From contig NZ_AUIM01000004.1 of NCBI RefSeq assembly GCF_000423705.1, positions 972,587 to 1,036,586 on the forward strand: a stretch of 64,000 nt of DNA. Direction: 5' to 3'. Both the position numbers and the translations under genes were made by a program. The notes beneath the pieces were generated by a model that was given only the letters and a program-made list of their open reading frames with translations, searched no databases and was not told the DNA's origin. This document shows, in pieces, positions 1-64,000 of the stretch (positions are counted from its first letter, which is position 1; each line of letters starts with the position of its first letter). This stretch comes from Stappia stellulata DSM 5886. Lineage in GTDB: Bacteria > Pseudomonadota > Alphaproteobacteria > Rhizobiales > Stappiaceae.

Positions 1-276
1 ACGGTAGCGAATGGCGCGATGGGCATCGTAGCCGAGTGCGGCGACGACTTCGGGCAGGCGCGATTCCGGCTCCGCATAGGCCGTCCCCGCCTTGGCCTTC
101 ATCCGCGCGACGAGCGCATTCCAGTCGAAAGGCGGCCCCGCTTGCGCGGGCTGCGCCTCGGCACCCTCCGGCGCATCGGCGACCGCTTTCTGGGCGAAGG
201 CGGGAAAGGCAGCGCTCCCCAAAAGAAGGGAGAGAAAACCGGCGCTGGACGTCAGGAAGCGGCGTTTGTCGATCAT
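1..276 (-). CDS. Periplasmic glucan biosynthesis protein, OpgG/OpgD (MdoG) family, N-terminal part
   Basis: Only the first 92 codons are in the window; the gene continues past the left edge. The protein starts MIDKRRFLTSSAGFLSLLLG and has an export signal ending near AFAQ (about residue 30). The KRRFL start resembles the Tat signal of Escherichia coli OpgD. The mature start has FDWNALVARMKAKAG, then LPEVVAALGYDAHRAIRYR, matching the opening of the OpgG/OpgD family, which acts in the periplasm on the backbone of osmoregulated periplasmic glucans. An in-frame ATG two codons upstream (282) is also possible. OpgG cannot be told from OpgD with the C-terminus missing. Confidence 0.8.
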   Translation of the reverse strand, partial: MIDKRRFLTSSAGFLSLLLGSAAFPAFAQKAVADAPEGAEAQPAQAGPPFDWNALVARMKAKAGTAYAEPESRLPEVVAALGYDAHRAIRYR

Positions 277-573
277 CGGCATGTCGGCTATTGGCACCTC
301 GGAAACGGTTTTCGGCATCCGGCGGGAAGAATCGCGACGACGGTCAAAAGAGCGGACTGCCGCTCCGATCGCATCGCACGCCCCTGTCGTTCAAACCGCG
401 CCCGCCGGCAGGCCGGCTGGTGTGCTGGCGCAGCATGAAGGCATCGGCCCGCACGCGCGTCAGCCCGTCGCGATATCGAGCGGACAGGGCTATCCCACCA
501 AGATGTTTGAGAAAATCCCGGGCAATCACGGCAATTGGATGGCAAGCGAAATGTGCTTTTGCCATCCTGTCAT

Positions 574-590
574 ATATTGCACTGCAATAT
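574..590. promoter_or_regulatory. Perfect 17-bp palindrome resembling a PhaR operator
   Basis: ATATTGCACTGCAATAT has 8-bp arms around a central C. The core TTGCACTGCAA recurs exactly at 39604-39614 upstream of the phasin gene. PhaR-type regulators of polyhydroxyalkanoate metabolism bind TGC-rich palindromes, so this may be a PhaR site. Which transcript it controls is unclear: opgG/D on the minus strand starts about 290 bp away, and only a 16-codon frame lies just downstream on the plus strand. Confidence 0.45.
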
Positions 591-663
591 TTACGGAGAC
601 AAGACAATCATGCACAGGCGCACGCCATCGCGTCGTCGCCGCAAGCGCGGGAGAGACTGACAA

Positions 664-684
664 GGGCCGGCGTTGTCCCGGCCC
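664..684 (-). terminator. Terminator-like hairpin after gatB
   Basis: GGGCCGG (664-670) pairs with CCGGCCC (678-684) across a 7-nt loop just past the gatB stop. On the minus strand it is followed by TTGTC, a weak T tract. Confidence 0.45.
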
Positions 685-691
685 CTTCGCG

Positions 692-2176
692 CTACTCGAT
701 GCCGATCTTCGACTTGAGCAGATCGTTGACCGCCTTCGGATTGGCCTTGCCGCCGGTCGCCTTCATCACCTGGCCGACGAACCAGCCGAGTAGGCCCGGC
801 TTTTCCTTGGCCTGCTCCACCTTCTCCGGATTGGCGGCAATGATCTTGTCGACCTCCGCCTCGATGGCGCCGAGATCCGTCACCTGCTTCATGCCGCGCG
901 TCTCGACGATCTCCGCCGGATCGCCGCCCTCGGTCCACAGGATCTCGAACAGGTCCTTGGCGATCTTGCCGGAAATCGTGCCGTCCTTGACCAGATCGAC
1001 GAGCCCGCCGAGCTGCGCCGCCGACACGGGCGTCTCGCCAAGGTCGAGGCCTTCCTTGTTCAGCCGGCCGAACAGCTCGTTGATCACCCAGTTGGCCGAC
1101 AGCTTCGCGTCGCGCCCCTTGGCCACCTCCTCGAAGAAGTCGGCCGAGGCCCGCTCCACGATCAGGATGTCGGCGTCATAGGCGGACAGGCCGTAATCGG
1201 CGATGAAGCGTGTCTTCTTGTCGTCGGGAAGTTCCGGCAGGCCGCTTGCCAGTGCATCGACATAGGCCTGGTCGAACTCCAGCGGCAAGAGGTCGGGATC
1301 GGGGAAATAGCGGTAGTCATGCGCCTCTTCCTTGGAGCGCATCGAGCGGGTCTCGCCCTTGACCGGATCGAACAGGCGGGTCTCCTGGTCGATCGATCCG
1401 CCGTCCTCCAGAATGCCGATCTGGCGCCGCGCCTCATAGTCGATGGCCTGACCGACGAAGCGGATGGAGTTGACGTTCTTGATCTCGCAGCGCGTGCCGA
1501 AATCGCCGCCCGGCGCGCGCACCGAGACGTTGACGTCGGCGCGCATGGAGCCCTGGTCCATGTTGCCGTCGCAGGTGCCCAAGTAACGCAGGATGGTGCG
1601 CAGCTTGGTCAGATAGGCCTTGGCCTCGTCGCCGGAGCGAAGGTCGGGCTTGGAGACGATCTCCATCAGCGCCACGCCCGAGCGGTTGAGGTCGACAAAC
1701 GACATGGTCGCATGCTGGTCGTGCAGCGATTTGCCGGCGTCCTGCTCCAGGTGCAGGCGCTCGACGCCGACCGTGACGTCTTCGCCGTCGCCCATTTCGA
1801 GCAGGATCTCGCCCTCGCCGACGATCGGCTGCTTGAACTGCGAAATCTGGTAGCCCTGCGGCAGATCGGGATAGAAATAGTTCTTCCGGTCGAACACGGA
1901 GCGCAGGTTGATCGCCGCCTTCAGCCCGAGGCCTGTGCGCACCGCCTGGGCAACGCATTCCTCGTTGATGACGGGCAACATGCCCGGCATGGCGGCATCG
2001 ACGAGGCTAACGTTGGAATTCGGATCCCGCCCGAACTCGGTCGAAGCCCCGGAAAAAAGCTTCGCGTTGGAGGTGACCTGCGCATGAACCTCAAGCCCGA
2101 TCACGATTTCCCAGTCGCCAGTGGCGCCCTTGATGAATTTCTTCGGATCGGGAGTGCGTGTGTCGACGATGCTCAT
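692..2176 (-). CDS. gatB: Asp-tRNA(Asn)/Glu-tRNA(Gln) amidotransferase subunit B
   Basis: GatB (494 aa) is the subunit of GatCAB that binds misacylated Glu-tRNA(Gln) or Asp-tRNA(Asn), activates the acyl group with ATP and accepts ammonia from GatA. The family opening [13 protein letters not shown] (about residues 22-34), the LFSGAS segment, [14 protein letters not shown] (about 116-129) and the C-terminal YqeY-like tail ([18 protein letters not shown]) are all present at normal length. It stands alone here; gatC and gatA lie about 4.8 kb away on the same strand. A hairpin follows the stop. Confidence 0.97.
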
Positions 2177-2424
2177 GCCGTTTCAGGTCCTGATTTTATA
2201 AACACGGGCGTTGACGCACTGCCTACGCAAAACCGGGGAAAAGGTCCATCCCTTATGGTGGTGGGTGGGATGTTTGTGACGATGCAAGATTTTAGCGATA
2301 CCCACGCAACGGCCCTCGACCTTCTCCTCATCCGCACCACATTCCCCCGCGTAGACTGGACGCGCGTGGATCGCCTCCTCCGGTTTCGCGCCCGCGTTAC
2401 AAAATCACCACAGGAGCGAGCGAG

Positions 2425-2940
2425 ATGACGAGCCTTTTCCATCCCACCCGCCGCACCGTTCTTCTTGGCGGCGCGGCCGCTGCGAGCACCGCGCTCACGG
2501 TGGGCGCCTCGCGCCTGATCGTGCCGGCCCAGGCCAAGAGCGTGGCGCCGACGCCGTCGATGCGCGGCGGGGCCAACAACTACCGGCCCGGCGCGCCCGT
2601 CGTGGAGCGGATCGGCGGCGGCGGGTTCCTGATGCGGGGCACCGTGCTGCGCGCCGGCGACGGTGCGCCGCTTGCCGGCAGGCGCATCCAGATCTGGGCG
2701 CATACGACGGAAGGCCACGAGCGCGACCCGCACAGCCACGGCGCGACGCTGACGGACGAAAACGGCGAATTCCGCATGGACATGCCGCAGATCGTGCCGG
2801 CCTTCGGCCAGCCGCACGGCCATCTCGCCTATGACGCCGAACATGACGGCGGCGGGTTCAAGACAGTCTTCCTGCGCCCGGTCATGCGAAGCGCCGACGA
2901 GACGACGCTTGCCGCGAATTTCGTGCTTCAGCCGGCGTGA
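2425..2940 (+). CDS. Tat-exported intradiol ring-cleavage dioxygenase-like protein
   Basis: This 171-aa protein begins with a twin-arginine signal (TRRTVLLGGAAAASTAL, about residues 8-24, cleavage near AQA at 37). The rest resembles the C-terminal beta-sandwich of intradiol dioxygenases: G-(x)-PLAGRRIQIWAHTTEG (about 75-91), then DENGEFRMDMP and a PHGHL motif (about 132) where true enzymes have PHIH. It is much shorter than catechol dioxygenases and lacks their N-terminal helical domain. Some metal ligands seem present, but I cannot confirm the Tyr ligands, so ring cleavage is unproven. Its stop overlaps the GTG start of the membrane gene downstream, so the two are co-translated. Confidence 0.75.
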   Translation: MTSLFHPTRRTVLLGGAAAASTALTVGASRLIVPAQAKSVAPTPSMRGGANNYRPGAPVVERIGGGGFLMRGTVLRAGDGAPLAGRRIQIWAHTTEGHERDPHSHGATLTDENGEFRMDMPQIVPAFGQPHGHLAYDAEHDGGGFKTVFLRPVMRSADETTLAANFVLQPA

Positions 2941-3557
2941 GCCAACGGGCTTCGATCCGCGCGGCTCTTGTCTGGGCCGCCCTTGGCGTGGTGATTGCCG
3001 TGCCGCTCGCCATCGCGGCGACAAGCCCGCTCATCGCCTGGCGCCAGCCGGTCTATATCGTCGCCGGCTTTGCGGGCGTGGTCGCGATGGCGCTTTTGCT
3101 TCTCCAGCCGCTGCTTGCCGGCGGCGCCCTGCCCGGCCTGCCCTCGCCAAGGGGCCGGCGCCTGCATGGATGGGTTGGAGGCGCGCTGGTCGCGGCGGTC
3201 GTGGTTCATGTCGCGGGGCTTTGGCTTACCAGCCCGCCCGATGTGATCGACGCGCTTCTCTTCGCCTCGCCGACCCCGTTTTCCGCCTGGGGCGTGATCG
3301 CCATGTGGGCATTGTTCGCAGCCGCCCTTCTGGCCGCGCTGGGCTGGCGGCTTCGCATCCGGCCCCGGGTCTGGCGGCTGGCGCATACCGGCCTTGTGGC
3401 GCTCGCCGTTGCGGGCAGCGTGGTGCATGCGCTGCTGATCGAGGGCACGATGGGCACGGTGTCGAAGGCGCTGCTGTGCGGGGCTGTCGTGCTGGTCTTC
3501 GTCAAGACCGTCGCGGATCTCAGGACATGGACCCTGCTGCGCCGCCGGAGACCGTGA
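2937..3557 (+). CDS. Ferric reductase-like transmembrane protein
   Basis: A 206-aa membrane protein with about six hydrophobic segments. Histidines occur in or near several helices (RLHGWVGG, VVHVAGLW, LAHTGLV, VVHALLIEG), the pattern of a b-heme-binding ferric-reductase/YedZ-like cytochrome domain. No flavin or NAD(P)H domain follows, so it would be a membrane electron relay, not a complete reductase. The GTG start (GTGAGCC) overlaps the TGA of the dioxygenase-like gene. The pair suggests that the membrane protein serves the exported partner; this is inferred from context. Confidence 0.7.
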   Translation: MSQRASIRAALVWAALGVVIAVPLAIAATSPLIAWRQPVYIVAGFAGVVAMALLLLQPLLAGGALPGLPSPRGRRLHGWVGGALVAAVVVHVAGLWLTSPPDVIDALLFASPTPFSAWGVIAMWALFAAALLAALGWRLRIRPRVWRLAHTGLVALAVAGSVVHALLIEGTMGTVSKALLCGAVVLVFVKTVADLRTWTLLRRRRP

Positions 3558-3574
3558 CCCCCGTCCGCTTGCCC

Positions 3575-3838
3575 TCACTTGATCGACAGGATGTAGCGCA
3601 GCACCGCCGCGACCGCCTCGTAGAGTTCGATGGGGATTTCCTCGTCGATCTCGATCTGCGCCAGCGCCTGCACCAGGGCCGCATCCTCCTCGATCGGGAC
3701 GCCATGGGCGGCGGCCGTCTCCAGGATGCGCGCCGCCACCTCGCCGCGCCCCTTGGCGGTCACGCGCGGCGCGCCGGCATTGTCGTAGCGAAGCGCAACG
3801 GCAAGCGGTTGCGGGGGATCAGCGGGGGCGTTGCTCAT
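3575..3838 (-). CDS. FlhB C-terminal domain-like small protein
   Basis: The 87-aa protein matches only the cytoplasmic tail of FlhB/YscU export-gate proteins after their NPTH cleavage site. AVALRYDNAGAPRVTAKGRGE corresponds to the VALKYD...APKVVAKG strand, followed by the helix ARILETAAAHGVPIEED and IELYEAVAAVLRYIL. No transmembrane part and no NPTH are present. Such stand-alone proteins are known beside fliK-like genes. The start overlaps the stop of the fliK-like gene by 4 bp (ATGA), so the two are co-expressed. Binding to the flagellar export gate or to FliK is plausible but not shown. Confidence 0.8.
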   Translation of the reverse strand: MSNAPADPPQPLAVALRYDNAGAPRVTAKGRGEVAARILETAAAHGVPIEEDAALVQALAQIEIDEEIPIELYEAVAAVLRYILSIK

Positions 3839-5064
3839 GAGACCTGGTTCACATATTGGCCGGATTCCGCGGGCGGATTTCCCGGCAGGCCCGGCAGCAC
3901 CCGAAGCTCGACCACCTCCAGCCCGGATGCGGACAGCATTTCGTGCAATCCGGAGATCCCGGCCGAAAGCGCGGACGCCGTCTCGCCGCGCTCCGCCCAG
4001 AGTGTCGCGAACAACCGGGTTCCGTCGAGCCCCACCACCGCTTCAACCGGTCCGCTTGCGTCCGTTTCGATGCCAAAGCGCACCCGCCAGGCAGGATGCG
4101 CGCCCTCGCCATCGTGGCCCGGCGTGTCATCGCGCCCGATCTGCAGGTTGATCACGCCCGTGTGTGTGCCCAGAACAAACGGCAGGTCGAGCGTGCGATC
4201 AAAGGCGATGCCATCGCCGGCTGCGGTGCCATCGCCCAGCACCTTGAGCGAGGTAAGGCCGGACAGCCGCACGCGGGCAAGGGCGGCATCGCTTTTTCCA
4301 AGAAGCAACAGCGCGGCGGCGGACAAGTCACCGCGCGACAGCGCCTGCATCATCTCCAAACTGGCGCGTCCCGGCGTCTGCGGCTGCGGATGGCGGGACA
4401 GGCTCGGCGGTGCCGGCGGCGTCCCCTCCCGCGCGATCCCCTCCCCGCCCCTTGAAAAGACCCGCAAGGCCTCGCCGAGATCCTGAAGCAGCGCCGGCAG
4501 GCCGCCGCGCCCTCCCCCGCTTGCAGTTGCACCGGCGGCGGTTGCGATCGCCCGTTTCAGCCGGGCCCCATCGAGCTTGTCATCGGCCACCAGCCGGATG
4601 CCGAACAGTGCCGCCATGGCCGCGGCCACCGGTTGCGGCAGCGTTGCGACCGCGGGCGACGCGCGCACGGCCGACAGGCCGGAGTATAGAGGCGCCAGTC
4701 CGTCCTGGCGGGCCGCGAGTTCGGCAGCAAGGGCAGAGAGACGCTGAAGCGCCGCCTGTTCACGTGGCGCGGCAGGCGCAGCCTGCATCCCGGGTTCTGC
4801 GGCGGCATCGCCGGTGGCGCCCACCCGGTATGTCAGTGCGCCATCCGATCCGCGCCCCACCTGCAACGCGACCCGCGCGCCGACGGGAAACATCTCCTGT
4901 CCAGCCACGTCGAGCTGCAGATTTCCGGACACAAGCCGCATGACGCCATCGGTCATGTGGCGCGCCACGCGCATGGCGATGACATCGCCAACAGACAGCG
5001 GCGGAAGCCGGGTGACGGGCGTAACGGCGACGACGCCCGTCGGGGTCGACACGCGCGAGACCAT
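3835..5064 (-). CDS. Flagellar hook-length control protein FliK-like
   Basis: This 409-aa protein is low in complexity and Ala/Gly/Pro-rich through the middle. Its C-terminal domain (about 270-390) resembles the FliK hook-length control core: LPFVLGTHTGVINLQIGRD, RVRFGIETDASGPVEAVVGL and LRVLPGLPGNPP. FliK-type proteins measure the hook and switch the specificity of the export gate. The chosen ATG at 5064 has GGAGA seven bases upstream; a GTG at 5070 is too close to that site. Its partner is the FlhB-tail protein just downstream. No other flagellar genes are in the window, so it may serve a different export role. Confidence 0.7.
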   Translation of the reverse strand: MVSRVSTPTGVVAVTPVTRLPPLSVGDVIAMRVARHMTDGVMRLVSGNLQLDVAGQEMFPVGARVALQVGRGSDGALTYRVGATGDAAAEPGMQAAPAAPREQAALQRLSALAAELAARQDGLAPLYSGLSAVRASPAVATLPQPVAAAMAALFGIRLVADDKLDGARLKRAIATAAGATASGGGRGGLPALLQDLGEALRVFSRGGEGIAREGTPPAPPSLSRHPQPQTPGRASLEMMQALSRGDLSAAALLLLGKSDAALARVRLSGLTSLKVLGDGTAAGDGIAFDRTLDLPFVLGTHTGVINLQIGRDDTPGHDGEGAHPAWRVRFGIETDASGPVEAVVGLDGTRLFATLWAERGETASALSAGISGLHEMLSASGLEVVELRVLPGLPGNPPAESGQYVNQVS

Positions 5065-5144
5065 CGTCACTCTCCAGCGTATGCGCTCCTGAACGCTGCA
5101 ACCTTACCAGATTCGGCGAAAACGCGCTGAAAAGCCTGCAGGGT

Positions 5145-5158
5145 TTGATCTGGCTCAA
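5145..5158 (+). promoter_or_regulatory. FNR/FixK-type box upstream of the DUF6455 gene
   Basis: TTGATCTGGCTCAA matches the TTGAT-N4-ATCAA consensus of FNR/FixK-family regulators at all but one position. Its centre lies about 94 bp before the start codon at 5246. Class II placement (-41.5) would put transcription start near 5193, with CAGGAT (5181-5186) as a possible -10. This predicts induction at low oxygen. Confidence 0.5.
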
Positions 5159-5245
5159 TTCGTTTCATCTGCAACCAATTCAGGATGGACACAGTCACAA
5201 GCGGCGCGTCCAGGGCGCCGGCAGCGCATCGCAAGGGAGACAGGC

Positions 5246-5500
5246 ATGGGATATCTGAAGCGGCTCGACGAACGGGCGGGCCTGATGGGCCGGATGATGC
5301 GGACCGTCGGGGCCACCGAGGGCATGCCGGCCGACATCACGCTGGCAAACAGCCTGCGCGCGGCCGCGAACCGTTGCATGGGATGCGAGTGCCCGGGCGA
5401 ATGCGCTAGCTGGCTGGACGCTCATGCCGACGGCGCGGAAAAAACTCCGGATTACTGCCCGAACGGCGACCTCTTCGCCGAGTGGAGCGCGCAGCGCTGA
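5246..5500 (+). CDS. DUF6455 family small cysteine-rich protein
   Basis: The 84-aa protein carries the family's cysteine pattern: RCMGCECPGECASWL (Cys at about 44, 47, 49, 53) and YCPNGDLF (Cys at about 71). The spacing suggests metal or cluster binding, but no function is established. Translation starts after a good AGGGAGA site. The FNR/FixK-like box about 90 bp upstream suggests a role in oxygen-limited growth. It is a single-gene unit facing the SMR transporter. Confidence 0.8.
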   Translation: MGYLKRLDERAGLMGRMMRTVGATEGMPADITLANSLRAAANRCMGCECPGECASWLDAHADGAEKTPDYCPNGDLFAEWSAQR

Positions 5501-5536
5501 CACATGTTGCGCGACGGGCGAATTCCCGCACAGGGA

Positions 5537-5563
5537 GCGATACGGGGGCCGTCTCCGTATCGC
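5537..5563. terminator. Hairpin between convergent genes
   Basis: GCGATACGG (5537-5545) and CCGTATCGC (5555-5563) form a 9-bp stem with a 9-nt loop between the ends of the DUF6455 and SMR genes. The position suits a shared terminator, but no T tract is obvious. Confidence 0.45.
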
Positions 5564-5587
5564 CGGTCGGTCGCTACCGTGCCGATA

Positions 5588-5932
5588 TCAGTGCGACACG
5601 GTCTTTGAAAAGACGTTGACGACAATGACGCCGGCGATGATCAGGCCAAGGCCGATCCAGGCCGCGAGATCCAACGCCTGGCGGAACAGAACGACCCCCG
5701 CCAGCGATATCAGCACGATACCCAGACCGCTCCACATCGCGTAGGCGACGCCCACCGGAAGCGTCCGCAGCGCGATCGACAGGCAATAGAAGGCGGCAAG
5801 GTAACATCCGCCCATGACCATCGTCGGCAGCGGGCGGGTGAACTGCTGGGATTGTTGTAGCGCCGTCGTGCCGACGACTTCGAACACGATGGCGACGGCA
5901 AGCGCCAGGTAGGACACCGCGGCAGGTGACAT
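5588..5932 (-). CDS. Small multidrug resistance (SMR) family transporter
   Basis: The 114-aa protein has four hydrophobic helices and the SMR signature. The essential membrane glutamate is in AIVFEVVGTTALQQSQQF (about residue 18), and YAMWSGLGIVLISLAGVVLF follows in helix 3. SMR proteins act as dimers in the inner membrane and exchange cationic drugs or guanidinium for protons. YAMWSGLG is typical of the EmrE branch, but substrate cannot be set from sequence. The start has an AGGAAG site. Confidence 0.93.
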   Translation of the reverse strand: MSPAAVSYLALAVAIVFEVVGTTALQQSQQFTRPLPTMVMGGCYLAAFYCLSIALRTLPVGVAYAMWSGLGIVLISLAGVVLFRQALDLAAWIGLGLIIAGVIVVNVFSKTVSH

Positions 5933-6004
5933 GAGACTTCCTCACTGACCGGACATGATGCGACCCGCATCCGGGTCGGAAAAGGAGAACGCGCGCCGCA
6001 ACGC

Positions 6005-6307
6005 CTATCGATCGCCGCGCATGCGGTTGCGCATGCCGTGAACGAAGGCGGCCGCAAGCGCTGCGCCGACGAAACGGAAGGGCAGAACGGCCAGCGGGCC
6101 GCCATCGTAGCCTCCCACCGGCGGCACGCCGCTCAGATTCATGGAAGCATCGAGCAGGAGGCTCAGGGCAGCGGCGGCAAACCCGGCGATGAGGAGTTTG
6201 GCGCGCGCATCGGCAAACCAGCCGAGCACGGCACCGATCATCAGCGCAAAGGGATTGACCAGGCCTGCAAGGCCGAAGAGGACGGAAATCGATTCTGCCG
6301 GTGTCAT
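6005..6307 (-). CDS. Small hydrophobic membrane protein of unknown function
   Basis: A 100-aa protein with three likely membrane segments (about 5-30, 36-54 and 73-92) and a basic C-terminus (HGMRNRMRGDR). It contains FGLAGLVNPFALMIGAVLGWFAD. I do not recognise a family. It lies about 70 bp downstream of the SMR gene's start on the same strand, so the two may be unrelated in function but read in the same direction. Confidence 0.6.
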   Translation of the reverse strand: MTPAESISVLFGLAGLVNPFALMIGAVLGWFADARAKLLIAGFAAAALSLLLDASMNLSGVPPVGGYDGGPLAVLPFRFVGAALAAAFVHGMRNRMRGDR

Positions 6308-6616
6308 GGCGCTAGTTCTAGAGCCAGAACGGAAAAAAGGAAACGGAGCGAAGCGTCACACGCCCGATTTTGCGACCGATCCTGCGCTCCACCTGCAACA
6401 CCGTCCGTTCAGAATGCGGCATTGGTCGCAAAACGGCTTGAAAATCCGCGCAAGCCCATCCAATTAACGGTCTCAAACCGATGGAGACTTGATGCACGGA
6501 CGCCGCGAGGCCCGATAGGGCCGGCCCAATTCCGAGGGTCGGCCGTGAGACTGCTCCCCTCCGCAAGCGTTTCCGGCTGCGGACAGCGGAGCCGTGCATC
6601 AACAATCCGGACAATC
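6308..6616. other. Intergenic region before the YjhX gene
   Basis: About 310 bases between a minus-strand membrane protein gene and the divergent YjhX-like gene. It must hold both promoters. A small inverted repeat GTTCT-N6-AGAAC (about 6315-6330) lies just upstream of the membrane protein gene. I see no gene. Confidence 0.4.
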
Positions 6617-6874
6617 ATGGACATTTCGAAAGCCGAGCAGCGGGTGCTTCACCTGCTTGCCCAGGGCGGTCATCTGCGCGTCGAAAAGGACGAACGCAAC
6701 CGCGTCGCAATTGCCACCTGCGTCACACGTGACGGCTGGCGGGCACCGGGGCTGGACATAGCCCTTTTCAGAAAGCTGAAGCGACGGCGCTACATCGCCT
6801 CGTCCCGAAGCGGCCCCTACCGGATCACCCGGTTGGGCCTGAAGCGGGTCCGCTCACAGCCGGACAACCGCTGA
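6617..6874 (+). CDS. YjhX family protein (UPF0386), putative toxin
   Basis: The 85-aa protein aligns with YjhX over its whole length: MDISKAEQRVLHLLAQGG at the start, a DGW/LDIALFRKLKRRRYI core and the ending PYRITRLGLKRVRSQPDNR, compared with KVRAQLDNR in Escherichia coli YjhX. YjhX has been described as the toxin of a YjhX/YjhQ pair whose antitoxin is a GNAT-like protein. No adjacent antitoxin is seen; the nearest GNAT gene is 1.6 kb away behind gatA. A chromosomal housekeeping role is equally possible. Confidence 0.85.
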   Translation: MDISKAEQRVLHLLAQGGHLRVEKDERNRVAIATCVTRDGWRAPGLDIALFRKLKRRRYIASSRSGPYRITRLGLKRVRSQPDNR

Positions 6875-6882
6875 CACCGACG

Positions 6883-6912
6883 AAAAACGCCGCCGGGGCT
6901 GCCCCGGCGGCG
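6883..6912 (-). terminator. Intrinsic terminator of the gatC-GNAT-gatA operon
   Basis: CGCCGCCGGGGC (6888-6899) and GCCCCGGCGGCG (6901-6912) form a GC-rich stem. Read on the minus strand it is followed by TTTTT (6887-6883), a textbook rho-independent terminator 40 bp past the gatA stop. It also lies after the YjhX gene on the other strand. Confidence 0.8.
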
Positions 6913-6950
6913 AAACATTCATCTGCAAGTCTGTTCGGAGCGCCCGCGCG

Positions 6951-8426
6951 TCAGGCCCACCAGCGCTTCGGCGTAAAGCGACCGGCGGCCTGTTCGATCA
7001 CCGACCCCAGGCTGTAAAGCGTCTCTTCGCCAAAAGGCCGACCGATGAGCTGGAGCCCGAGCGGCAGGCCGTCCCGGTTGAGCCCGGCAGGCACCGCAAG
7101 CCCCGGCAGGCCGGCCATGTTCACCGTCACCGTGAAGATGTCGTTGAGATACATGGCGACCGGATCGGTGATCGCTCCCGGCGCGAAGGCCGCATCCGGC
7201 GTTGCCGGTGTCAGGATCGCGTCGACACCCGCCTCGAAGGACAGGTCGAAGTCGCGCTTGATCAACGTGCGAACCTTCTGGGCCTTGAGATAATAGGCAT
7301 CGTAGTAGCCGGCGGAGAGCACATAGGTTCCCACCATCACACGCCGTTTCACCTCGGTGCCGAAGCCGGCCGCGCGCGTCTTTTCATACATGTCGGCGAT
7401 GTCGTCGCCATCGACACGCAATCCGTAGCGCACGCCGTCATAGCGGGCAAGGTTCGACGAGGCTTCCGCCGGCGCGACGATGTAATAGGCCGGCAGCGCG
7501 TATTTGGTATGCGGCAGCGAGATCTCCACGATCTCGGCCCCCGCATCCTTGAGCCAGTCGATGCCCTGCTGCCAGAGTGCGTTGATCTCGTCGGGCATAC
7601 CGTCGACGCGGTACTCCTTGGGAATGCCAATCCGCAAGCCGCGCACCGACTTGCCGACGGCGGCCTCGTAATCGGGAACCGGCGCATCGATGCTGGTCGT
7701 GTCCTTGGGGTCTACGGAGGCCATCGAGCGCAGCATGACCGCATTGTCGCGAACCGTCCGGGTGATCGGCCCGGCCTGATCGAGCGACGAGGCAAAGGCG
7801 ACCGTGCCCCAGCGCGAGCAGCGACCGTAGGTCGGCTTCATGCCGACCGTGCCGGTCAGCGCCGCCGGCTGGCGGATCGAACCACCGGTATCTGTCGCGG
7901 TCGCGCCCAGACACAGGGCACCGGAGACGGCGGCAGCCGACCCGCCGGACGATCCGCCGGGCACCAGCGCCTCGTCGGAACCGTCGCGTTTCCACGGGTT
8001 GACGACATTGCCGTAGTAGGACGTCTCGTTGGACGAGCCCATGGCAAACTCGTCCATGTTGAGCTTGCCGAGCATCACCGCGCCGTCGGCCCAGAGGTTC
8101 GCGGTCACGGTCGATTCATAGCGCGGCTTGAACCCGTCGAGGATGTGGCTGCACGCCTGTGTGTGAACGCCTTCGGTGGCAAAGAGATCCTTGATGCCGA
8201 GCGGAATGCCCTCCAGCGCACCGCCCTCGCCCTTGGCGAGCCGCGCGTCGGAGGCTGCGGCCATCTCCCGCGCCTTGTCTTCGGTGATCGCCACATAGGC
8301 GTTCAACGCCTGATTGCCGGCCGCGATCTCGCCCAGATAGGCGTTGGTGAGGTCGCTGGCGCTGAAATCGCGTGCTGCAAGCCCGTCGCGCGCTTCGGTC
8401 AGGGTCAGTTTCGTCAGCTCGGTCAT
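6951..8426 (-). CDS. gatA: Asp-tRNA(Asn)/Glu-tRNA(Gln) amidotransferase subunit A
   Basis: GatA (491 aa) hydrolyses glutamine and passes ammonia to GatB in tRNA-dependent Gln/Asn synthesis. It has the amidase-signature catalytic set: Lys in [10 protein letters not shown] (about 78), Ser in [12 protein letters not shown] (about 155) and Ser in [12 protein letters not shown] (about 179). The start [13 protein letters not shown] at 8426 fits the family. A longer in-frame ORF upstream would overlap the GNAT gene and is rejected. Order gatC-GNAT-gatA, with a terminator beyond the stop. Confidence 0.97.
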
Positions 8427-8452
8427 GTCTTCGTCTCGCTGGGCTGTTCGCG

Positions 8453-8926
8453 TCACGCGTTGGAAAGAAGCTGTTTTTCGTAAAAGGCGGAACACGGCGT
8501 GTCGGGATACCCGAGCACCGGACCGCATTGCCGGAAGCCGGCCCGCCGGTAGACCCGCTCCGCGGCCGTGTAGGTGTTGCCGGTCTCAAGCACCAGTCGC
8601 GTGAAACCCTCGCTGCGTGCAAGGTCCTCGATCCGCGCCAGGATACGCCCGCCGAGCCCGCGGCCTTGCGCGGCGGGACGCGTGTACATGCGCTTGACCT
8701 CGCCGACCCTGTTCGGATGACGCAGCAGCGCCCCGCACCCGAGCACATCGCCACTGTCGCCATTGCGGGCAACGAATACGGTCGTGTCACGCCCAGCCAT
8801 GTCCTCGACACTCATGTGAAAACAGGCCTCGGGCGGCGTCAGCGCCAGCAAAGCGGCATTCAACTCCGCGATCAGGGCGCGCATGTCGTCGGTGAGCGGG
8901 CACTCGACGCCAATCGCAACAGTCAC
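8453..8926 (-). CDS. GNAT family N-acetyltransferase, inside the gatC-gatA operon
   Basis: The 157-aa protein has the GNAT acetyl-CoA motif in [22 protein letters not shown] (Q/R-x-x-G-x-G/A) followed by [21 protein letters not shown], typical of small-molecule or protein acetyltransferases. The start is GTG, three bases after the gatC stop; its stop is 26 bp before gatA. It therefore sits inside the tRNA-amidotransferase operon. Substrate unknown. Confidence 0.9.
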
Positions 8927-8929
8927 GGC

Positions 8930-9217
8930 CTATTCCACCACCTTCGGCACCATGAAGAAATTGTCTTCCGACATCGGCGCGTTGGCGACCACGTCCTGCG
9001 GATAGCCACCGTCATTGACCACGTCGGCGCGCTTCTTCATCTCCTGCTTGACGACCGAGGTCATCGGCTCGACGCCGCTGACATCGACCTCGTCCAGCTG
9101 CTCGACGAAGGCAAGAATGGTGTTCAACTGACCGGTCATCTCACCGGCTTCGGTGTCCGTGACCTTGATGCGCGCAAGATGCGCAACGCGTTTCACCGTG
9201 TCGATATCGACGGACAT
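8930..9217 (-). CDS. gatC: Asp-tRNA(Asn)/Glu-tRNA(Gln) amidotransferase subunit C
   Basis: GatC (95 aa) wraps the GatA-GatB interface and stabilises the complex. It begins [21 protein letters not shown], continues with [25 protein letters not shown], and ends [21 protein letters not shown], all standard for the family. The start at 9217 follows GGAG; an upstream in-frame extension lacks homology. First gene of gatC-GNAT-gatA. Confidence 0.97.
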
Positions 9218-9364
9218 GGGGATCTCCGGATTGCCTCGGGAGCCGGGACGCCTGAGCGGAACCGATCCGCGCGAGGGCATCCTCGACAGGAGGCCTATAT
9301 CATCGCGATCAAGCCGCCCGCAAGCCAAAGGGCGCCCGCAACACGACCGGCCCGGAAAAAGCCC

Positions 9365-9856
9365 TCACGCACCGAGGGTGCGCACCGCCATCACCGCCGC
9401 GCCAGGCGTCGGGAGCGGGGCCGATACGCGCGACGCGGGCAGCGGACCGCGACGGCTGGGCGCGAAGCTGCGGGAAAACAGGCGCGCAAGCGCGTCGCCA
9501 CGATATTGCCGCTCCTCCACCACCGCACCGCCCGCCCAGACCTGCGCGTGGAAAACCTCCTCGCGCACGATCCGGCCGTCGATGTCCACCCCGTCGATGC
9601 GGCAGAAAAACCGCACGCGCCCCGTATCGCGCTCGCAGGTCAGCTCGTCGAACGTGCCCCGCACCATCGCGAAGCGGCGCAAGACCGGCTGCAGCTTTCG
9701 CAAGACGGTGGCGCGGTCGCGCGCAACCAGGATGTCGTTTTCAAAGAGACGCGCGTCAGGCGCATAATGCGCCCCGATCGCCTCGAGGAGATCCCCGCGG
9801 GCAAGGCTGAGCAGGAAGTCGTCAAGCTTGGCGCGAAACGGGATCTGAGATGTCAT
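9365..9856 (-). CDS. NTF2-like/SnoaL-like domain protein, possibly SOS-regulated
   Basis: A 163-aa soluble protein with an NTF2/SnoaL-like fold signature: RAKLDDFLLSLARGDLLEAIGAHYAPDARLFENDILVARDRATV, then beta strands ending RFFCRIDGVDIDGRIVREEVFHAQVWAGG. The C-terminal 30 residues are Arg/Pro/Ala-rich and probably disordered. No catalytic assignment is possible. A LexA-type element (9886-9900) lies 30 bp before the start codon, suggesting DNA-damage induction. Confidence 0.75.
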   Translation of the reverse strand: MTSQIPFRAKLDDFLLSLARGDLLEAIGAHYAPDARLFENDILVARDRATVLRKLQPVLRRFAMVRGTFDELTCERDTGRVRFFCRIDGVDIDGRIVREEVFHAQVWAGGAVVEERQYRGDALARLFSRSFAPSRRGPLPASRVSAPLPTPGAAVMAVRTLGA

Positions 9857-9885
9857 GGCTTGTCCGGACGCTGGAATTGGAAATG

Positions 9886-9900
9886 GAACATTACGTGAAC
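9886..9900 (-). promoter_or_regulatory. LexA-type SOS box (GTTC-N7-GTTC)
   Basis: On the minus strand the sequence reads GTTCACGTAATGTTC, a perfect GTTC-N7-GTTC direct repeat, the known LexA target of Alphaproteobacteria. It ends 30 bp upstream of the NTF2-like gene, where bound LexA would block transcription. Confidence 0.6.
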
Positions 9901-9932
9901 ATTCAGACCGTGTCCAGCGCCCGGGACCGTCG

Positions 9933-10640
9933 TCAGACCTCGAAAGAGCCGCCCGGTTCCGTGACCTTCACCCGCCCCGCATCGCTGCCCATCTCGGCAA
10001 GGAAACCGTCGGCAGACTGGTCGAGAATCGGGAAGGTGCCGTAGTGGCACGGCAGGATCGTCTCGAAATCGAAGAACCGTTTGCAGGCGATCGCCGCCGT
10101 TTTCGCGCCCATGGTGAACCGGTCGCCGATCGGCACGACACCGACCTTCGGCCGATAGAGTTCCTCGATCAGCGCCATGTCGCCGAAGAGGTCCGTATCG
10201 CCCATGTGATAGAAGGTCGGTTCCCCCTTTGCGCGCACCACCAGCCCGTTCGGCTGACCCATGTAAACCGGCGGCCAGCCCCCGGCGAGCGACGACGAGG
10301 TGTGATGCGCCTGGGTCAGCGACACGGTGAAGGGACCGACATCGACCGATCCGCCACAGCCCATCGGGTTGATGTTCTCATGCCCCTGCGACTGCACCCA
10401 CATGGCAATCTCGAAGTTCGCGGTGACCTGCGCGCCGGTCTTGCGCGCGATCTCCAGCGTGTCGCCGATGTGGTCGTCATGCCCGTGGGTCAGCAAGATG
10501 TGGGTCACGCCCGCGCTGACGCCGTCGACGCTCAGCGTCTCGGGAAAGGACGGATTGCCGCTCAGGAACGGGTCGATGAGGATCGCGGCGCCCGGAATGT
10601 CGAGACGGCAGGCGGCGTGACCGAGATAGGTGATCTTCAT
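9933..10640 (-). CDS. UPF0173 family metal-dependent hydrolase
   Basis: The 235-aa protein is a stand-alone metallo-beta-lactamase-fold hydrolase. MKITYLGHAACRLD opens it, ILIDPFLSGNPSFP follows, and the metal motif THGHDDHIGD (HxHxDH, about residues 52-61) is intact. Further ligands are likely in HHTSSSL, YHMGDTDLFGDM and PCHYGTFPI. The family is widespread, but its physiological substrate is unknown. Full length. Single-gene unit facing ruvX divergently. Confidence 0.92.
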   Translation of the reverse strand: MKITYLGHAACRLDIPGAAILIDPFLSGNPSFPETLSVDGVSAGVTHILLTHGHDDHIGDTLEIARKTGAQVTANFEIAMWVQSQGHENINPMGCGGSVDVGPFTVSLTQAHHTSSSLAGGWPPVYMGQPNGLVVRAKGEPTFYHMGDTDLFGDMALIEELYRPKVGVVPIGDRFTMGAKTAAIACKRFFDFETILPCHYGTFPILDQSADGFLAEMGSDAGRVKVTEPGGSFEV

Positions 10641-10767
10641 GACGGGTCTCCCTTTTGTCGCTTGTCGCGGAAAGTGCCGCGAGGTGTCCCCCGGAATCTA
10701 ACCGGTTGCGGCGCGCCTGCAATCCCGCTCCCTGTTCGCACAGGATTGCGCGTGCTAAAGCCATCTC

Positions 10768-11313
10768 ATGGCGCAAGATCCCCTCCTCTCCCACGATGAC
10801 TTCGCGGCGCGTCTGCCGCGCATCGGCCGCCTGATCGGCCTCGATCTCGGAACGAAGACCATCGGTCTCGCGCTGTCCGATCTCGGGCGCGGCATCGCGA
10901 CCCCGCTTGAGACCATCAAGCGCAAGAAGTTCGGTGTGGATGCCGCCGCCCTGCTCGACATCTGCCGGAAACACGAGATCTGCGGCATGGTGATCGGCCT
11001 GCCGCTCAACATGGACGGCTCCGAGGGCCCGCGCGTTCAGGCAACCCGCGCCTTCGCCCGCAACCTTTTGCCGCTCACCGACCTTCCGCTGACCGCATGG
11101 GACGAGCGCCTGTCGACCGCTGCCGTCACCCGCACGCTGATCGATGCCGACCGCTCCCGGGCACGGCGCGCGGAACTCGTCGACAAGATGGCCGCCGCCT
11201 ATATCCTCCAGGGCTGCCTCGACCGGCTGGCGCGCATCCGCCGCGACACCGACGAGCAAGCCGGCCCGACGGGCGACAGATACGCGGTGTATGACGGAGA
11301 CGACCCACAATGA
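10768..11313 (+). CDS. ruvX: Putative pre-16S rRNA nuclease / Holliday junction resolvase-like YqgF
   Basis: The 181-aa protein has the YqgF RNase-H-like fold: [19 protein letters not shown] (first acidic residue, about 25), [16 protein letters not shown] (about 76) and the [14 protein letters not shown] motif (about 111), then [14 protein letters not shown]. YqgF/RuvX processes the 5' end of 16S rRNA in Escherichia coli; a resolvase role was proposed earlier. It heads a same-strand run and overlaps the transporter gene by 4 bp. Confidence 0.95.
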
Positions 11314-12236
11314 GCGTTGTCATCAATGCGCTCCTGCCGGTTCTGCTCGTCATCGCCATAGGTCATCTCGTCGCGCGCCTGGGAATCATCACCGGCGAAC
11401 AATGGCGCGGCATCGAGCGCATCGCCTATTTCGTGCTGTTTCCCGCGATCATTGTCGCGACCGTCGCTCAGACCGACTTCATGGCCTTGCCCGCCTTCGA
11501 GATGAGCGCGACGCTGGTTGCCTCCGTCGTCGCCATGGCAGCAATCGCGCTCGCCCTGCAACCGCTTCTGCGCCGGACCTTTGCCATTGACGGTCCGCGG
11601 TTCACCTCGGTCTTCCAGGGCGCGACCCGCTGGAACACGTTTGTCGCGCTCGCCATTGCCGATGAAATGCTGGGCGCCGACGGCGTCGCCCTTCTGGCGG
11701 TCGCCATCGTCGCGATGGTGCCGCTCCTCAACGTCATCTGCGTTCTGGTCCTGTCGCATTTCACCAGCGGTCCCGCGCCCGGTGTCCGGAAAATCCTCCT
11801 CGACCTCGTCCGCAATCCGTTCATCTGGTCGACGGCGGCGGGCCTGCTCCTGAATGTCACCGGCCTGCCGCTGCCGCGATTCGCATGGTCGACGCTGGAA
11901 ATCCTCGGCAGCGCCGCCCTGCCGATCGGCATCGTCTGCGTCGGCGCCGGCCTCGACCTCAACGCGCTGCGTCGCCCGGGCCCTGCGCTGACCTCCGCGC
12001 TTCTGTTGAAACTGGCCCTGATGCCCGCGCTGGGATTCGGCTTCGCAAGCCTGATGGGCGTGCAAGGCCCGGCCTTTACCGCCGTGATGATCGCCATGTC
12101 CGTGCCCAGCGCCGGCGGCTCCTACCTGCTGGCGCGACAGATGGGCGGCGACGCCAAGCTGATGGCGGAAATCCTCACCCTTCAAACCCTCGCCGCCGCC
12201 ATAACGATGCCTGTCGCGCTTCTCGTCGCGGTCTGA
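11310..12236 (+). CDS. AEC (auxin efflux carrier) family transporter
   Basis: The 308-aa protein has about ten membrane helices in two halves, as in the AEC/bile-acid-transporter superfamily. Typical features are the N-terminal [41 protein letters not shown], a polar central loop and [15 protein letters not shown] before the second half. AEC proteins move organic acids such as malate or malonate; the substrate is not predictable here. Its ATG overlaps the ruvX stop (ATGA), implying co-expression without a clear functional link. Confidence 0.9.
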
Positions 12237-12330
12237 ACGTCGTCCGCTTCCGGCCCGGTCGGCAAAAAGCGTGGGCATTGCCAAGGCGCCCTTGAGCGCG
12301 CGCGCAGTTGCGCCTATAGGGTAGCCTTTA

Positions 12331-13287
12331 ATGAGCGCACAAACCTCCCCCCTTGCGGATGCCTATCCGCACCGTCACCTGCTTGGGATCGAAGGTCTCC
12401 AGCCGCACGAAATCCTTGCCCTGCTCGACCGCGCGGAAAGCGCCGTGGAGATCAGCCGGCAGGTGGAAAAGAAGAAGGCCGTCCTGCGGGGCCGCACGCA
12501 GATCAATCTCTTCTTCGAAGCCTCCACACGCACGCAATCCTCCTTCGAGATCGCCGGCAAGCGCCTTGGCGCGGACGTGATGAACATGTCGGTGTCGTCC
12601 TCCTCGGTGAAGAAGGGCGAAACGCTGATCGATACGGCCGCCACCCTGAACGCCATGCACCCGGATATCATCGTGGTGCGTCACCATGCGGCCGGCGCGG
12701 TGCATCTGCTCGCCCAAAAGGTCGGCTGCTCGGTGATCAACGCCGGCGACGGGGCGCACGAACACCCCACCCAGGCGCTGCTCGACGCGCTGACGATTCG
12801 CCGTCACAAGGGCAAGATCGCCCGGCTGACGGTTGCGATCTGCGGCGACATCCTGCACTCGCGCGTTGCGCGCTCGAACATCATCCTGCTCAACGCACTC
12901 GGCGCACGGGTCAAGGTCGTCGCCCCGTCCACACTCCTGCCGAACGGCATCCGCCAGATGGGCGTCGAGGTCTGCGCGACGATGCGCGAAGGCCTTGCCG
13001 ACGCCGATATCGTCATGATGCTCCGCCTGCAGCGCGAACGCATGGCCGGCGCTTTCATTCCTTCCGTGCGCGAGTACTTCCGCTACTACGGCCTGGACGC
13101 CGAAAAGCTTTCCGCAGCCCGGCCCGACGCGCTCGTCATGCATCCCGGTCCGATGAACCGGGGTGTGGAGATCGACCCCGAGATCGCCGACGGACCGCAA
13201 AGCCTGATCCGCGAACAGGTCGAGATGGGCGTCGCCGTGCGCATGGCCGTGCTCGAGGCCCTCTCGGCACATCTGCCGAACCGCTAA
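12331..13287 (+). CDS. pyrB: Aspartate carbamoyltransferase catalytic chain
   Basis: PyrB (318 aa) condenses carbamoyl phosphate with aspartate, the committed step of pyrimidine synthesis. The carbamoyl-phosphate motif [13 protein letters not shown] (about residues 57-69) and the [11 protein letters not shown] loop (about 145) are intact, as is [12 protein letters not shown] near the C-terminus. The next gene, 5 bp on, is a degenerate dihydroorotase, the arrangement in which a non-catalytic PyrC-like subunit is known to stabilise PyrB. No pyrI is present. Confidence 0.97.
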
Positions 13288-13292
13288 GGACG

Positions 13293-14600
13293 ATGGATAT
13301 GGCCAACGAGGCGAGTCAGCCCCCCATCCTGTTCACCAACGCGCGGGTGCTGGATCCGGCCCGCCGGCTCGATGCGCCGGGCGGTGTTCTGATTGCCGAC
13401 GGCGTGATCGTCGCGGCCGGCCCGGAGGCGCTCAACCAGGGCGCACCGGAGGGAACGCGTGTCATCGACCTCACCGGTGCCGTCGCGGCCCCCGGTCTGG
13501 TCGATATGGACGTCACGGTGGGAGAACCGGGCGCGGAACACCGCGAAACGCTGGCGAGCGCCAGTCTGGCCGCTGCGGCGGGCGGCGTCACCACCATTGT
13601 CACCTCGCCCGATACCGATCCGATCATCGACGATCCGGCGCTGGTGGACTTCGTCCTGCGCCGTGCCCGCGACACGGCCTGCGTGCGCGTGCATCCGATG
13701 GCAGCCCTGACAAAGCGGCTGGACGGCGGGGAAATGAGCGAGATCGGCTTGCTGCGCGAGGCCGGCGCGGTCGCCTTTTCCAACGGCAATCATTCGATCA
13801 CCCATTCCGGCGTGATGCGCAGGCTCATGACCTATGCGCGCGATTTCGACGCCCTCGTCGTGCACCACACCGAGGACCCGGACCTCTCCGGCGCCGGCGT
13901 GATGAACGAAAGCTTGAACGCCAGCTGGAAGGGCCTGCCGGCCAGCCCGCGCGAAGCGGAAATCATTATGCTGGAACGCGACCTGCGGCTCGCGAAGCTG
14001 ACGGGCGGTCGCTATCATGCCCGCTCCCTTTCCTGCGCCGACAGCGTCGAGGCGCTGGCGCGGGCCAAGGCCGCCGGCCTCGACGTGACAGCCGGCATCT
14101 CGATCAATCATCTGACGTTGAACGAAAACGACATCGGCCCCTACCGGACCTTCTTCAAGATGGCGCCGCCGCTGCGCAGCGAGGACGAACGCCGCGCCAT
14201 GGTGGCGGGGCTGGCCGATGGCACCATCGATGTCATCGTTTCCGCACACGACCCGCAGGACGTCGAGACCAAGCGCCACCCCTTCGCCGAGGCCGCCGAC
14301 GGCGCCATCGGGCTGGAAACCCTGCTTTCAGCCGGCCTTCGCCTCGTGCATTCGGGCGATGTCGATCTGATGACGCTCCTGGCGGCGATGACCTGCAATC
14401 CGGCGGATCGGCTCGGGCTGCCGGTCGGGCGGCTTGCGGCAGGCGCGCCGGCGGACATCGTGGTGTTCGACCCTGACCGCCCCTGGGTTCTCGACAAGAC
14501 GAAGATACGCTCAAGGTCGAAGAACACCCCATTCGAGGACGCCCGCTTTACCGGCAAGGTGCTCCAGACGATGGTTGCGGGACGCCTGCTCCCGTCCTAG
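13293..14600 (+). CDS. Dihydroorotase-like protein, probably non-catalytic PyrC paralogue (PyrX type)
   Basis: The 435-aa protein follows the class I dihydroorotase fold but has lost key metal ligands. Where active enzymes have PGLVDMHVHLREPG, it reads PGLVDMDVTVGEPG (about residues 68-81), so both histidines of HxH are gone. The TDHAPH motif is replaced by SAHDPQDVETK (about 312). The rest is well kept (ISINHLTLNEND, MTCNPADRLGLPVGRL). Non-catalytic PyrC paralogues encoded next to pyrB are known to be structural partners of aspartate carbamoyltransferase, and that role is likely here. An active PyrC must then lie elsewhere. Confidence 0.9.
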   Translation: MDMANEASQPPILFTNARVLDPARRLDAPGGVLIADGVIVAAGPEALNQGAPEGTRVIDLTGAVAAPGLVDMDVTVGEPGAEHRETLASASLAAAAGGVTTIVTSPDTDPIIDDPALVDFVLRRARDTACVRVHPMAALTKRLDGGEMSEIGLLREAGAVAFSNGNHSITHSGVMRRLMTYARDFDALVVHHTEDPDLSGAGVMNESLNASWKGLPASPREAEIIMLERDLRLAKLTGGRYHARSLSCADSVEALARAKAAGLDVTAGISINHLTLNENDIGPYRTFFKMAPPLRSEDERRAMVAGLADGTIDVIVSAHDPQDVETKRHPFAEAADGAIGLETLLSAGLRLVHSGDVDLMTLLAAMTCNPADRLGLPVGRLAAGAPADIVVFDPDRPWVLDKTKIRSRSKNTPFEDARFTGKVLQTMVAGRLLPS

Positions 14601-14633
14601 TCTTTGCAACGATTGCGCAACCGGAGGCTGCAC

Positions 14634-15254
14634 GTGCCCGATCCGATCAGCTGGGCCCACGCCTGGCCCTATTTTTCGGCCGCTCTTGTATTCGGCTATC
14701 TGCTTGGGTCCATCCCCTTCGGCCTGGTCATCACGCGGCTTGCGGGTGAAGGTGACATCCGCGCGATCGGCTCCGGCAACATCGGCACCACCAACGTCCT
14801 GCGCACCGGCAAGAAGCATCTCGCCGCCCTCACCCTTCTGGGCGACGCGCTGAAGGGAACGGTCGCCGTCCTCGTCGCCTTTCGTTTCGGCGGGCCGGAT
14901 GCCGCGGTGATCGCGGGGTTCGGGGCCTTTCTCGGACATCTTTTTCCCGTATGGCTGCGCTTTCGCGGCGGAAAGGGCGTAGCGACCTATCTCGGCATCC
15001 TGCTCGGACTGCACTGGCCGGCGGCCCTCGCCTTTGCCGCGATCTGGGTCACCATGGCGGTGCTCTTTCGCTACTCCTCGCTCTCCGCGCTTGTCGCAAG
15101 CCTTGCAACGCCGGTGCTCTTGTATCTCGTTTTCGGGCGCGTCCAGCTTGCCGAGCTCATGGGTGTGCTCACCGTGATCCTCTGGGCCAAGCACCACGAG
15201 AACATCTCCCGCCTGCTCAAGGGAACGGAAGGCCGGATCGGACAGAAGGGATGA
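14634..15254 (+). CDS. plsY: Glycerol-3-phosphate acyltransferase PlsY
   Basis: PlsY (206 aa) transfers the acyl group from acyl-phosphate to glycerol 3-phosphate in the inner membrane, the first step of phospholipid synthesis. The family motifs are present: [15 protein letters not shown] (about 18-32), [18 protein letters not shown] (about 42-59) and [20 protein letters not shown] (about 100-119), with five hydrophobic segments. I chose the GTG at 14634 because GGAGG lies about 9 bases upstream; a TTG at 14604 would precede that site. It overlaps dprA by 4 bp. Confidence 0.95.
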
Positions 15255-16402
15255 GCGCCGACCGGTCCGAACCGGCACGCACCCGCGTGCTCACGGACCG
15301 GCAGCGGCTCGCATGGCTGCGTCTCATACGTTCCGAAAACGTCGGGCCGGTCACCTTCCGCGCGCTGATCAATCATGCCGGATCGGCGGAAGCCGCGCTC
15401 GAGGCCCTGCCCGACCTGTCGCGGCGCGGCGGAAAGCGCACCATCCGTGTGTTTTCGCAAGCCGACGCGGAGGATGAGGTCGAGGCGCTCGAGCGACTGG
15501 GGGGACGCCTGCGCGCGCTGGGCGAATACGGGTACCCGCCGCTCCTGAGATATGTGGACGGTGCACCGCCGCTGATCAGCGTGCGCGGCAGCGACGACCG
15601 CCTTGCCGAAGAGGCAACCATTGCCATGGTCGGGGCCAGAAACGCCTCGCTGGCAGGGTTGAAGCTTGCCGGCGAGATTGCCTCGGGTCTCGGCGAGGCC
15701 GGCTATACCGTGGTGTCCGGCCTGGCGCGCGGCATCGACGCGGCTGCACACCGTGCCGCGCTCGCCAGCGGCACCATCGCCGTCATGGCCGGCGGGGTCG
15801 ACGTGATCTATCCGGGCGAGAACCGCGACCTGCACAGGTCCATTCTGGACAAAGGCGGCGCGGTCGTCAGCGAGATGGCACTCGGATGGAAACCGCGCAG
15901 CCGGGACTTTCCCCGGCGCAACCGCCTGATCTCCGGAGTGTCGCTGGCGACCGTACTGATCGAGGCGGCGCGCGCTTCCGGCTCGTTGCACACGGCGCGT
16001 TTCGCGGCCGAACAAAACCGCGAAGTCCTTGCCGTCCCCGGCTCCCCCCTCGATCCGCGCTCGGAAGGGGGCAACCGCCTGATCCGGGACGGCGCAACGC
16101 TCATCACCAGTGCCCAGGACATTCTGGACAGCCTCGGACCCCGTCGGCCCTTTCCCGAACCGCCATCCATCGAGGTCGAGGAGCCCGGGCGCGAGAACAA
16201 AACGCTTCCCCTCCAGGTCGCCGATACCGATCGCGGGAAAGTCCTGTCCGCACTCGGCGGCGCGCCGGTCGAAATCGACGAACTCATCCGCCATATGCAG
16301 CTGAAGGCCCGCGTCGTTCACGTGATCCTGCTGGAATTGGAACTCGCCGGACGGCTCGAACGCCATCCGGGCCAGAAGGTGAGCCTAATCGACGGTCGAT
16401 GA
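15251..16402 (+). CDS. dprA: DNA-processing protein DprA
   Basis: DprA (383 aa) binds single-stranded DNA taken up in transformation and loads RecA. After a helical N-terminal part (about 1-115) comes the Rossmann-like core: [33 protein letters not shown] (about 160-177), [14 protein letters not shown] and [14 protein letters not shown]-terminal winged-helix DML1-like domain (about 318-380, [15 protein letters not shown]) completes it. It starts in the plsY stop (ATGA). dprA is widespread outside naturally competent species, so it is not proof of competence. Confidence 0.95.
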
Positions 16403-16727
16403 TCGACCGGATCGGGAGCTCTCGGGCTTCGTCGGGCCGCCCCCGGCTTGCGACATGATCCGGAACGGCCGCCGACCGCGCAGCCCCCCGCCGGGCCTTA
16501 CAAAATCACCTGTCGCTTCTGACGAGGCCCGACAAGTCGGCCGCGGCGCACCAGGCGACGGACAAGCCCCGATGAGGCCCCGCCTGTTACCCCTCAAATT
16601 CGCCATAAAGAATTTCAGGTTGTAAAAATGCAAGACACACCACAATACAATTTCAAGTTCTAAAAATACGCATTGAATTTAGCGATTCTTGAAACACAAC
16701 CTTAAGAGGTACCCTCTTCACGACGGT
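16403..16727. other. Intergenic region after dprA, with an AT-rich direct repeat
   Basis: About 325 bases without a convincing gene. The first half is GC-rich. From about 16600 the composition becomes AT-rich and contains two near-identical 22-bp repeats 38 bp apart (16611-16632 and 16649-16670). Confidence 0.5.
16611..16670. repeat. Pair of near-identical 22-bp direct repeats
   Basis: The unit AATTTCA(G/A)GTT(G/C)TAAAAAT(G/A)C occurs at 16611-16632 and 16649-16670 with four mismatches and a 38-bp period. It is in AT-rich DNA downstream of the small minus-strand gene at 16728-16907 and downstream of dprA. The spacing is close to four helical turns minus some bases, so tandem operator use is conceivable but unproven. 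Confidence 0.45.
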
Positions 16728-16907
16728 TCAGAGATTTTCTTTTTCTTGAAACTCTGCATGTTTGTCGAATGCCTCGACACGTGCCATCTCGAGCAAATAA
16801 GCTAGGAAAGTCAGATCGTTATTCGTTGCCAGGTCCCGCAACTCACGGCAAATCTGGGCCGAGTACCGGGCAGCTTCAGCTCGATCTGATAGGGATTCTG
16901 ACGACAT
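16728..16907 (-). CDS. Small protein of unknown function
   Basis: A 59-aa acidic, helical protein: MSSESLSDRAEAARYSAQIC at the start, then RELRDLATNNDLTFLAYLLEMARVEA. It looks like a real coding sequence because of its amphipathic helical pattern and because it lies in AT-rich DNA where chance ORFs are rare. Similar short RELRxLA/LAYLLEMA proteins occur in Hyphomicrobiales as I recall, with no known role. The ribosome site is weak, and an ATG at 16946 would add 13 residues. Confidence 0.6.
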   Translation of the reverse strand: MSSESLSDRAEAARYSAQICRELRDLATNNDLTFLAYLLEMARVEAFDKHAEFQEKENL

Positions 16908-17202
16908 AATCTGACCCGATGGTTGGCCGCCTGACGCGGCTGGCAAAAGCGATACAACCAGTAGTTTTCTAAATACATACTACACGTCAATTACAACCCG
17001 GCGCAAGGTTCCGGTCGACGGAAGGCACCGTTGCAGCCTTTTTTCGGCGTTCGGAATCCATCCCTTGACCCGGACGACACGAATGGTCATTTGACAGCTG
17101 CTATCTAATTGGGGGATCGTCCGGCGCCATTCGTGCGCGCCGGAGCCGTGCGTTATCGCGCCGCCCGTGCCGCAAGGCGCTTCTCTTCCTGCTTGGGGTC
17201 TC

Positions 17203-19923
17203 ATGAATATCGTCATTGTTGAATCGCCGGCCAAGGCCAAGACCATCAACAAGTATCTGGGGTCGGACTATCACGTCCTGGCCTCATACGGGCACGTGCG
17301 CGACCTGCCGGCAAAGGACGGATCGGTCCGCCCCGACGAAGACTTCGAGATGAGCTGGGATGTCGATGCGAAGTCGCAAAAGCGCCTCAGCGACATCGCA
17401 AAAGCGGTGAAGGGCGCGGACAGGCTGATCCTCGCCACTGACCCCGACCGCGAGGGCGAGGCAATTTCGTGGCACGTTCTGGAGGTTCTTCGCAAAAAGC
17501 GGCTCCTGAAGGACATGCCGGTGCAGCGCGTGGTGTTCAACGCCATCACCAAGAAGTCCATTCTCGAGGCGATGGACAACCCGCGCGATATCGACGAACC
17601 GCTGGTCGATGCCTATCTTGCCCGACGTGCGCTCGATTACCTCGTCGGTTTCACGCTGTCCCCGGTGCTCTGGCGCAAGCTGCCAGGCGCCCGCTCGGCT
17701 GGCCGCGTGCAATCCGTGGCGCTGCGTCTCGTCTGCGACCGGGAAAGCGAGATCGAGCGCTTCGTCAGCCAGGAATACTGGTCCGTTCTCGCCAATCTCA
17801 CCACTTCGCAAGGCGCCGCGTTCCAGGCCCGCATCGCGGCCTTCAACGACAAGAAACTGGCGCGCCTCGGCATTGGCTCGAAGGCGGAGGCGGACGCTAT
17901 CGCCGCCCACCTGAATGCCGCCGCCCTTTCGGTGGCAAGCGTTGAATCCAAACCCCAGCGCCGCCACCCGGCCGCCCCCTTCACCACCTCGACGCTTCAG
18001 CAGGAAGCCTCGCGCAAGCATGGCTTTGCCGCGGCGCGCACCATGCAGGTCGCGCAGAAGCTTTATGAAGGCGCCGACATCGGCGGCGAGACCGTCGGTC
18101 TCATCACCTATATGAGAACCGACGGCGTCCAGATTGCCGGCGAGGCCATCGCCTCCGCCCGCGAGGTGATCGGCGCCGACTACGGCAACGATTATGTGCC
18201 GGAAAAGCCGCGCCATTACTCGTCCAAGGCCAAGAACGCCCAGGAAGCGCACGAGGCGATCCGGCCGACCGACCTGACCCGGCGCCCGCGCGACGTCGCC
18301 CGCTATCTCGATCCCGACGCCGCCCGCCTTTACGAGCTCATCTGGAAGCGCACCATCGCCTCGCAGATGGAATCGGCCGTCCTGGAACGCACCACCGTCG
18401 ACATCGACGCCAAGGCCGGCGGCAAGAGTGCGACCTTGCGCGCCACCGGCTCCGTCGTGCGCTTCGACGGCTTCTTCGCCCTTTATCAGGAAGGCAAGGA
18501 CGACGAGGAAGACGAGGAAGGGCGCCGCCTGCCCGCGATGACGCAGGGCGAACCCCTGTCGCGGACCTCGATCGAGACCGCCCAGCACTTCACGGAACCG
18601 CCGGCACGTTTCACCGAGGCGACGCTGGTGAAGAAGATGGAAGAGCTCGGGATCGGACGCCCCTCCACCTATGCCTCCACGCTGCAAACCCTGCGCGACC
18701 GCGACTATGTGGAAATCGACGGAAAGCGGCTGATTCCGCAGGACAAGGGCCGGCTTGTCATCGCTTTCCTCGAAAGCTTCTTCAACCGATACGTCGAGTA
18801 CGACTTCACCGCCGCGCTGGAAGAAAAGCTCGACCGCATCTCCGCCGGCGAATTGTCATGGAAGGATGTCTTGCGCGATTTCTGGCGTGATTTCTCCGCC
18901 TCGGTCCACGACATCAAGGACCTTCGCGTCTCCGAGGTGCTCGATTCCCTCAACGAAATGCTCGCGGCCCATGTGTTCCCCGACAAGGGCGACGGCGAGG
19001 ACCCGCGCAAATGCCCGGCCTGCGGCGAGGGACGGCTCTCGCTGAAGGTCAGCCGCTTCGGCGCCTTTGTCGGCTGCTCGAACTACGACAAGGAAAAGCT
19101 GGAGGGCAAGACGCCCAACGAGAACCCGCCCCATTGCGGATACACCCGCCAATTGTCGGCGTCCGGCAAGGATGGCGACGGGGAGATCGCCGACGGCCCC
19201 AAGGTGCTCGGCCAGGACCCGGAAAGCGGACTGGACGTCAGCCTGCGCACCGGGCGTTTCGGCCCCTACGTCCAGCTCGGCGAGGAAGCCAAACCCAAGC
19301 GCTCCTCCCTGCCGCGCGGCTGGCAAGCCTCCGAAATGGATCTCGACAAGGCGCTTCAGCTGCTGTCGCTTCCGCGCGAGGTCGGCCCGCACCCTGAGGA
19401 CGGCAAGGACATCGTCGCCGGCATCGGTCGCTACGGTCCCTTCGTCCTGCATGACGGCACCTACGCCAATCTGGAAAGCCCGGAAGAGGTGTTCAGCGTC
19501 GGCATCAACCGCGCCGTCGATGCGCTGGCGCAAAAGCGCGCCAAGGCTGGACGCGGCCGGGGCAACACGCCCCCCTTGAAGGAACTGGGCGAGCACCCCG
19601 ACGGCGGTCCGATCACGGTCCAGGACGGGCGCTACGGACCTTACGTGAAATGGGCCAAGGTCAATGCGACGCTTCCCAAGGGAAACGATCCGCAGGCCGT
19701 CACGCTCGACGAGGCGCTGGCGCTGATCGCGGCGAAGATCGAAAAGACGGGCAAGGGCAAACCGGCGGCCAAAAAGGCGGCCGCGAAAAAACCGGCTGCA
19801 AAGAAGCCCGCCGCGAAAAAGACGACCGCAAAGGCGGCTGCGGCCAAGAAACCGGCCGCAAAGAAGACAACCGCAAAGAAGACCGCCACCGCCAAGAAGG
19901 CCGTGGCAGAGGATGACGCTTGA
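17203..19923 (+). CDS. topA: DNA topoisomerase I
   Basis: TopA (906 aa) relaxes negative supercoils by cutting one strand through a tyrosyl bond. The Toprim domain is at the N-terminus (IVESPAKAKTINKYLG, about 4-19, and DPDREGEAISWH, about 87-98). The active tyrosine is in LITYMRTDGVQIAG (about residue 304). One four-cysteine zinc motif is clear (CPACGEGRLSLKV...GCSNY...HCGY, about 605-645), followed by Toprim C-terminal repeats (GRYGPYV). The last 50 residues are a Lys/Ala/Pro tail. The start MNIVIVES at 17203 is the family start. rnr begins in its stop codon. Confidence 0.98.
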   Translation: MNIVIVESPAKAKTINKYLGSDYHVLASYGHVRDLPAKDGSVRPDEDFEMSWDVDAKSQKRLSDIAKAVKGADRLILATDPDREGEAISWHVLEVLRKKRLLKDMPVQRVVFNAITKKSILEAMDNPRDIDEPLVDAYLARRALDYLVGFTLSPVLWRKLPGARSAGRVQSVALRLVCDRESEIERFVSQEYWSVLANLTTSQGAAFQARIAAFNDKKLARLGIGSKAEADAIAAHLNAAALSVASVESKPQRRHPAAPFTTSTLQQEASRKHGFAAARTMQVAQKLYEGADIGGETVGLITYMRTDGVQIAGEAIASAREVIGADYGNDYVPEKPRHYSSKAKNAQEAHEAIRPTDLTRRPRDVARYLDPDAARLYELIWKRTIASQMESAVLERTTVDIDAKAGGKSATLRATGSVVRFDGFFALYQEGKDDEEDEEGRRLPAMTQGEPLSRTSIETAQHFTEPPARFTEATLVKKMEELGIGRPSTYASTLQTLRDRDYVEIDGKRLIPQDKGRLVIAFLESFFNRYVEYDFTAALEEKLDRISAGELSWKDVLRDFWRDFSASVHDIKDLRVSEVLDSLNEMLAAHVFPDKGDGEDPRKCPACGEGRLSLKVSRFGAFVGCSNYDKEKLEGKTPNENPPHCGYTRQLSASGKDGDGEIADGPKVLGQDPESGLDVSLRTGRFGPYVQLGEEAKPKRSSLPRGWQASEMDLDKALQLLSLPREVGPHPEDGKDIVAGIGRYGPFVLHDGTYANLESPEEVFSVGINRAVDALAQKRAKAGRGRGNTPPLKELGEHPDGGPITVQDGRYGPYVKWAKVNATLPKGNDPQAVTLDEALALIAAKIEKTGKGKPAAKKAAAKKPAAKKPAAKKTTAKAAAAKKPAAKKTTAKKTATAKKAVAEDDA
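19764..19905 (+). repeat. Low-complexity AAKKP/AAKKT repeat encoding the TopA tail
   Basis: Imperfect repeats of about 12-15 bp encode alternating AAKKPAAKKTTAK units at the end of TopA. The tail resembles the histone H1-like extensions of many GC-rich bacterial DNA-binding proteins and probably binds DNA non-specifically. Confidence 0.8.
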
Positions 19924-22268
19924 CCGCAAACCGCCCGAAAAAGACGAAACCGAAGAAGACGGCGACAAAGTCGGCCGGGACGCCCCAGATGCCGGGACGC
20001 GACGAAATCCTGGCTTTCGTCGCCGACAATCCCGGCAAGGCGGGCAAGCGCGAAATCGCACGCCATTTCGGGATCACCGGCGGGGCGCGGATCTATCTGA
20101 AGCGTCTTCTGCGGGAAATGGCCGACGACGGCCTGCTCGAGAAGCGGCAGAAGAAACTCATCAAGGCTGGCGAACTGCCGCCCGTACTGGTCGTGAGCGT
20201 TGTCGCGCGCGACAAGGATGGAGAACTGATCGCAGAACCGGCCAGCTGGGACGTGGACGAACAGGGCGCACCGCCCAAAATCCTCGTCGTGCCGGAGCGC
20301 CGGAAAAGCCAGCCGCGCACTGCCGGACTCGGCGACCGGCTGCTCGTGCGCCTGAGCTCTGACGAGACAGGACCGGAGGCAGCGCACGCCGGGCGGATCA
20401 TCAAGCTGCTGGAACGCCAGGCAGCCTCGATTCTCGGCATCCTGAGAACCGGACGTGGCCGGACCTTCCTGGAGCCGATCGAACGCAAGCAACGCGAACT
20501 GGAGATCGACACCGGCGACCTGAAGGGCGCGGAGGACGGCGACCTCATCTCCGTCACCACGACCAAAGGTCCGGGCCGCTACGGCGACACACGCGCCAAG
20601 GTGTTAAAGCGCATCGGTGCGATGCATTCGGAAATGGCGATCTCCGAAATCGCGCTTCACACGCACGGCATTCCGCATCGCTTCCCCGACCGGGTGGTCG
20701 AGGCGGCCGAACAGGCCGCACCGGCAACGCTTAAGGGCCGCGAGGACTGGCGCAAGCTGCCTCTGATCACCATCGACCCCGCCGACGCCAAGGATCACGA
20801 CGACGCGGTGCATGCGGAAGCCGATCCCGACCCGGACAATCGAGGCGGTCACATCGTCACCGTCGCGATCGCCGATGTGGCCTTCTATGTCCGGCCCGGC
20901 GAGCCACTCGACCGCGAGGCGCATCTGCGCGGAAATTCGGTCTATTTTCCCGACCGCGTCATTCCGATGCTGCCGGAGACGCTCTCCAACGGTCTGTGTT
21001 CGCTGAAGGAAGGCGAAGACCGGGCCGCGATGGCCGTGCGCATGACCATCGACGCCCGGGGCAAGAAGAAGAGCCACAGCTTCCACCGGGTGATGATGCG
21101 CTCGGCCGTGAAACTCTCCTACCAGCAGGCACAAGGGGCCATCGACGGCGAGCCGGATCACACCAGCGAAGCGGTGCTGAACGATATCCTCAAGCCGCTC
21201 TGGGCTGCCTATGAGAGCCTGAAGACCGCACGCCACGACCGAGAGCCGCTGGACCTCGACCTGCCGGAACGCAAGATCCGGCTGAAGGAGGACGGCACCG
21301 TCAAGGACGTCTTCGTTCCCGAACGCCTCGAGGCGCACAAGCTGATCGAGGAGTTCATGATCCAGGCGAATGTCGCCGCCGCCGAGACGCTGGAAAAGGC
21401 CGGCATTCCCCTGCTCTTCCGGATCCACGACGCTTCCAGCCCGGAAAAGCTGGAAGCGCTGAAGGAATTCCTGTCGACGCTCGACATTCGCCTTGCGGCA
21501 TCCGGCGGGCTTCGTCCGGCCGCCTTCAACGGCATCCTGCGCAAGGTGAAGGGCCAGCCGGACGCCGAACTGGTCAATCAGGTCATCCTGCGCAGTCAGG
21601 CGCAGGCGGAGTATTCTCCCGACAACATCGGCCATTTCGGTTTGAACCTGAAACGCTACGCGCATTTCACCTCGCCCATTCGCCGCTATGCCGACCTGAT
21701 CGTGCATCGGGGCCTGATCAGGGCGCTGAAGCTTGGCGACGACGGACTGCCGGACGGCATGGAGACGAAACTGGAAGCCGTCGGCGCGGATATCTCCGCC
21801 GCCGAGCGCCGGGCGATGCTGGCGGAACGCGACACGGTGGACCGTCTGATCGCGCTGTGGCTCTCGGACCAGGTCGGCGCGCGTTTCACCGGTCGCATTT
21901 CCGGCGTGGTGAAGTCCGGCCTCTTCGTGCGCCTCGACGACACCGGCGCGGACGGCTTCGTGCCGGCTTCCACAATTGGCGACGACTACTACCACTATGA
22001 CGAATCGTCGCATTCGATGTCGGGGCGAACCACCGGGGAAACCTTCTCTTTGGGAGACCGGGTAGAGGTGAGACTGGTCGAAGCGGCCCCCTATGCCGGG
22101 TCCCTCAGGTTTGAACTTTTGAGCGAAGGACACTACCACAAGCGCAAGAGTTCGCGTGATCGCACCGCCTCGCGGCGAAGCAAGACCGCGCGGCAGTCAA
22201 AAGGCAGGCCCCGCAGCGGAAAGAGCGCGCCCGGTCGCAGCCGAAATTCGAAGGGACCACGGACATGA
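19920..22268 (+). CDS. rnr: Ribonuclease R
   Basis: RNase R (782 aa) is a processive 3'-5' exoribonuclease that can degrade structured RNA. An N-terminal winged-helix region (EILAFVADNPGKAGKREIARHFGI) leads to cold-shock domains. The RNB catalytic domain has the metal-binding Asp cluster in ITIDPADAKDHDDAVHAE (about 282-299), then HFTSPIRRYADLIVHR. An S1 domain (ARFTGRISGVVKSGLFVRLDD) and a Lys/Arg-rich tail follow. The likely start is TTG at 19920, overlapping the topA stop; an ATG at 19989 would remove only the lysine-rich leader. Confidence 0.96.
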   Translation: MTANRPKKTKPKKTATKSAGTPQMPGRDEILAFVADNPGKAGKREIARHFGITGGARIYLKRLLREMADDGLLEKRQKKLIKAGELPPVLVVSVVARDKDGELIAEPASWDVDEQGAPPKILVVPERRKSQPRTAGLGDRLLVRLSSDETGPEAAHAGRIIKLLERQAASILGILRTGRGRTFLEPIERKQRELEIDTGDLKGAEDGDLISVTTTKGPGRYGDTRAKVLKRIGAMHSEMAISEIALHTHGIPHRFPDRVVEAAEQAAPATLKGREDWRKLPLITIDPADAKDHDDAVHAEADPDPDNRGGHIVTVAIADVAFYVRPGEPLDREAHLRGNSVYFPDRVIPMLPETLSNGLCSLKEGEDRAAMAVRMTIDARGKKKSHSFHRVMMRSAVKLSYQQAQGAIDGEPDHTSEAVLNDILKPLWAAYESLKTARHDREPLDLDLPERKIRLKEDGTVKDVFVPERLEAHKLIEEFMIQANVAAAETLEKAGIPLLFRIHDASSPEKLEALKEFLSTLDIRLAASGGLRPAAFNGILRKVKGQPDAELVNQVILRSQAQAEYSPDNIGHFGLNLKRYAHFTSPIRRYADLIVHRGLIRALKLGDDGLPDGMETKLEAVGADISAAERRAMLAERDTVDRLIALWLSDQVGARFTGRISGVVKSGLFVRLDDTGADGFVPASTIGDDYYHYDESSHSMSGRTTGETFSLGDRVEVRLVEAAPYAGSLRFELLSEGHYHKRKSSRDRTASRRSKTARQSKGRPRSGKSAPGRSRNSKGPRT

Positions 22269-22735
22269 CAGTCACCTATGCCGGACTGACCGATGTATCG
22301 CCGGTTCCGGCGTCCAAACCGAAGCGCGATGTCAGCCGGGCAATGCTGCTCGGTGCCAAGTGCCTGTGTCCCAACTGCGGTGAAGGCCGCCTGTTCGGCA
22401 AGTATCTGAAGGTCGAGCCGGCCTGCAAATCCTGCGGCGAGGAACTGCACCACCACCGCGCCGACGACGCCCCGCCCTATTTCACGATCTTCATCGTCGG
22501 CCACATCATCCTGCCGATTGCCCTTGCCGTCGAGATCGCCTTCGTTCCCGCCATGTGGGTGCATTTCGTGCTTTGGTTGCCGCTGATCGTGATCTCCTCC
22601 CTGCTCGCGCTGCCGCCGATCAAGGGCGCGCTGATCGGCCTGCAATGGGCCAACTACATGCATGGTTTCGACCCGAACGCGATCGGGGACGATCAGCCGA
22701 TGTACGACTTCGGCGGCGGACACGAGGCACGATGA
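22265..22735 (+). CDS. DUF983 family zinc-ribbon membrane protein
   Basis: The 156-aa protein starts with a cytosolic zinc ribbon (CPNCGEGRLFGKYLKVEPACKSCGEEL cut as CPNC about 37-40 and CKSCG about 57-61), then DDAPPYFTIFIVGHIILPIAL and a second helix pair (about 80-125). DUF983 proteins are common in Alphaproteobacteria and have no firm function. It overlaps rnr (ATGA) and the NUDIX gene (ATGA), so it is part of the topA-rnr operon. Confidence 0.9.
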   Translation: MTVTYAGLTDVSPVPASKPKRDVSRAMLLGAKCLCPNCGEGRLFGKYLKVEPACKSCGEELHHHRADDAPPYFTIFIVGHIILPIALAVEIAFVPAMWVHFVLWLPLIVISSLLALPPIKGALIGLQWANYMHGFDPNAIGDDQPMYDFGGGHEAR

Positions 22736-23475
22736 GCGAGGACCTGGTCCGGCGCCTTTCGGAGGCCGAGCGCAACACGAACGACCCAAACCTGCGCCCC
22801 AAGGACGCCGCAACCCTCCTGGTACTGGACCGCAGTCAGGGCGGAAGTCCCCGTGTCCTCATGGGGCGCCGTCATCAGCGGCACCGGTTCATGCCGGGCA
22901 TGTTCGTCTTTCCCGGCGGACGCGTCGACCCGCAGGACAGCCGCATCCCGGTCGCCGGAGCCTATCACCCGGACGTCGAGCGCAAGCTGATGCATGCGAT
23001 GAAGGGGCCGAAGACGGAAGCCCGCGCACGCGCCTTCACCGTTGCTGCCGCCCGTGAAACCTATGAAGAGGCGGGTCTCCTCGTCGGCGCGAAGACCGAT
23101 CGCCCCTGGACCGGCACCGGCGACATGGCCGCCTTTTCGGACCGCGGCCTTGTGCCGGACCTCACGCCCGTGCGGCTGATCGCGCGCGCGATCACGCCGC
23201 CGCGCAGGCCGAGACGATTCGACACGCGCTTCCTCGCGGTCTTTGCCGATGCCGTCGCCGACCGCCTGCCCGAAGGCACCGGGCCTTCCGGAGAGCTTGA
23301 GGACGTGCATTGGCTGACCTTGACGCAGGCCAAGGATCTCGAGCTGCCAACAATCACGCTGACCATCATCGAAGAGCTGGAAAACCGGCTTCGCGACGAC
23401 CCCGACCTGGACCCGGTCACGCCTTTGCCCTTCTATTACTGGCGTGGAAACGGCTTTATTCGGGAGGAAGTCTGA
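22732..23475 (+). CDS. NUDIX hydrolase
   Basis: The 247-aa protein carries a NUDIX box variant: AFTVAAARETYEEAGLLVG (about residues 103-121) contains the REx2EExG(L/V) core. Before it comes MPGMFVFPGGRVDPQD, the usual start of the fold. Family members hydrolyse nucleoside diphosphates linked to another group. The substrate is unknown, and the insertion between FPGG and the box resembles the ADP-ribose/CoA-like long-insert class. Last gene of topA-rnr-DUF983-NUDIX. Confidence 0.9.
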   Translation: MSEDLVRRLSEAERNTNDPNLRPKDAATLLVLDRSQGGSPRVLMGRRHQRHRFMPGMFVFPGGRVDPQDSRIPVAGAYHPDVERKLMHAMKGPKTEARARAFTVAAARETYEEAGLLVGAKTDRPWTGTGDMAAFSDRGLVPDLTPVRLIARAITPPRRPRRFDTRFLAVFADAVADRLPEGTGPSGELEDVHWLTLTQAKDLELPTITLTIIEELENRLRDDPDLDPVTPLPFYYWRGNGFIREEV

Positions 23476-23502
23476 CCGGGCTGAGGCCGCCCGCGATCCC
23501 GC

Positions 23503-23530
23503 TTGACTTATGGCGCGCGAAACGTATGGT
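23503..23530 (+). promoter_or_regulatory. Predicted promoter of rpmG
   Basis: TTGACT (23503-23508) and TATGGT (23525-23530) are separated by 16 bp, about 97 bp before the rpmG start. This is a good match to a housekeeping promoter. Confidence 0.55.
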
Positions 23531-23626
23531 GCGCGCAAAGTTTCCCAAGATTTCCCGGTGGAACGTCCTCTTCGATCTCTCGGAGTTCGCGACGCGGTGC
23601 CGGACACCAGTGCAAGGACAAGACCG

Positions 23627-23794
23627 ATGGCCAAGGCGAACACCATCAAGATCAAGCTGCAGTCGACCGCCGACACAGGCTTTTTCTATGTGACCAAGAA
23701 GAATTCCCGCACGATGACCGAAAAGATGGTCAAGCGGAAGTACGATCCGGTTGCCAAGAAGCACGTCGAATTCCGCGAAGCCAAGATCAAGTAA
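23627..23794 (+). CDS. rpmG: 50S ribosomal protein L33
   Basis: L33 (55 aa) is a small component of the large ribosomal subunit. [40 protein letters not shown] and the [14 protein letters not shown] ending match the Cys-less (zinc-independent) form usual in Alphaproteobacteria. An in-frame upstream extension to 23510 has no homology. It has its own promoter and terminator. Confidence 0.98.
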
Positions 23795-23840
23795 CGGCGA
23801 CGCGCACATCGGCAGGCACCCTGCCGGGCATGACGACGAG

Positions 23841-23867
23841 AAGGTCCCTTCGGGGGCCTTTTTTCGT
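23841..23867 (+). terminator. Intrinsic terminator of rpmG
   Basis: AAGGTCCC (23841-23848) pairs with GGGGCCTT (23853-23860) around a TTCG tetraloop with one wobble, followed by TTTTCGTTTT. It lies 46 bp after the rpmG stop. Confidence 0.85.
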
Positions 23868-24451
23868 TTTCAGGACCAACGGCACGTTGGAAAGCCCTCC
23901 GGGCAACGGACACGTCGGGTCCGGACGGGATCGGGTGGAATGAGCAGGGCTGGAAAACAGCCGGGTGCGACCGGCGCGCGAAGAAGGCGACCGGTGCTCC
24001 CGCAGGCATTTCAAGGAGGCCACTCCTGCCTGCAGGGGCACCGGTCAACCCCACGGTGTCAGGAGATGCGGCGGACCTGAACCTTCCGTGGGACGCTTCT
24101 ATCGTCCCGGCGCATTCAGTGCGCAGAGACGATCATGAAATGATGCGAATTGACAACCGGCATCCGTTCACAAGCGGCAGCCTATCCAAACGCCGTTGCG
24201 AATCAATACAAACCCGGCGCCGTTAGCATTTTATTTACAATTTATGTAAATGAACGCGGTAAACGCAGGTTTTGCCCTCGGGAAAACCGGCAAGCCGCAG
24301 CGTGACAAAACGCCAGATTGTGTGTCAGCCTCCCCGGGACCACGCGCTTGCATCCACCGGCAGAAACGGTTTACCTGAAGCCGGCACATCTTTAGGTAGC
24401 ATTCTGGTTGTTTTTTGCCAAATTCCTATTTGGAACGAGCGGATCGATATC
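23868..24451. other. Long non-coding stretch with strong dyad symmetry
   Basis: About 580 bases without a convincing gene lie between the rpmG terminator and the DUF2799 gene. They hold a long hairpin (23989-24046) and a second 7-bp stem (24050-24056 with 24086-24092). An AT-rich part (about 24215-24260) probably holds the promoter of the lipoprotein gene. Confidence 0.5.
23989..24046. repeat. Long imperfect inverted repeat (possible structured RNA)
   Basis: Arms 23989-24008 and 24027-24046 pair as GACCGGTGC (9 bp) and GCAGGCA (7 bp) around a short internal bulge. The 18-nt loop holds its own GGAG-GCCA-CTCC hairpin next to the main stem. No T tract follows, so a simple terminator is unlikely. 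It may be a small RNA, a leader structure or a dispersed repeat. Confidence 0.5.
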
Positions 24452-25090
24452 ATGAAAATCTGGGCCTTTGCAGCAGCGGGCGGAGCCGCCGTCCTCCTGG
24501 CAAGTTGCGCGACCGTCTCCCGCGAACAATGCGAGGCTGGCGACTGGCCGGCGATTGGCAAGGCCCATGCCTTGCAGGGATTTCCGGAATCGCGCCTGCA
24601 GAAGGTCGTCGAGGATTGCGGTCGCCATTCGGTGACGGTCGACACGGATGCCTACATGCAGGGCTGGAGCACGGGCGTGCGGGCCTATTGTACGCCGCGG
24701 CGCGGGTTCGAGGACGGACGCACGGGCAACAGGCCCTCTTTTTCGTGCCCGGCGGACCTTGCGGTCGACTTCGACGACGCGCGCCGGCTCGGCGGTCGGC
24801 TGAAAGGCGCCGAGGATGATGTCAATCTGAGCGAAAGCAGCCTCGAACGCGCGCAGCGCGAAATCGACGACCTTGGCGAGCGCATCGCCGAGCTCGATTG
24901 CGTGCAGGAGGACCGGGCGGCCCGGCGGGCGTGCCGACGGGAGCGCGAACGTCTGCGCGATCGACGCTCCAGTGCGCGCTTTTCGCTTGATTCAAGCCGC
25001 AGGGACCTGCGCCAGGCGCAACGCGAACGGGATGCGGTTTTCGAGGACGTTACGGCAACCTATGCGCGCCGCTTTTCGGCTCGTCCGTAG
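24452..25090 (+). CDS. DUF2799 family lipoprotein
   Basis: The 212-aa protein has a lipoprotein signal with lipobox LLASC (Cys at about residue 19). The core CEAGDWPAIGKAHALQGFPESRL, AYMQGWSTGVRAYCTPRRGFEDG and the NRPSFSCP segment are typical of DUF2799. The second half (about 115-205) is a charged coiled coil (ERAQREIDDLGERIAELD, then RRERERLRDRRS). Probably a lipid-anchored envelope protein; function unknown. It faces pleD with a 15-bp gap. Confidence 0.88.
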   Translation: MKIWAFAAAGGAAVLLASCATVSREQCEAGDWPAIGKAHALQGFPESRLQKVVEDCGRHSVTVDTDAYMQGWSTGVRAYCTPRRGFEDGRTGNRPSFSCPADLAVDFDDARRLGGRLKGAEDDVNLSESSLERAQREIDDLGERIAELDCVQEDRAARRACRRERERLRDRRSSARFSLDSSRRDLRQAQRERDAVFEDVTATYARRFSARP

Positions 25091-25105
25091 ACCAGACGTC
25101 GTCTG

Positions 25106-26548
25106 TCAACCGGCTTGCATCCGCCTGCCGGGAGGCGATGACGTACAAGGCGTCGTCTCTTCGCTGTCCGGGTCGTCGAACGTCTCCGTGCAACAGACCA
25201 CGCGGTTCCGTCCGTCCCGCTTGGCCTGGTAGAGTGCCCGGTCGGCGCGCTTGATCAGCTTTTCGCCGCTGTCGCCAGCCCTCTCATGGGCCGCGACGCC
25301 GATGCTGACCGTCACCGGCAGATGCTCCGCATCCCCCTCGGGCAAAGCGAAAGCGTCACGAGCGACAACGTCGCGCAGACGCTCCGCGACCTTTTCGGCG
25401 GCGGACAGCGTTGTCTCCGGCATCAGGATGACGAATTCCTCGCCCCCCAGCCGGCATGCCATGTCGAGACCGCGCACGTGGCCGCGCAGGCGCTGCGCCA
25501 CGTCCCGCAGCACCACGTCGCCCGCGTCATGCCCATGGGTATCGTTGATTGCCTTGAAACGGTCGATGTCGATCATCAGCACCGACAGCGGCAGTTCGGT
25601 CTCTGCGGCCTGACGAACCAGGCGCGACAGATGGGATTTGAGATAATGACGATTCCGCAATCCGGTCAGCGGATCGGTGATTGCCATGGCGATGGTCTGC
25701 TCGACATCGCTCGCAAGCCGGTCGTTGGCGCGCTTTCGGGCAATCTGGGTGCGCAGGCGCAGGACAAGCTCCGTGCGTTCCACCGGACGAAGGATGCAGT
25801 CGTTCACGCCGAGGTCCAGCGCCCGCATCATGCGCGCCGTGTCGTCTGCCCCGGCAATCAGGATGATCGGTACGAGCCGCGTGCGCTCCAGCGCCCGGAT
25901 CTGCGACACCAGCCGCAACGCATCATACCGCTCCAGACCGAGATTGATCACGATGGTCTCGTAACCGCGTTCCGCCGCCGTGATCAAGGCGTGGGCGCCA
26001 TCGGTCTCCAGCTCCACACGGCAGCTTTGCCGCAGGATTTCAAAAAGATGCCGCGACGACGACGCACTGTCGTCGACAAGCAGGACACGCCCTTCCGCAT
26101 CGGGTGCAGCCTCGTTCTCGGCAACCAGGCCGAACTGCGAGCCGGTCTGCGCGCGAAGCCGGAGCTCGTCGGTGACCCGCTTGAGGGACACGAGGTTCTT
26201 CACCCGCGCGACAAGCGCCAGATCGTTGACAGGCTTTGTCAGAAACTCGTCGGCACCGACCCGCAAGCCCTTGATGCGGTCATCCGCGCGATCGAGCGCC
26301 GTGATCATCACCACCGGGATATGGGCGATTCTGGGGTCCGACTTGATTCGCCGACAAACCTCGAACCCGTCCATTCCCGGCATCATCACGTCGAGCAGGA
26401 CGATATCGCACGGCCAGGAGGCGATGGTCGACAGCGCCTCCTCACCGCTTGCCGCGGAGCGAACGTCGAAATACTCGGCCCCGAGCCGGGCTTCGAGAAG
26501 CCGGACATTCGCCTTTACGTCGTCTACGACCAGAATGCGACCCGTCAT
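25106..26548 (-). CDS. pleD: PleD family response regulator / diguanylate cyclase
   Basis: PleD (480 aa) makes cyclic di-GMP when phosphorylated and controls polar development. Receiver 1 (about 1-120) has DD (ILVVDDVKANV), phospho-acceptor Asp in DIVLLDVMMPG and Lys in FLTKPVND. Receiver 2 (about 150-270) has Asn where the acceptor Asp would be (TIVINLGLE), fitting its known adaptor role. The GGDEF domain carries GGEEF (about residue 378), and an RGLD inhibitory site lies five residues upstream. It is 16 bp downstream of divK, a known partner arrangement. Confidence 0.95.
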   Translation of the reverse strand: MTGRILVVDDVKANVRLLEARLGAEYFDVRSAASGEEALSTIASWPCDIVLLDVMMPGMDGFEVCRRIKSDPRIAHIPVVMITALDRADDRIKGLRVGADEFLTKPVNDLALVARVKNLVSLKRVTDELRLRAQTGSQFGLVAENEAAPDAEGRVLLVDDSASSSRHLFEILRQSCRVELETDGAHALITAAERGYETIVINLGLERYDALRLVSQIRALERTRLVPIILIAGADDTARMMRALDLGVNDCILRPVERTELVLRLRTQIARKRANDRLASDVEQTIAMAITDPLTGLRNRHYLKSHLSRLVRQAAETELPLSVLMIDIDRFKAINDTHGHDAGDVVLRDVAQRLRGHVRGLDMACRLGGEEFVILMPETTLSAAEKVAERLRDVVARDAFALPEGDAEHLPVTVSIGVAAHERAGDSGEKLIKRADRALYQAKRDGRNRVVCCTETFDDPDSEETTPCTSSPPGRRMQAG

Positions 26549-26564
26549 GCCCCCTCGCGTGGCG

Positions 26565-26933
26565 TCAATCGCCCAGATAGGAGCGAACGGTTTCCAGAAA
26601 TTTCGCAACCGAAATCGGCTTTGAGATATAGGCCTCGCACCCGCCCTGGCGAATCCGTTCCTCGTCGCCCTTCATTGCGAAGGCCGTGACCGCGATAACG
26701 GGAATCGTCTTCAGATCGTCGTCTTCCTTGATCCATTTCGTGACCTCCAGCCCGGAAACTTCCGGAAGCTGGATGTCCATCAGAATCAGATCGGGACGGT
26801 GCGCGCGCGCAAGCTCCAGCGCCTCCATTCCCGTGCGGGTCTGGAGGGTCTCATAGCCATGAGCTTCCAACAAATCATGAAACAGCTTCATGTTGAGTTC
26901 GTTGTCCTCAACAATCAGCACGGTCTTTGCCAT
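26565..26933 (-). CDS. divK: Single-domain response regulator DivK
   Basis: DivK (122 aa) is a stand-alone receiver that controls cell-cycle polarity kinases (DivJ, PleC, DivL) and so CtrA in Alphaproteobacteria. The acidic pocket ([20 protein letters not shown]), acceptor Asp in [19 protein letters not shown] (about 53) and Lys in YISKPISV (about 104) are intact. Full length. It precedes pleD and is divergent from DUF3572. Confidence 0.96.
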
Positions 26934-27087
26934 ATCAGTCGCCTTCGTCCCCGTGCCTTGCCCACCTTGCCTTTAGCGGGTCCGCTCTCTCGAGCAGCCT
27001 GCGCGCAAGCGTGACTGGCGTTGGCCCCTTTCCCACGATAGGTACCATATATCGTAGAGGGAATTCGTTTCGGAAAGGCAAACGCAA

Positions 27088-27387
27088 ATGAACCTTGGAC
27101 AGCGGTCCCGCCTCAGCGCCGAGGAAGCCGAAGCGCTGGCCGCCGATGCGCTTTCGTATCTGGCCGGCGACATGGAGCATCTCGGCCGCTTTCTCGCGCT
27201 TGCCGGCATCGGCCCGGCCGAACTTCGCGACGCGGCGGAGGAAGACGGCTTCCTGATCGGCGTGCTGGAGTTCTACATGGCCCATGAAGCGCTCCTGTTG
27301 GCGTTTTGCGAAGCCCGCGGCCACCGGCCGACCAGCGTCGCAATCGCCCGGCACGCGCTCGACGGATCCACATCCGCCCATGGTTGA
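27088..27387 (+). CDS. DUF3572 family protein
   Basis: The 99-aa helical protein has the family core AEALAADALSYLAGDMEHLGRFLALAGIGP and LIGVLEFYMAHEALLLAFCEA. DUF3572 is restricted mainly to Alphaproteobacteria and often neighbours divK-pleD; function unknown. Its last codons overlap the HAD-like gene by 8 bp. Confidence 0.9.
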   Translation: MNLGQRSRLSAEEAEALAADALSYLAGDMEHLGRFLALAGIGPAELRDAAEEDGFLIGVLEFYMAHEALLLAFCEARGHRPTSVAIARHALDGSTSAHG

Positions 27388-28045
27388 GCCTGCTCCCGTT
27401 CTTGCTGAAACGCTCAGCCAGATCAAGGCCCTGGCTGCCAGCGAGCGTCCCCTGGTGATTTGCGATGTCGATGAGGTCGTCCTGCATTTCATCGCCCATC
27501 TTGAAGAGCACCTCGAGGCACAGGGCCTGCGCTTCCTGAGCCACGCCTACAAATTGACGGGCAACATCGCCGGTCGCGACGGCGCGCCGGTGCCGGCAAA
27601 CGCGGTCAAGGACCTGCTGCAGGACTTTTTCGACACCTGGACGCATCGGCAACAACCGGTGGACGGCGCGGCGCAGGCGCTGGAAACGCTGTCGCGTTCC
27701 GCCGACATCGTGTTTTTGACCAATCTTCCCGGCGCCTGGAACAGGGAAAAGCGCGTCAGAACGCTCGCCGGCCACGGGATGCGCTATCCGGTGATCACCA
27801 ACACCGGGGCAAAGGGCGGCGCCGTGGCGGCGCTTGCCGCCGGACGCCGGGGGCCGGTGGCATTCATCGACGACAGTCCACAGAACATCCGCTCGGTGCA
27901 GACGGCCCTGGCCGACTGCGTCCTGATCCATTTTGTCGCCGACAGGCGGTTTTTCGCCACCTCCGACACGATTGCGGGCGTTCATCTGAAAACCCATGAC
28001 TGGAGCGCCGTGGAAGCCTATATTTCGACGTGCCTTTCCGACTAG
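27380..28045 (+). CDS. HAD superfamily hydrolase-like protein
   Basis: A 221-aa protein with HAD motifs: [12 protein letters not shown] (motif I, DxDxV, about 21), [10 protein letters not shown] (motif II Thr, about 117) and [11 protein letters not shown] (motif IV DD, about 162). The [11 protein letters not shown] region gives the Arg/Lys of motif III nearby. A soluble phosphatase-like enzyme of unknown substrate. It overlaps DUF3572 and is followed 40 bp later by dinB. Confidence 0.85.
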
Positions 28046-28085
28046 ATCGGGAAACGCCCTCGCGCTGCGCGTCGGAGCTCCTGGA

Positions 28086-29423
28086 ATGTCGCCCTCACCC
28101 TCAGATCCGGACAGGCCTCCTGCGGACAACACGCCACCGCACGGCGGTGCGATCTGCCGCGATTGCGGCACACGTCAAAAACAGGCTGCGCGCCGCTGCA
28201 CCGCCTGCGGCAGCCCCCGGCTTCTCGCCCATGACGAACTCGACACGCTCTCCATCGCCCATGTCGATTGCGACGCCTTCTATGCCTCGGTGGAAAAACG
28301 CGACAATCCGGAGCTGCTCGACAAGCCGGTGATCGTCGGCGGCGGGCGGCGCGGTGTCGTCTCCACCTGCTGCTATATCGCGCGTATCCACGGCGTCCGG
28401 TCAGCCATGCCGATGTTCAAGGCGCTCGAAGCCTGCCCCGACGCCGTCGTCATCCGCCCCGACATGGAGAAATACGCAAGTGTCGGGCGCGAGATCCGGG
28501 CGCGCATGCTCGCGCTCACGCCGCTGGTCGAGCCCCTGTCCATTGACGAGGCCTTCCTCGATCTCACCGGCACCGAGCGTCTTCACCATGCAACCCCGGC
28601 CGAAACCCTGGTCCGTTTCGCCCGCGAGGTGGAACGCGACGTCGGCATCACCGTTTCCGTCGGGCTGGCAGCAAACAAGTTTCTCGCCAAGATCGCCTCC
28701 GATCTCGACAAGCCGCGCGGCTTTTCGGTGATCGGCGCGCGGGAAGCCGGGACATTCCTTGCCGACAAGCCGGTCGGCCTGATCTGGGGTGTCGGCAAGG
28801 TCTTTCAGGACAAACTCGCCCGCGACGGCGTGAAGACCATCGGACAATTGCAGGGAATGGAAGCGACGGATCTGGCCCGCCGGTACGGCGCGATGGGCCT
28901 GCGGCTCGCCACCCTCGCGCATGGTCGCGACGAGCGGCGGGTGTCGCCGGAGCGCGACACCAAGAGCATATCCAACGAAACGACCTTCAACACCGATATC
29001 GGCGATCACGGCCAGTTGCGCGCGATCCTGCGGCGGCTCAGCGAGCAGGTGTCGGAGCGCCTGAAAGCCGCCGACATGGCCGGACGCACCGTCACGCTGA
29101 AGCTCAAGACCGCCGAGTTCAAGACCCTGACCCGGGCCCGCAGCCTGCCGGCGCCGACCCAGCTTGCCGACCGGATCTTTCGCGCCGGCGACGATCTTCT
29201 GCAGGTCGAGGCGAACGGACGCCGTTTCCGGCTGATCGGCATCGGCGTCAGCGAATTTTCCGACCCTGTCCACGCCGACCCGGACGATCTCGTCGACGAC
29301 GGCGCGGGACGGCGCGCCCGCGCGGAACGCGCGGTGGACGCCCTGCGCTCGAAATTCGGCAAAAGCGCCGTCGAGCTGGGCCTGACCCGTTCAGGCGACA
29401 TCCGCCGCCAGCGGGATCGCTGA
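28086..29423 (+). CDS. dinB: DNA polymerase IV with N-terminal zinc ribbon
   Basis: This Y-family translesion polymerase has 445 aa. It opens with a probable zinc ribbon (CRDCGTRQ...CTACGSPR, about 19-41), a known feature of some rhizobial DinB proteins. The catalytic palm follows: [24 protein letters not shown] cut at [13 protein letters not shown] (about 53), YSIDEA-type [13 protein letters not shown] (about 150) and [14 protein letters not shown]. HhH and little-finger domains are present, so it is full length. GGAG precedes the start. No LexA box was seen upstream. Confidence 0.96.
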
Positions 29424-29444
29424 CGGCGGCATCGCCACGGGTCC

Positions 29445-30302
29445 CTATTGTTTGCAGGTCACCGGATCGATCAGCGTCAGCTCCGACAGATTGCCGCGCA
29501 GCTCAAAGTCGCCATAGTCGAGCTTGAGCCGCCGGCTGACGCCATTGTCGTAGAGCAGAAAGCCGAGCTGGTAGACCGGCATGCGCTCACCCGCGCTCGG
29601 CGTCTGGCTGTCGAAATAGGCGATCGTCACCGGCCAGTGGGGATGATCGCCGATCTTGGCGACCGCGCCGGCATTTTCCTCGCCGGGGCTGCCCGGCCCG
29701 TCACGTCGCGCTCCGATCACCGACGTCGTCTCATACACCTTGTCGCCCGTCTCCGAACCGTCGAAGAGATCTGCCACGAGGATCGTGTCGCCGCGCACCG
29801 CCGTTTCGAGCAGGCGACGCAAATGTTCTGTCGGGAACAGCGCCTTGTCGGACAGCGTGGCCGTGCGCGGCGCCGGTTTCTTCAAGTCGAGCTCGATGCC
29901 GTCGGCCGCATGTTCGGCACGCCCGCGCGTTTCCTCGCTCAGCTTGCGGTTGATGTAGGTCTTCGACAGGAACTGAAAGGCCTTGCTCGCCGGATCCTCG
30001 AAAGAGCTCGTCTGCAAGTCGGTCACCCGCACCTGACCGTTTTCGTCCGACACCTGAATGACGAAGCGAAAGGCGACGCTGTAGCCTTCGCACGGCCCGC
30101 CGGTGAATTCATAGACCATCCGCCCGCGCACACCGGAAATGCCTGCCGCTTGGGAGGTTTCGGCAAGCGTCAGATCATAGACCGCCCGATGCGTCAAAAG
30201 CTCCGTCGGGCCGGCTTGCGCGCCACCGTGGAGCACAGCCGCCAGGAAAACCGACGCTGCGCCGGTCCGGGCAGCGGCAACGCCAAGACGCAATATCTTC
30301 AT
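29445..30302 (-). CDS. eipB: Periplasmic envelope protein EipB (DUF1849)
   Basis: EipB (285 aa) is a periplasmic beta-spiral protein needed for envelope integrity in Brucella. A signal peptide ends near AQA (residue 30). The mature part starts LLTHRAVYDLTL and contains GRMVYEFTGGPCEGYSV, DLQTSSFEDPASKAF, and the C-terminal GNLSELTLIDPVTCKQ. The two cysteines (GGPC about 68 and VTC about 283) match the disulfide reported for EipB. Full length. Confidence 0.92.
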   Translation of the reverse strand: MKILRLGVAAARTGAASVFLAAVLHGGAQAGPTELLTHRAVYDLTLAETSQAAGISGVRGRMVYEFTGGPCEGYSVAFRFVIQVSDENGQVRVTDLQTSSFEDPASKAFQFLSKTYINRKLSEETRGRAEHAADGIELDLKKPAPRTATLSDKALFPTEHLRRLLETAVRGDTILVADLFDGSETGDKVYETTSVIGARRDGPGSPGEENAGAVAKIGDHPHWPVTIAYFDSQTPSAGERMPVYQLGFLLYDNGVSRRLKLDYGDFELRGNLSELTLIDPVTCKQ

Positions 30303-30514
30303 CTCTCACTCCTCACAGATCCCCGCCCCAATGTTGCGCATCCTGGCCGCACCGACCAGTCCTTCCTTTTGCGGATTGCCGCCTGCCGGAGCGGACGGAT
30401 CCGCAGGAACCCGGTTCAACGCTTGAAGCGCCCCGGAATTTGGGTCAATCTCCCGGCGAATTTCATATGCGCGCGGAAGCTGGCGCCACGCAGATAAACC
30501 AAAGGAATTTGCCA

Positions 30515-30979
30515 ATGCCGGGTCAGATCGAAAAACACATCGAAACGCTGGGAATCACCTTGCCCAAGGCGGCCGCGCCGGCCGCCAATTATGTCCCCTA
30601 TGTCCAGACAGGCAATCAGCTGTTCGTTTCAGGGCAGATCCCGATGGGTCCCGCCGGCATCGAGCACCAGGGAAAGCTTGGCGACGGCTACGCGCTGGAA
30701 GACGGCCAGGCGGCGGCAAGGCTTTGCGCGATCAACCTCCTTGCGCAGGCAAAGGCGGCACTCGGCGATCTCGATCGTGTGGTTCGCCTGGTGAAGATCG
30801 TCGGTTTCGTCAATTCCACGCCCGATTTCACCGACCAGCCGAAGGTGATCAACGGCGCCTCCGATTTCCTGGTCGAGGCACTTGGCGACAAGGGACGACA
30901 TGCGCGCTCAGCGGTTGGCGTCGCCGGCCTGCCCTTTGGTGTTGCGGTCGAGGTCGAGGCGATTTTCGAAGTCGCCTGA
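30515..30979 (+). CDS. RidA family protein
   Basis: This 154-aa protein belongs to the YjgF/YER057c/UK114 group, many of which deaminate reactive enamines or imines. It has VQTGNQLFVSGQIP (about 35-48), LCAINLLAQAKAALGDLDRVVRLVKIVGFVNS and RSAVGVAGLPFGVAVEVEAIF. It belongs to the subgroup with the C-terminal RSAVGVAxLP, whose exact substrate is unclear. AAGGAA precedes the chosen start; an upstream extension to 30440 is unlikely. The GDPD gene follows 35 bp later. Confidence 0.93.
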   Translation: MPGQIEKHIETLGITLPKAAAPAANYVPYVQTGNQLFVSGQIPMGPAGIEHQGKLGDGYALEDGQAAARLCAINLLAQAKAALGDLDRVVRLVKIVGFVNSTPDFTDQPKVINGASDFLVEALGDKGRHARSAVGVAGLPFGVAVEVEAIFEVA

Positions 30980-31014
30980 GCGGACACGCCTTCTTGAACG
31001 GAAACCCTGCACAA

Positions 31015-31779
31015 ATGCGCGATCTCTCCTGGCTGACCGAGCGCCCGATCGCGCATCGCGGCTTTCATGACACGGCGCGCGGGTGCGTCGAAAACACGCC
31101 CTCCGCCATCGCGGCATCGATGGAGAGAAATTTCTCCGTCGAGGTCGACCTTCAGCAAAGCGCCGACGACAAGGCCATCGTGTTTCACGACGACACGCTG
31201 GAGCGACTGACCTTCGAGACCGGCCCGGTCAAGGCGCGAACGGCGGCGGAACTGGCAGCGGTGATGATGCGCGGCACGAACGACCGCCTCTGGCGTCTCG
31301 ATGAATTGCTCGAGCAGGTCGACGGCCGGGTCGGCCTGTGCATCGAGATCAAGTCGCGCTTCGAGCGTCATCCCAAGCACGCCTATATTGCGGGCATCGC
31401 CGAAAGCCTGTCGCGCTACAAGGGACCCGTGGCGGTAAAATCCTTCGATCCCGATATCCTGCAGATGATGCGCGAGGCCGCGCCCGACATTCCGCGCGGC
31501 GCCCTCGGCGACGGCGTCCGCGATCTGAGGAACTGGGGCCGCGCGAGCCGCATCGAACGCTTCATGCTGCGCCACATGCTTTATGCGCCGCGGGTGCGCC
31601 CGAGCTTCGTGTCCTACTGGGTAAAGGGGCTTCCCGCACTTGCGCCGATGACCCTGCGCAAGCTGTTCGGACTGCCGGTGATCGCCTGGACGGTGCGCAC
31701 GCCCGAAGACCGCGCCCGTGCGGACGCCTTCGCCGACCAGATTGTGTTCGAGGGCTTCGACCCGGACGCCAAAGCGTGA
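31015..31779 (+). CDS. Glycerophosphodiester phosphodiesterase
   Basis: The 254-aa protein hydrolyses glycerophosphodiesters to an alcohol and glycerol 3-phosphate. The family catalytic residues are present: PIAHRGFHD (first His, about 13), ENTPSAI, VEVDLQQSADDKAIVFHDDTLERLT split as VEVDLQQSADD (about 43) and IVFHDDTLERLT (second His, about 57), and a metal Glu in LCIEIKSRF (about 117). No signal peptide, so a cytosolic form is likely. GDPD of this type recycles deacylated phospholipids. Confidence 0.94.
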   Translation: MRDLSWLTERPIAHRGFHDTARGCVENTPSAIAASMERNFSVEVDLQQSADDKAIVFHDDTLERLTFETGPVKARTAAELAAVMMRGTNDRLWRLDELLEQVDGRVGLCIEIKSRFERHPKHAYIAGIAESLSRYKGPVAVKSFDPDILQMMREAAPDIPRGALGDGVRDLRNWGRASRIERFMLRHMLYAPRVRPSFVSYWVKGLPALAPMTLRKLFGLPVIAWTVRTPEDRARADAFADQIVFEGFDPDAKA

Positions 31780-31891
31780 TGACACCGAGGGGAAGGCGCG
31801 TCAGCCCTTCCCCTTTTTGCGGCGCGACCCTAAGTCGACAAGGGCGCGCAAGCGCAAGCGACATACACCGCGACACAAGGGCACGAGCTTC

Positions 31892-33154
31892 GTGAGCGCC
31901 GCCGACGACGAGACACAGGAATTTCACCTCAGAGCCATCACCTCGCTGGCGGAGATTTCCCGCAACGACTGGGATGCGCTTGCCAATCCACACTGGAGCC
32001 TCGGCGACAACGGCGCGCTCTCGCCAAAAGCGGGCGTTGAATCGGAACATCAGGGCGACGATTCCATTTCTGAGGAAACGGAGTTCAACCCTTTCATTTC
32101 GCACGACTTTCTGTCGATCCTGGAAGAGTCCGGCTGCGTCAGCGAACACACCGGCTGGCTGCCCCAGCACCTGCTGCTGGACGCACCCGACGGAACCCCG
32201 GTCGCCGCCCTTCCCTGCTACCTCAAAAGCCATTCGATGGGCGAATATGTCTTCGACCATTCCTGGGCCGACGCCTATCACCGTGCCGGCGGCAGCTATT
32301 ATCCCAAGCTTCAGTCCTGCGTCCCCTTCACACCGGCAACCGGCCGCCGGTTCCTGAGCGGGGCCGGCATCAACCGACCCGCCGCCATCGCAGCCCTTGC
32401 CGACGGCTTGCGCGAATTGTGCCGCCTGCGCTCCGCGTCCTCCGCGCATGTCACCTTCCTGAACGAGGCCGAGTGGGAGATCGCCGGCAAGCGCGGCTTC
32501 CTGCAACGCAACGACCAGCAGTTCCACTGGCTCAACAAGGGCTATGCCACCTTCGAGGATTTTCTCGCCGATCTCGCGTCGCGCAAACGCAAGCAGATCC
32601 GCAAGGAACGGCGCGCGGCGCTTGCCTCCGGGCTCGAGATCGAATGGGTGACGGGCAAGGACCTGACGGAAGCGCATTGGGATGCGTTTCACGCCTTCTA
32701 CGAAGATACAGGCGCCCGCAAATGGGGCCGCCCCTATCTCAACCGCCGCTTCTTCTCCCTGCTTGGCGAACGCCTCGCACACAGTGTCCTGCTGGTGATG
32801 GTGCGGCGCGAGGGACGGATGATCGCCGGGGCACTCAACCTCATCGGCTCTCACGCGCTCTTCGGGCGCAACTGGGGCTGCCTTGAGGACCACCCGTTCC
32901 TGCATTTCGAAGTCTGCTACTACCAGGCCATCGCCTTCGCGATCGAGCGCGGACTTGCCCGCGTGGAAGCCGGCGCGCAAGGGGCGCACAAGCTGGCGCG
33001 CGGCTATCTTCCGACCCCGACCTACTCCGCGCACTTCATTGCGCATCCGGGCCTGCGCGACGCCGTTGCGGATTATCTTGAGAGCGAGCGTGAGGCCGTG
33101 CGGCGCGAGGGCGAGGCAATTGCACAAGCCTACTCCCCGTTCAAGCGCGGCTGA
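31892..33154 (+). CDS. FemAB-like / DUF482 GNAT family acyltransferase
   Basis: The 420-aa protein belongs to the GNAT-fold group annotated as peptidogalycan biosynthesis/FemAB-like. FNPFISHDFLSILEESGCV and LKSHSMGEYVFDHSWADAYH mark the N-terminal half. RKQIRKERRAA and WGRPYLNRRFF, with AGALNLIGSHALFGRNWGC, mark the second. Its natural acceptor is unknown. The GTG start at 31892 is chosen because coding similarity begins there; upstream frame content is Arg-rich and unlikely. Note that no strong ribosome site precedes it. Confidence 0.8.
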   Translation: MSAADDETQEFHLRAITSLAEISRNDWDALANPHWSLGDNGALSPKAGVESEHQGDDSISEETEFNPFISHDFLSILEESGCVSEHTGWLPQHLLLDAPDGTPVAALPCYLKSHSMGEYVFDHSWADAYHRAGGSYYPKLQSCVPFTPATGRRFLSGAGINRPAAIAALADGLRELCRLRSASSAHVTFLNEAEWEIAGKRGFLQRNDQQFHWLNKGYATFEDFLADLASRKRKQIRKERRAALASGLEIEWVTGKDLTEAHWDAFHAFYEDTGARKWGRPYLNRRFFSLLGERLAHSVLLVMVRREGRMIAGALNLIGSHALFGRNWGCLEDHPFLHFEVCYYQAIAFAIERGLARVEAGAQGAHKLARGYLPTPTYSAHFIAHPGLRDAVADYLESEREAVRREGEAIAQAYSPFKRG

Positions 33155-33332
33155 AGAGCATCGCGCAAGCGATTCAAAAGACTCGCCCTTTTCCCGCACT
33201 TGAATCTTTTTCTCAAACGCCGTTCAGTCGGCCCACGCAACAAGGCTGAATCGGCATGTGAACGTGCAGCTGATTCAGAACGTGAAGCGGAGACGGCAGT
33301 TGCCGGACCGCGAACCAATCGGGGAGCCTGCC

Positions 33333-33761
33333 ATGTCGGTGCCGTATGATGACCAGAATGTCTTCGCCAAAATTCTGCGCGGCGAATTGCCGAGCGAGCG
33401 CGTTTACGAGGACGACAAGACGCTCGCGATCATGGACATCATGCCCCGCGGCGACGGCCATGTGCTGGTGGTCCCCAAGGCGCCGTCACGCAACATCCTG
33501 GATATCGCCGAGGGCGACCTCAACGCCGTCATGGCGACAGTGCAGAAGCTCGCCCGTGCGGTGATGAAAGCCTTCGAGGCGGACGGAACCACGATCCAGC
33601 AGTTTTCCGAAAGCGCGGGCGGACAGGTTGTGTTTCACACCCATGTCCATGTGATCCCGCGCTTCGATGGCGTGAAACTGCGTCCCCACACGGGCGACAT
33701 GGCAGACGGCGCGGTTCTGGCAGCGCATGCCGAAAAGATCCGCGCCGCGCTGGCCGGCTGA
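33333..33761 (+). CDS. HIT family protein
   Basis: A 142-aa histidine-triad nucleotide hydrolase. NVFAKILRGELPSERVYEDD opens the fold, MDIMPRGDGHVLVVPK is the nucleotide-binding strand, and HTHVHVIPRF (about 107-116) is the catalytic HxHxHxx triad with the middle His as nucleophile. These enzymes split AMP-linked or ADP-linked small molecules. Start supported by GGGAG. Confidence 0.95.
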   Translation: MSVPYDDQNVFAKILRGELPSERVYEDDKTLAIMDIMPRGDGHVLVVPKAPSRNILDIAEGDLNAVMATVQKLARAVMKAFEADGTTIQQFSESAGGQVVFHTHVHVIPRFDGVKLRPHTGDMADGAVLAAHAEKIRAALAG

Positions 33762-33765
33762 AGAT

Positions 33766-33794
33766 GGTCGGCCCGTCGAACTGACGGGCTGACC
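33766..33794. terminator. Hairpin between convergent HIT and GST genes
   Basis: GGTCGGCCCGTC (33766-33777) pairs with GACGGGCTGACC (33783-33794), 12 bp with one G-T wobble and a 5-nt loop. It sits between converging genes; no T tract. Confidence 0.45.
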
Positions 33795-33858
33795 GACACG
33801 CACCATTTGCCGGACGGAGCCGCCCATTCCGGGCACCCCGCACGCCAACGCGCCCGGG

Positions 33859-34494
33859 TCAGGCGGCAGCGGCCTCATGTTCGGCGCCGAGCCGCACCTC
33901 ATCCTTGAACACACGCTGGAAGCTCGCCCGGGACGTGACCCGCGTTGCATAGTCGCGAAAGACCGGCAACTCCGGGATCGCCTTGAACGCCAACGCCCAC
34001 TCCAGCGTCGCCCCCCACTGGATGTCGGCGACCGTGATCTCGTCGCCAAGAATGTAGGGCGCCTGCCCGAGCTGATTGGCAAGGAGCTCGATGACCTGAT
34101 CGAAGGTTCCGTAGGCGCATTCATTCGCCGGCGGCACATGAGCGCACATCTTGTCCATCAACGCCGGTTCGAAGCTCGCGGCATAAAACACCATCCAGCG
34201 CAGATAGGCACCGCGTCGCGGATCGCCCGGCAGTGGCGTCAATCCGGCCTCTGAGAAGAGATCGCCGAGATAGAGCGCGATGGCGACGGATTCCGTCAGG
34301 ATCGTATCGCCGTGGCTGAGAGCCGGCACCTTGCCGAGCGGATTGATCGCCAGAAACGCGGGCGCCTTGTGCGCGCCCTTTCGGATGTTGAGCACATTGA
34401 GGTCATGGGGCGCGCCAAGCTCTTCGAGCAGCACGCGCGTCGCAGTGGCGCGGGAGCGGGGGGCGTAGTGAAGCGTCGGTTCTTCGGTTGTCAT
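33859..34494 (-). CDS. Glutathione S-transferase family protein
   Basis: The 211-aa protein has a thioredoxin-like N-terminal domain (LHYAPRSRATATRVLLEELGAPHDL, with the GSH-binding PLGKVPAL at about 51-58 and ESVAIALYL at about 69) and a helical C-terminal domain (FEPALMDKMCAHVP, YILGDEITVADIQWGATLEW). Typical of bacterial beta/theta-like GSTs. The substrate is unknown. Confidence 0.92.
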   Translation of the reverse strand: MTTEEPTLHYAPRSRATATRVLLEELGAPHDLNVLNIRKGAHKAPAFLAINPLGKVPALSHGDTILTESVAIALYLGDLFSEAGLTPLPGDPRRGAYLRWMVFYAASFEPALMDKMCAHVPPANECAYGTFDQVIELLANQLGQAPYILGDEITVADIQWGATLEWALAFKAIPELPVFRDYATRVTSRASFQRVFKDEVRLGAEHEAAAA

Positions 34495-34603
34495 CGGAGG
34501 TCTCCATGTCAGGGCCCGGCGCGTGCCTGCGCCACCGGGAGACCATGACAGGGAGCTGCTGACAGCATTCTGTCAGCAATCGCGCCTCGATCCGGGTCTG
34601 TCC

Positions 34604-34960
34604 TCAACTTCCTCCAAGAAGAAGCCACCCGCCGATCAGAACCACTTCGGCAGCCAAAACCCCGACGATCACGCGCTGACCCAACATCAGGAAGGCTGCG
34701 AAGCCGGAGGCCGCAGCCGCCAGCCGCAACAGGACGGGCGCACTTTCAAGCGCGCCCGCGGGAAACAGCACCAGCTTGGAAATCACACCGGCGACGAGCG
34801 CCGTGGCCACGCTCCTGATGAAGATCATCAACTCGCTGTCTTCACGCAGCCGCCCGCTGACCAGCACACCAAGCCAGCGCCAGACGTCTGTCGCCAGCCA
34901 GCCGGCAATGACGATCATGGCATAGGGCCACCACCAGAGGTCCGCCATCGTCATCGCCAT
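34604..34960 (-). CDS. azlD: AzlD family branched-chain amino acid exporter subunit
   Basis: The 118-aa membrane protein has four hydrophobic segments and the AzlD pattern (WWWPYAMIVIAGWLATDVWRWLGVLVSG, then IFIRSVATALVAGVISKLVLFP). It pairs with AzlC, encoded just upstream with a 10-bp overlap. AzlCD-type complexes export branched-chain amino acids such as azaleucine. The sequence is somewhat divergent, so substrate range is inferred. Confidence 0.82.
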   Translation of the reverse strand: MAMTMADLWWWPYAMIVIAGWLATDVWRWLGVLVSGRLREDSELMIFIRSVATALVAGVISKLVLFPAGALESAPVLLRLAAAASGFAAFLMLGQRVIVGVLAAEVVLIGGWLLLGGS

Positions 34961-35721
34961 CCCCGTCGCGCCAGCCTTGTGCCGACATAGGCGACCGTCC
35001 CTCCGACGAGCCCGGTCAACAGCAGGTCCAGCTCAGGCGCGAGAAGAAAGAACACCGGCCCCAGGATCAGACCGGCAAGCATCGCGGCCTTGTCGGCGGA
35101 AATTCGCGACGCGCCCCAGAGCGAACAGAGGAAATAGACCGGCGTGAGCATGAAGAGACCGCCGGCAACCATTGGCGGCAGGCTTCCGACCATCACATAG
35201 GCCAGCCCCGTCATGCAAAAGACGAACCCGGTCAGACTGGCGCCAAACCCCAGAAAGAACGGCAGCCGTCCCTCGCGCGGGAGATCCTCCACATTGCGCA
35301 TGGCAAACACCCAGGCGGTCACCGCGACGAAATGCGAGGCGACCATCAAATGCCAGCGCTTCGTCTTGCCTTCCACCCGCAACAGCGGCATCAGCGCCAT
35401 GGTCATCGGCATCAGCCGCACGGAGGCGAGCGCCACCGCGAGGGCGGCGGAAATCATGCCCATGCCACCGGAAATCGCACCGGTCAGGACGACGATGCTG
35501 GGCAAGGCCCAAACGAGCCCCGTCATCATCAATGTCTGATCCAGGGTCAGTCCACTCTCGCGCGCGAGACCCGCGTAACCGACGAATGCCGCCGTCAGGA
35601 TCAACGCCGGAATGGAAACGGCAGACCGCATGCCACGCCAGGCCCATCCCGACGAGGAAATGGATGGTGTCGGCACGTCGACCGGAGGTGGGGCGCCCGA
35701 AGGATCGGAAGGTGGCGTCAT
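34951..35721 (-). CDS. azlC: AzlC family branched-chain amino acid exporter subunit
   Basis: The 256-aa membrane protein has about seven helices and AzlC motifs: FVGYAGLARESGLTLDQTLMMTGLVWALPSIV (about 48-79) and AALAVALASVRLMPMTMALMPLLR (the family's LRhlpmsl region). AzlC is the larger subunit of AzlCD exporters. I chose MTPPSDPSG (35721); an upstream ATG at 35769 is less likely. The protein starts with a long Pro-rich cytosolic stretch. Confidence 0.85.
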   Translation of the reverse strand: MTPPSDPSGAPPPVDVPTPSISSSGWAWRGMRSAVSIPALILTAAFVGYAGLARESGLTLDQTLMMTGLVWALPSIVVLTGAISGGMGMISAALAVALASVRLMPMTMALMPLLRVEGKTKRWHLMVASHFVAVTAWVFAMRNVEDLPREGRLPFFLGFGASLTGFVFCMTGLAYVMVGSLPPMVAGGLFMLTPVYFLCSLWGASRISADKAAMLAGLILGPVFFLLAPELDLLLTGLVGGTVAYVGTRLARRGWR

Positions 35722-35814
35722 GACAAGGCACTGGAGACCGGGAGGCGTCGCGTCGCACACGCGCATCATGCTGAAGGGAACCCTTCCCTTCTAGCAGGCG
35801 TCGGGCCGAATGCA

Positions 35815-35840
35815 AAACGGCACCCCGAGGGGTGCCGTTT
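35815..35840 (-). terminator. Intrinsic terminator after clpA
   Basis: AAACGGCACCCC (35815-35826) and GGGGTGCCGTTT (35829-35840) form a perfect 12-bp stem 40 bp beyond the clpA stop. On the minus strand the stem ends in TTT plus another T. Confidence 0.75.
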
Positions 35841-35879
35841 CACGATGTCGTTTCGAGAAGAGCCTTCTCGTCGGCGAAA

Positions 35880-38312
35880 TCAGTCCGCCAGCGGAACCTT
35901 CGGGATCAGGCTCTTCTTGGCCGGCCCGTCACCCTTGCGTGTCGGGCCGGTCGAGGCCTCGGTCTTCTTGGCCGCCGGTTTGCGACGGCGCTTCGGCTTC
36001 GCCGCCTTGGGCTTTTCGGTCTTCGGCTTGACCAGCGTCTCCTCGACGCTTTCAAGCAGCAGGCCGGCGGCGTCTTCCGATACGGAAACCTTGACCGTGC
36101 CCCCCTTGCGCAGCTTGCCGAAGAGCACTTCGTCGGCGAGCGGCCGCTTGATGTGTTCCTGGATGACGCGCGCCAGAGGCCGCGCGCCCATGCGGTCGTC
36201 GTAGCCCTTTTCGGCGAGCCAGGCGATCGCCTCATCGGTCAGCTCGAAGGTCACGCCACGGTCGGCAAGCTGCGCTTCCAGCTGCATGACGAACTTCTCG
36301 ACGATCCGGTGCACCACCTCGGTCGGCAGGTTGCCGAAGGCGATGACGGCATCGAGACGGTTGCGGAACTCCGGCGTGAACAGGCGGTTGATTGCCTCCT
36401 GGTCCTCGCCCTGGCGCTTGACGCGGTTGAAGCCGATCGGCTCCTTTGCCATGTCGGACGCGCCCGCGTTGGTCGTCATGATCAAGATCACGTTGCGGAA
36501 ATCGACCTGCTTGCCGTTGTGATCGGTCAGCTTGCCGTGATCCATCACCTGCAACAGGATGTTGAAGAGGTCCGGATGGGCCTTCTCGATCTCGTCAAGC
36601 AGAAGCACGCAATGCGGATGCTGATCGACACCGTCGGTCAGCAGACCGCCCTGGTCGAAGCCGACGTAGCCCGGAGGCGCGCCGATGAGCCGCGACACCG
36701 TGTGACGCTCCATGTACTCCGACATGTCGAAGCGCAGCAGCTCCACACCGAGCGAGCTTGCCAGCTGACGCGCAACCTCCGTCTTGCCGACACCGGTCGG
36801 GCCGGAGAAGAGGTAATTGCCGATCGGCTTGTCCGGCTCGCGCAACCCGGCGCGCGAGAGCTTGATCGCCGACGACAGCGTCTCGATGGCGTCGTCCTGC
36901 CCGTAGACGACGCGTTTCAGCGTCGCATTGAGGTTGGACAGAACCTCCTCGTCCGACTTGGAGACGGACTTCGGCGGGATCCGCGCCATCGAGGCCACGG
37001 TGGTCTCGATCTCCTTCACGCCGATGGTCTTGCGACGACGACCTTCGGGCAGGAGCTTCAGCGACGCGCCGGATTCGTCGATCACGTCGATGGCCTTGTC
37101 CGGCAGCTTGCGGTCGTTGATGTAACGCGCCGACAGCTCGACCGCCGTCTTGATCGCATCGTTCGTGTAGCGGACCTTGTGGAAAGTCTCGAAATAGGGC
37201 TTCAGACCTTTCAGGATCTCCACGGCGTCCGAAATCGTAGGCTCGTTGACGTCGATCTTCTGGAACCGCCTCAAGAGCGCGCGGTCCTTCTCGAAGAACT
37301 GGCGGTATTCCTTGTAGGTGGTCGAGCCGACGCAACGGATCGTTCCAGAGGCAAGCGCCGGCTTGAGCAGGTTGGAGGCGTCCATCGCCCCGCCCGAGGT
37401 GGCGCCCGCGCCGATCACCGTATGGATCTCGTCGATGAACATCACCGCACCGGGATAATCCTCGATCTCCTTGACCACCTGCTTGAGGCGTTCCTCGAAA
37501 TCGCCGCGGTAGCGCGTGCCGGCAAGCAGCGCGCCCATGTCGAGGGAGAAGATGGTGGCGTCCATCAGGACGTCGGGAACGTCCTTGTCGACAATCCGCT
37601 TGGCCAGCCCTTCCGCGATGGCGGTCTTGCCGACACCGGGATCTCCGACGAAGAGCGGATTGTTCTTCGACCGACGGCACAGGATCTGGATGGTGCGTGA
37701 AATCTCCGCAGCGCGCCCGATCAGCGGGTCGATGCGGCCGGCCTTCGCCTTTTCGTTGAGATTGACGCAATAGGCTTCGAGCGCGTCGGTCTTCTGCTTC
37801 GGCTTTTCGCCGACTTCCTCGGTCGTGGCGTCCTCGTCGGCGCCGGTCACGGGGCGTGCTTCCGACATGCCGGCGCGCTTGGCGATGCCATGCGAGATGT
37901 AGTTGACCGCGTCGTAGCGCGTCATGTCCTGCTCCTGCAGGAAATAGGCGGCATGGCTTTCGCGCTCGGCAAAGATCGCCACCAGCACGTTCGCCCCGGT
38001 CACTTCCTCGCGACCGGAGGACTGCACATGGATCACCGCGCGCTGGATAACGCGCTGGAATCCGGCCGTCGGCTTGCTGTCGTCGTCGCCGTCGATCACG
38101 AGGTTTTCGAGTTCGGAATCGATGTAGTCGACGAGATTGCGTTTCAAGATATCCAGGTCAACATTACAGGCGCGCATCACGGCCGCCGCGTCCTGGTCAT
38201 CGACCAGGGCAAGCAGAAGGTGCTCGAGAGTCGCGTATTCCTGCTGCCGCTCGTTTGCGAAAGAAAGCGCTTGATGCAGCGCCTTTTCGAGGCTTCGGGA
38301 GAATGAAGGCAC
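35880..38312 (-). CDS. clpA: ATP-dependent Clp protease ATP-binding subunit ClpA
   Basis: ClpA (810 aa) is the AAA+ unfoldase that feeds substrates to ClpP. It has the Clp N-domain (about 1-140, [27 protein letters not shown]), a first ATPase with Walker [14 protein letters not shown] (about 213), and a second with [14 protein letters not shown] (about 497) and Walker [14 protein letters not shown] (about 567). The C-terminal tail is unusually Lys/Ala/Pro-rich (about 765-810, [20 protein letters not shown]). It lies 9 bp after clpS, its adaptor. The partner ClpP gene is not adjacent. Confidence 0.97.
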
Positions 38313-38321
38313 TGGCGACCC

Positions 38322-38651
38322 CTATTTCTTTTCCATCACGCACTGAAGAGGATGCTGGTGTTTGCGGGCAAAGTCCATCACCTGTGTAACCTTGGTCTCG
38401 GCCACCTCGTAGGTGAACACCCCGCACTCCCCCACCCCGTGGTGATGAACGTGCAACATGATGCGTGTCGCTTCCTCGCGATTCTTCTGGAAGAACCGCT
38501 CCACGACATGCACGACGAATTCCATCGGTGTGTAGTCGTCGTTCAGCAGCAGAACGCGGTACAAGTTCGGCCGCTTGGCTACCGTACGCGTTTTGGTGAC
38601 GACCAGACCGCCTGCGTCGTCCCCGTCCCCGCGTTGAGGTCCTTTCGTCAT
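38322..38651 (-). CDS. clpS: ATP-dependent Clp protease adaptor ClpS
   Basis: ClpS (109 aa) binds ClpA and delivers N-degron substrates. The N-degron pocket is intact: [25 protein letters not shown] (cut as [10 protein letters not shown], about 42), [29 protein letters not shown] (HHHG, about 76). The N-terminal extension is acidic and flexible. The start at 38651 has GGAGCAGGA upstream. clpS-clpA is a common operon. Confidence 0.97.
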
Positions 38652-39040
38652 TCCTGCTCCATGGCCTTTTCGCAACGGACCCCGTGGCGCCTGGCTGCGC
38701 TTTGTCCCGTTCGTCCGGACGGCTGGAAGACCCGCGCCGGCGATGCCGCTTTTGCAAGCGGAACCCGCAAACCGCCCTTTGATGACTATCCTAGCGCACG
38801 AGGGCCGCTCACCAACCCCGCGAACGCAATCAAATGCATTTTTTGGCCGTCGCGGCGCCATGTCCTCATTCGCGCGCCACCGGGCGGACGTCGCCGCCCG
38901 CTCTCATGACGCCACTTCCGATAGACACTATGTATGATCTTTTCCGCCGGCAACAATGCCATCGCCCCAGCGGACGAACCGAAGGGTCCGCGCCTGCGGA
39001 ACGCGCCGGAGCGGATGCGCGGCACTCTGCCGCCGACCAC
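38652..39040. other. Intergenic region upstream of clpS
   Basis: About 390 bases separate clpS from the phasin terminator. I see no gene; long plus-strand ORFs here lack any recognisable pattern. It must hold the clpSA promoter. Confidence 0.4.
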
Positions 39041-39067
39041 AAAAAAGCCCGGCCGAAGCCGGGCTTT
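39041..39067 (-). terminator. Intrinsic terminator of the phasin gene
   Basis: On the minus strand AAAGCCCGGC (from 39067) pairs with GCCGGGCTTT around TTCG, followed by more T (39046-39041 is AAAAAA on the plus strand). It lies about 50 bp past the phasin stop. Confidence 0.85.
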
Positions 39068-39117
39068 AGGAGGCGGAGCCGTTGCCCCGCCTCGATCGTC
39101 ACTGAAAGCCGGAAGGC

Positions 39118-39450
39118 TTATTTCGCGACCTTGGCAATGACGCCCTCGTAGGGCTTGTAGGTGTCTTTCGCCAGTTCCGAATACATGTCGCCGATCTTGG
39201 TGACTTCGCCGACAAAACCTTCGTACGCGGACTTCATGAAGTCGCTCTGGGCTTCGAAAGCCTTGTCGAGCGACTTGGAAGCGGCGAGCTTCTCCATGGC
39301 CGCAGTGCTCTCTTCGAAGGACTTCTTCTGGTAGTCGGCCACTTCGGACGCGATCGCCTGCATGCCCTTGGTCATGGCGCCGATGCTCTGCATCATGACG
39401 TCCATGTTGTCCTTGCTGAGCTTCTGCATTTCTTCGAAATTGTTGATCAT
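39118..39450 (-). CDS. Phasin family protein
   Basis: The 110-aa helical protein (MINNFEEMQKLSKDNMDVMM, SIGAMTKGMQAIASEVADYQKKSFEES, FEAQSDFMKSAYEGFVGEVTK) has the phasin_2 pattern. Phasins coat polyhydroxyalkanoate granules and limit their size. I chose the ATG at 39450, which has GAGGTTATC upstream; a longer frame to 39582 is rejected. Two TGCA palindromes upstream (39573-39581 and 39604-39614) suggest control by the PHA repressor PhaR. Confidence 0.92.
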   Translation of the reverse strand: MINNFEEMQKLSKDNMDVMMQSIGAMTKGMQAIASEVADYQKKSFEESTAAMEKLAASKSLDKAFEAQSDFMKSAYEGFVGEVTKIGDMYSELAKDTYKPYEGVIAKVAK

Positions 39451-39572
39451 GATAACCTCGTTGGCGTGTTTGGGTCGGTGGACCGCAGCACGGATGCCCG
39501 TCTTGCGCGTGCGTAGCCGGGTTCGATACCATGGGGTCGACGCCGACTTTTTGATTGTCTTCAGCATATATA

Positions 39573-39581
39573 TGCAGTGCA
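39573..39581. promoter_or_regulatory. PhaR-like dyad 1 upstream of the phasin gene
   Basis: TGCAGTGCA, flanked as TATGCAGTGCACAAT, lies about 125 bp before the phasin start. It has the same TGCA-N-TGCA form as the two other palindromes and differs in the central base (on the minus strand it is TGCACTGCA, identical to the others). Confidence 0.5.
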
Positions 39582-39603
39582 CAATTTATGTCAACGATCC
39601 ATT

Positions 39604-39614
39604 TTGCACTGCAA
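39604..39614. promoter_or_regulatory. PhaR-like dyad 2 upstream of the phasin gene
   Basis: TTGCACTGCAA is an exact copy of the core found at 577-587 near opgG/D. It lies 31 bp from dyad 1 (about three helical turns), on the opposite orientation, as paired operators often do. Confidence 0.55.
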
Positions 39615-39966
39615 TATATCCCTTCGACCTAAGGGGTTTCCCGGTCGTGTGACAGAGCCTGCACCGATAAGCTCGACGCGGGGGCGTCCGTCCACAGCCC
39701 GGGGTGCGATTGTGCCGAATGATGCATCGGATCGGCGGGAGGTAACGGCGCATTAACTGCCATTTGCGAATCTGCGGGAACGACATGGCGGGAACAAACC
39801 GGCGGAACAACACGGAAACCGGATTTCGCAGACGCTCGCGTTTGCACATTCGTAACCCTGTTTGCGTTAGGATCCCGTCCACGGCGAGGGTCATCGCGAC
39901 ATCCGGCACGACCGGGGTCGGCGAGAGCGCCGCAAACGAAACACCTGGCCCGAATGGGGTGACATT

Positions 39967-41484
39967 GTGCTGAGTAAAGGTGTGCGACGCGCCGTGCGCG
40001 TCCTGGCAAGCGGATTTCGCGGTTCCCTGATTGCGACGGTCGCAGTCGGCTGTCTGGCAGTTGCGCCGGGCGATGCGAACGCGAATTCCAAGTATTCCGG
40101 CATTGTGGTCGACGCCAAGACCGGCAAGACCCTCTACAGCTACAAGGCGGATACAAAGCGCTATCCGGCGTCCCTGACCAAGATCATGACGCTCTACATG
40201 CTGTTTGAGGAACTGGAAGCCGGGCGCATGTCGCTGCGGTCGCCGCTCAAGGTCTCGAAATACGCTTCGAGCCGGCCGCCGTCCAAGCTGGGTCTGAAGC
40301 CCGGCAGCACCATCCGTGCCAAGGACGCGATCCTGGCACTGGTGACGAAGTCCGCGAACGACGTCGCGGTGGTGGTTGCCGAAAACATCTCCGGATCCGT
40401 CTCGGCATTCGGCCGCCGCATGACGCAGCGCGCGCGCCAGCTCGGCATGAAGTCCACGACCTTCCGCAATCCGTCGGGCCTTCCCAACGGCGCGCAGGTC
40501 ACCACCGCGCGCGACATGGCGCTTCTCGGCCGGGCGATCCAGGAACGCTTTCCGAAGTACTACAAATACTTCGGAACGCGTCTCTACAAGTACAAGGGTC
40601 GTCGCTACGGCAATCACAACCGGCTTCTGGGCCGCGTGAAAGGCGTCGACGGCATCAAGACCGGCTATATCCGTGCATCGGGATTCAATCTCGTTACCTC
40701 GGTCAAGCGCAGCAACCGCCACATCGTCGCGGTCGTGATGGGTGGCCGCACGGGCGCATCGCGCAACGCCCAGATGAAGAAGCTGATCGCCAGCTATCTT
40801 CCCAAGGCGTCGCGCGGCAAGCGCACCGCCCCGATGCTGGTCGCTCGCGGCGCCTCAGCGATCCCGCGCTACGCGGAACTGCGCAACATCCCGGTGCCGA
40901 ACCTCAAGCCGCTGCTGGTCGCCGAGGTTCCCGACGCCAAGCCGATCATCGCCGCCACCCAGCTCGCCCAGGGCAACATCGTGACCGGATCGATCGTGCC
41001 CGTGCCGCAAAAGGCCGATCTCAAGGCCGCCCTTCGGCGCAAGAGCCTCGCCTTTGCCAGCCGCGCCGGCGTTCCCCTTCCCCCGGCCGCCGCTCCGCGG
41101 TCCCGCACCGAGCCTGTCATCAGGGCTGTGAGGACGCAGGCCATCCAGGTGGCGAGCGCCGGCGACGCTGTCGCCCTTCCCAAGGCGCCCGCCGACGCGT
41201 CGGTCACCGTGGCGGCCAACAACACCGCCGATCCCGAACCGGGCTGGCAGATCCAGATCGCCGCCGCCGAATCCGAAGACGGCGCGATCGCGATGCTCAA
41301 GAAGGCCCAGGGCCGCACGGGACGCGCCTTGCGCGGCTACGCCCCGCATACCGAACCCGTCGAAGCGGACGGAACGACCCTCTACCGGGCCCGGTTCATC
41401 GGCTTCAAGACCAAGACCGCAGCGTGGGACACATGCAAGACCCTCAAGCGGAACAAGTTCAACTGCTACGCGGTCTATCAGTAG
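39967..41484 (+). CDS. D-alanyl-D-alanine carboxypeptidase (peptidase S11) with C-terminal SPOR domain
   Basis: The 505-aa protein removes the terminal D-Ala from peptidoglycan pentapeptides. It has a signal peptide (cleavage near ANA at about 40), the nucleophile motif PASLTKIM (SxxK, about 62-67), SAN in VTKSANDVA (about 123) and KTG in GIKTGYIRAS (about 235). A long linker (about 300-415) leads to a SPOR domain (about 430-500, WQIQIAAAESEDGAIAML) that binds denuded septal glycans. The start is GTG (39967). Targeting to the division septum is the likely purpose of the SPOR domain. Confidence 0.95.
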   Translation: MLSKGVRRAVRVLASGFRGSLIATVAVGCLAVAPGDANANSKYSGIVVDAKTGKTLYSYKADTKRYPASLTKIMTLYMLFEELEAGRMSLRSPLKVSKYASSRPPSKLGLKPGSTIRAKDAILALVTKSANDVAVVVAENISGSVSAFGRRMTQRARQLGMKSTTFRNPSGLPNGAQVTTARDMALLGRAIQERFPKYYKYFGTRLYKYKGRRYGNHNRLLGRVKGVDGIKTGYIRASGFNLVTSVKRSNRHIVAVVMGGRTGASRNAQMKKLIASYLPKASRGKRTAPMLVARGASAIPRYAELRNIPVPNLKPLLVAEVPDAKPIIAATQLAQGNIVTGSIVPVPQKADLKAALRRKSLAFASRAGVPLPPAAAPRSRTEPVIRAVRTQAIQVASAGDAVALPKAPADASVTVAANNTADPEPGWQIQIAAAESEDGAIAMLKKAQGRTGRALRGYAPHTEPVEADGTTLYRARFIGFKTKTAAWDTCKTLKRNKFNCYAVYQ

Positions 41485-41530
41485 ACCGCGCCGGCGCCAC
41501 CAAGATCATCTGTCACGCGTATTGGTGAAT

Positions 41531-42244
41531 TCAATGACGATTGAGAAGCAGGTCCTTAGCCTCGTTGAGTTTCGCAGCGAGAAATCCGCTCCCCCCCTGG
41601 TCGGGATGAACACGTTTCATAAGCCGGCGATGCGCCGCCCGGATTTCCGCCTTGCCGGCGCCGTGCGAAAGCCCAAGAACCTGGTAGGCCTCCTCCTCGG
41701 TCATGGCGCCCGTGCCCGGCGAGGCTCCCTGCCCCGCTGCGGCATCCGCCTCGAAGTCTACGCGCCATCCGGGCTGCCGGCGGTCGAGATAAGCTTCGAA
41801 TAGCGCCCGACTGTCGGGATCGCCCGAAATTTCTCGGTAAAGCGCCTGAAGCTCCGACGGCGCAAGTCCGTCGAGCCGGCGCCCCTCGAATGCGCCGGCC
41901 AGGATTTCCCCGTCCATGTCGCCGGTTTCGTGGTCCAGCGACATCTCCAGATAGGCCGACCGGACGACCGAGGCCTGACCCGCACCGGCGGTGGAGCCAC
42001 TCCCGCCCGCGCTGCGAAATCCCTTCGCGTTTCGCAAGCCCAGCAATGACAAGCCGGCCATGCCTGCAAAAAATGCAAGGTCGAAGCGCTTGATCAGCAA
42101 GAGCACGAGGGCGGCGACAAGCAGCCCGACCCCGCCGGCGGTCTTCAGTTGCCTGGCCAGGCGCGCCGGATCGGCCGAGGCGATGGAATTGCCGAACGCC
42201 AGGACGAGTCCCAGTGCCGCCACCCCCAGCAGCAGATATCCCAT
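41531..42244 (-). CDS. Membrane-anchored J-domain protein
   Basis: The 237-aa protein has two or three N-terminal hydrophobic helices (about 2-20, 38-54, 58-68), a linker with a TerB-like region ([22 protein letters not shown]) and a C-terminal J-domain (about 180-237, [36 protein letters not shown]). The HPD motif needed to stimulate Hsp70 is intact at about 217. It is like DjlA-type co-chaperones. It converges on the D,D-carboxypeptidase. Confidence 0.9.
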
Positions 42245-42357
42245 GTCATCTCCCGATGCAGACGTCGGTTGCGACGTTTCCGCGTTTGTAATCCTTGCGC
42301 TTCATATAACGGGCGATGCACCCAAGTGCGAGGGGCGGCGCCGATCCGCCCACCCGC

Positions 42358-43083
42358 TCAGCGCAGATGCGCCAGAAGCCGCTTTGCGCCTGCATCCCCG
42401 CCCCTGGTGAGCTTTTCAAGCTCCGGTCGGCCGCCGGTTGCAAAAACCGCCGCCGCCTTGAGCAGGGCCGCCAATTCCTCCGGCGCGCCCTCGTCGAGAC
42501 GAAAATGCGCGCCTCCGGTGAGTCGCGCGATTTCGCGAAACGCCGTTTCCGCATGCGGTTCGCGCCCGTCCTGAAAGATGAAGGCGGGCACGCCCAAAAG
42601 ACCGAGCTCCCCGGCACGGGCGCAAAGGCCGTCGACCTCCTCCTCCACACAATCGCCAATATAGACCAGCGCCTGAACCTTCTTGCGCTTGGTCTCGTCG
42701 ATCGTGTGGCGCAACACCTTGCGGATCTGGGTCTGGCCACCGCGGCAGTCGATGCGGGTCATCAACCGGGCGAGCGCATTCGCGTCCTGAACCCATTTTG
42801 AGGCCGCACATTCGCCGAAACCGCGAAAATAGACGAGCTGCATCGCCAGATGTCCGACCTTTCCGGCGGCGGCGAACATGTCTCCCTGGAGCGCGCAGGC
42901 GCGATCCCAGGTCGGCTGCCGGCTCATCGTCGCGTCGAGCGCGATCACCAGCCGACCGGCCCGGGCCACCGTCGTCGTGGCCTTGGCATCCTTCAGGAAA
43001 CTGGCGATCTCCGATCCCGACGACGCCCGCTCCGCCGGAGTCGTCCCCTGTTTCTTGAGGTCGATATCGCGCGTTTTCGGCAT
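42358..43083 (-). CDS. VWA domain-containing protein
   Basis: The 241-aa protein has a von Willebrand A-type fold: RLVIALDATMSRQPTWD (about 44-60) is close to a DxTxS MIDAS motif (D-A-T-M-S), and GGQTQIRKVLRHTIDE and VQALVYIGDCVEEEVD follow. The family in Alphaproteobacteria has no fixed role. The start at 43083 has an AGGAAGGAGG Shine-Dalgarno. Probably cytosolic, as no signal is seen. Confidence 0.85.
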   Translation of the reverse strand: MPKTRDIDLKKQGTTPAERASSGSEIASFLKDAKATTTVARAGRLVIALDATMSRQPTWDRACALQGDMFAAAGKVGHLAMQLVYFRGFGECAASKWVQDANALARLMTRIDCRGGQTQIRKVLRHTIDETKRKKVQALVYIGDCVEEEVDGLCARAGELGLLGVPAFIFQDGREPHAETAFREIARLTGGAHFRLDEGAPEELAALLKAAAVFATGGRPELEKLTRGGDAGAKRLLAHLR

Positions 43084-43234
43084 CAGCGCCTCCTTCCTCC
43101 CGTTTCGCACCGTGGCAATTGCCCGCCCAGTGCGATATGGCCTTCGCATCGGGAATTGCCAAGGCATGAGCGCCTCTTTTGCCAGTGCGCCAGGCGCGTT
43201 CCCGCCGACATTTGTGTGACGGAGACCTGCGACG

Positions 43235-44089
43235 ATGACACGCCCCCGGATTTTCGAGACCATCACCGGCCTGCGCGCGGATGTCGAGGCCGCACGGCGC
43301 GCCGGTCGGCGCATCGCCATGGTGCCGACGATGGGGGCGCTTCACGAGGGCCACCTGTCGCTGGTGCGCACTGCACAGGCCCGGGCGGACCTCGTGATCG
43401 TTTCCATCTTCGTCAACCCGACCCAGTTCGCTCCGAACGAGGATTTCGACGCCTACCCGCGCGACAACGACTGCGATATCGCCAAACTGGCGGCCCTCGG
43501 CGTCGATGCCGTGTTCCTGCCGACCGTCGGCGAGATGTATCCGAAAGGCTTCGCGACGGGAATTACCGTCGGCGGACCGTCGCAGGACCTGGAAAGCGTT
43601 ACCCGTCCGCATTTCTTCAACGGCGTGGCCCTTGTGGTCACCAAGCTCCTGCTTGCAGCGCTCCCCGACCTCGCCATCTTCGGCGAGAAGGATTACCAGC
43701 AGCTTTGCGTGATCCGCCAGTTCGTCCGCGACCTGAACATCCCCATCGAGATCGATGGCGCACCGACCGTGCGCGAGGCCGACGGTCTGGCAATGTCCTC
43801 GCGCAACCGCTACCTCTCCGCCCGGGATCGCGAACAGGCCGCGCTGTTGCCGGCTGTCCTGCGCGAAACGCTTCAGGCGCTCGACGCTGGAACGACCGTT
43901 GCCGATGCCCTCGATCGGGGACGGCGCAGACTGTCCGACGGCGGCTTCGCGGTCGATTATCTGGAACTTCGGGCAGCCGACACGCTTGCGCCCGTCGACA
44001 ACGCGACGCGCGACATGCGCCTGCTCGTCGCCGCGAGACTGGGCGCCACACGGCTCATCGACAACATGGGATGGTCGCGGCCGTCCTGA
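43235..44089 (+). CDS. panC: Pantothenate synthetase
   Basis: PanC (284 aa) joins pantoate and beta-alanine with ATP in the vitamin B5 pathway. The nucleotidyltransferase HIGH-like motif is in VPTMGALHEGHLSLV (about 30-44). SIFVNPTQFAPNEDF (about 55-69), FGEKDYQQLCVIRQFV (about 147) and DGLAMSSRNRYLS (about 184) follow. Full length. No panB or panD is adjacent. Confidence 0.97.
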   Translation: MTRPRIFETITGLRADVEAARRAGRRIAMVPTMGALHEGHLSLVRTAQARADLVIVSIFVNPTQFAPNEDFDAYPRDNDCDIAKLAALGVDAVFLPTVGEMYPKGFATGITVGGPSQDLESVTRPHFFNGVALVVTKLLLAALPDLAIFGEKDYQQLCVIRQFVRDLNIPIEIDGAPTVREADGLAMSSRNRYLSARDREQAALLPAVLRETLQALDAGTTVADALDRGRRRLSDGGFAVDYLELRAADTLAPVDNATRDMRLLVAARLGATRLIDNMGWSRPS

Positions 44090-44102
44090 CCGGGACCAAG
44101 CC

Positions 44103-44537
44103 TCAGATCAGGCAGAGTTCCACCAGTTCGCGGCGCATGGCGTCGGGAATGTCTCCCGCCCCGTCCAGCCGCGTGAGATCGGCCGGGGCATCCTCCGCCT
44201 TGAGATAGCGCCAGCCCTGAAACGGACGGCGCGGATGCGGGCGCGTGGGATAAAGCACCGGCTCGAGCACCAGGTCGCAGCGCTTGATGCCCGCGGCATC
44301 GGTGAAGGGCCGGATGTCGATCAGCCTCTGGCGCACCTGGATCGATCCCTTGATCACCCAGTAGAGCGAGCCGCCGTCGAGCAGCTCGTCACGGCGGGTG
44401 GGAACCATCCGCGTGGTGTGGCATTGCTCCGGTGCCTCGCCGCGCGCACGCCGCTCCTCGGCCCGGAAATCGATCCAGGCCTGCAGATCCTCGATGGAGC
44501 CGGCCCCCACGCATAATTTCAGCAGATGTAGCGTCAT
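44103..44537 (-). CDS. DUF1489 family protein
   Basis: The 144-aa protein has the alphaproteobacterial DUF1489 sequence: LHLLKLCVGAGSIEDL, HTTRMVPTRRDELLDGGSLYWVIKG (cut at TRMVPTRRDELL, about 42) and VLYPTRPHPRRPFQGWRYL. Function unknown; the conserved basic/aromatic pattern suggests nucleic-acid binding. Converges on panC. Confidence 0.92.
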   Translation of the reverse strand: MTLHLLKLCVGAGSIEDLQAWIDFRAEERRARGEAPEQCHTTRMVPTRRDELLDGGSLYWVIKGSIQVRQRLIDIRPFTDAAGIKRCDLVLEPVLYPTRPHPRRPFQGWRYLKAEDAPADLTRLDGAGDIPDAMRRELVELCLI

Positions 44538-44686
44538 GCTCTCCGTTATAGTGCCTCCGGCCCGAGATCAAAGCGCCGGCGTCTCATCCTGTCCCGCAAT
44601 ACACATCTGGCTGTTCCGCGACCGCCCGCGAACCCGGCGGACGGGAACGCTTGCGCGAATCGGTTGCGCGGCGCTTTTAATTGGGG

Positions 44687-45577
44687 ATGCAGATCTTTCT
44701 CACAGGCGGAACCGGAACCATCGGGCGCGCGGTGCTCGCGCTGCTCCTGTCGCGCGGCCACGGCGTGAAGGCGCTGGCACGCTCGGCGGACAGCGGCGCA
44801 AGGCTCCGGGCCGCTGGCGCGCAAGCCGTTTCCGGCGACCTGCGCGAGCCGCGCGCCTGGCTTGAAGAAGCCGCGCGCTGCGATGCGCTGGTGCATACGG
44901 CCGCCACGTTCGACGCACAATCCGTCACGGTCGAACGCCGCCTCGTCGCGGCCCTCAAATCCCTTCCCGCCGACCGTCCCCAGCCCTTCAGCGTGGTCTA
45001 CACCGGCGGCATCTGGCTCTTTCCGGCGAGCCCGACGGTCCCCTTGCGCGAGAGCACGCCGTTTCGACCGCTGCCAGCCTTCGCCCATGTGGCCAATGCC
45101 ATCCGCTCGCTGTTGCCGATGCGCCATCTGGCGCTTTCGGTCATTCACCCGGCGCTCGTCTGCGGCCGTGACGGCGGCCCCGTCGCCGAGATGCGCCGTG
45201 CGGCGGAGACCGGCCATGCCTTTCGCACGCGTGCCGGACTGGACACGCTGTGGCCGCTGATATCGGATGAGGACCTGGCGGATCTCTATGTGCGCGTGGT
45301 TGAGGCACGGCGCTATCGCCTCAGCGCCTTCGGATGTGGCGTGGAAGCGGTGCCCGTCTCCACGCTGATGCGCCTTGTCTCAGACAGCCTCGGCCTCCGG
45401 CTCGATCTCGAACATGAAGAGCGCGCGCCGGGTCTTGCCCTGCACCACGACATTGCCGCCGGCTACGCCCTGTCGCAACGCGCATCGCACGCCGGCGCGG
45501 CCAAGCTTCTTGGCTGGACCCCGCGTTTCACAACGCCTGCCGATCTGGTCGACGCCCTCACGCCGGTCGCTCGGTAG
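44687..45577 (+). CDS. NAD-dependent epimerase/dehydratase-like protein
   Basis: The 296-aa extended short-chain reductase begins with a Rossmann motif MQIFLTGGTGTIGRAV (GxxGxxG). The usual YxxxK catalytic pair is not obvious, so activity is uncertain. LFPASPTVPLRES and a C-terminal LLGWTPRF motif are typical of NmrA/atypical SDRs. ATG at 44687 is preferred to a TTG two codons upstream. Confidence 0.8.
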   Translation: MQIFLTGGTGTIGRAVLALLLSRGHGVKALARSADSGARLRAAGAQAVSGDLREPRAWLEEAARCDALVHTAATFDAQSVTVERRLVAALKSLPADRPQPFSVVYTGGIWLFPASPTVPLRESTPFRPLPAFAHVANAIRSLLPMRHLALSVIHPALVCGRDGGPVAEMRRAAETGHAFRTRAGLDTLWPLISDEDLADLYVRVVEARRYRLSAFGCGVEAVPVSTLMRLVSDSLGLRLDLEHEERAPGLALHHDIAAGYALSQRASHAGAAKLLGWTPRFTTPADLVDALTPVAR

Positions 45578-45611
45578 TCGACGCAGCGGACCTCGTTTGC
45601 GCCTCGTGAAC

Positions 45612-47555
45612 TCAGGCGTCGACCTCGACCAGCGAGACCATCGGCGCGCCCTGATCGACCTGCCCGCCTTCGCTGACGAAGACTGTTTCCACCGTGCCGT
45701 CGCGCGGTGCGACGACGGCATGTTCCATTTTCATCGCCTCGACCACGGCCAGCCGGTCGCCCTTGGCGACCGTGTCGCCGGCCGCCACATCGACCGCGAT
45801 CACCTTGCCATGCATCGGCGCCTTGATCGCGGCGGCCCCTTCGGCCTCTTCCGCCACGCGTGCCAGCTGATCGACACGCGCGACCTTGACCGCCCGCCCG
45901 CCTTCCAGCGCATAGACCACGTCACCCGCCCAGCTTACGATGCCCGCGCTCTCGCCGGCGTCCGCATCGCCTTGCGGGACCGCGCGGCCATCGCGCCACG
46001 CCAGTTGAATGTCGCGCGCCTCGCCATCGACCTCGACCCGAACACCGACCGAGCGCTGCCCTGAAAGCTGGAAGGCATCGCGCAGCGCGAAAGGATCGGT
46101 CCACCCGCTCTCCGCCACACCGTCAGCGCTCTCCTGTCCGTCGAGCAGCGCCGCAACCGCCATGGAAATCGTCGCCGGAGACACCGAGCCTTGCGTCAGC
46201 GCTTCGAGATCCCGGTCGATCAGGCCGGTGTCAAAACCGCCGGCCCGGACCTCCGGGTGAGCGACGAGGCTCGCCAGAAAGGCCAGATTGTTCTTCGGAC
46301 CGGCGATCCAGGACACGCCGAACTGATGGGCAAGCCGGTCGAGCGCCTCTTCGCGCGTCGGCGCATAGGCGATGACCTTGGCGATCATCGGATCGTAGAA
46401 GGGCGAGATCTCGCCTCCGGCCTCCACGCCCGTGTCGATGCGAATGCCCTCGCCTTCCGGCAACATCAGAAGATCGAGCGTGCCGGTCGACGGCAGGAAG
46501 CCGCTGTCTGGATCTTCCGCATAGAGCCGCACCTCCACCGCGTGGCCGTCGAGACGGATCTCGTCCTGCGTCAGCGGCAGACCCTCGCCCGAGGCGACAC
46601 GAAACTGCCATTCGACCAGATCCTGCCCGGTGACAAGCTCGGTCACCGGATGCTCCACCTGGAGCCGCGTGTTCATCTCCATGAACCAGAAGCCGTCGGG
46701 CCGGAGCGCCCCGGAGCCGTCGGCGATGAATTCGATGGTGCCGGCACCGGCGTAATCGACCGCCTTGGCCGCGGCCACCGCCGCATCGCCCATTGCGGCG
46801 CGGGTTTCCTCGCTCATGCCGGGGGCCGGCGCCTCCTCAAGCACCTTCTGGTGGCGGCGCTGCGCGGAGCAGTCACGCTCGAACAGATGCACCGCATTGC
46901 CCTTGCCGTCGCCGAACACCTGGATTTCCACGTGGCGCGGATTGAGGATGAATTTCTCGATCAGAACGCGCGGATCGCCAAAGGCCGATTGCGCCTCGCG
47001 CTGCGCGGAGGCAAGTGCCGCCTCGAACTCGATGGCCTTGTCGACCCGGCGCATGCCCTTGCCACCGCCGCCGGCCACCGCCTTGATCAAGACCGGATAC
47101 CCGATCTCATAGGCTTTCCGCTTGAGGAATTCCGCGTCCTGCCGGTCGCCGTGATAGCCGGGCACGACCGGCACCCCGGCCTTTTCCATCAGCGCCTTGG
47201 CCCCGTCCTTCAGGCCCATGGCCCGGATCGCGGCCGCTGACGGCCCGACGAAGACGATCCCGGCATCGGCACAGGCCTGCGCGAAGGCGGCGTTTTCCGA
47301 CAGGAACCCGTAGCCCGGATGGATCGAGGCTGCACCCGTTTGACGCGCCGCCTCCAGGATGCGCTCTCCAACCAGATAGCTTTCCGAACTCGGCGCCGGC
47401 CCGATGGCGACCGCTTCGTCCGCCATGCGCACGTGAAGCGCGTTGCGGTCGGCCTCCGAATAGACGGCGATGGTACGCAGGCCCAGACGCCGCGCGGTCT
47501 TGATGATGCGGCAGGCGATTTCCCCGCGATTGGCGATCAGCACCGAATCCAGCAT
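45612..47555 (-). CDS. mccA: Methylcrotonoyl-CoA carboxylase alpha (biotin-containing) subunit
   Basis: The 647-aa protein carries a biotin carboxylase with ATP-grasp fold and a C-terminal biotinyl domain. SVLIANRGEIACRIIKTARRLG opens it (cut as IANRGEIACR), the ATP-binding GGGGKGMR (about 163) and HVEIQVFGD (about 209) follow, and the biotin site is EAMKMEH (Lys at about 611). It fits methylcrotonyl-CoA carboxylase because mccB sits 60 bp upstream on the same strand, and ivd and liuR lie 8-10 kb away. An acetyl/propionyl-CoA carboxylase is less likely by context. Confidence 0.9.
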   Translation of the reverse strand: MLDSVLIANRGEIACRIIKTARRLGLRTIAVYSEADRNALHVRMADEAVAIGPAPSSESYLVGERILEAARQTGAASIHPGYGFLSENAAFAQACADAGIVFVGPSAAAIRAMGLKDGAKALMEKAGVPVVPGYHGDRQDAEFLKRKAYEIGYPVLIKAVAGGGGKGMRRVDKAIEFEAALASAQREAQSAFGDPRVLIEKFILNPRHVEIQVFGDGKGNAVHLFERDCSAQRRHQKVLEEAPAPGMSEETRAAMGDAAVAAAKAVDYAGAGTIEFIADGSGALRPDGFWFMEMNTRLQVEHPVTELVTGQDLVEWQFRVASGEGLPLTQDEIRLDGHAVEVRLYAEDPDSGFLPSTGTLDLLMLPEGEGIRIDTGVEAGGEISPFYDPMIAKVIAYAPTREEALDRLAHQFGVSWIAGPKNNLAFLASLVAHPEVRAGGFDTGLIDRDLEALTQGSVSPATISMAVAALLDGQESADGVAESGWTDPFALRDAFQLSGQRSVGVRVEVDGEARDIQLAWRDGRAVPQGDADAGESAGIVSWAGDVVYALEGGRAVKVARVDQLARVAEEAEGAAAIKAPMHGKVIAVDVAAGDTVAKGDRLAVVEAMKMEHAVVAPRDGTVETVFVSEGGQVDQGAPMVSLVEVDA

Positions 47556-47615
47556 GGCGATCCTCTTGTCTTTCAGGCTTGAAACGCGCCCGCCGGAAAG
47601 CGGCGGGCCGCCATG

Positions 47616-49244
47616 TCACATGCGGAAAATGCCGAAGCGCGTCTCCGGGATCGGCGCATTCAGGCTTGCGGAAAAGGCGAGACCCAGCACCCTGCGGGTT
47701 TCCTGCGGCAGGATGATGCCGTCGTCCCAAAGCCGCGCGGTGGCATGATAGGGATGCCCCTCCGCCTCGTATTTCTCGCGGATCGGCGTCTTGAACGCGA
47801 CCTCCTCCTCCGCGCTCCAGGTCCCGCCGTCGGCCTCGATGTTGTCGCGCTTGACGGTGGCCAGCACGCTCGCCGCCTGCTCGCCCCCCATGACCGAGAT
47901 CCGCGCGTTCGGCCACATGAACAGGAACCGCGGTCCATAGGCGCGCCCGCACATGCCATAGTTTCCCGCGCCATAGGAGCCGCCGACGATCACGGTGATC
48001 TTGGGCACCTTGGCGCTTGCCACCGCCGTCACCAGCTTGGCCCCGTCCTTGGCGATTCCACCGGCCTCATACTCGCGTCCGACCATGAAGCCGGTGATGT
48101 TTTGCAGGAAGAGCAGCGGGATCTTGCGCTGGCAGCACAATTCGACGAAATGCGCGCCCTTGAGCGCGGATTCCGAAAAGAGAATGCCGTTGTTGGCAAT
48201 CACACCGACCGGCATGCCCATGATCCGGGCAAAGCCCGTCACCAACGTGGTGCCATAGGTCGCCTTGAACTCGTCGAACTCCGAACCGTCGACGATGCGG
48301 CCAATGACCTCGCGAATGTCATATTGCTTGCGCAGATCGACCGGCACGACGCCTTCCAGCTCGCCCGGATCGAGCACCGGATCGCGCGCGGGCTGCAGTG
48401 CCGCCTCCGGCGTCTTGACCGTGTTCAGATTGGCGACGATGCGCCGCGCCTGCGCCAGTGCCTGATCGTCGTCGATGGCGTAGTGATCGGCCACACCGGA
48501 GACGCGCGCATGGACCTCGGCGCCACCCAGATCCTCCGCCGACACCTCCTCGCCCGTGGCCGCCTTGACCAACGGCGGTCCGGCGAGGAAGATCGTGCCC
48601 TGCCGGCGCACGATGACGGTTTCGTCCGACATCGCCGGCACATAGGCCCCGCCCGCCGTACAGGACCCCATGACGACAGCGATCTGCGGAATGCCCGCCG
48701 CCGACATGTTGGCCTGATTGTAAAAGATGCGGCCAAAGTGGTCGCGGTCGGGAAACACCTCGGTCTGGTTCGGCAGGTTGGCGCCGCCGGAATCGACCAG
48801 ATAGATGCAGGGCAGACGGTTTTCCATCGCGACTTCCTGCGCGCGCAGGTGCTTCTTCACCGTCATCGGGTAGTAGGTGCCGCCCTTGATGGTGGCATCG
48901 TTGCACACGATCATGCAGTCGCGGCCCGACACACGGCCGATGCCGGTGATCAGTCCCGCGCCATGGATCGCATCCCCGTACATCCCGTGCGCGGCAAGCG
49001 CACCAAGCTCCAGGAACGGCGTGCCGGGATCGAGAAGCCGCGTCACCCGCTCGCGCGGCAGAAGCTTGCCCCGCGACAGATGCCGCTCGCGCGCCCGCTG
49101 GTTGCCGCCGCGCGCGGCTTCGGCCCGCTTTTGCGCGAGATCCTCCGCCAGTGCCGCCCAGGCACTGCGATTGGCTTCCAGCTCCGCGCCCTGGATTGTG
49201 GAATTGCTGCGCAGGATCGCCACCCGTTCGCCCCCTCGGTTCAT
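47616..49244 (-). CDS. mccB: Methylcrotonoyl-CoA carboxylase beta subunit
   Basis: The 542-aa carboxyltransferase subunit moves CO2 from biotin to 3-methylcrotonyl-CoA in leucine breakdown. Family features include [22 protein letters not shown] (about 59-80), [18 protein letters not shown], the oxyanion region [17 protein letters not shown] (about 218) and [22 protein letters not shown] (cut at [16 protein letters not shown], about 432). An internal GTG (49223) has a better GAGGGGG site than the ATG at 49244, so the start is uncertain by seven codons. LiuR-like operator lies about 50 bp upstream. Confidence 0.93.
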
Positions 49245-49292
49245 CGTGCCGACCGCCCCCGGACGGCCACGGCCTCATTCGGGAAAAGACAT

Positions 49293-49317
49293 TGAATGAC
49301 GTTTACGTGCCAGTCAA
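49293..49317 (-). promoter_or_regulatory. LiuR-like operator and promoter of mccBA
   Basis: On the minus strand the site reads TTGACT-GGC-ACGTAAA-C-GT-C-ATTCA. It is nearly identical to the one at 58278-58302. TTGACT can serve as a -35, with CAATGT 17 bp beyond as -10, so the conserved element fills the spacer, as expected for a MerR-family regulator. Confidence 0.65.
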
Positions 49318-49361
49318 CGTCTTAAGATTTATTAAGTAAAATCATATACTTAAGATACAAA

Positions 49362-50006
49362 TCAAACCTCGTCCGCGTCAACGATTGCCGTTTCCTTGGC
49401 TGCCTCCGCACACCATGCCTGCATCAGCGGATGCGCCATCACCGCCTCCGCGTAGGCCCGTTCTGTCTCGCCCATCTCCAGCGTGTAAGTGAGAAACCGG
49501 GTGACGACCGGCGCGAAGAAACAGTCGGCGGCGGAAAACGCGCCGAAGAGAAAGGGGCCGCTGTCGCCGGCCTTCGACCGGCAGGTCGTCCAGATCTCGC
49601 GGATACGGGCGATGTCGCGCCCGGCCTCCGGGTCTTGCGGATGCGGCGCCGGTGTCCGGCGCAGGTTCATCGGAAAATGTCCCCGCAAGGCGGGAAAGCC
49701 GGAATGAAACTCCGCGCAGATCGAGCGCGCATGGGCACGGGCATGGGGCGCGGCTGGCCACAGGCCCGCATCGGGAAACCGCTCGGCCAGATATTCGATG
49801 ATCGACAGCGTATCCCAGACCGTCACATCGCCATCGATCAGCACCGGCACGCGCCCGGCCGGAGACAGTCCCTCGATGCGGTCGTAAAACTCCGGAGTAT
49901 CGAGCGGGAGCAGTTCTTCCTCGAAGGACGTGCCGGTCAGCGCGAGCGCGAGCCAGGCGCGCAGTGACCAGGAGGAGTAATTTTTGTTTCCGACAATCAA
50001 CTTCAT
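49362..50006 (-). CDS. Glutathione S-transferase family protein
   Basis: The 214-aa GST has MKLIVGNKNYSSWSLRAWLAL at its N-terminus (Ser at about 11, SSWS, as in zeta/theta-like bacterial GSTs), GRVPVLIDGDVTVWDTLSIIEYLAE (about 50-74) and a helical C-terminal domain (PFLFGAFSAADCFFAPVVTRFLTY). Maleylacetoacetate isomerase-like is possible but not certain. Start at 50006 or 50018. It ends 117 bp before the mccB promoter region. Confidence 0.88.
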   Translation of the reverse strand: MKLIVGNKNYSSWSLRAWLALALTGTSFEEELLPLDTPEFYDRIEGLSPAGRVPVLIDGDVTVWDTLSIIEYLAERFPDAGLWPAAPHARAHARSICAEFHSGFPALRGHFPMNLRRTPAPHPQDPEAGRDIARIREIWTTCRSKAGDSGPFLFGAFSAADCFFAPVVTRFLTYTLEMGETERAYAEAVMAHPLMQAWCAEAAKETAIVDADEV

Positions 50007-50099
50007 GGCAATCAGCATCCATCTTGCACGGGAAATGATTCGCCTTACGGAAGGCAGTGCTGTTTAGTGTGGCCGAATTCCGATGACTGCGACAGCCAG

Positions 50100-50672
50100 A
50101 TGATCCAGCTTCCTTCACTCCGCCGCCTGATACCCGCAGTGCCGACGCTTGCCCTTCTTCTGGGGATGACGGGTGCTGCCATGCCGCAAGTGCCCGCGCC
50201 GGAGCCCTACATCGTCGCCAACACCGCAACGCTCGTCCGCTCCGACCAGGGTCTCGAGATCGTGCCGACGGGGTTCGACCAGCGGCTGGTGCATATCGCC
50301 CTTTCCGAGGACCGGAGGGAACTCCTGATCGATGCCGGCGCGTCCATGCGTCTGTGGCGCATTCCCACAGGCCTTGCGCGGATCGAATGGCCGGTGTCGG
50401 CTGGCGTCAACCTGTCACGTGACGATGCCGTCGTCCTCGCCGGCGTGGCCTCCGCCGAAGAGGTGCCCAGTTGGGGCGCCGAAGTGGACTGGCCAGGCCT
50501 CGGTCCGGTGACCCTGATTGTCTTTGAAATGGGCCCCATGCGCTTCGGCGGACTGCTGTCGAGCACGCCGGCCGGCGTCCGCAAACTCCGGCAGATGGTT
50601 TTCCAGCGCGCCTCGTCCCACGGCCGGCAACGCCCGAAACCCCGCCCCGTCGAGGCGTGCCCGGCCTGCTGA
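50100..50672 (+). CDS. Secreted protein of unknown function
   Basis: The 190-aa protein starts with a hydrophobic signal-like segment (LIPAVPTLALLLGMTGAAMPQ, about residues 10-30). The mature part has YIVANTATLVRSDQGLEIVPTGFDQRLV, a WRIPTGLARIEWPVSAGVNLSRDDAVVL region and a basic C-terminus. Coding use looks normal, but I recognise no family. It converges with the rhodanese gene, 13 bp away. Confidence 0.55.
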   Translation: MIQLPSLRRLIPAVPTLALLLGMTGAAMPQVPAPEPYIVANTATLVRSDQGLEIVPTGFDQRLVHIALSEDRRELLIDAGASMRLWRIPTGLARIEWPVSAGVNLSRDDAVVLAGVASAEEVPSWGAEVDWPGLGPVTLIVFEMGPMRFGGLLSSTPAGVRKLRQMVFQRASSHGRQRPKPRPVEACPAC

Positions 50673-50685
50673 GCGCTGCCGGCGG

Positions 50686-51102
50686 TCAAGGCGCCTTGCT
50701 GTCTTTCGTTTCTTCGTCGACCGGCCCGCCCTGCGCCTTCCAGGCGCCGAAACCGCCGTCGATATGCGCGACACGCGTCAATCCCATGTCCTGCACCGTC
50801 TTCGTTGCAAGCGCTGAACGCCAGCCGGCGGCGCAGAAGAAGACGAACCGCTTGTCCTCGCCAAACACCGGCTTGTGATAGGGGCTGTCCGGATCGACCC
50901 AGAATTCCAGCATGCCGCGCGGAGCATGAACGGCACCCGGCATCCGCCCTTCCCGCCCCAGCTCCCGGATATCGCGGATGTCGACGAACACGACCTGCGG
51001 GTCGCCATGAAGCGCCATGGCTTCGGCCACGCTCAGCGTCTCGATCTCGGCGTTGGCCGCTTCGATCAGCGCCTTGTAGCCTCTGGTTATCGCTCCCGCC
51101 AT
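50686..51102 (-). CDS. Rhodanese-like sulfurtransferase
   Basis: The 138-aa single-domain rhodanese has the catalytic Cys in FVFFCAAGWRSALAT (about residue 93). VVFVDIRDIRELGREGRMPGAVHAPRGML (about 38-66) is the standard N-terminal half, and VAHIDGGFGAWKAQGGPV closes the fold. Such proteins carry sulfane sulfur; physiological partner unknown. The start MAGAITRGYKALIEAANAEI is supported by GGAGAGGGA upstream. Confidence 0.92.
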   Translation of the reverse strand: MAGAITRGYKALIEAANAEIETLSVAEAMALHGDPQVVFVDIRDIRELGREGRMPGAVHAPRGMLEFWVDPDSPYHKPVFGEDKRFVFFCAAGWRSALATKTVQDMGLTRVAHIDGGFGAWKAQGGPVDEETKDSKAP

Positions 51103-51223
51103 CGTGTCCCTCTCCTGTTTTGGTCCCGCCGCCTTTCGGTCAGTCTTTGCCCTGCGGCCGGGTTTTTCAAGACGCGAAAGAGGCAACGGCAGAACGAACG
51201 GCCGGAATGCGCAAGACACAAAC

Positions 51224-51252
51224 AAAAAGGGGCGCGGCCCCGCCGCACCCCT
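51224..51252 (-). terminator. Terminator after the small membrane protein gene
   Basis: On the minus strand GGGGC and GCCCC form a short stem followed by TTTTTGTTTG. It lies about 40 bp past the 44-residue gene. Confidence 0.7.
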
Positions 51253-51292
51253 GTCTCGATTCCGGTGTCCGCGGCCCCGGGCCGCGCAACGT

Positions 51293-51427
51293 CTATTGAA
51301 CCGCCACCACCGTGGCGGGACCGACGTCGGCACCGCCGAATACGACCATCAAGGCGAGAACGCCACCGGCCAGGATAACGGCCCATGCCGCCACGCCCCA
51401 GCAGGATTTCTGCACATGTTCGTCCAT
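51293..51427 (-). CDS. Small single-helix membrane protein (44 aa)
   Basis: The protein reads MDEHVQKSCWGVAAWAVILA, then GGVLALMVVFGG and ADVGPATVVAVQ. The central part (about 10-31) is one membrane helix. It is too short for standard ORF cut-offs but has an ATG and its own terminator, so it looks real. It resembles small alphaproteobacterial membrane peptides of unknown role. Confidence 0.55.
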   Translation of the reverse strand: MDEHVQKSCWGVAAWAVILAGGVLALMVVFGGADVGPATVVAVQ

Positions 51428-51777
51428 GAGAACCCCTTGCCCGATCCTGAGCCCATGATGAGTTGCGGCGGCACCAATTGCGCGCCGTGTTCGGACGAGC
51501 GGGATTTAACGATTTGGAAAGGCTTTCGCAAGGTGAAAAAATGGGCGACCTGCCGTGCGCGTCACGCATGGCGGTTTTTCCGCCCTCTCCCCTCCGGTTG
51601 CCCACAGGGGCTTGTGGAGGAAACATCGCGCCGACGACCGGAAATCCGCCGTTTCTCCGCTCTTGCGCCCGAAATCGGCGACGCGCGCAAAGTCACCGCC
51701 TTGCTTGATCGCACGCCCGTCCGGGGCCACTGTGTCGCAGGCGCATGTCGCGCACCGCTGCCGGCACAGGAACTCTG
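51428..51777. other. Intergenic region upstream of DUF599
   Basis: About 350 bases separate the divergent small membrane protein gene and the DUF599 gene. I see no gene here; it must carry both promoters. Confidence 0.4.
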
Positions 51778-52533
51778 ATGGACATTCTTACCGCCCTCGA
51801 TCTTGCTGCGCTTGCCTGGTTCCTGGCGGGCTGGCTTGGCTTTCACGCAGTCGTTGAGCTGTCGCCCTTGCGCAAGCGCACGCTGTCGCATGCGATGAAC
51901 CGGCATCGCATCGGCTGGATGCTGGAAATGAGCCGCCGGCCGGTGAGGATCATGGACATCGCCGTCGCCGGCGGGCTTCAGCAGGGCACGGGCTTCTTCG
52001 CCTCGACCTCGCTTCTGGCGATCGGTGGCTGTTTCGCCCTTCTGACCTCGACCGAATCGGTCTTTCGGATCATGCAGGACCTCGGACTGGACGAAGGACG
52101 CAACCCCGCCACCTGGGAATTGAAGGTGATCGGCCTGACGCTGATCTATGCCTATGCGTTCTTCAAGTTCGGCTGGGCCTATCGGCTGTTCAACTACGCC
52201 ACGATCATGATGGGCGCCATGCCCGACGGAGACCCGAAGCCGGCGCATGTGGCGGACTTCGCCAAACGCGCGGGCGGCATGATGGTGCTCGCCGGCGGCC
52301 ACTTCAATCGCGGGCAGCGGGCGTTTTTCTTCTCCATCGGATATCTCGGCTGGTTCGCCGACGCCCGTGTGTTTTTCGTCACCACCCTTTTCGTGATGAT
52401 CGTCCTCACCAGGCGTCAGTTCGCCTCCAGGGCAAGAACCCTCGCCGTTTCCGCACACCAGTCGCCATCGGACCCGATCGCCGACAAGGGCGCCATGAAG
52501 ACGGAGACAGGCTCGGCAAACCCCTTCACCTGA
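51778..52533 (+). CDS. DUF599 family membrane protein
   Basis: The 251-aa protein has four or five helices and the DUF599 pattern: LDLAALAWFLAGWLGFHAVVE, MNRHRIGWMLEMSRRPVRIMDIAVAGGLQQGTGFFASTSLLAIGG (cut at MNRHRIGWML) and FKFGWAYRLFNYATIMMGAMP. Function unknown. Its last 39 codons overlap the adenylate cyclase gene on the opposite strand by 118 bp, and this tail has no family resemblance, so the end may have drifted through loss of an earlier stop. Confidence 0.88.
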   Translation: MDILTALDLAALAWFLAGWLGFHAVVELSPLRKRTLSHAMNRHRIGWMLEMSRRPVRIMDIAVAGGLQQGTGFFASTSLLAIGGCFALLTSTESVFRIMQDLGLDEGRNPATWELKVIGLTLIYAYAFFKFGWAYRLFNYATIMMGAMPDGDPKPAHVADFAKRAGGMMVLAGGHFNRGQRAFFFSIGYLGWFADARVFFVTTLFVMIVLTRRQFASRARTLAVSAHQSPSDPIADKGAMKTETGSANPFT

Positions 52534-53660
52534 AAGCTGCCCATCAGTCCGGCGCGGCAGCCCATGATGTCGGCGATGGCCTCCGAGACGAGAATGTCCT
52601 GGTTGAGATCGCGGGTGAGCCCGGCGATCCGGGACGCCAGGTTAACGACCGGTCCGACAACGGTGAAATCGAGCCGCGTCTTTGCGCCGACATTGCCGAA
52701 GAAGACGTCGCCGGCATGCAGGGCAATGCCGACACGCAGTTCCTGCGACTTTTCGCAACAGGTGCGGTTGATCTCGGAGATCCTCTCCACCGCGTCGCGT
52801 GCGGCCATAAGCGCCTGTCGGGACGCTTCGCGTGCGCTCTCCGGGCAGCGGTAGGGAAAGACCGTCATCACCTCGTCGCCGATGAATTTCAGCACCTCGC
52901 CGCCATGCGCCTCGACGGCGCTCGTGATCGCCTCGAAATAGGCATTGAGCAACGCGATCAGCTTATCGCCGGGCAACGCGTTGGAGAGCTCGGTGAAGCC
53001 GCGCAGGTCGGCAAAGCCGACGACGGCCGAAATCGTCTCGCCGTCGCCGCGATGAACGGTCCCCTCCAGAACGCGCTCGCCGGCGCGGTGCCCGACATAG
53101 GTTTCCATCAAGGTGCGCGACGTGCGTTTCAGGGTCTGCAGCTCGCAGATCAGCGCCAGCGGCCGGGTGATTGCCTCCAGAAGACCGATCTCGGCGCCGG
53201 AAAAGCCGTTCCTTGCGCGGGTCGCGAAGCTCACCCCCTTCAGCGAACCGTCGGAAAACGGCATCGGCAGAATGATGTAGTCGGTATATCCACCCTCGAT
53301 CAGATCCGGCGTGATGCCGAAGTGCGGCGGCTCTTCATCGCCGATCAGCCGGATGCGCACACTGCGTCTCTCGGTGTAGACCACCTTCAGCGGGCTGGCC
53401 AGATACACCTCGTTGGTCTCCGCCGACTCGAAATAGCGGCGCATTTCCCGCTCGCCGTCGCTGCTCCACAAAGCGCTTTCCGCGCGAACATTGGGATGCA
53501 GCAGCGGGATCGAGGTGGAAATCCGCTCGACGAGCAAGCCGCTCTTGCGCAACCGCTGCGCCAGCGTCTCGATGAGCTCCAGACTGTCGCCGATCATGAC
53601 GGCTTCGCCATAAAGCCATTCCATGACATCGGCGGCCAGCACGGTTGCGTTGATCGTCAT
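52416..53660 (-). CDS. Adenylate/guanylate cyclase (class III) with N-terminal sensor region
   Basis: The 414-aa protein has an N-terminal region of about 190 aa resembling a GAF-like sensor and a class III cyclase domain. Metal-binding residues are in VVGFADLRGFTELSN (Asp about 226) and VLKFIGDEVMTVF (Asp about 272). The purine-selecting pair Lys (LKFIGDE) and Asp (LDFTVVGP) indicates ATP, so it makes cAMP. The transition-state Asn/Arg are in VVNLASRIAG. The start MTINATVLAADVMEWL at 53660 is preferred over 53750. It overlaps DUF599. Confidence 0.92.
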   Translation of the reverse strand: MTINATVLAADVMEWLYGEAVMIGDSLELIETLAQRLRKSGLLVERISTSIPLLHPNVRAESALWSSDGEREMRRYFESAETNEVYLASPLKVVYTERRSVRIRLIGDEEPPHFGITPDLIEGGYTDYIILPMPFSDGSLKGVSFATRARNGFSGAEIGLLEAITRPLALICELQTLKRTSRTLMETYVGHRAGERVLEGTVHRGDGETISAVVGFADLRGFTELSNALPGDKLIALLNAYFEAITSAVEAHGGEVLKFIGDEVMTVFPYRCPESAREASRQALMAARDAVERISEINRTCCEKSQELRVGIALHAGDVFFGNVGAKTRLDFTVVGPVVNLASRIAGLTRDLNQDILVSEAIADIMGCRAGLMGSFQVKGFAEPVSVFMAPLSAIGSDGDWCAETARVLALEAN

Positions 53661-53870
53661 GGATGCCCCTTCGCCCCGGGTCGCCCGGGCCCCTGCTGTC
53701 TGCCACGTCGCGACCCGAAATGCCGCATTGCCGCGCGGCCGAAGCGCCACGCCAAACCGAGCCGGGCCCGGCGTATTGCCGCGGGGGCAGGCTCCAAGCT
53801 TATCTAGGGCCGGAGTTTAGCCGAAAAAAGACCGTTTCGCGATCACGTGTTCCCCAGAGGCAGGAAAAGC

Positions 53871-54698
53871 CTATTCGGCGTCCCACTCCGGCGCGAAATC
53901 CGGATCGACCCGGCGCCCGTTCCCGCTGCCCAGCGCGAAGATCGCGTCCATCTCGTCCGCGCTCAGCTCGAAGTCGAAAATCGCCGCATTCTCGGCAAGC
54001 CGTGCCGGGTTTCCGGTCTTGGGGATCGCGGCCACATTGTCCTGCTGCACCAGCCAGCGCAGCGTGACCTGGACCTCCGATTTGCCGTGACGCTTCGCGA
54101 TGTCGCGAATGACCTGCTGCTCGCGCACCGCGCCCTTCTGGATCGGGGAATAGGCGGTCAGCCCCATGCCGGCCTCGGCAAGCGCCGCGCGCACCGCCTT
54201 CTGGGACAGCTGCGGGTGATACTCCACCTGATTGAGCGACAGCGCTCCACCGGTGAGATCCTGTGCCTCGCGCACCAGCGCGGCCGTGAAATTCGACACG
54301 CCGATCGCCCGCGCCCAGCCGCGCGCGCGCACCTCGAGCAGAGCCTCCATCTGTTCCTTCAAGGGAACATGGGCATTCGGCCAATGGATCAGGAAGAGGT
54401 CGACATGCTCAAGCCCGAGCCGGTCGAGACTGTCCTCGCAGGAGCGCAGCATCAGCTCCGGGTCGAGGCGGTCGTGCCAAACCTTGGTGGTGAGAAAATA
54501 GTCGTCGCGCGAACGCCCCGATGCCCGAAGGCCGGCCCCGACATCCTTTTCGTTGTCGTACATCGCCGCCGTATCGACATGGGACCAGCCGCTTTCCAGC
54601 GCGGCCCGCACGATGTCACGGCACGGTTCGCCGCTGAGCGGCCAGGTGCCAAGGCCCAGCGCCGGCATGTCGATGCCATTGAGAGACAGGTATTTCAT
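53871..54698 (-). CDS. Aldo/keto reductase
   Basis: The 275-aa AKR uses NADPH to reduce carbonyls. Catalytic Asp-Tyr are in VDTAAMYDNEKDVG (Asp about 42, Tyr about 47), Lys in LTTKVWHDRL (about 72) and His in FLIHWPNAHVPL (about 105). LNQVEYHPQLSQ and the C-terminal AIPKTGNPARL motif are standard. The related 2,5-diketogluconate reductase type is likely; substrate unknown. It sits 84 bp downstream of the clpP-like gene. Confidence 0.93.
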   Translation of the reverse strand: MKYLSLNGIDMPALGLGTWPLSGEPCRDIVRAALESGWSHVDTAAMYDNEKDVGAGLRASGRSRDDYFLTTKVWHDRLDPELMLRSCEDSLDRLGLEHVDLFLIHWPNAHVPLKEQMEALLEVRARGWARAIGVSNFTAALVREAQDLTGGALSLNQVEYHPQLSQKAVRAALAEAGMGLTAYSPIQKGAVREQQVIRDIAKRHGKSEVQVTLRWLVQQDNVAAIPKTGNPARLAENAAIFDFELSADEMDAIFALGSGNGRRVDPDFAPEWDAE

Positions 54699-54782
54699 TG
54701 CAGGATCCTCTTCGGTGACAACGTCTCCGGCGTGCGGACATGATTCGGGCGGGAACCGCGAAGGAACCCGCCCGAAGGAACC

Positions 54783-55397
54783 TCAGTCGAGATCGGAAAC
54801 GGAGGCCGCGACCTTGCCGACGAGACCGTATTCGATGGCCTCGTCCGGCCCCATCCAGTAGTCGCGGTCGGTGTCTTTCTCGATCCGCTCCATCGGCTGT
54901 CCGGTGGCATCGGCGAAGATCTTGTTCAAGCGGTCGCGCATCTTGAGGATCTCGCGCGCCTGGATCTCGATGTCCGATGCCTGGCCGCCGGCGCCGCCGG
55001 ACGGTTGATGCAGCAGGAAGCGCGTGTTCGGCGTGCAGTAACGACGCTCCTTGGGAACCGAGACGTAGATCAGCGCGCCGGCGCTCGCCACCCAGCCCAT
55101 GCCCAGGATACGAACCTCGGGCGCGATGAACTTGATGGTGTCATGGATCATGTCGCCCGATTCGACGTGGCCGCCGGGCGAGGACACGATCACGGTGATC
55201 GGATCATGCGACACCTGCGCCAGCGCCATCAGGCGCGCGCTGACGTCCCGCGCCAGTTCCTGGGTGATCGGCCCGGTGATGAGAACCGTGCGCGCGTCGA
55301 ACAGATGCTTGTCGACCTGAATGGAACTCGGCGTCTTGGTCTTTTCCTCTTCCTCGTCGTCGAGGCGGCTCGGCACATCGGTCGTCTTGTTGGTCAT
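54783..55397 (-). CDS. ClpP-like serine protease, non-canonical variant
   Basis: The 204-aa protein has a ClpP fold with the catalytic triad: Ser in [12 protein letters not shown] (about 112), His in LLHQPSGG (about 137) and Asp in [10 protein letters not shown] (about 186). It differs from housekeeping ClpP in an acidic N-terminal extension (DDEEEEKTK) and in GWVASAGA instead of GQAASMGA. It is not next to clpX or clpA; an ordinary clpP-clpX pair is expected elsewhere. It may form a mixed or separate peptidase. Confidence 0.85.
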
Positions 55398-55709
55398 GTG
55401 CAAGATCTGCTCCTTGTGAAGACGGATTCGGCCCGGAAAGGCCCTGTCTCGACCCCCATACTTAGGCGATGCGCGCCCGCGCGGCAAAGGGGTTTCGGAA
55501 AGAAGGTTTCCATGACCCCAAACATCGCGCCCGCAGGGCGACTTTTTGGCGCTCGCCGCACCGGGCGGTCACGCGGCGCACCGTCCCGGAGGCGTGCACG
55601 CCCCCCTCCCCGACACCTGCGCCAGATCCCCGGGCCTCCCGACCGAGACGACCGCCGCAGTCCAGGAATGGGCGAAGCGGGTGGTGGGGTGGCAACTCGC
55701 ATCTGCCCC
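55398..55709. other. Intergenic region between ivd and the clpP-like gene
   Basis: About 310 bases. No convincing gene or hairpin with a T tract was found. The promoter of the clpP-like gene must lie near 55420-55500. Confidence 0.4.
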
Positions 55710-56885
55710 TCAACCGGTCTTGTTGAAGATCTCCCGGCCGATCAGCATGCGTCGGATTTCGGACGTTCCGGCACCGATCTCGTAGAGTTTGGCGTCGCGC
55801 AGGAGCCGGCCGGTCGGATATTCGTTGATGTAGCCGTTGCCGCCGAGCAGCTGGATCGCGTCGAGCGCCATCTTGGTGGCGGTTTCAGCGGCATAGAGGA
55901 TCGCGCCGGCGGCATCCTCGCGCGTCGTCTCGCCCCGGTCGCAGGCTTGCGCCACGGCATAGACATAGGCCTTGGAGGAATTCATCGCGACATACATGTC
56001 CGCGACCTTTCCCTGAACGAGCTGGAACGTGCCGATCGGCTGATCGAACTGCTTGCGCTCGTGAATATAGGGGATCACCGCATCCATCGCGGCCTGCATG
56101 ATGCCGACGGCACCGGCGGCAAGCACCGCGCGTTCGTAGTCGAGGCCCGACATCAGCACATTGACGCCCTTGCCGACCTGATGAAGCACGTTTTCCTCCG
56201 GGACCTCGCAGTCCTGGAACACCAGCTCGCCGGTCTCCGACCCGCGCATGCCAAGCTTGTCGAGCTTCTGGGCAACGGAAAAGCCGGCGAAGCCCTTCTC
56301 GATCAGAAAGGCGGTGATGCCCTTGGGTCCGGCCGCCGGATCGGTCTTGGCGTAGACGATCAGCGTGTCGGCATCCGGCCCGTTGGTGATCCACATCTTG
56401 GACCCGTTCAGAATGTAGCGGTCGCCCTTCTTGTCGGCCCGCAGCTTCATGGAAACGACATCCGACCCCGCCCCCGGCTCCGACATCGCCAGCGCACCGA
56501 GATGCTCGCCGGTGATCAGCTTTTCCAGATAGCGGGTCTTTTGCGCATCCGTGCCCCAGCGGCGCAGCTGATTGACGCACAGGTTGGAATGCGCGCCGTA
56601 GGACAGGCCGATGGAGGCCGATGCGCGCGACACTTCCTCCATCGCGATGCAATGCTCCAGATACCCGAGGCCGGTGCCGCCCCATTCCTCTTCCACCGTG
56701 ATGCCATGCAGGCCAAGCTCGCCCATCGCCGGCCACAGCTCGGCGCGCGGGAACCAGTCCTCGCGGTCGATACGCTCGGCGAGCGGCGCAATCCTGTCCT
56801 GCGAAAACGAGCGCACGCTGTCGCGCAGCATGTCTGCGGTCTCGCCGAGATTGAAGTTGAAGGCAGGAAAATCGTTGCGGATCAT
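55710..56885 (-). CDS. ivd: Isovaleryl-CoA dehydrogenase
   Basis: IVD (391 aa) is a flavoprotein that oxidises isovaleryl-CoA to 3-methylcrotonyl-CoA, the step before MCC in leucine breakdown. It has acyl-CoA dehydrogenase motifs [14 protein letters not shown] (about 130), [15 protein letters not shown] and the FAD/subunit segment [22 protein letters not shown] (cut at [16 protein letters not shown], about 344). The catalytic Glu is in [10 protein letters not shown] (about residue 246), the position used by IVD. The start [15 protein letters not shown] at 56885 is preferred. Last gene of liuR-PaaI-GNAT-ivd. Confidence 0.95.
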
Positions 56886-56944
56886 GGCTTTGGCTCCGGT
56901 TCGGACGGCGCGGCCGGGGCGCGTCCGGGCGGTTGGGTTCAAGA

Positions 56945-57403
56945 TTACGGGGTCAGGATCTGGTCGTAGCGCACGAAGGGACTCAGCACCGCAACCTTGT
57001 CATAGAGCGCCCTCGCGCGGGCATTGTCGTCATGGGTGTGCCAGTAGACGGAGCGGCAGCCGCGCGCCTTGGCGGCTTCGTCGACAGCCGCAATCAGTGC
57101 CCGTCCGGCACCGCCGCCGCGCATCGCACCGTCCACATAGAGGTCTTCCAGGTAGCAGGTCGGCGCGAGCGACCAGGTGGTTTCGTGGACGATATAGTGG
57201 ACAAATCCGACCATCCGGCCGCCCTGCTCGACGACAAGACCGCAATGGGCGCCGTCGCCGGAGATCCGGGCGAAAACCGCCTCCGACACCCCATCGCCAA
57301 GCTCCTGCCGGTAGAAAGCGAGATAGGCCTGCCACAGCCGCAGCCAGTCGGCGCGGTCGGCGGCGACGAGCGGCCGGATCGCGATCCTTTCTGCCTCAGT
57401 CAT
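56945..57403 (-). CDS. GNAT family N-acetyltransferase
   Basis: The 152-aa protein has a GNAT fold: [36 protein letters not shown] and [31 protein letters not shown] (acetyl-CoA motif RGGGAGRAL, about 92-101), then [19 protein letters not shown]. Its start overlaps the PaaI gene by 8 bp and ivd lies 59 bp downstream. Substrate unknown; context suggests leucine catabolism. Confidence 0.9.
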
Positions 57404-57842
57404 TCAGTCCCTCCCGCGCGATCATGGTGAAGAGGCCGGTCGCTATATGGACCTCGCCGAAGTCGCCGAAGCCATAGACGTCGGCGGCCGCCACGGTCAG
57501 CGTCCGGCCGGGCTTGATGACCCGACCGACGGCCCTGATCCGGTCGCCGCGCCCGGGATTGAGCAGGTTCATCTTGAATTCGGTGGTCAGCACGCCGTGC
57601 CCCGGCTCGAACAGCGAGAGCGCCGCATAGCCGGCCGCACTGTCGGCCAGCGTGCTGGTCACCCCGGCGTGAAAGAAACCGTGCTGTTGGGTCAGGCCGG
57701 GCTGATACGCGGCCGCGAGTTCGACCCGCCCGGGCGCAAGCGCGGCAATCTCCGCACCCAGCGTGGTCATGAACGCCTGGCGCGCGAAGCTTGCGCGCAC
57801 CCGCGCCTCCCATGCCGGATCGCGGGGCTGCTGCGCGCTCAT
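57396..57842 (-). CDS. PaaI-like hotdog-fold thioesterase
   Basis: The 148-aa protein has a hotdog fold with the HGFFHAGVTSTLADSAAGYAA motif (about residues 53-73, with Asp about 67 as catalytic residue) and EFKMNLLNPGRGDRI. PaaI-type enzymes hydrolyse acyl-CoA thioesters and rescue stalled CoA. The ATG at 57842 overlaps the liuR stop (ATGA). A leucine-pathway acyl-CoA is a plausible substrate. Confidence 0.9.
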   Translation of the reverse strand: MSAQQPRDPAWEARVRASFARQAFMTTLGAEIAALAPGRVELAAAYQPGLTQQHGFFHAGVTSTLADSAAGYAALSLFEPGHGVLTTEFKMNLLNPGRGDRIRAVGRVIKPGRTLTVAAADVYGFGDFGEVHIATGLFTMIAREGLND

Positions 57843-58258
57843 GGCGCCTTGTCCCCAAGAGCGGAGAACAGGTCGCCGGCCGGTCCCATCTCGGCGAGCC
57901 GCTTGCGGCACCCGGCCTCCACCTCTTCAAGCTCCGAAAGCGTCAGGTCGATGTCCTGGCGCTTGGCCAGAAGCTCCGCACGCCGGCTTTCGATACGGCG
58001 CATCAACAGCTGCAGCTGCCCCGCTTCGCCCGGCGCCTTCGCATACATGGTGATGATGTCGCGGATCTCGGCCAGCGAGAAGCCCAGCCGCTTGCCGCGC
58101 AGGATCAGCTTCAGCCGCGTCCGGTCGCCGGGGCGATAAAGCCGCTGGCGCCCGCGCCGTTGCGGCTTGAGAAACCCCTCGGCCTCGTAGAACCGAAGCG
58201 TCCGCGTCGTCACGCCGAATTCCTGGGTGAGCTGGGTGATGGTATAATAAGGCTGCAT
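57839..58258 (-). CDS. liuR: MerR family regulator LiuR of leucine/isovalerate catabolism
   Basis: The 139-aa MerR protein has a wing-helix DNA-binding N-terminus (YTITQLTQEFGVTTRTLRFYEAEGFLKPQRRGRQRLY, cut at LTQEFGVTTRTLRFYE, about 8-23) and a coiled coil (about 85-120). LiuR regulators of this kind control ivd and mcc genes in Proteobacteria. Here it heads an operon with ivd and shares an operator with mccBA. The two cysteine-type metal sites of metal-sensing MerR are absent, fitting an organic ligand. Confidence 0.88.
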   Translation of the reverse strand: MQPYYTITQLTQEFGVTTRTLRFYEAEGFLKPQRRGRQRLYRPGDRTRLKLILRGKRLGFSLAEIRDIITMYAKAPGEAGQLQLLMRRIESRRAELLAKRQDIDLTLSELEEVEAGCRKRLAEMGPAGDLFSALGDKAP

Positions 58259-58588
58259 GACCCCTCCGAGGTCATGCTGAATTACCTTTACGTTTAAGTC
58301 AATAAGTAAAATTTATACCATTTCTTACAATAAGATAACTGCTATAATTGTCGATAAGATATCGAGTTTTACCCATCAGCGATGCACCCTTTGCGGCAGC
58401 GGCGCACCCGGCGTCTTCCCCGCCCTTGCGCGGTGGGGCGCCTGAAAGACTCCGGGTTTTTCTTGGCCTCGACCGCCCGACCCGGCAAACTGGGCCGAGG
58501 CATCCGGCAGGCCGTTCATGCCCAAACCGCCGACCGGAGCCGGTTTCAGCGGCGGGACGCATTTTCCGCCCCGACAGGAGGTCCGCAT
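58259..58588. other. Divergent control region between liuR and a secreted-protein gene
   Basis: 330 bases without a gene. The liuR-side part is AT-rich and carries the LiuR-like operator (58278-58302). The secreted-protein side is GC-rich. Confidence 0.6.
58278..58302 (-). promoter_or_regulatory. LiuR-like operator and promoter of the liuR operon
   Basis: On the minus strand the site reads TTGACT-TAA-ACGTAAA-G-GT-A-ATTCA. Compared with the mccBA site (49293-49317) only five positions of the 25 differ, in the N runs. TTGACT as -35 and CAGCAT as -10 would give a transcript starting a few bases before the liuR ATG. Autoregulation is expected. Confidence 0.7.
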
Positions 58589-58954
58589 ATGTCGACGATC
58601 CAATCCACCGCACCCGGGATGCGGAAGCCATCGCACGCACGCGCCGGCCGGATTGCCGGATACGCCGGGATGCTCGTCCTCGCCCTCGCCGCCCTTGTCC
58701 CGACCGTTGCCGAAGCGGCCCGACCCGACCTTCGCCGAATGAGCTGCGCACAGGCGCAGGCGATGGTCGCCCAGCGCGGCGCGGTGGTGATGACCACCGG
58801 CCAATACACCTATCAGCGCTTCGTCGCCGGCCCGCGCTGGTGCGACCGCTGGGAGGTCGTGCGGCCCGAGGTCGCCCGCACCCGCGACACGCAAAGCTGC
58901 GTGGTCGGCTACATCTGCGAGGTGCCGCTGTTTCGCCCCTTCGAGTGGGACTGA
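58589..58954 (+). CDS. Small secreted cysteine-containing protein
   Basis: The 121-aa protein has an N-terminal signal with a hydrophobic core (GYAGMLVLALAALVPTVAEAA, about 24-44). The mature part ARPDLRRMSCAQAQAMVAQRG, YTYQRFVAGPRWCDRWEVV and TQSCVVGYICEVPLFRP has four cysteines likely to form two disulfides. Similar proteins exist in Hyphomicrobiales without a function. A clear GGAGG ribosome site sets the start. Confidence 0.8.
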   Translation: MSTIQSTAPGMRKPSHARAGRIAGYAGMLVLALAALVPTVAEAARPDLRRMSCAQAQAMVAQRGAVVMTTGQYTYQRFVAGPRWCDRWEVVRPEVARTRDTQSCVVGYICEVPLFRPFEWD

Positions 58955-59185
58955 CGAAGGCAAAACAGGGCGCTCGATTGCGCGCTCACCCAATGCACAC
59001 GTTTGACGGAATTCTTCCAGCGGCTAAGGTGAAGAACGCGCTACGGCAACCGCCGGCAGTGCCGAAATGCTGAAAAACTGTCCAGTGTCTGGCGCTTTTT
59101 CGGACTTGAGACGCGCCACGCCAGCTTGCGAAATTGTCAAAGGTTGGCAGCCGGAAAACCGGACACGGTCGCGCAGAGGGGGAGA

Positions 59186-60610
59186 ATGACGGATACAGAG
59201 CCATTCAACGAAATGCTTGGGTCCGATGGAGAGCCCCGCGCGCCCTACAAGGCGCTGGCGGACTGGTTTTCCGGCATGACCCCTGCGGAAATGCGCAGGA
59301 AATCGCGCGAGGCCGAAACGATTTTCCGGCGTCTGGGCATCACATTCGCCGTTTATGGCACGTCGGAAGCGACCGAACGCCTGATCCCCTTCGACATCGT
59401 GCCGCGCGTCCTCGCGGCGGCCGAATGGCGGCGCATTTCCGCCGGGATAGACCAGCGGGTGCGGGCACTGAACGCGTTCCTGCACGACATCTACCACCGC
59501 CAGGAAATCATCCGCGCCGGCCGCATTCCCGCCGATCTGGTGGTCCAGAACGAGGCCTTCCTCCCGGAGATGATCGGCTTCACCCCGCCGCGCAAGGTCT
59601 ATGCGCATATCATCGGCACGGATCTCGTGCGCGTCGGCGAGGATGAGTTCTACGTTCTTGAGGACAACACCCGCACGCCCTCCGGGGTCTCCTACATGCT
59701 GGAAAACCGCGAAACCATGATGCGCATGTTTCCGGAACTGTTTCAGCAGAACCGGGTCGCGCCGATCGAGCACTATCCCGACCTGTTGCGCGAAACGCTG
59801 GAAAGCGTCGCACCGGAAACCTGCGACGCGCAGGACCCCACGGTCTGTATCCTCACGCCGGGGATCTACAATTCCGCCTATTTCGAGCATGCCTTCCTCG
59901 CCGACAGCATGGGCGTCGAATTGTGCGAGGCCCGCGACCTTTTCGTCGAGGACGGCAAGGTCTTCATGCGCACCACCCGTGCGCCGGAGCGGGTGCATGT
60001 GATTTACCGGCGCATCGACGACGCCTTCCTCGACCCCCTCACCTTCCGGCCCGACAGCATGCTTGGCGTGCCGGGGCTGTTCGACGCCTATCGCGCGGGA
60101 AACGTCACGATCTGCAATGCGCCGGGCACCGGCATCGCCGACGACAAGGCGGTCTATGCCTATCTGCCGGAGATCATCGAATTCTACACCGGGCAAAAGC
60201 CGATCCTGCAGAACGTCCCCACCTGGAACTGCGCGCGGGACGACGATCTGGCCTATGTGCTCGACCATCTGTCGGACATCGTGGTCAAGGAAGTGCACGG
60301 ATCGGGCGGCTACGGCATGCTGATCGGTCCGACCGCCTCCAAACGCGAGCTGGCGGAATTCAAGCGGCGGCTCAAGGCCAATCCGTCGAACTACATCGCC
60401 CAGCCGACCCTGTCGCTCTCCGCGTGTCCCACCCATGTCGCCTCGGGCCTCGCCCCGCGGCATGTCGACCTCAGGCCCTATGTTCTGGTCGGGGACAAGG
60501 TGCGCATCACGCCTGGCGGGCTGACCCGCGTTGCCTTGAAGAAGGGCTCGCTGGTGGTCAATTCCAGCCAGGGTGGCGGCACCAAGGACACCTGGGTACT
60601 GGAGGACTGA
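59186..60610 (+). CDS. Circularly permuted ATP-grasp protein, Anbu-linked
   Basis: This 474-aa protein belongs to the circularly permuted ATP-grasp type 2 family, which has the parts of an ATP-dependent amide ligase in a swapped order. LGITFAVYGTSEATERLIPFDIVPRV and DNTRTPSGVSYMLENRE mark the first half; GTGIADDKAVYAYLPEII and IVVKEVHGSGGYGMLIGP mark the ATP-binding half. SSQGGGTKDTWVLED ends it. The first gene of ATP-grasp/alpha-E/transglutaminase/Anbu, it is predicted to join a peptide or amino acid to an unknown acceptor. The start has GGGGAGA upstream. Confidence 0.92.
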   Translation: MTDTEPFNEMLGSDGEPRAPYKALADWFSGMTPAEMRRKSREAETIFRRLGITFAVYGTSEATERLIPFDIVPRVLAAAEWRRISAGIDQRVRALNAFLHDIYHRQEIIRAGRIPADLVVQNEAFLPEMIGFTPPRKVYAHIIGTDLVRVGEDEFYVLEDNTRTPSGVSYMLENRETMMRMFPELFQQNRVAPIEHYPDLLRETLESVAPETCDAQDPTVCILTPGIYNSAYFEHAFLADSMGVELCEARDLFVEDGKVFMRTTRAPERVHVIYRRIDDAFLDPLTFRPDSMLGVPGLFDAYRAGNVTICNAPGTGIADDKAVYAYLPEIIEFYTGQKPILQNVPTWNCARDDDLAYVLDHLSDIVVKEVHGSGGYGMLIGPTASKRELAEFKRRLKANPSNYIAQPTLSLSACPTHVASGLAPRHVDLRPYVLVGDKVRITPGGLTRVALKKGSLVVNSSQGGGTKDTWVLED

Positions 60611-60616
60611 CAAGAC

Positions 60617-61564
60617 ATGCTCGGCCGCACCGCCGCTTCGCTCTACTGGACCTCGCGCTACAACGAGCGCGCGGAGAACATGGCCCGCCTGCTGGAAGTC
60701 GGCTATCGCATCGCGATGACCCCGCGCCTGGGGCAGGATCATTCCGACGACTGGCGCTCCACGCTGGTGAGCGCGGGATGCGACGGAGCGTTCTTCGCCA
60801 AATACGACGACCCGAGCAAGCGGGCCGTCGTCCAGCACATGCTGTTCGACCGGGACAATCCCTCCTCGGTACGTTCTTGCATCGAGGCCGCACGCAACAA
60901 CGCCCGTTCCGTCAGGACCGCCATCACCGGAGAAATGTGGGAAAGCCTGAACACCACCTATCTGGAGTTCCTGGACATTCGTCCGCAGCACATGACCGAC
61001 AACAAGCTGCCGGACTTCCTGGCCTGGATCAAACAGCGCTCCATGCTGTTTCGTGGCGCAATGCTCGGAACCCTGATGCGCGACGCGGGCTACCATTTCA
61101 GCCAGTTCGGCGCCTTCATCGAGCGCACGGACAACACCGCCCGGATCCTCGACGTGAAGTACTGGATCCTGCTGCCGGACAACGAAGTGATCGGCGGCGA
61201 CCTGGACCGCTACCAGTGGACCACGATCCTGCGGTCGGTTTCGGCGCACAGGAGCTATCGCCACGCCTATCGCGATGCGCAGGTCCGTCCCTTCAACGTG
61301 GCGGAATTCCTGATCCTGCGAAAGGAAATGCCACGGTCGATCGCATACTGCTATGATTGGATCGCGGAAAGCGCCGCCGCGCTTGCGGTGCGTTATCACG
61401 ACAGTCCGGTCAGCTGCGACATGGCGCAAGGCACGTTGTCGCTTCTGGAAGACACCTCGATGGACCGGATCTTCCAGGGCGGCCTGCACGAGTTCCTGAC
61501 CGACCTCATCGGCCGCAACAACGCGCTTGGCGCCCAGCTCGCCGCGGACTACCACTTCTCGTGA
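60617..61564 (+). CDS. Alpha-E domain-containing protein
   Basis: The 315-aa all-helical protein has the alpha-E (DUF403) signature: MLGRTAASLYWTSRYNERAENMARLLEVG at its N-terminus, then SMLFRGAMLGTLMRDAGYHFSQFGAFIERTDNTARILDVKYWIL (cut at FIERTDNTARILDVKYW, about 168) and DLTRYQW-like GDLDRYQWTTILRSVSA. Alpha-E proteins always accompany CP ATP-grasp enzymes; they are proposed to work with the ligase. It begins six bases after the ATP-grasp stop. Confidence 0.92.
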   Translation: MLGRTAASLYWTSRYNERAENMARLLEVGYRIAMTPRLGQDHSDDWRSTLVSAGCDGAFFAKYDDPSKRAVVQHMLFDRDNPSSVRSCIEAARNNARSVRTAITGEMWESLNTTYLEFLDIRPQHMTDNKLPDFLAWIKQRSMLFRGAMLGTLMRDAGYHFSQFGAFIERTDNTARILDVKYWILLPDNEVIGGDLDRYQWTTILRSVSAHRSYRHAYRDAQVRPFNVAEFLILRKEMPRSIAYCYDWIAESAAALAVRYHDSPVSCDMAQGTLSLLEDTSMDRIFQGGLHEFLTDLIGRNNALGAQLAADYHFS

Positions 61565-61613
61565 CACGGACCGGACGCAGGTCCGACACGCGACCAACGG
61601 AGGCCGACGGCCC

Positions 61614-62432
61614 ATGCGCCTCGTCGTGAAACACGTCACCCGCTATGCCTACGAGCAGCCGATCGCTCACATGATCCAGCAATTGCGGCTCGTTCCCCAT
61701 ACCCACAAGGGCCAGAAGATCCTGTCCTGGTCGGTAAGCGTTCCGGGCCTGGAACGCGGAGCGCACTACACAGACGCATTCGGGAACCGCGTCGATCTCG
61801 TCAGCCATCGCGGCCCCGTGACCGAACTCACAGTCGCCGTCGAGGGGATGGTTGAGACGAGTGACACGGCCGGGATCGTCGGGGCGTTTCCCTATGCCGC
61901 ACCGGATGGCGTGTTCCGACGCTTCACGCCCCTCACCCAGACGAATGCATCGATCCGGCGTCTCGGCGCCATCGCCGAGAACACCGACGACATTGCCGGA
62001 TTTCACGAGCTGATGCATGCCATTCGCGACAAGGTCGGCTATCAAACGGGCGTCACCGAAGTCCATACGACCGCAGCCGAGGCACTCTCGTCCGGCCTCG
62101 GGGTCTGCCAGGATCATGCACATATTTTCATCAGTGCGGCACGCAGCATCGGCGTTCCCGCCCGCTATGTCTCAGGCTACATGCTGATGGGGGACGAGCA
62201 GGATTCCGAGGCCCATCACGCCTGGGCCGAGGTCAAGCTTCCCTCGCTCGGCTGGGTCGGGTTCGACGTTTCCAACGGCATGTGCCCGACGGAGCGCTAC
62301 ATCCGCCTGACCTGCGGTCTGGATTCGCGTTCCGCCGCGCCCATTCGCGGCGTTCGACGGGGAAATGGCGACGAGGCCATGTCGGTCGAGGTGGCGGTCC
62401 TGCAGGAATCGGCGCAATCTCAGCAACAATGA
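61614..62432 (+). CDS. Transglutaminase-like cysteine peptidase, Anbu-linked
   Basis: The 272-aa protein has a bacterial transglutaminase N-terminal domain (MRLVVKHVTRYAYEQPIAHM, then QQLRLVPHTHKGQKILSWSV) and a catalytic domain. The triad is Cys in SSGLGVCQDHAHIFI (about 165), His in DSEAHHAWAEVKL (about 204) and Asp in VGFDVSNGM (about 220). In this family the fold usually works as a peptidase or amidase. It is third in the ATP-grasp/alpha-E/Anbu cluster and would oppose the ligase. Confidence 0.94.
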   Translation: MRLVVKHVTRYAYEQPIAHMIQQLRLVPHTHKGQKILSWSVSVPGLERGAHYTDAFGNRVDLVSHRGPVTELTVAVEGMVETSDTAGIVGAFPYAAPDGVFRRFTPLTQTNASIRRLGAIAENTDDIAGFHELMHAIRDKVGYQTGVTEVHTTAAEALSSGLGVCQDHAHIFISAARSIGVPARYVSGYMLMGDEQDSEAHHAWAEVKLPSLGWVGFDVSNGMCPTERYIRLTCGLDSRSAAPIRGVRRGNGDEAMSVEVAVLQESAQSQQQ

Positions 62433-62542
62433 AACCGTTGCTCCGGTCCCCGGAACGCGGTCATATCCGTCACAACGTCCCATAAGGGAATCAGTTCGCA
62501 CTGCGGCAACCCGTTGCCACGGTGCGTGTCAAACGGTGCAAC

Positions 62543-63274
62543 ATGACGTACTGCGTGGGCCTCAAACTCGACCGCGGCCTTGTGATGGCCGCCGATACCC
62601 GCACGAATGCCGGGCTCGACAATGTCGCAACCTTCAAAAAGCTGAATGTCTGGGAAAAGCCCGGCGAGCGGGTGATCAGCCTGATGTCCGCCGGCAATCT
62701 CGCCATCACCCAGTCCGTGGTGAGCCTCTTGTCGGAGCGGCTGGAAAGCGACGACCCCACCCGCCCGACGCTGTTCTCGGTCGAGACGATGTTCCAGGCC
62801 GCGCGCCTCGTCGGCAGCGTCATGCGCGATGTGCGCGCCATCGACGGCGATGCGCTTGCCGCCAATTCCGAAAGCTTCAGCGTGACCTTCCTGCTGGGCG
62901 GCCAGATCAAGGGCGAGACCCCGCGGCTGTTCCAGATCTACTCCGCCGGCAATTTCATCGAGGCCTCGCACGACACGCCCTTCCTGCAGATCGGCGAGCA
63001 CAAATACGGCAAGCCGATCCTCGACCGGGTGACCCAGGCCGACATGCGCCTTGGCCAGGCGGCGAAACTGGTGCTCCTGTCGTTCAACTCGACGCTGCGG
63101 TCGAACCTGTCCGTCGGCATGCCGATCGACATGCTGCTCTACAACACCGACAGCTTCTCGGCCCATCGCCAGACGCGGATCGAGGAAACCGACCGATATT
63201 TCGCGGATATGTCGCGCATGTGGTCCGAAAAGCTCCGCGACGCAGTCGCCGAGATCCCCGACTTCGAGATCTGA
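62543..63274 (+). CDS. Anbu proteasome-like peptidase
   Basis: The 243-aa protein is an ancestral-beta-subunit (Anbu) homologue of proteasome beta subunits. It starts MTYCVGLKLDRGLVMAADTRTN, so Thr2 is exposed by removal of Met and can be the N-terminal nucleophile, with Asp/Lys partners in the AADTR and FKKL segments. TAGN-like SAGNLAITQSVVSLL and the C-terminal FNSTLRSNLSVGMPIDML fit Anbu. Anbu forms a spiral or ring of subunits. No signal; cytosolic. It comes 110 bp after the transglutaminase gene, possibly with its own promoter. Confidence 0.93.
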   Translation: MTYCVGLKLDRGLVMAADTRTNAGLDNVATFKKLNVWEKPGERVISLMSAGNLAITQSVVSLLSERLESDDPTRPTLFSVETMFQAARLVGSVMRDVRAIDGDALAANSESFSVTFLLGGQIKGETPRLFQIYSAGNFIEASHDTPFLQIGEHKYGKPILDRVTQADMRLGQAAKLVLLSFNSTLRSNLSVGMPIDMLLYNTDSFSAHRQTRIEETDRYFADMSRMWSEKLRDAVAEIPDFEI

Positions 63275-63316
63275 CGCCACGCCCCCAAACGCGAAACCAA
63301 CGCGGCGGCGGCCCCT

Positions 63317-64000
63317 CTACGAGGGCGGCGCCAATTGCGCGGCCGCCGCCGCAGCGAGTGCCTCCGCAAGCTCCTGCTTGTTGGCTTCGCCGACATGCGC
63401 ATCACTCGCCTTGTCGCCGAAAAACGGTTCCGTAAGCGCGGAAGGAATGTCGAGCGCCGACACGCTGCCATAGCCGCGATCGCCCTTGTCGCGTTCCTTC
63501 AGCCCGCGGTCGTAGAGCCCGAGCGCACCCAGCATCGCGTCCTGCAGCCGTTGTGCCCAGGCCTTGGAACCGGCATTCTTGTCCTCGTCATAAAGCGTTT
63601 CCGTGCCGTGTGCTGCGCCGTTGTAGGCGTTGAAATGCAACTCCATCACACAGCTCGCGCCCCATTTGGCGACCTGCTTGTAAGCGCCGCTGATGCCGAT
63701 CCCGTCACGAAAGAAGATCTTGCTCTGCACGCCACGGGACATGCAGGCCTGATGCACCATTGCGGCAAGATCCTTGTTCCAGGGATACTCGTTCTTGTGG
63801 ATCGGCGCCCCGCCCGAGGCGCCGGGACTGTTCTTGGTGTGCCCGACGACAATGGCGACCGCCGGACCCGTGGCCCGTGCCACGATCTCCTTTTCCACCT
63901 CGACCCCCGCCCGCTTGCCAAGCAGGATCTCTTCCAGATCGTTCAGCCGCTCCCGCTCGGCGCGGATGGCCTGGTAGTCCTCATAGGAAATGTCTTCACC
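63317..64000 (-). CDS. N-acetylmuramoyl-L-alanine amidase family protein (C-terminal part)
   Basis: The gene continues past the right edge; 227 residues are visible and the frame stays open at 64000. An amidase_3-like zinc domain is seen: VVGHTKNSPGASG (first His), NEYPWNKDLA (Glu), MELHFNAYN (second His) and ALTEPFFGDKASD (catalytic Glu). The upstream part (GEDISYEDYQAIRAERERL) is helical and charged. Such enzymes cut the lactyl-peptide bond in peptidoglycan. It converges with Anbu, so co-regulation is not implied. Confidence 0.85.
   Translation of the reverse strand, partial: GEDISYEDYQAIRAERERLNDLEEILLGKRAGVEVEKEIVARATGPAVAIVVGHTKNSPGASGGAPIHKNEYPWNKDLAAMVHQACMSRGVQSKIFFRDGIGISGAYKQVAKWGASCVMELHFNAYNGAAHGTETLYDEDKNAGSKAWAQRLQDAMLGALGLYDRGLKERDKGDRGYGSVSALDIPSALTEPFFGDKASDAHVGEANKQELAEALAAAAAAQLAPPS

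Follow-up and report, generated by a model that had tools for sequence, protein, structure and literature searches.

Glutathionylspermidine synthetase/amidase, an enzyme whose substrate is known, combines a ligase resembling glutathione synthetase with a papain-like cysteine amidase in one protein and, to our knowledge, is found without Alpha-E or Anbu. In the operon examined here the parts are separate proteins, whereas there they are fused. The RimK/RimB and RloABC systems share with the Anbu operon the pairing of an ATP-grasp ligase and a peptidase, but their peptidases are aspartic, and the available text of PMC12239564 names neither Alpha-E nor Anbu for them. The Rlo operon, which carries a membrane-bound inactive transglutaminase domain, was considered as the same system and rejected as analogous only (PMC12239564). 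Caulobacter HvyA is a transglutaminase homologue that shows no sign of belonging to the Anbu operon in the available text of PMC10274813.

For the published Anbu operon itself, Anbu homologues have been reported to assemble as a dodecameric open ring (PMC5666114). The Yersinia ATP-grasp protein releases phosphate from ATP; in the available text of that study neither glutamine nor glutamate stimulated the reaction, which could have been plain ATP hydrolysis (PMC6376114).

Gene content and organization of the locus

The window, meaning the whole 64,000-nucleotide stretch of Stappia stellulata DSM 5886 that was analysed, contains an Anbu operon of four genes at 59186-63274 on the + strand, where an earlier sequence-only reading had placed it. 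The first gene (59186..60610, +) encodes a circularly permuted ATP-grasp ligase of 474 aa, with profile matches to PF14403 (565 bits) and PF04174 (515 bits) and a full-length match to 3n6x (E 1e-200), its closest solved structure. This structure is a putative glutathionylspermidine synthase from Methylobacillus flagellatus, the name being the depositors' label, and we know of no activity for it. Alpha-E follows at 60617..61564 (+; 315 aa, all-helical; PF04168, 307 bits), and a transglutaminase-fold (papain-like) cysteine protein of 272 aa is encoded at 61614..62432 (+; ATG at 61614), matching PF08379, PF01841 and 3isr (E 3e-10). The last gene (62543..63274, +; ATG at 62543) encodes Anbu, a proteasome-fold N-terminal-nucleophile protein of 243 aa that matches PF00227 (33 bits) and has the Anbu structures 5nyj (E 9e-97) and 5nyf (E 3e-96) as its closest solved structures.

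These profile and structure matches confirmed the identities that the sequence-only reading had assigned to all four genes. The order ATP-grasp, Alpha-E, transglutaminase and Anbu on one strand is that of the published Anbu operon, and families, gene content and catalytic residues are likewise all alike. The set is an intact copy of that operon, which is known from many genomes, so the reading was right to call it a known recurrent cluster. A chance origin of the four-gene observation is excluded.

Gene linkage across genomes

The ATP-grasp gene adjoined Alpha-E in all 100 of the fetched alphaproteobacterial Alpha-E loci. A transglutaminase gene lay within 1.5 kb in 62 of these and was missing nearby in 38, and Anbu lay within 5 kb in 50, with none nearby in the other 50. 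ATP-grasp and Alpha-E are the fixed core of the operon, and the presence of the transglutaminase and of Anbu beside them varies. Co-inheritance of all four as one set, for which the sequence-only reading had proposed a neighbourhood survey, was contradicted by these counts, the four genes being separable. The same reading had cast Alpha-E as an accompanying protein, which described its place beside ATP-grasp correctly and understated it, since Alpha-E belongs to the core. Alpha-E was present in 78 of 81 genomes with Anbu compared with 107 of all 289 genomes (Fisher p 8e-42), and the intergenic gaps in 96 four-gene loci had medians of 11, 14 and 52 bp.

As candidates for further constantly linked genes, those remaining neighbour clusters that were examined, a part of all, were rejected as antisense shadows or members of broad families (ABC ATPase, response regulator, short-chain dehydrogenase). 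Among genomes with a diverged Anbu, 13 of 15 carried ATP-grasp, Alpha-E and then a gene resembling aminoacyl-tRNA-protein transferases. However, 10 of these loci also had an upstream frame in common, and where the gene occurred a 14th time it lay 1.1 kb away on the opposite strand; for both reasons the transferase-like gene beside Alpha-E was kept as a lead.

Conservation of catalytic residues

Residues D146, E159, D160 and N161 of the ATP-grasp protein were each present in 179 of 180 relatives, the remaining row being gapped, and K321, K368, R448 and N459 were present in all 180. Together with the full-length profile match, these conserved residues, which we take to form the metal and ATP sites, place the protein in the circularly permuted ATP-grasp family (PF14403/PF04174). 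In the transglutaminase-fold protein, C165 was kept in 112, H202 in 116 and D218 in 115 of 116 relatives. Anbu T2, D18 and K33 (T1, D17 and K32 without Met) were kept in 113/113 relatives; these correspond to the Thr nucleophile, Asp17 and Lys32(33) named for Anbu in PMC6376114.

The positions taken as catalytic are thus present in the window and conserved across relatives, in agreement with the earlier claim that the catalytic residues are intact. Estimates of dN/dS for the four genes against five relatives ranged from 0.04 to 0.23, showing strong purifying selection, and Anbu was present in 14/14 genus genomes searched, including this one. The prediction that the system is probably active is consistent with these selection data, but a published Anbu showed neither peptidase nor amidase activity in vitro in the available text of PMC6376114.

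Structural comparison

The fold of the ligase was compared using the ATP-grasp half of a modelled natural-fusion paralogue rather than the window protein itself. This paralogue has 33% identity to 3n6x and has itself lost catalytic residues; 3n6x is the link between its fold and the window ligase. The paralogue half matched 3n6x (E 2e-41), glutathione synthetases (best 5e-13), the glutathionylspermidine synthetase/amidase 2io7 (6e-10) and trypanothione synthetase (4e-6). Judged on this model, the folds closest to the one predicted for the ligase are those of the glutathione, glutathionylspermidine and trypanothione synthetases. The likeness of 2io7 to the window ligase is by fold only, through the paralogue: no sequence match to glutathionylspermidine synthetase/amidase was obtained, and a PDB profile search up to E 10 found only 3n6x.

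The Alpha-E fold was predicted confidently by AlphaFold2 (pLDDT 93.5, pTM 0.91), and the protein is an internal duplication whose two halves align with each other (hhalign E 1.4e-15). Kinship of Alpha-E to a known fold was rejected, as the sequence had no PDB match (best in the profile search E 0.75) and a Foldseek comparison of the model with the PDB and a viral library gave nothing at E <= 0.001. The ATP-grasp/Alpha-E interface in the natural-fusion model was discarded because confidence was low (mean pLDDT 68.7), with the Alpha-E half mostly below 60.

Upstream region and nitrogen response

The promoter probably lies in the region 58955..59185 (+), where TTTGAC near 59002 and CTGGCGCTTTTTCGGACTTGAGAC near 59090 were conserved in the closest relatives, among the listed part of an alignment with 20 relatives. 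A sigma-70 consensus scan of 58955..59185 found nothing.

Unlike some other copies of the operon, this one has no sigma-54 site upstream. When at least 10 of 11 positions had to agree, a sigma-54 motif stood upstream of 23 of the 201 operon loci scanned and of 7 of 796 other genes (p 2e-11), but in none of 20 genus and family relatives (0/21 with the window). The best match in the window reached 6/11, and sigma-54 control of this operon was rejected. NtrC dyads were not enriched over random pieces in 121 upstream regions.

Elsewhere, three studies report that nitrogen limitation raises expression of operon genes in Pseudomonas putida (PMC8050072, PMC7801951, PMC3325844). In one of these, transglutaminase, Alpha-E and ATP-grasp rose 12.6-, 11.0- and 14.7-fold in the wild type, where the Anbu gene changed just 1.12-fold, and 14.2-, 16.0- and 19.6-fold in an rpoN mutant; sigma-54 control of the operon in P. 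putida was rejected on this basis (PMC7801951). In B. cenocepacia, a cluster that includes transglutaminase-like proteins is reported as NtrC- and sigma-54-dependent (PMC5491218), and across marine metagenomes the operon domains are reported to be correlated with urea metabolism (PMC3597751). The sigma-54 link to the operon is only partial, since the motif is missing from all 21 loci scanned in this family and induction in P. putida persists without sigma-54.

Proposed function

We tentatively favour, at a little short of an even chance, a reversible amide ligase/amidase module acting on a small peptide or amine. The ATP-grasp enzyme would convert a carboxylate, on a small peptide or an amino acid, into an acyl phosphate and then couple it to an amine. 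Alpha-E, as its constant partner, would probably bind substrate or complete the active site. The transglutaminase-fold protein and Anbu, each separable from the other, would be hydrolases (or transferases) that reverse the ligation or trim its product, an opposition suggested by gene neighbourhood only. The operon might then be in effect a split counterpart of glutathionylspermidine synthetase/amidase. The making and breaking of an amide bond, implied in the sequence-only reading, holds up as predicted chemistry. Because the operon rises under nitrogen limitation in some other bacteria, its product may help the cell to scavenge or store nitrogen. The analysis shows the gene content, the residue conservation, the selection, the fixed core, the ligase fold at the level of the family and, for other lineages, the enrichment of the sigma-54 motif. 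The reaction and the direction in which it runs, the small size of the substrate, the part played by Alpha-E, the action of the hydrolases on what the ligase makes and any control by nitrogen in Stappia stellulata are inferences.

The sequence-only reading had also raised a peptide tag. ATP-grasp and Alpha-E would put a peptide or amino acid on proteins, and the transglutaminase or Anbu would remove the tag or degrade the tagged protein, as proposed in literature summarised by PMC5666114 and PMC6376114. Anbu's membership of the proteasome family and the transferase-like gene of the diverged-Anbu genomes speak for tagging, but a published pull-down recovered no operon proteins in complex with one another in the available text of PMC6376114. 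Moreover, most of the intergenic gaps, measured between genes only, leave too little room for a tag gene, no unfoldase occurred among the neighbour clusters identified (a part of all), and the modelled ligase fold is nearest to small-peptide synthetases. For these last three reasons tagging is without specific support; it is less supported than the amide module, and we regard it as rather unlikely.

Alternatively, Anbu or the transglutaminase-fold protein could build or remodel a linkage instead of hydrolysing one, in the manner of connectase. The conserved T, D and K of Anbu, presumably the residues of proteasome-type hydrolases, argue against such a transpeptidase. The lack of hydrolase activity in a published Anbu (PMC6376114) and the precedent of connectase, a proteasome homologue that is a protein ligase (PMC8665760), argue for it, but the available text of the literature found reports no ligation test of Anbu. 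On balance this appears improbable. ATP-grasp and transglutaminase-like proteins are also components of ribosomal and non-ribosomal peptide pathways, and a pathway for such a natural product is a further candidate explanation. The short gaps leave little space for a precursor gene, and the presence of Anbu throughout the genus genomes searched and the strong purifying selection also count against this explanation, making it very improbable.

A possible but doubtful extension of the amide module is that ATP-grasp and Alpha-E form a self-standing two-component ligase, in which the duplicated helical Alpha-E would contribute the half of the active site that binds the amine or peptide. The editing enzymes attached to it would differ between lineages (transglutaminase, Anbu, both, or the aminoacyl-tRNA-protein transferase-like protein), and therefore the substrate long sought for Anbu would be what this ligase makes.

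Implications

Beyond the published operon, the analysis adds the fixed core, the occurrence of Alpha-E in nearly all Anbu genomes, the duplication and fold of Alpha-E, the predicted fold affinity of the ligase and the enrichment of the sigma-54 motif elsewhere. Anbu has a central place in discussions of how proteasomes arose, and the available text of the literature found names no substrate for it. A fixed core of ATP-grasp and Alpha-E, with separable Anbu and transglutaminase, makes the question of the Anbu substrate experimentally concrete.

Gene content and sequence conservation

The four genes lie consecutively on the forward strand at 59186–63274, in the row claimed by the sequence-only reading. 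The circularly permuted ATP-grasp ligase (474 aa) comes first and Alpha-E (315 aa) second, followed by the transglutaminase-fold protein (272 aa, ATG at 61614) and, after a gap of 110 bp, Anbu (243 aa, ATG at 62543). The nearest solved structures were 3n6x for the ATP-grasp (E 1e-200), 3isr for the transglutaminase-fold protein (E 3e-10) and 5nyj and 5nyf for Anbu (E 9e-97 and 3e-96); for Alpha-E, the PDB search matched no solved structure by sequence. Alpha-E had a single match in the 4.6 Mb genome of the strain. Just before the operon on the forward strand, 58382–58954 is open over 190 aa and matched no Pfam family, its DNA being alignable in several, not all, genomes of the genus, and an N-acetylmuramoyl-L-alanine amidase gene (Amidase_3; 63317–64000, reverse strand) faces the operon and runs off the window end.

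The catalytic residues, previously described as intact, were found to be kept in nearly all aligned relatives of Anbu, the transglutaminase and the ATP-grasp. Among the positions that we take to be catalytic, the transglutaminase Cys, His and Asp were kept in 112, 116 and 115 of 116 sequences, ATP-grasp D146, E159, D160 and N161 in 179 of 180 (the remaining row being gapped) and K321, K368, R448 and N459 in all 180. Anbu T2, D18 and K33, whose catalytic roles are described in excerpts of PMC6376114, were kept in 113/113. Relative to five relatives, dN/dS was 0.04–0.12 for the ATP-grasp, 0.055–0.17 for Alpha-E, 0.09–0.23 for the transglutaminase and 0.06–0.17 for Anbu. As judged from sequence, the operon is intact and under constraint.

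Distribution and co-inheritance

Anbu was present in 30 of 41 searched genomes close to that of the window (own genome counted), including 14/14 of the genus and 9/11 others of the family, and all 20 retrieved operons (13 same-genus and 7 same-family genomes) contained the four genes. Among 289 genomes of the class, Alpha-E was found in 107 and Anbu in 81, 78 of which also had Alpha-E (Fisher p 8e-42, which overstates independence since the genomes are related). Anbu was found without Alpha-E in G187 (100 % complete but in 270 contigs, where 1.9 kb separates Anbu from the start of its contig), in G295 (63 % complete) and in G299, where a diverged Anbu adjoins an ATP-grasp on opposite strands (L166:4965–7229) and Alpha-E was absent from both the class-wide search and the L166 stretch.

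To the survey of four-gene co-inheritance proposed earlier, the answer was divided: the ATP-grasp adjoined Alpha-E in 100/100 loci sampled around stand-alone-type Alpha-E genes, and the transglutaminase and Anbu were often missing. When a transglutaminase was accepted up to 1.5 kb away and Anbu up to 5 kb away, whichever the strand, all four genes were present in 41 loci; 21 lacked Anbu, 9 lacked the transglutaminase and 29 lacked both, some of these sets being incomplete because of contig ends. Anbu lay 9 kb off in one of the 21 (L051) and on the other strand in one of the 41 (L144). The sample left out the window's own site, two contig-edge matches (G065 and G105 C181), two other possible stand-alone sites (G225 and G326) and the long fused forms. 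In a second sample, the best 80 of 590 named loci by ATP-grasp, mostly from Alphaproteobacteria, Alpha-E was adjacent in 80/80; 56 had all four genes, 16 lacked Anbu, one lacked the transglutaminase and seven lacked both. The transglutaminase was searched for again in 24 genomes, nine with Anbu but no transglutaminase in the operon and fifteen with a diverged Anbu; all 24 encoded some transglutaminase-like protein, with best scores below 100 bits except in G207, where the match (42 % identity) belongs to a second Alpha-E locus. The ATP-grasp and Alpha-E are thus the fixed unit, being adjacent throughout both samples while the two peptidase-like proteins vary and are separable.

The diverged Anbu (31–36 % identity) lies outside the operon in fifteen genomes (L151–L165) and retains T, D and K in 15/15. 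In 13 of these 15 genomes, an aminoacyl-tRNA-protein transferase-like gene follows Alpha-E by 4–208 bp on the same strand (L093, L099, L100, L101, L102, L104, L106, L107, L111, L112, L122, L126 and L138; ATE_N/ATE_C by Pfam in four tested, the rest called by phmmer), which may be plain synteny.

Alpha-E duplication and ligase fold

The AlphaFold2 model of Alpha-E was all-helical (mean pLDDT 93.5, pTM 0.91). Searched against 350,542 PDB chains and against the viral library, it gave no Foldseek match at E ≤ 0.001 (best 0.59 and 0.33, respectively). The two halves of the protein aligned with each other (hhalign probability 98.6, E 1.4e-15, score 95), compared with scores of at most 19 for 30 column shuffles, 12.7 for the reversed profile and at most 54.7 for 40 shuffles of 12-column blocks, and each half carries an ER...N..AR helix. 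On this profile comparison the halves are homologous, a duplication not described in the titles and abstract openings of 15 of the 23 papers matched for the Alpha-E domain/DUF403. Invariant residues across 55 sequences include R24, R93, R100, W108, N112, E169, R176, W201 and R240, and may serve in substrate binding or complete the ligase site.

For the ligase, folds were compared using a model of an ATP-grasp/Alpha-E fusion paralogue (from L231), reliable in its ATP-grasp half only. This half matched 3n6x first, then eukaryotic-type glutathione synthetases, with further matches to glutathionylspermidine synthetase/amidase, trypanothione synthetase and YgiC. The paralogue model therefore suggests a ligase like the glutathionylspermidine family in fold and layout, but membership is not claimed because ATP-grasp sequence profiles did not reach the glutathione, glutathionylspermidine or trypanothione synthetases or YgiC in the PDB search. 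The paralogue ATP-grasp is itself probably inactive, since E159 and N161 are substituted in 13/13 copies (L097, L115, L117, L118, L128, L135, L196, L197, L228, L231, L239, L245 and L248; the L179 row, a fragment of an ordinary ATP-grasp, was not counted). K321 is also substituted in 11/11 readable copies. Fusion to Alpha-E is visible in nine copies, and the other four are truncated at the edge of their locus.

Regulation

A sigma-54 motif (at least 10 of 11 positions) was found upstream of the ATP-grasp in 15/121 loci and 8/80 named loci (23/201), compared with 7 of the 796 regions that lie upstream of the remaining supported genes of these loci (Fisher p 2e-11), with starts predicted from alignments and related loci not independent. 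Random pieces gave 0.3–0.4 %, and all 23 sites lay 19–106 bp from the predicted start. The best score upstream of the window operon was 6/11, none of its 20 genus and family relatives within the 121 reached 10/11, and NtrC dyads were not enriched in the 121 regions.

Excerpts of three studies report operon genes of Pseudomonas putida as raised under nitrogen limitation (PMC8050072, PMC7801951, PMC3325844), and part of another describes a Burkholderia cenocepacia cluster with transglutaminase-like proteins as NtrC/sigma-54 dependent (PMC5491218). Against such dependence, in excerpts of PMC7801951 the induction of PP_2686–PP_2688 was equal or higher in an rpoN mutant than in the wild type, where PP_2685 (Anbu) changed only 1.12-fold; excerpts of PMC8050072 and PMC3325844 have PP_2685 raised. 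Nitrogen control is thus a partial, lineage-dependent link.

Predicted function

The best reading, held at slightly under even confidence, is that the operon would encode a reversible amide ligase/amidase module acting on a small substrate. Protein tagging by the operon appears less likely given the fold of the ligase, the identified neighbours, which include no unfoldase, and, as far as a tag gene between the four genes is concerned, the short gene gaps, which across 96 four-gene loci had medians of 11, 14 and 52 bp and were below 60 bp in 77, 89 and 54 loci. It is still less probable that Anbu acts as a transferase, a role consistent with the lack of hydrolysis in vitro by a published Anbu (excerpts of PMC6376114) and with the connectase precedent (excerpts of PMC8665760). 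A natural-product pathway fits the conservation poorly and is very improbable.

The locus is a further example of an already known operon type. Comparison adds that the ATP-grasp and Alpha-E form its fixed core, that Alpha-E is an internally duplicated protein of unmatched fold, that sigma-54 motifs are enriched upstream across the loci scanned, and that a paralogue of the ligase looks inactive.
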